Assembly (NCBI RefSeq): GCF_018320785.1
Contig: NC_054865.1
Coordinates: forward strand, 13,117,579-13,181,578
DNA length: 64,000 bases
From: Cheilinus undulatus
Lineage: Eukaryota > Chordata > Actinopteri > Labriformes > Labridae
Direction of reading: 5' to 3'
The notes under the pieces were generated by a model, which was given only the letters and a program-made list of their open reading frames with translations, searched no databases and was not told the DNA's origin. The translations under genes and the position numbers were made by a program. The first letter of the stretch is position 1, and every line of letters starts with the position of its first letter. Below are positions 1 to 64,000 of the stretch, piece by piece.

Positions 1-1723
1 TCTGCAGACAGTCTTCAGTGAAAAACAAAAATCACTATGAAGACAATGATCAGTCATTATTCTAATGGTTGTTTACTTTGTAGGTCAAAATAAGCAGAAA
101 TAATTTTTTTCACACGGTTTCATAAACTAACATGAACTTGAAAATAAAGTCTCCAAATCTTTCTATAACCAGCATTAGGTTTGTCACACTACCAAAATTT
201 TAAACTTGGATAAATCAGAAAAAAATCAGCCATTCTTGATAGCAAGTTCGATACCAAAGCAACAAAAACGTGAGCAGGGGAAGAAGTACTGAATTACATC
301 AAATCAAATTACTGTATTTGAGTAGCTTTTTTGGGGGTACTTGTACTTTTTTTTTAGTACATTTTGAAATCAATAATTTTACTTTTACTTACGTAAGTTT
401 TAACCAGAGTGATTGTACTTTTACTTTAGTACAATTCTCTTATACTTTTTCCCCTCTGTTGACTTCACAGTAGTAAATAGCAAAAGAACTAGTCCACATT
501 GTCCATAAACAGCTGCTGTATTTTTCTTTATTATAGTGGAGTGATTTTACCTGAACAATCTTGTTGAAAATCCATATTCTTATGTTTTTATGGCAATAGG
601 AAATGTAATATTTTACTGTACAACTTCACAGTAGACACTAAGGTTGGACAATTAATCCAGATTTAGATTAAATTGTTATATGTTTGAAATTTTCAAATCA
701 CAGAAGTTTCCATATTTCTCTGACCTTAAAAGTGTGAAAAACATGTTTCTTTTCCAGCCTACAGTAAAGAACAGTTTATGTGTATTCTAAAATTATTTTG
801 GCTATATTATAGAATGATTTATTGTGTGTGTTTGTTGAAAAATACACAAGATAAGAAACTTAAAGGCATAATTGCATGCCAAATTGCAAATGTAATATTG
901 GGGGGAAAAATGCAATTAGATTATGTTCCCAAATCATTCAGCCCAAGTATTTACTCAGCACTTAAAAGTAAAATTTAAATGACTTCCTTTTCACTTTTGA
1001 GTAGATTTATAGACCTATACTTTCACTTTGGTAAATTTTATCCAGAGTGTCTATACTTTTAATTACTTACTTAGTTTTTTGTCCCTTCTGGGAAATTCAT
1101 TTTCACAGATACTGTTCATACAGGTATGAGAACGCATTACAAGAAGAACGATCACAAGACACAAAAAACATAGCATTCACTTCCAGCAATGAATTCCAAA
1201 TAAATGATGACAATCAGTTGTCATTCACATTCTGTTGGTTTAGTACTGTGATGGCGGAGGGTATGAGACTGTTTTTAAGCCGTGCCGTTGTATCTACATG
1301 TCCTGTATCTGCGTCTGGAAGGCAGTAATGTAAAGTACTGGTGTAGTGGGTGGGTGTAATATTTTGTTACTGCGTTTGCGATGTGTCTGACGGCTTTGGC
1401 ATTTAACTGAGTGAGACTGGGAGTCGGGAGGCCTGTAAGCTTTTAGGCAATATTGGTTGTTTTTGAGAGGACATTCTGGTTTTTCAGTCATTCAAATAAC
1501 AAATTTCATCATGCTTAAAACACATTAAAGAAGATAAAATTCTGACAACCTTAGCTAGCATCACTTTTACTTACTTTTAAATCTTGGTGTAATGTAGGAG
1601 CTTTTTCCTGTCTGTCATCTGGTGCATTAGTCTTTCATAAATAATAAATAACCCACTCAGTAGCCACAGATTACCATCTCCACACATCCTGGATCAAAAA
1701 CAACATAACAGTTTGCCATGGAA
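1..1723. other. 3' flank of eprs1 with dispersed repeat fragments
   Basis: No coding exon is supported. Two stretches (about 280-480 and 960-1080) are copies of an AT-rich dispersed repeat built on ACTTTTACTT and GAGTAC words; a third copy lies at 39930-40030. Around 640-680 there is a fragment starting GGACAATTAATCCAG that resembles repeat ends seen near 31740. The rest is unremarkable AT-rich DNA. Confidence 0.5.
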
Positions 1724-2497
1724 ATTAATTTTATTATTGACAAGAAGAATCCTTTTACAGGAGAGATGTGACAGAGGGTTTTTTTATTGGACAGAAACCA
1801 TGTACAGCTTATGAGAGAGGTCGTCATTAGGCTCAGAGGTATTGGTATTTAAGCAGTGAACAATGAGCCACACAGTAACCACTCGAACAAACAGAGGAGG
1901 GCAGAGAAAGCTGTGAGAATAACACATCAAGTAACTGTGGAGGTCCTGAGACAGTTTGACTGCATGAGATGGAACAGCCACTTTTCACCAGACACCAGGA
2001 GGCAAACAGCTCTAAAGAATTATTCATGATTTCAAAAGGGCTTTACCTACTCAAATCATAAATTAGAAACTGAAAAGAACTAAAATAGGATTTTCTTACT
2101 GTCAGTTTGAAGTAGGGAGACAAACAAACTGCAAATCAGAAGTGATTCAACAATGTGATTTTGTCTTTGTAAGTGCCATGTTTTGAAAAATATCTCTCGT
2201 TTTATGCTCTGTTTGCTCGTTGTCTTGTGATATTCCCTTTCTAACACAGTGGGTGTTCTGTTTTAACTTAAAGGAACAGTGCTACAAACATTTTCTCTCA
2301 CCTCAGCTTTCTTTTACACAAGTAAAAATAATAACATATGTTAATAAAAAAAGAAACATACTTCCATTCCACTCACCTTCCATATACCCATTGCCCTAAA
2401 AACCCTAATGAGATAACAGAAAAGGACATAGATGTGATTAGGTAGGAGAGCCCTTCTGACTATGGTGTTCATCCTTGTGCTGCAGCTGAGAAGCTCT
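1724..2497 (-). other. Probable 3' UTR of eprs1
   Basis: Sequence downstream of the eprs1 stop on the minus strand. The clearest polyadenylation hexamer is AATAAA on the minus strand (plus-strand TTTATT, 1783-1788), which would give a 3' UTR of about 710 nt. Closer weak signals cannot be excluded. No other gene is seen here. Confidence 0.35.
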
Positions 2498-34556
<32,059 letters not shown>

Positions 34557-34689
34557 ACTGTGAAATCCTTCTCCCACACTAGTGGTAAAGCTCTTTCACT
34601 GATAAAACACACTCCACAGCAGTCAGACAACAGGCAGGACTACACTCCACACCGGCGAGAGCGAAGCAGCATGAAGACAGAGGAGGGGA

Positions 34690-34750
34690 GCTCTTCTGTT
34701 TTTATGACTGCTAACCAACGTCTTAGTAGTGTAATACCGCCCCCAAGTGT
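34690..34750 (-). promoter_or_regulatory. Probable eprs1 core promoter
   Basis: Read on the minus strand, the 200 bases upstream of the eprs1 ATG contain a GC box (GGGGGCGG, 34737-34744), a GTTGGT core (inverted CCAAT-like, around 34714-34719) and an AT-rich CATAAAAAC element (around 34699-34707). Order and spacing suit a housekeeping promoter. The transcription start is not visible in sequence alone. Confidence 0.45.
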
Positions 34751-34947
34751 TCAGGAGTATGGACGGACAGAAGTAGTTCAGCCAACCCCATCAGCAGCTG
34801 TGATACAGTTTTATAGGAGCCAGGTGTCAGCCTGTACAAGAAAAAAAAAAACATGGCAAAACTTAAACTAGTCAGCACAGTTTCCATAAGCTCCAAAATA
34901 CATAGCCTACATGCCAAGTGGTAATTGGGTAGAAGTTGAGTTTTGTA

Positions 34948-36560
34948 TGGGTGAATCTCAAAAAATTAGAATATCATGAAAAAGTTCATTTTCCCCCTGT
35001 GGGGGAAGTGGAACTCCCATTTATTTTACATTGGTCTTATTCAGAGTGGTATATTTCAAGACCTTTTTTGTTTGAATCTTGATGATAACACCTTCCAGCT
35101 CACACACATCAAACATCCATTCTTTAGAAAATATTAGAATATTACAAAACATCTTTCCAAATACAAAATTTATAAGACAGAAATGTTGACCTTCTGGAAA
35201 ATTGTGCTAATGTATGCACTTGGTAATTAGTTGGAGCTCCTTTTGCATCTGTGCAATGTGGCATGGAGCCAGTCAGTCTGTGGCACTGCCGGGGTGTTAT
35301 GAAGCGCAGTTTGCTCTGATAGCAGCCTTCAGCTTGTCTGTATAGTTGAGTTTGGTGTCTCTCATCTTCCTCTTGATATTTCCCCAGAGATTCTCTATGG
35401 GGTTCAAGTCAGGCCTACTCTTGCAAAGCGGATGGATACACCCATTTCCTTGTTTCTCACTGGCCAATCCATCTTGCAAACCTCCCATCTGAACTGTTTG
35501 GGCCCGGTTAGAAAGTGACAGGACATATCAGCGACGAGGAGCAGTACTTTCAGGCACGGGGTGACATGAGTTGTGACGTCAGCAAGTAGCAACAAGAGGC
35601 CTGTGCAATTATGGCGGAAGAGATTACATTATCAGAACTTGATGACATTTCTTCGTTAAAAGAAGAACAAAGAACAGACGTGAGTTGTTTTCTTTTCAAA
35701 AACAACAAAAGTCGTGTACTGACATGACTATAGTCGCCAAATTTTGTGTTATTCCTCAGTAGCTGCACATGCGCAACTCGGTCGCAGCTACGTCATGTGT
35801 TTTGTTGCTCTGATTGGCCCGTAAAGATGTGATAGACAGAACGTTCATCCAATCACACTCCGAGTTTTTCAAATCCTCTGCCCTTTCCAAATGCTTAGTA
35901 TTGAAGGTTTTCCAGATGGATGTGTGAAACAAATCAATCTGGTGTGTCAGGTTAAGTCAGGCCAGCTGGCTGGCCAATCAAACACAGTAATACCATGGTC
36001 AGTCAACCAGTTTCTTGTAGTTTTGGCTTCTCTGTAGGGAGGTGCCAAATCCTGCTGGAAAAGGAAATAAGCATTTCCATAAAACTTCACATCAGATGGA
36101 AGCATGGAGTGCTCTAAAAGCTCCTGGTAGATGACTGACAGCTTTGACTCTGGACTTGATAAAGCACAGTGCACAAACAGCAACAAATGACATGGCACCC
36201 CAAACCATCACTGTCTGGGAAAACTAAAAACGCTGGACTTCAAGCTCTTGAATTCTGGGCCTCTTCGATCTTCCTCCAGACTCTGGGCTCTAGATTTCCA
36301 AATTAAATGCAGTTTTCTTTCATCCAAAAACACAATTTTGGACCACTGAGCTGTCCAGTTCTTTTTCTCCTGAGCCCAGGTGACAAACACAAACAAAATC
36401 ATCCCAGGATTGAATGCTGAGTCCTGAAACTTACCTAATATCAGATTCTTCTTCCCTAGGAGCAGAGAACATTTTACTATGATACACTTTTTGCCTGTAG
36501 TATTCATGTCAGTGCATCCTTGGCCTCTGAGTAGGTGCAGCAATAAACAGAAGGTGTTTT
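34948..36560 (-). mobile_element. Degenerate Tc1-like transposon, interrupted
   Basis: The plus-strand left end GTGAATCTCAAAAAATTAG is the terminal repeat of a common fish Tc1 family. The minus strand keeps transposase pieces: WSKIVFLDERKLHLIWKS (36260-36350), FLFQQDLAPPYREAKTT (36010-36070), then the PDLNPIENLWGNIKR block (about 35360-35415). The reading frame is cut by an insertion at 35416-35955 and by other breaks. The opposite terminal repeat is not seen near 36600, so that end seems lost. Confidence 0.75.
35416..35955 (+). mobile_element. Inserted non-autonomous element with hairpin ends and a helicase-like mini-exon
   Basis: It splits the Tc1 transposase and is flanked by the direct repeat AAGTCAGGCC (35406-35415 and 35954-35963; the true duplication is 8-10 bp). 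Each end can form a hairpin: GGATGGAT with ATCCATC at the left, and CCAGATGGAT with ATCCATCTGG at the right. On the plus strand 35611-35679 reads 23 codons from ATG, MAEEITLSELDDISSLKEEQ then RTD, directly followed by a GTGAGT splice donor. The element shares more than 250 bp with 50666-50970. The class is uncertain: hAT from the duplication size, but the termini are not classical. Confidence 0.6.
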
Positions 36561-36891
36561 CATACCAAGATAGAGTGGTTAGTTACTGGCACTAAAGAAA
36601 ATGGAGTAAAAATAATGCTTTCATATGGGGTAAATTTCACTGCATGGTAGTTCTGGGTATAAAAGGCCATTTTTAAAATCTGTTTTATTTGAACAAGTCT
36701 TCACAACACCATCTGCTACATAACAACTTAAAGACAAATCTGAGACGGACAGACTTTTATGTTTTGTTAATACAAAACAATAGAAGAAACGATTTTTAAT
36801 GCATCTTTTCTGATTATGTCAGTGTCCTCCTCTGTTTTCATTTAAAAACAGCTTTGAATCCAATGAACAATAAAAGGTATTTTGTCTTCAG

Positions 36892-36934
36892 CCAATCATA
36901 GCACAGCAGAAGAATGTTTGGGTTGCTTGGCAAC
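36892..36934 (+). promoter_or_regulatory. CCAAT box and RFX X-box upstream of the unknown gene
   Basis: 36892-36896 is CCAAT. 36921-36934 is GGTTGCTTGGCAAC; its reverse complement GTTGCCAAGCAACC is a full match to the X-box shape (two inverted half-sites around a 2-base spacer) bound by RFX factors. It lies 138 bases before the predicted ATG. In animals such promoter-proximal X-boxes mark many ciliary genes. Confidence 0.6.
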
Positions 36935-37071
36935 TGTCTAAGGTTCAAACTAGCATCACTTGACTTCTATGTTTAGTTAGGCTATATAAAAGTAAATTAT
37001 TTTAGCTCTTAAATTTTTCCCATTGTTACAACTCAGCTTTGTCACTGAAAATTAGCTTAGATTCTTTCAAA

Positions 37072-39317
37072 ATGAACCAACAAATGTTTTTTTTATCAGA
37101 GGAGGAGAGACAGCATCGTCACAATGAGGTCAGGCACGCTACAGTCTGTGAAACATTTCCCTTTCAGCATCATGTCTAGGTTTTTGGTTAATCTCACTCT
37201 GCTTTTCAGAAAATGATGATGAGACAGTTTCTGCTCCTGAAGCAGCAAAACGAGGTTCCTGATCATTTAACCATCAAAGACTTGAAGGCCTGGCTGCTGG
37301 CCAGAAGAAATTTCATGGAGGAGTATGTGGAAAATCATTGGTGCCATTCAAAACTTAAAGCTGTTCCCATGTTTGCAATGACATGCCTCATGATTGCATT
37401 TATAGGTTTGGAGAAATGATGGAGAAAGTGGGAGCAAGAAGAAGACTCCATGCTGAACAGGTACGTACAACATGTTTGCTTAAAATGAAATCACTTAACA
37501 CAGTGATATACCCTGAAACTGGCAGAGGAGTCTGGCTGCAGACCACAGATGTTGGTTTTGCAGACCAACAGTGACACACTGCATCTGTTAGAACAAAAGG
37601 GACGTAATTTGCCGGTACAACATTTAAGACTTAAAAATAAAACCTTTAAAACAAAGTCTAGCAGTCACATTAATGAAATAACTACATTTGTAAGAGTACA
37701 TGGTAAGAACATTTCATAGATAAACCAGAGAAAAAGGCCTGATGTCTTATCCAGGATGAAATCATATATAGACCTGTTTTAGTGAACGCTGGCTCGCTTT
37801 AGCATCATTAGCTTTAGCTAAAGCATAGCTTAGAAGTGGCAAAAATAGGCAACAACGGGGAAAAAAGTGGCAAAATGGAGGAAAAGTGGCAAAAAGGGAA
37901 AAGCAGAAAAAATGGGTTTCAAATGGCAAAAAAGTGGCAGAAATTGGTTGAAAAAGAATCGAAAGATGTTAAAAAATGGTACAAATGAATCATCAGAACC
38001 CAATAACAGCTTTACGTGCTTTGCTTCTTCAAAACGAAGTGACTGTTTGCCAGGATGTTAGCACCAGTGCTACAGATCCAACACACATGCATTGACATCA
38101 TCAATAAATCACAACTTTGGAGGGCCCGTCCTCTGGGTCTCTCTTGTCAGGTTTATTGTCAGGATATTATCCTAATTCCTCTCTGCATTATTTGGTGTTT
38201 TTTGTTGGACATGTAGGATGGATTTACAGAATTCTGCATGCAGAGTCTTGTTTTAATGTTTGTCCCAGTTTGGTAAAGTCAGGCTTTATTACCGATTCCA
38301 AGATTTTGATCCAGATTTGAATTTAAAGTTCTTATTTGATCCTCCTTTGGACAGTGTAAAAAGCCCTTCTTGCCTTGTCTCTCAGGACTTTTTCAAAGTT
38401 AGCTGTGGTGCTGATGTTTAGGCAAAGGTAACTATGTATTTGTGTTTTCTGTATTTATTTATTTATTAGTATTTTATAGACATGTATCCCCTCATCTGAC
38501 TGATAAAATATAACCCAAACTTTCTCCCAGTTAATTTTTATTACTTTGTGATGTTTTCAGGCTTGGGTATCAATGAGGCGCCTCTGCCTCTGGCACATGG
38601 AGCAAGAGCTCATGAATATGCTAGAAGAGGAAAAGCATCTGTCCCAGCAGTTCAACAGAGAGGTTAGGACCAAAGTCCAGAGTGAGCATTTAAGTGCCTG
38701 TGTGTCATTCAATCACTTACTCTTAATTCCCACTGTCCTTGAAGGTCACACGTGAGGGCTTTCAAATGTTCTTGGCTGCCATACGCTTACAAGCAAAGGA
38801 GGATGTGGAGCCCCTTCTCACAGCTCTGTTCAGGAGGCTGCTGAGGGTTTTTGTTGGTGTTGAGCCATCCAGTGGTGCTCTGTCTGCGATGGATTCAAAG
38901 CCAGCAGAGGTTTTAGAGCTTGAGAAACAAGCTGCACTCCTGGCACCAGTGGTGGTGGAAGCTGCCGTTAAGTTCATCCTGGAAGAACCAGTAAGCAAAA
39001 AGAAGAAAGTAGCTGTCAGTGCTGAAATAGCAAAACTGCTCCATAAAACTGCAGCTCCCTACCTCACTGCGTTTAGATCATACCCCAGAGACCTTTGTCT
39101 CTCAGTCTGTACCATAGCGGCCTCCTCCATGGTTGAAGCTGTGCAAAAGAGGTTCAATGAGAACTCCAAGGTCTGCGTACTCATGGACTATGACCAAAGC
39201 TCTTTCGAGGCCAGAGGGTGGATCATCTCGGCCATCGAAGAGATGGAAGCCTCCAACAGGCCTCTGTCAGGTCAAGACCTCAGAGCAGCTAAAGGAACCA
39301 CAACAGGAAGGAGCTAA
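37072..39317 (+). CDS. Unrecognised five-exon gene, 299 residues
   Basis: Exons are 37072-37128, 37210-37322, 37406-37460, 38561-38662 and 38745-39317, totalling 900 nt with consistent phases (0, 2, 0, 0). The first donor is a weak GTCAGG; the others are normal. I do not recognise the product. The first half is rich in Glu, Arg, Met and Gln (for example KMMMRQFLLLKQQNE and MEQELMNMLEEEKHLSQQFN) and looks alpha-helical or coiled-coil. The last exon, 190 residues, is Ala/Leu-rich helical with one basic run (KKKK) and no catalytic signature. No signal peptide or membrane span. An ATTAAA signal follows 83 bases after the stop. The X-box upstream hints at a ciliary role, which is inference only. 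Codon use and intact frame argue for a real gene. Confidence 0.75.
37463..38560 (+). other. Intron 3 of the unknown gene
   Basis: Contains a short degenerate tandem stretch around 37840-37950 built on the word AGTGGCAAAA. No exon or clear transposon was found. Confidence 0.4.
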
Positions 39318-39399
39318 AGATCCCATGACAGAGGAATTGGTCACCAGTACTTCCACCCCAAAGCTAAAAAGATGTGTTATTCTGTGACATTAGTCAACC

Positions 39400-39405
39400 A
39401 TTAAA
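39400..39405 (+). promoter_or_regulatory. Polyadenylation signal of the unknown gene
   Basis: ATTAAA, the commonest variant hexamer, lies 83 bases after the stop codon at 39317. Confidence 0.5.
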
Positions 39406-39929
39406 GTTAGAATTTTAATATATTTTCTTGATCCAGTTTGATTGCTTGATGTCTCCTGTTTTATGCAGATAAAGTACAAATATTCAAATGTATGACACAT
39501 CGTTTAGTTTAGTTGTGTTTGGATGTTGTCTATTGCACAGTGATCCCTGCTGGGGTTATTCTGCTCATGTTTCTGGTGGACTGTTGTCATTTTTTGTATG
39601 AGACTCATGAGTGAAGTTATCCACTGACATAGGTTTTTACTTTAGATGATGTTGTTCTTGAAGGAGGCCCACTTTGCCACAGCTGTTCAGGAGTTGCTGT
39701 AGATCTGTCAAATTGATCAATGTCTGACTCTTTTAAAGGTGTAGTTTAACTAGTTTAAGTGTTAATTTTACTCATCTGGGTTTTATTTACACTGTCAATA
39801 TGCTGTGTATCTAACTTTATTATAGAGGTGTGTGACATTACCTGAACAGCCTGAATGGAGATCTATTCTCCTGTTCTTGCCAATAAGGAAAGATTATCTA
39901 CAGTATACATACTCAGTGTCTATGCAATA

Positions 39930-40030
39930 CTTAAAGTAAACTTCAAATGTAATACTTTTACTTTTACTTGAGTATATTTTGACCAGAGTTACTACTTTTA
40001 CTTGAGTACAATAGTCTGGTATACCTTTTC
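39930..40030. repeat. Third copy of the ACTTTTACTT dispersed repeat
   Basis: Shares words such as TACTTTTACTTGAGTA and GACCAGAGTTACTACTTTT with the stretches at 280-480 and 960-1080. Probably transposon-derived; the family is not identified. Confidence 0.5.
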
Positions 40031-40299
40031 TCTGGTCATAATCCCTTAAAGGGATGTCGAGTTTGCCTGTAAATTATGAAAATAATTTCAATCATTGTTT
40101 TTCATCAAAAACAAAGGAACTATATGCGATAAATTTCATTTAAAGGTTTAAATTCCTTAAGTTAGTCAAAATTAAAATTTTCTTATCAGGTCTCATGCTG
40201 ATGAGAAAATTAAAGCTAGAAAATTTTGACAAAATATCAATGAATACAAATTATTACTCCTATTTAATTATGGTATCAATTTGTGGACTGGAATAAGGC

Positions 40300-41010
40300 C
40301 ATGGACAACACTTTTTACGGTATCTGAGGGTTAATATCTATTTTAAATACAACTCAGTTTTTACCGTAAATTATCCCGCCTTTATGGCGGAACTAAAGAA
40401 AACACAGCGAACTAAGTTTCCGCCCGGACTCAAATTCATTCGGCACCGTGTGCACATTGTTGTGTTTCATTGGTGGATTGGAGACTTGGAATCAACTTTC
40501 TGCTGCTGTGGCTTGAGAAAACTCATCTTTGTTTACTTCAGTTAAAGTGTGCACGCTGCGCATTTACCTGGCTCGGTAAACGAAACGTCACGCGCATCGA
40601 TTACACTATCACATGTCACATATAACCGTTTATATCATTTTTAACATAAAATTGTCCATGTGCATGATTTGTTGAGCAAAGCTGTTAGCAGTGCAAGCAT
40701 GCATGGTGTTAGTGAATGTTAATGTATGTTTTGTGTAGCCTGTGAAGTGCTGATGACTCTCTTTGTACCGTGCACGTGTCTGCTGTAACCTGCACCAAAA
40801 CACCTGCAGGCAGCCATCCACCGCGTATGACTCAATCTGTGCCTATGAGTTTCATATCAATGACATTATAAATCGCCATCAGATTACAATGCTTTTCGCT
40901 GTCGTGCAACTTATATTATGGTCGTCAATCCTTGTATCTATAGCTGGTTGGGAGTATCAACGCAGGAAACGTTAGTAGAGTTGCAGCACAATTTTGTCAG
41001 TTTGACAGTT
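40300..41010 (+). other. Candidate tdp1 promoter and untranslated first exon region
   Basis: This is the stretch with the most CpG between the unknown gene and tdp1 (for example CGTCACGCGCATCGATTAC around 40588-40605). An inverted CCAAT box (ATTGG) is at about 40469. The tdp1 ATG exon begins with an AG acceptor two bases before the ATG, so at least one upstream untranslated exon must exist; this region is the best place for it, but I cannot fix its donor. Confidence 0.35.
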
Positions 41011-41276
41011 AGTCTTGGCCTTAATTAATCTGTGTTTATTCGTTAGATGGTGTAGATACCTGACTGGGGTTGTCACTATACGTATTTAAAAATTTAGTAC
41101 AAAGTCAGTTGATATTGATATTGATACTGGTATTGATATCAGTGCCATAATAACAAAAACGCAGGCATCCGATATTGTTTAACTGGTTAACTCCTACACA
41201 CTGTTCAAATATTTTTAATGTAGGTGTTTGTGATTTTATGATATCTAAGGCACCAGTTTGTTTATATAAACCTACC

Positions 41277-41995
41277 ACAAAAGGTAAAGAAATTTGTGTT
41301 TGGTAGATTGTTTCTTTGTTGTTCAGTGTTTCTTGGCAATAAATCTTAGTCTGTTGGAAAGCCTGTATCCATATCTCCACAGTCTGGATCCAAACCAAAG
41401 AAACCTCCAAGATGATAACACGCCCCCACAGAATTAGGTTTATGAGAGACTACCTCCAGAATTCGGGAGTGGAGGGGATGGAATGGCCTGCCAGCCATCC
41501 TGACCTCAACCCCATTGAACACTTGTGGGATCAGCTTTTTGTGTGCTGTTCGTGCCAGGGTGACAAACTCAACCACATTGGCTGACTTGTGACAAATGCT
41601 GGTTGAAGAATGGGATGCCATCCCACAGCAGTGTGTGACCAGGCTGCTGACCAGCATGAGGAGGAGGAGGTGCCAGGCTCTTGTGGCTGTCTGTGGTTCT
41701 GTCTGTGGCTCCTGTTTGTTAAATGAATAAATTGTTGAATTAACAATATGTCCTGTGTCTTCAAACTTCAATCATCCAACCCACCAAACACTACCAGACA
41801 AGAGACAATGGCAGAGTAAGCAGTTTGTCACCATCAGAGAAGATTTTGCAAAATTTTCATGGGCGCATACTCTTTAGATATCTGGCACATTTAAAATGGA
41901 AATAAACAGGCTTTCCAACAGTATAAGATTTATTGCCAAGAAGCATTGTTACAACAAAAATAAATTCCAAACACATATTTCCTTACTTTTTTGTG
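41277..41995 (+). mobile_element. Tc1/mariner-type remnant with roughly 90-bp inverted repeats
   Basis: The left arm (41277-41371) contains TTTCTTGGCAATAAATCTTA and TTGGAAAGCCTGT; the right arm (41907-41995) contains their complements ACAGGCTTTCCAA and TAAGATTTATTGCCAAGAA. Between them the plus strand keeps the end of a transposase in broken frames: a DLNPIEH-type block near 41505 and EEWDAIPQQCVTRLLTSMRR at about 41606-41665. It has lost the N-terminal half. It lies just upstream of tdp1. Confidence 0.65.
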
Positions 41996-42171
41996 CCAGA
42001 TATTTTTAAGCTTTGTCACTTTTGGAAACTGTTGTTTATTAAAATACTGGCGATTCTTAATTTTAAAATCACATTCTCTCCAAATGTATCAAACTACTGA
42101 AATGCTTGCCAACCTTATGTGTTACCCTGATTGACTTCTGATGTTTGATATTTCTGTATTTGTGACCAGGC

Positions 42172-56083
<13,912 letters not shown>

Positions 56084-56218
56084 ACTCAAACAAACACAAA
56101 CCACCCTGTATACTACTTTAAAACTTTTGTTTCTGTACTGTCATTTCTGTCTAGGTGTTAGCTGTTTGTAATTAGATTTTTATATTTTATACTGTTCTGT
56201 AAGCTCATGTTCACTACT

Positions 56219-56224
56219 AATAAA
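56219..56224 (+). promoter_or_regulatory. Polyadenylation signal of tdp1
   Basis: AATAAA lies 136 bases after the tdp1 stop. A second CAATAAA occurs near 56335 and could serve a longer form. Confidence 0.6.
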
Positions 56225-57137
56225 TAGACATAATATGTTACTGATGATATCTTTTTTATGTAGATTTTGCTACATTACCTAACATTGAAAGGGCATCCCT
56301 CATCTGTTTGGGTTAACCACTGATATGGCTGGTCCAATAAAGACATGCAACATGCAGCAATTTCTTAACATAATTGGGCAAAAGAACCATAACCATTATG
56401 TTACTCTTGTATTTTATCATTCAGTTTTTACATGTTTAATTTTAGATCCACTTTAGATGACCTTAAAATCAGCAGTTACAGAAAAAAAGTGCCATTTAAT
56501 GAGTCCAAACATCAGGTGGGATCTTTTATATCCAGCACATTCAGCATCTTCCTAGTTCAAATGCAAAAATTAAACACTTCTTTTAGATCAAAGCCTCTAC
56601 AGCAGCTTTTATCGCTTTTGTAAATATGCTGAGTCAAAAGTAGGTGTTGGTTTGGGACTTTTTAAGAACAAAAACTGAGAATGCATCTTCAAATGACTTG
56701 CAAAGATCACATATTTTCTGTTAATAGTTGACAGCATCTCTCCATGCATACAGCAGTGTAGTGTGGCTTTGTGATCAGGACTCACAGCACAGCAGGTTTT
56801 CTCATCTGCCAGGTTGATAATTGTATTCCCGTGCTCTCCCTGGTGTTAATTAGTCACTGATTAGTCTGCAAGAAAGCAAACAAGCAGCACTTATACTGTA
56901 TGTCCAAGGCCCATACCTGCTCTGTTTCTGGTGCATCAGGAGCATGCTGTGCATGAAAGGTCCCAGACCCCTTTTAGACAACACGACTACTTATCACAGC
57001 ACTTTTACCACAAACACTCAGTGTATTGAAGTGTATTTCAAAGTGTTTTTGTTTAATTCCTAGTCAAAAAAATGTCTCATTACACTTAATGTAAGCCACA
57101 TTAACCTGACAAGTCAGAGAAAAAAATCTGATTTTAT

Positions 57138-57307
57138 GGTTACTGGATTAGCTCCACAGGTAGAGTAGGCTGTGGTCTGTGCCACACTGGTCGTGGGACT
57201 GATTCCCAGTCTCTGGGCTGTTTGGTGCATGTCTTCCCTTACTGCCTCTCCTCATATTTTGTGTCTCTTCAGCTGTCCTATCCAAATAAAGGCAAAAAAA
57301 ACCCCTA
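57138..57307 (+). repeat. tRNA-derived SINE copy, 3' of tdp1
   Basis: The head is GATTAGCTCCACAGGTAGAG (box A-like), then GGGACTGATTCCC (box B-like), the shared CTGTTTGGTGCATGTC block, and an end of ATCCAAATAAAGGC with an A-run. This is the same family as the copy at 29907-30118 and in the opposite orientation. Confidence 0.7.
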
Positions 57308-57699
57308 AAATAATCTTTAAAAAAATCTAATTTGAAGATATAACACAGAAATAAGGCAAGCATTGCATGTAGTAAGTAAAAATATCTACCACTGGGGAGC
57401 ACAAATTATAGTCAAGGGTCTGGAAGTGGAATCTACTTACTAAATTATTTATTTATTACATCTCATTTCAAGACATTTAATGTGAAAATTGCTAATGTAA
57501 AGTTTGATAGATATTTTTGACTAGAGATGAGATGGATACACTTTAATTGGCTTGGGATTTTGCACTGTGAACTAGAAAAATTTCAAATCTCATAGATATG
57601 TTTATTTTTAGTCAAAAATATCTCATTTCCTCAACCTCTCAGACCCTTTGTGTACATCTGAGGACATAACATTTTGACTTCCCTATGAGATAGTTATAA

Positions 57700-58390
57700 T
57701 TTATTCATTATTATTGGAATTTTTTAGATAATTGTCCAGAATGTCCATTAAAGTCTATGTTATTTGATTGAAATGTTGGAAGGATTCACTGTTAGGATTT
57801 TTGAGGAATATACTTGGAATTTTACACGTATTTTCATGGAAATATCAGGGATATGTTTGTATATTTTGTAGGGTCTAGGGAAATTTGCTTTGAATTTTTT
57901 GGCATTTTCACTGAAGTTTGATAAATTTGTTTAGCTGATAAGGAACAATTTCATGGAAATATTTGGGCATTTTCATGGAAATGTAAGATATATTTGTAAA
58001 ATTTTGGGAATTTGACTGTGATTTTTGAGGATGCCAGTTGTTCTTTGAAACGGCAAAAAATATTAATGGAAATTTCAGGGGATTTGTTTGGATTTTTTTT
58101 CTGACATTTTCATTGAATTTTGGGTAATGTATATGTAAATTTATGGGAATTTCTGAGACTTTTTTGGGAGGATTTTCCTTGATATTTGAAGTATTTTCTT
58201 TGAATTTTTCAGGAATTCACATGGACTTTTTGGGGAACTTTTTAATGATATATTCAGGCCTTATTATAATGTTTCACTGAAACATTTTGGGAAATATTTA
58301 AAAAAAATGGGGTACTTTTTATGGGATACGTTAAAATATGTTTAAGAATATTCAGAAAATTTTAGGGTGTGGATTTTGGAAAAGAAAATT
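57700..58390. repeat. Degenerate AT-rich tandem repeat
   Basis: Repeated, imperfect use of words such as TTTTCATGGAAAT, GGGATATGTTTG and TTGGAATTTTT at irregular spacing of about 35-45 bp. Best explained as an old minisatellite. No coding potential. Confidence 0.5.
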
Positions 58391-58469
58391 TCCAAGAAAT
58401 TCCTGTCTAAAGACAAACGCATTCCAAACAAAAGCTGAGGTCTCAGGTGCAGCCCGCTGCTGTCACTCT

Positions 58470-58995
58470 GACTGAGCCTCAGAGATCCTGTGTGGAGATG
58501 GGACAAAGTTCCAGAATGACAACCATCACTGCAGCCTTCCAGTGATCTGACTTTATGGTACAGTGGCTAGATTGAAGCCTCTCCTCAGTCCAAAACGCAC
58601 AAAAGCCCCCTTTGAGTTTGTAAAAAACTCCACATAAAAAGCCAAGTGGTGATATACATTGTCAGCTGTGAGTCCCTCCATAGAGAGGTGTCTGCCTTTC
58701 CAAATCTGCCAATCAATTTAACTTACCACAGGTAGACTCCAATCAATGGTTGACAAAGATCAAGAGAAATGAGAGGAACCTAAGTGAAATTTTAGTGTTG
58801 TTGCAAAGGGTCTAAATACTTATGTAAATGTGATGTTTCCTTTTTAAAAATAAATAAATTAGCGTACATTTCTGTTAAATTCTGTTTCCACATTATGGGG
58901 ACTCAGCATAGACTAATGAAGAAAAAATGATTATTTGACTGTAGCAGCAGGCTGCAACATAAAATTGAAAGAATAAAAGGTGTCTGAATACTTTT
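58470..58995. repeat. Tc1-type transposon fragment, strongly decayed
   Basis: Blocks GGGTCTAAATACTTATGTAA (58809-58828) and AAAAGGTGTCTGAATACTTT (58976-58995) match terminal sequences of common fish Tc1-like repeats, and 58440-58530 keeps a degraded transposase-like stretch. The ends cannot be fixed. Confidence 0.5.
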
Positions 58996-59359
58996 TAAAT
59001 CCACGGCATGAGGAAACTAAGCCTTTATTTTGGTAATTTTTTTTTAGAAAAAATCTGTTGCGTTTGGCATATGAACTGACATTTTAAGGGTTGAATTAAT
59101 TAGGATAATTAAATGGCACAGTTAAAATCGGCCTGCAAGATCATATCATATGTTTTTATTATAACTGGCCCTCCGGTATGAGGTCTGCAGGTTTCCTCCA
59201 GTATAAAAATGTAAACTTAACCATGTTTATTCAAAATATCCTTGTTCAAGCATAAAAAAATAGGAAACAATAAGAATAATTAGATAAAAGTCAGGATGTG
59301 GAAAAGAACTTAATTTTTGTTTTCATTTAATATTTCCAATTTTGCGTTGCCCAGTTATG

Positions 59360-59840
59360 ACTTAAACTTATGATTTTGGTTTTTATCTCATATTTTGACC
59401 TTTTAGATTCAAAGTTTTAAATTTCAAGTCATGTCTTGACATTTTAACTCATAATTTCGAATTTAATCTCATGTTTTCACCTTTTAAACTTCTAACTTTG
59501 AATTTTAGACTCACAATTTCATATTTTAGCTCATATTTTGACCTTTTAAGGCCATTGTATTGTCATCTCACATTTTAACCTTTAAAACTCATGACTTCGA
59601 ATTTTATCCCATTATTTTAACCTTGTGATTTCAAATGATATCTTGTATTTGACATTTGAACTTATAATTAAACACATAATTTAGAATTTTGTCTTTTAAA
59701 ATCACAATTTTTAATTTAATCTCATAATTTGACCTGTAAAGCTTTTTCCAGACATTATTTTTACTTTTTATTTTATGTTGACCTTTTGAACTTATAGGTT
59801 TGACTTTAGTCTTAGCTTTTGAGCCTCTTAACTTATTCTT
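59360..59840. repeat. Degenerate tandem repeat of about 40 bp
   Basis: The words TTTTGACCTTTTAAACTCAT, AATTTCGAATTTTA and ATCTCATATTTT recur about ten times in the same order with variable spacing. AT-rich and non-coding. Confidence 0.6.
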
Positions 59841-60159
59841 TCGACTTTTTTTAAATCTCTGAATCATTAACATCAGTTCTACATTTTTTTCCCCCATAAT
59901 TCACCACTGGTGAAAATGAGGTTGACAGTTTATGGTTAAATGTTGACCCTGTTGGCTTTCAGGTTAGACCTAAATTCAGAATCCAGCCTCTGCCCTGATT
60001 GAGTTCTACACCCCTGCCTTAGGCACTGAGAACAATAAAGGTAAACCAAGGGTACCCTGGTGTACCTAATAAACTGGTACTCCTTCGCTGTCTGCTGGCA
60101 TTTCTTTGAGTACAGTAAGTTCTGTAAACTGCGTCTCCCGTCGTTCCTTGCGTCATTTT

Positions 60160-60345
60160 GTCAACATGGCGCCTGTCTGCCGGACAAAAGGCGAAGCTGT
60201 CTGACGGAGGATTGAAACCCAATTAGAAACAGAGGAGACATTTTGGGAAAACTGTAAGTGTCCGTGTGTCCCGGTGGTCCAAGGCTGTAGATATATGGTC
60301 AAATAAACACCAGTGGAGGCTCGTTGACTGGAATATTAAGGTAAG
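60160..60345 (+). promoter_or_regulatory. Possible promoter and untranslated first exon of a downstream plus-strand gene
   Basis: Around 60120-60350 the DNA is less AT-rich and contains CpGs (GGCGCCTGTCTGCCGG around 60169-60184), a change from the flanking repeat-rich sequence. Two good donors follow, CTGTAAGTG (60251-60259) and AAGGTAAGTT (60339-60348). No start codon with a useful frame precedes them, which suits a 5' UTR exon. The gene would lie beyond the window; I cannot name it. Confidence 0.35.
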
Positions 60346-60349
60346 TTGA

Positions 60350-61730
60350 GTCCTGCAGTTGCTGCCTTTTAACGATCCTGCTAGCCTGATACATTTCCTT
60401 TTCTCTGTGTGGTGATAACTGAAAACTCCTCAAAAATTTCAGCACGCTGCGGTGAAATACTTGTCGGTTAAGGTTCACGTTAGCTTTACTGTTACTGTCT
60501 TTGCTGTCTGAATAATACAGAGGCAGCGTTTAGTTCGGCATTCTCCTAGTTAACCAAGAGACACTTAATCAAACACAACGTCAACTTTTCCACTTTATGT
60601 ACAAGGCTTTGAACCACGGAGGGCTGTGTGCTTCACCTATATGTTGTAAATGACAGGCAAAGCTATCAAACATACTCATTTTGTTTCGCTTTGGACGGGT
60701 TATTTGTAAAGAAATACACGCCGAATTGAAGCTATTCTCTTCCATGTCATGTAAAACTTACAAGACAGCAACTGTCGTGCATGTCCGTCTCCCGAGATGC
60801 AAGAAAATCTTAACATGTGCTTTTTTCCAACGAGATTTGGCGTGATCAGATTAAGGGCTCGCTTTTGGCGGGGCTATCTTTATATTTTGTATTACTACAG
60901 GAAAGTCTCTGGGTTTATGAGCCAGCTGTTTCTGTTTTAGTAAAGTTTTGACTTCCAAGGGTAGTTAAAAAGTTGCCAGCAGTAATTAAAGGACTTTGTC
61001 TGTGTGCTCCGCTGGCTCATGTCTGCTGCAGGCATATAGTTTATATGCCACGACGTCTGGTAAGGATCATAGGCAGGTCACTGGGTTCGAGGATGTGAAA
61101 ACAGTTTATATAGAAGCTTTCATTTTTGAGGACAGAAAACATGAATTGAATCTGGAAAAAACAGGTGTAGCATGGTGTGTAGTTCGTCCATCTCCAGCCT
61201 GCAGACACTTCTTGATATTTTACAGTAATCCTCAAGGGAAAAGGTCAGAAGCCAATTTTAGATACAAAGCAGCACCTGCAGCGTGCAAGCAGTCTGTCCG
61301 CCTCAAGGACACATCAGGATTGTCTTATCTCCCTCTTAAATCATCACTTTTAAGTCTAACGGTATTATGCTGGCTGTGTCTATTTTTATGACTATTTTCC
61401 TACCCCTAACATTGTCCTACTGCTGTTACTGCTTTGCAGACATCTTCAGGAGCTGAGATGTGCCAGTCAGCACTATTTGATTACTAGTCCCTCTATCACT
61501 ACTTGCACACATACTGTATTCCTGCAGAGTCACATAATCATGCACACTCACACAACATACAGCACAGCTAATGCCAGGATCATATCTTTCAAACCTTTTG
61601 ACATTAGTTAAAGAAAAGTGCAACACATAATTTTTTTGTATTTTGGTTTTACAAAAACTAGTGGCTATATTGTTGAGGATATTATTACATTGCCCTTGAG
61701 GCACCAATGATATCGCCTGAATATCTTATT
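60350..61730. other. No gene recognised
   Basis: If the first exon at 60160-60345 is real, this is intron. One open frame of 131 codons (60996-61391) has no recognisable domain and no splice or codon evidence. No repeat with clear ends. Confidence 0.4.
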
Positions 61731-61732
61731 TA

Positions 61733-63369
61733 CACACGTGGACAAAATTGTTGGTACCCCTCTGTTAATGAAAGAAAAACCCACAATGGTCACAGAAATA
61801 ACTTGAATCTGACAAAAGTTATAATAAATAAAAATTCAATGAAAATTAAACCAATGAAAATTCAGACATTGCTTTTATAATTGTGGTTCAACAGAATTAT
61901 TAAAAAAAAAAAAACTCATGAAACAGGCCTGGACAAAAATGATGGTACCCCTAGAAAAGACTGAAAATAATGTGACCATAGGGACATGTTCAACCAAGGT
62001 GTGTCCTCTAATTAGCATCACAGGTGTCTACAAACTTGTAATCAGTCAGTCGCCCTATTTAAAGGGTGACAAGTAGTCACCGTGCTGTTTGGTGACGTGG
62101 TGTGTACCACACTAAACATGGACCAGAGGAAGCGAAGGAGAGAGTTGTCTCAGGAGATTAGAAAGAAAATTACAGACAAGCATGTTAAAGGTAAAGGCTA
62201 TAAGACCATCTCCAAGCAGCTTGATGTTCCTGTGACTACAGTTGCACATGTTATTCAGAAATTTAAGATCCACGGTACTGTAGCCAACCTCCCTGGACGT
62301 GGCCGCGGGAGGAAAATTGATCACAAATCGAAGAGACGGATAATACGAATGGTAACAAAAGAGCCCAGAACAACCTCCAAAGACATTAAAGGTGAACTCC
62401 AAGTTCAAGGTACATCAGTGTCAGATCGCACCATCCGTCATTGTTTGAGCCAAAGTGGACTTCATGGGGAACGACCAAGGAGGACACCACTGTTGAAAAC
62501 AAATCATAAAAAAAGCGAGACTGGAATTTGCCAAACTGCATGTTGACAAGCCACAAAGCTTCTGGGAGAATGTCCTATGGACAGACGAGACAAAACTGGA
62601 AGTTTTTGGCAAGGCTCATCAGCTCTATGTTCACAGATGCAAAAATGAAGCACACAAAGAAAAGAACACTGTCCCTACTGTGAAAACATGGAGGAGGCTC
62701 TGTTATGTTCTGAGGCTGCTTTGCTGCATCTGGCACAGGGTGTCTTGAATCTGTGCAGGGTACAATGAAATCTCAAGACTATCAAGGTATTCTAGAGAGA
62801 AATGTGAAGCCCAGTGTCAGAAAGCTTGGTCTCAGTCGCAGGTCATGGGTCTTGCAACAGGATAATGAACCAAAACACACAGCTAAAAACACCCAAGAAT
62901 GGCTAAGAGCAAAACATTGGACTATTCTGAAGTGGCCTTCTATGAGCCCTGATCTAAATCCTATTGAACATCTGTGGAAGGAGCTGAAACATGGCGTCTG
63001 GAGAAGGCACCCTTCAAACCTGAGACAACTGGAGCAGTTTGCTCATGAGGAGTGGGCCAAAATACCTGCTGAGAGGTGCAGAAGTCTCATTGAAAGTTAC
63101 AGAAATCGTTTGATGCAGTGATTGCCTCAAAAGGTTGTGCAACAAGATATTAAGTTAAGGGTACCATCATTTTGTCCAGGCCTGTTTCATGAGTTTGTTT
63201 TTTAAAATAATTCTGTTGAACCACAGTTCAAAAGCAATGTCTGATTTTCATTGGTTAATTTTCATTGAATTTTTTTATTATCACTTTTGTCAGATTCAGG
63301 TTATTTCTGTGACCATTGTGGGTTTTTCTTTCATTAACAGAGGGGTACCAACAATTTTGTCCACGTGTG
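61733..63369 (+). mobile_element. Nearly full-length Tc1 transposon with IR/DR ends, frameshifted
   Basis: The inverted ends CACACGTGGACAAAATTGTT and AACAATTTTGTCCACGTGTG are bordered by TA (61731-61732, 63370-63371). Inner repeats at about 61928 (CTGGACAAAAATGATGGTAC) and 63159 (GTACCATCATTTTGTCCAG) complete an IR/DR arrangement with arms of about 220 bp. The transposase starts near MDQRKRRRELSQEI (62118) with paired helix-turn-helix, then the GRGRGRKI AT-hook-like motif between the DNA-binding and catalytic parts. It loses frame in the A-run near 62508 and again near 62690. The C-terminal half keeps VLQQDNEPKHTA and SPDLNPIEHLW of the DDE domain. Length 1,637 bp is normal for the family. 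Confidence 0.9.
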
Positions 63370-63371
63370 TA

Positions 63372-64000
63372 TGTCTGCAAGATTTATCTGCTCATACATG
63401 TACTTGAAGGCTGATCCGTCTGATAAGGTGTGCTCTGTAGAAACGTTGTATATTGTCCCAACTAAGATAGTAAGATATCTGATCATTTTCATAGGGCAGA
63501 AAAAAGAAGTTCTGATTCCCTCCTTATCAAATCAAGCTGACACTGTGCATGTTAAAGCAATTATGTTACACCTTTTCAGTGTTGGTCAGCTAACTTAGCA
63601 GATGACTAGATCACCCCACTTTCCAAAACTGGCACAAGGTTTCCACTTCCAACATAGCCTTAAAATGCTGGAATAAGTCTTAAATCAGAATTTTAGAAAG
63701 GTATGATTTTTTAAAGTCATCAATTAGATTTTTGGATGGGTCATAAAAGTCTTTCTTGTTGTTGTTAGATGCATGACATTTTAGATGGTCCTTTAAATGA
63801 GCTCTAGTTGAGTGTTTAATCTGCCCTCTGTAGAACATGTGATTTTTACAATCTTTTTTTGTGGATTTGCTCATTCATATGACAATTTACAGTATTCATG
63901 GCAGCTTATTACATTTGCATGAATAAGAGAGAAGAACAAGATAAGGAAATATATGTTCAATGAAACAGAAAAACAGTGGGATCACCATTATAAGGCAATT
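63372..64000. other. No feature recognised at the right edge
   Basis: AT-rich sequence without supported exon or repeat boundary. Confidence 0.4.

What the first reader, a model, noticed from the sequence alone, without database searches (positions are those of the whole stretch)
37072..39317. Unrecognised five-exon gene between eprs1 and tdp1
Five exons join in frame to exactly 300 codons with normal GT..AG introns and a poly(A) signal, yet I cannot assign the 299-residue product to a family. The N-terminal half looks coiled-coil, the last exon is a helical Ala/Leu-rich block with no catalytic motif.
Basis: partly seen in the sequence, partly recalled or inferred. Interest (0 to 1): 0.7.

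Follow-up and report, generated by a model that had tools for sequence, protein, structure and literature searches.

The report
Unnamed fish helical-bundle protein gene
This stretch holds an open five-exon fish gene of a so far unnamed protein family whose named relatives in our searches are all perch-like fishes; its protein is predicted to fold into a bundle of helices and likely works as a binding scaffold, but neither its expression nor its job has been tested.

Summary
In detail: five exons exactly as given join to 900 nt, 299 residues, with four GT..AG introns. The gene is not an isolated reading frame. Iterated protein searches gave 42 hits; all 36 named ones are fishes, of 20 genera, and 34 of the 36 are called 'uncharacterized' or 'hypothetical'. 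The nearest is the wrasse Labrus bergylta (62%). The same genome holds a diverged copy on contig C20 (97 of 280 residues identical) with all four introns at the same positions and phases. No Pfam model reaches its cut-off in any of 31 members, and no solved structure matches significantly. AlphaFold2 with 31 sequences gives an all-helical domain (pLDDT 84). By pattern, 24 of 42 hits end in a basic aromatic tail. It was not found here, and a frame change against Labrus alters this end. Likely role: a non-enzymatic helical adaptor, membrane-tethered in tailed relatives, likely soluble here; all of that is inferred. A promoter X-box hinting at cilia lies in a dispersed repeat. Transcription and dN/dS were not testable.

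The parts
36889..36972 (+). copy of a short dispersed repeat upstream of the gene, carrying an X-box-like palindrome at 36922-36934
36983..36991 (+). TATA-box-like sequence TATATAAAA
   Evidence: sequence
37072..37128 (+). exon 1 (first in-frame ATG; most relatives are about 10 residues longer here)
   Evidence: intron position shared with the C20 paralogue; no tblastn match of its own
37210..37322 (+). exon 2, 113 nt, ends in phase 2
   Evidence: same length and phase in the C20 paralogue
37406..37460 (+). exon 3, 55 nt
   Evidence: weak; same length in the C20 paralogue
38561..38662 (+). exon 4, 102 nt
38745..39317 (+). exon 5 with the stop codon of the frame as read here
39255..39387 (+). 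stretch whose shifted frame matches the end of the Labrus protein (..SEQLKEPQQEGAKDPM..CVIL, Labrus ..SEGLKEPGQEGVENP..CIIL); marks a frame change here against Labrus. The left border is approximate
39400..39405 (+). poly(A) signal ATTAAA

Best explanation
The window holds an open five-exon gene of an unnamed protein family, whose named relatives in our searches are all fishes (percomorphs as far as checked or recalled) and whose product is predicted to fold into one helical bundle and likely acts as a non-catalytic adaptor that would be held at a membrane by a C-terminal tail in many relatives but, with that tail not found here, is likely soluble in this species. Shown: the exon structure, the family, a second copy with the same introns, two clades, and no recognisable tail in the window. 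Predicted: the helical fold. Inferred and untested: transcription, the adaptor role, membrane attachment through the basic aromatic (often Cys-bearing) tail, and solubility of this copy. In tailed relatives the order is helical head, acidic linker of very variable length (repeated in perch and darter), and a roughly 25-residue tail of the type KKKK-VRAFF..W..M-(T/S)CCF-..STED. This suggests a head that binds a partner on a flexible tether.
For: Exact gene model and coding composition. Labrus orthologue at 62% over 84% of the query. 42 hits after iteration, 41 of them at E <= 2.1e-6. The C20 paralogue has the same four intron positions and phases at 97 of 280 identical residues. Two clades are separated at 100/100, with C20 in one and the window in the other, so both copies appear to have stayed open since an old duplication. 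AlphaFold2 with 31 rows gives pLDDT 84.2 and pTM 0.72, all helices. The tail motif is in 24 of 42 proteins by pattern; 21 of these 24 have a Cys in the last 15 residues, and in 21 of 24 its core exceeds 87% or more of that protein's segments in helical hydrophobic moment (some of the 24 are isoforms or near-identical copies).
Against: No RNA, protein or localisation data. With 3 sequences the fold model was poor (pLDDT 48), so it rests on the 31-row alignment. No structural neighbour gives a function. The membrane role rests on composition alone: 3 of the 24 tailed hits (P0010, P0012, P0022) have no Cys in the last 15 residues, and the amphipathic ranking is lower in P0013 (0.81), P0032 (0.78) and P0021 (0.53). 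This copy departs at 21 of 84 family-conserved columns against 9 of 78 in Labrus, and its end is frame-changed, so relaxed constraint or early decay is possible. The Labrus model has no counterpart of exon 1, and no relative matched exon 1 in tblastn.
Confidence: 0.45

Rival explanations
1. The window copy is an early pseudogene or a gene under relaxed constraint: the family is functional elsewhere, but here it has lost its original start, its tail and its frame at the end.
For: 21 of 84 conserved columns changed, against 9 of 78 in Labrus; longer end branch (0.40 against 0.24); frame change near the 3' end; no tail recognised in 38701-44000; N-terminal residues of most relatives missing.
Against: All five exons are open with GT..AG borders, and no stop or frame change is seen before about residue 279. 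The three Notolabrus copies depart as much (22 of 85 each), yet are annotated as full-length proteins. The tail is missing in Labrus too.
Confidence: 0.25
2. A cilium or sperm-flagellum gene switched on by RFX factors through the X-box upstream, its helical product a structural scaffold there.
For: A near-ideal X-box palindrome at 36922-36934, the only GTTGCNNNGCAAC in 64 kb (expected 0.05), about 50 bp upstream of the TATA-like sequence. Such X boxes are described in spermatogenesis promoters (passages of PMC2797782; PMC4498915). 32 of 2000 shuffles of the promoter reach a match as good as 11 of 12 to a looser consensus.
Against: The palindrome lies in an 84-bp dispersed repeat with four more copies found in the genome, two of them with the palindrome kept. 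By the looser consensus the window holds a second full match at 6567. No X-box was found in the 9.9 kb around the C20 paralogue. No axonemal fold or family match.
Confidence: 0.12
3. A fast-evolving immune or stress-response gene of fishes, a helical effector or regulator that varies in copy number between species.
For: Three loci each in Thunnus maccoyii, Micropterus dolomieu and Notolabrus celidotus; rapid divergence. Conserved teleost-specific genes are reported as enriched in immune functions (passages of PMC3599513).
Against: No immune domain and no Pfam match. My scan printed no GAAANNGAAA-like or TTCNNNGAA motif in about 0.5 kb upstream of the window gene or of the C20 copy. The same paper links young orphan genes with the reproductive system, and copy-number variation fits germline genes as well.
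Confidence: 0.2

Closest known systems
Uncharacterized fish proteins: Labrus bergylta isoforms X1/X2, Siniperca chuatsi LOC122870377, Sebastes umbrosus LOC119501070, Perca, Thunnus, Micropterus, Xiphias and others
   Same: Homologous over the helical region; Labrus is the sister in the tree (100/99).
   Different: Most relatives have a longer N-terminus (MD..FIF..VQ.MRPSSFSEEE) and 24 of 42 hits a basic aromatic tail; the window copy shows neither, and ends within about 20 residues after a frame change that Labrus does not have.
C20 copy in the same genome (G000:C20, about 1902549-1903973, minus strand)
   Same: Five exons, same intron positions and phases, exons 2-4 identical in length (113, 55, 102 nt).
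   Different: Belongs to the other clade (with Dicentrarchus, Trachinotus, Thunnus LOC121887216); 97 of 280 residues identical to the window protein; lacks six residues in the loop after about residue 150 and has its own insert; possible separate tail exon downstream.
TNFAIP8 and other helical bundles in the PDB
   Different: No sequence relation found; scores at the level the tool calls common for helical bundles.

Membership tests
Unnamed percomorph family (core EKMMLRQF-MKQQ-VP..MK.WLL; AELAW..AR..C..MEQEL; VT.EGLQMF; LLEEPE; MDYD.S...AR..I.AI.DM) | Homology over the about 260-residue helical core | tested here: met
   62% to Labrus over 84% of the query; 36-58% to the 30 other rows of A4; 42 hits in the iterated search
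Unnamed percomorph family | Five-exon layout with introns in phases 0, 2, 0, 0 at fixed positions | tested here: met
   Same columns for all four junctions in the window gene and the C20 copy. Only these two genes could be compared; no DNA of other fishes was at hand
Unnamed percomorph family | N-terminal stretch MD..FIF..VQ.MRPSSFSEEE (accessory: the Labrus model lacks it too) | tested here: inconclusive
   The window keeps LSEEE and lacks the rest; no earlier in-frame ATG
Unnamed percomorph family | Basic aromatic C-terminal tail (accessory, not defining: 24 of 42 hits have it by pattern, the Labrus orthologue does not) | tested here: not met
   No tail recognised in window 38701-44000 with a profile of 17 tails. 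The same scan gave the C20 tail candidate only E 1.5, so a diverged tail could be missed
Any Pfam-A family, including Exo70_C | Whole-protein score at or above the curated cut-off | tested here: not met
   0 families for the window protein. For the other 30 rows of A4 every family listed up to E 0.1 is below its cut-off. Exo70_C touches 1 of 31 members, at 20 bits against 24.1, in a poly-Lys tail
TNFAIP8-like proteins | TNFAIP8 fold | tested here: inconclusive
CaaX-box (prenylated) proteins | C-terminal CaaX in the frame read | tested here: not met
   The window frame ends GTTTGRS. Labrus ends CIIL, and the shifted window frame ends CVIL. Prenylation itself was not tested
RFX-regulated ciliary genes | X-box in the promoter, conserved between orthologues | tested here: inconclusive
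   X-box present but inside a dispersed repeat and absent at the C20 paralogue; no orthologue DNA at hand

The most novel reading that the evidence does not exclude
A protein family born in percomorph fishes with its own helical fold and an exchangeable membrane anchor: a basic, Cys-bearing amphipathic tail in most species, replaced by a CaaX (prenylation) box in the wrasse line represented by Labrus, and given up in this species.
Probability: 0.15. Interest if true: 0.55.

Novelty: new member of a known kind. Interest (0 to 1): 0.36.

Why it matters
It adds a gene to this genome and, more usefully, ties scattered 'uncharacterized protein' records from 20 fish genera into one family with a defined exon layout, two old clades, a predicted helical domain and a recognisable tail. 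If the family has a new fold and arose in percomorphs, it is a clean case for asking how a lineage-restricted vertebrate gene gains a structured protein and a job. As it stands it is a modest finding: lineage-restricted genes of unknown function are common in fishes.

Tried and rejected

RFX/cilia reading: the X-box looked strong until the promoter piece was searched in the whole genome and proved to be one of five copies of a short dispersed repeat. It is kept only as a weak rival.

Sixth exon: by eye the C20 copy may have a tail exon (KPPASSLFSQLLNMIVHLPSEE before a stop, in the translations), but the tail profile gives it only E 1.5. Nothing like it was seen in the window. Not claimed.

Literature: no paper in the held library holds any of 13 identifiers. 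'eprs1', 'tdp1' and 'teleost' occur together in none. Two general searches on lineage-restricted fish genes gave only background (listings; passages of one paper). This covers the open-licence library only.

Full report
WHAT IS THERE. They join to 900 nt with one stop at the end, coding for 299 residues. The introns are 81, 83, 1100 and 82 nt, all GT..AG. There is an ATTAAA at 39400 and a TATATAAAA at 36983, and base composition at the three codon positions is coding-like. The gene lies head-to-head with eprs1 (minus strand) and upstream of tdp1 (plus strand): Pfam matched three of three eprs1 pieces and one of three tdp1 pieces. The genome has 1.17 Gb in 46 contigs; the piece 37072-37400 matched only itself in it.

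IT IS A CONSERVED GENE. The protein search with the product alone gave two isoforms of one wrasse protein (Labrus bergylta, 62% over 84% of the query). No record identical to the product was listed, so this gene appears not to be in the protein collection. An alignment with Labrus gave 15 hits. A second round with 14 rows gave 42, of which 41 have E <= 2.1e-6 (about 8000 candidates were scored in each of these two rounds, the ones sharing most words). Of the 42, 36 have a name given by a source; all 36 are fishes, of 20 genera. 34 are called uncharacterized or hypothetical; the other two (Thunnus slc25a47-B isoform X2, Sander chromobox 1a) look like fused models. I looked up three of the genera and all are in Percomorphaceae (Monopterus, Labrus, Thunnus); that the other 17 are percomorphs is from my own knowledge. 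No zebrafish, salmon, cod or mammal protein was listed. The search needs shared 5-residue words and a fitting length, so absence is not proof. tblastn of the first 15 relatives against the window matches exons 4 and 5 in 15 of 15 and exon 2 in 13 of 15 (the other two lack that part), within about four codons of the borders; exon 3 is matched weakly, exon 1 not at all.

A SECOND COPY WITH THE SAME INTRONS. A whole-genome search with the Siniperca relative found six matches at two places: this locus and contig C20. The C20 copy has five exons too. All four introns fall on the same alignment columns in the same phases (0, 2, 0, 0), and exons 2, 3 and 4 have the same lengths (113, 55, 102 nt), although only 97 of 280 aligned residues are identical. 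In a 32-row tree the family splits into two groups at 100/100; C20 falls in one (9 rows) and the window in the other (23 rows), next to Labrus (100/99) and, with less support, Sebastes (92/86). Without C20 the place of Monopterus changes, weakly. C20 is a long branch. Both groups hold fishes of several orders (orders from my own knowledge), so the duplication is likely old and both copies have stayed open since. This is my main argument for selection, since dN/dS could not be measured. The count of two copies is a lower limit: the search with the other clade's protein did not complete.

THE TWO ENDS. Most relatives begin MD..FIF..VQ.MRPSSFSEEE, and many end in a tail like KKKK-VRAFF..W..M-(T/S)CCF-..STED, joined to the helical part by an acidic linker of very different length, repeated in Perca and Etheostoma. 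By pattern the tail is in 24 of 42 hits; three more look like it by eye (P0020, P0024, P0025). Of the 24, 21 have a Cys in the last 15 residues. In 21 of 24 the amphipathic core exceeds 87% or more of that protein's segments in hydrophobic moment; the other three are P0013 (0.81), P0032 (0.78) and Sebastes P0021 (0.53). The window copy keeps LSEEE of the start and has no earlier in-frame ATG. No tail was recognised in 38701-44000. The Labrus protein also lacks the tail and ends ..SEGLKEPGQEGVENPP..CIIL. In the window the matching text..SEQLKEPQQEGAKDPM..CVIL, lies in the frame shifted by one, so the frame changed here against Labrus and the product ends after GTTTGRS. That the change arose in this lineage rather than in Labrus is inferred from the likeness of the Labrus linker to the other relatives. 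Whether it is fixed, polymorphic or an assembly error is unknown. CIIL and CVIL look like CaaX boxes. That is a motif recalled from general knowledge, shared by one annotated protein and one out-of-frame text, and is not a result.

CONSTRAINT. At columns kept in at least 85% of the other rows, the window protein departs at 21 of 84, Labrus at 9 of 78, the three Notolabrus copies at 22 of 85 each, and the remaining 26 rows at 1-18% of such columns. The window copy is thus among the most derived. Relaxed constraint is a serious rival to full function.

HOW IT MIGHT WORK. The order head, acidic tether and basic aromatic Cys-bearing tail is best read as an adaptor whose helical head binds a partner while the tail sits on a membrane. 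With the tail gone, the window protein would act in the cytosol, and the Labrus protein there or at a membrane by a lipid on its CaaX-like end. Every step of this paragraph is inference.

A LEAD THAT FAILED. Upstream lies GTTGCTTGGCAAC (36922-36934), a near-ideal RFX X-box (ideal: inverted repeat of GTTGCC with a spacer of 0-3, passage of PMC2797782), the only GTTGCNNNGCAAC in 64 kb (expected 0.05); a looser consensus has one more full match in the window, at 6567. RFX sites mark many cilium and spermatid genes (passages of PMC4498915 and PMC5838959). But the piece 36889-36972 has four more copies in the genome at 77-85% identity; the palindrome is kept in two of the four and changed in two. 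The C20 locus has no such site in 9.9 kb. The X-box is therefore more likely cargo of a repeat than a conserved promoter element.

VERDICT. It is an open member of a real, undescribed fish family. Its function is unknown in print as far as the held library shows (13 identifiers searched, 0 papers). My confidence that this is a genuine protein-coding gene family member is about 0.95; that the adaptor/tether mechanism is right, about 0.35-0.45.

Noticed in passing
window 36889-36972: Short dispersed repeat with an X-box-like palindrome and a CCAAT motif; four further copies on contigs C10, C14, C1 and C15 at 77-85% identity.
   Followed up: partly
L008 (G000:C20:1896500-1906400), minus strand: Second family copy in the same genome, with a possible separate tail exon (KPPASSLFSQLLNMIVHLPSEE before a stop) downstream of exon 5; the evidence is by eye, with a weak profile score.
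   Followed up: partly
protein records P0035, P0037, P0039: Public models that look like fusions of this family with a neighbour: Thunnus maccoyii 'solute carrier family 25 member 47-B isoform X2', Sander vitreus 'chromobox protein homolog 1a', and Plectropomus LOC121943495 (its long N-terminal part looked ALMS1-like to me, from recall).
   Followed up: no
protein records P0026-P0029: Three near-identical family loci of Notolabrus celidotus all carry the same longest-contig length (38134276), which suggests a recent local expansion in a wrasse.
   Followed up: no
Labrus P0002 against window 38663-38744: The Labrus isoform X1 has 28 extra residues at the exon 4/5 border, as if its last intron were read through in frame; the window's intron 4 (82 nt) shows stops there.
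   Followed up: no
window 54519-55118 (-), also about 62070-63121 (+): Tc1/mariner-like transposase remnants; PF01498 was matched for the first, the second by eye from the listed frames.
   Followed up: partly
window 37848-37902: Small A-rich tandem array (period 19) inside intron 3 of the gene.
   Followed up: no
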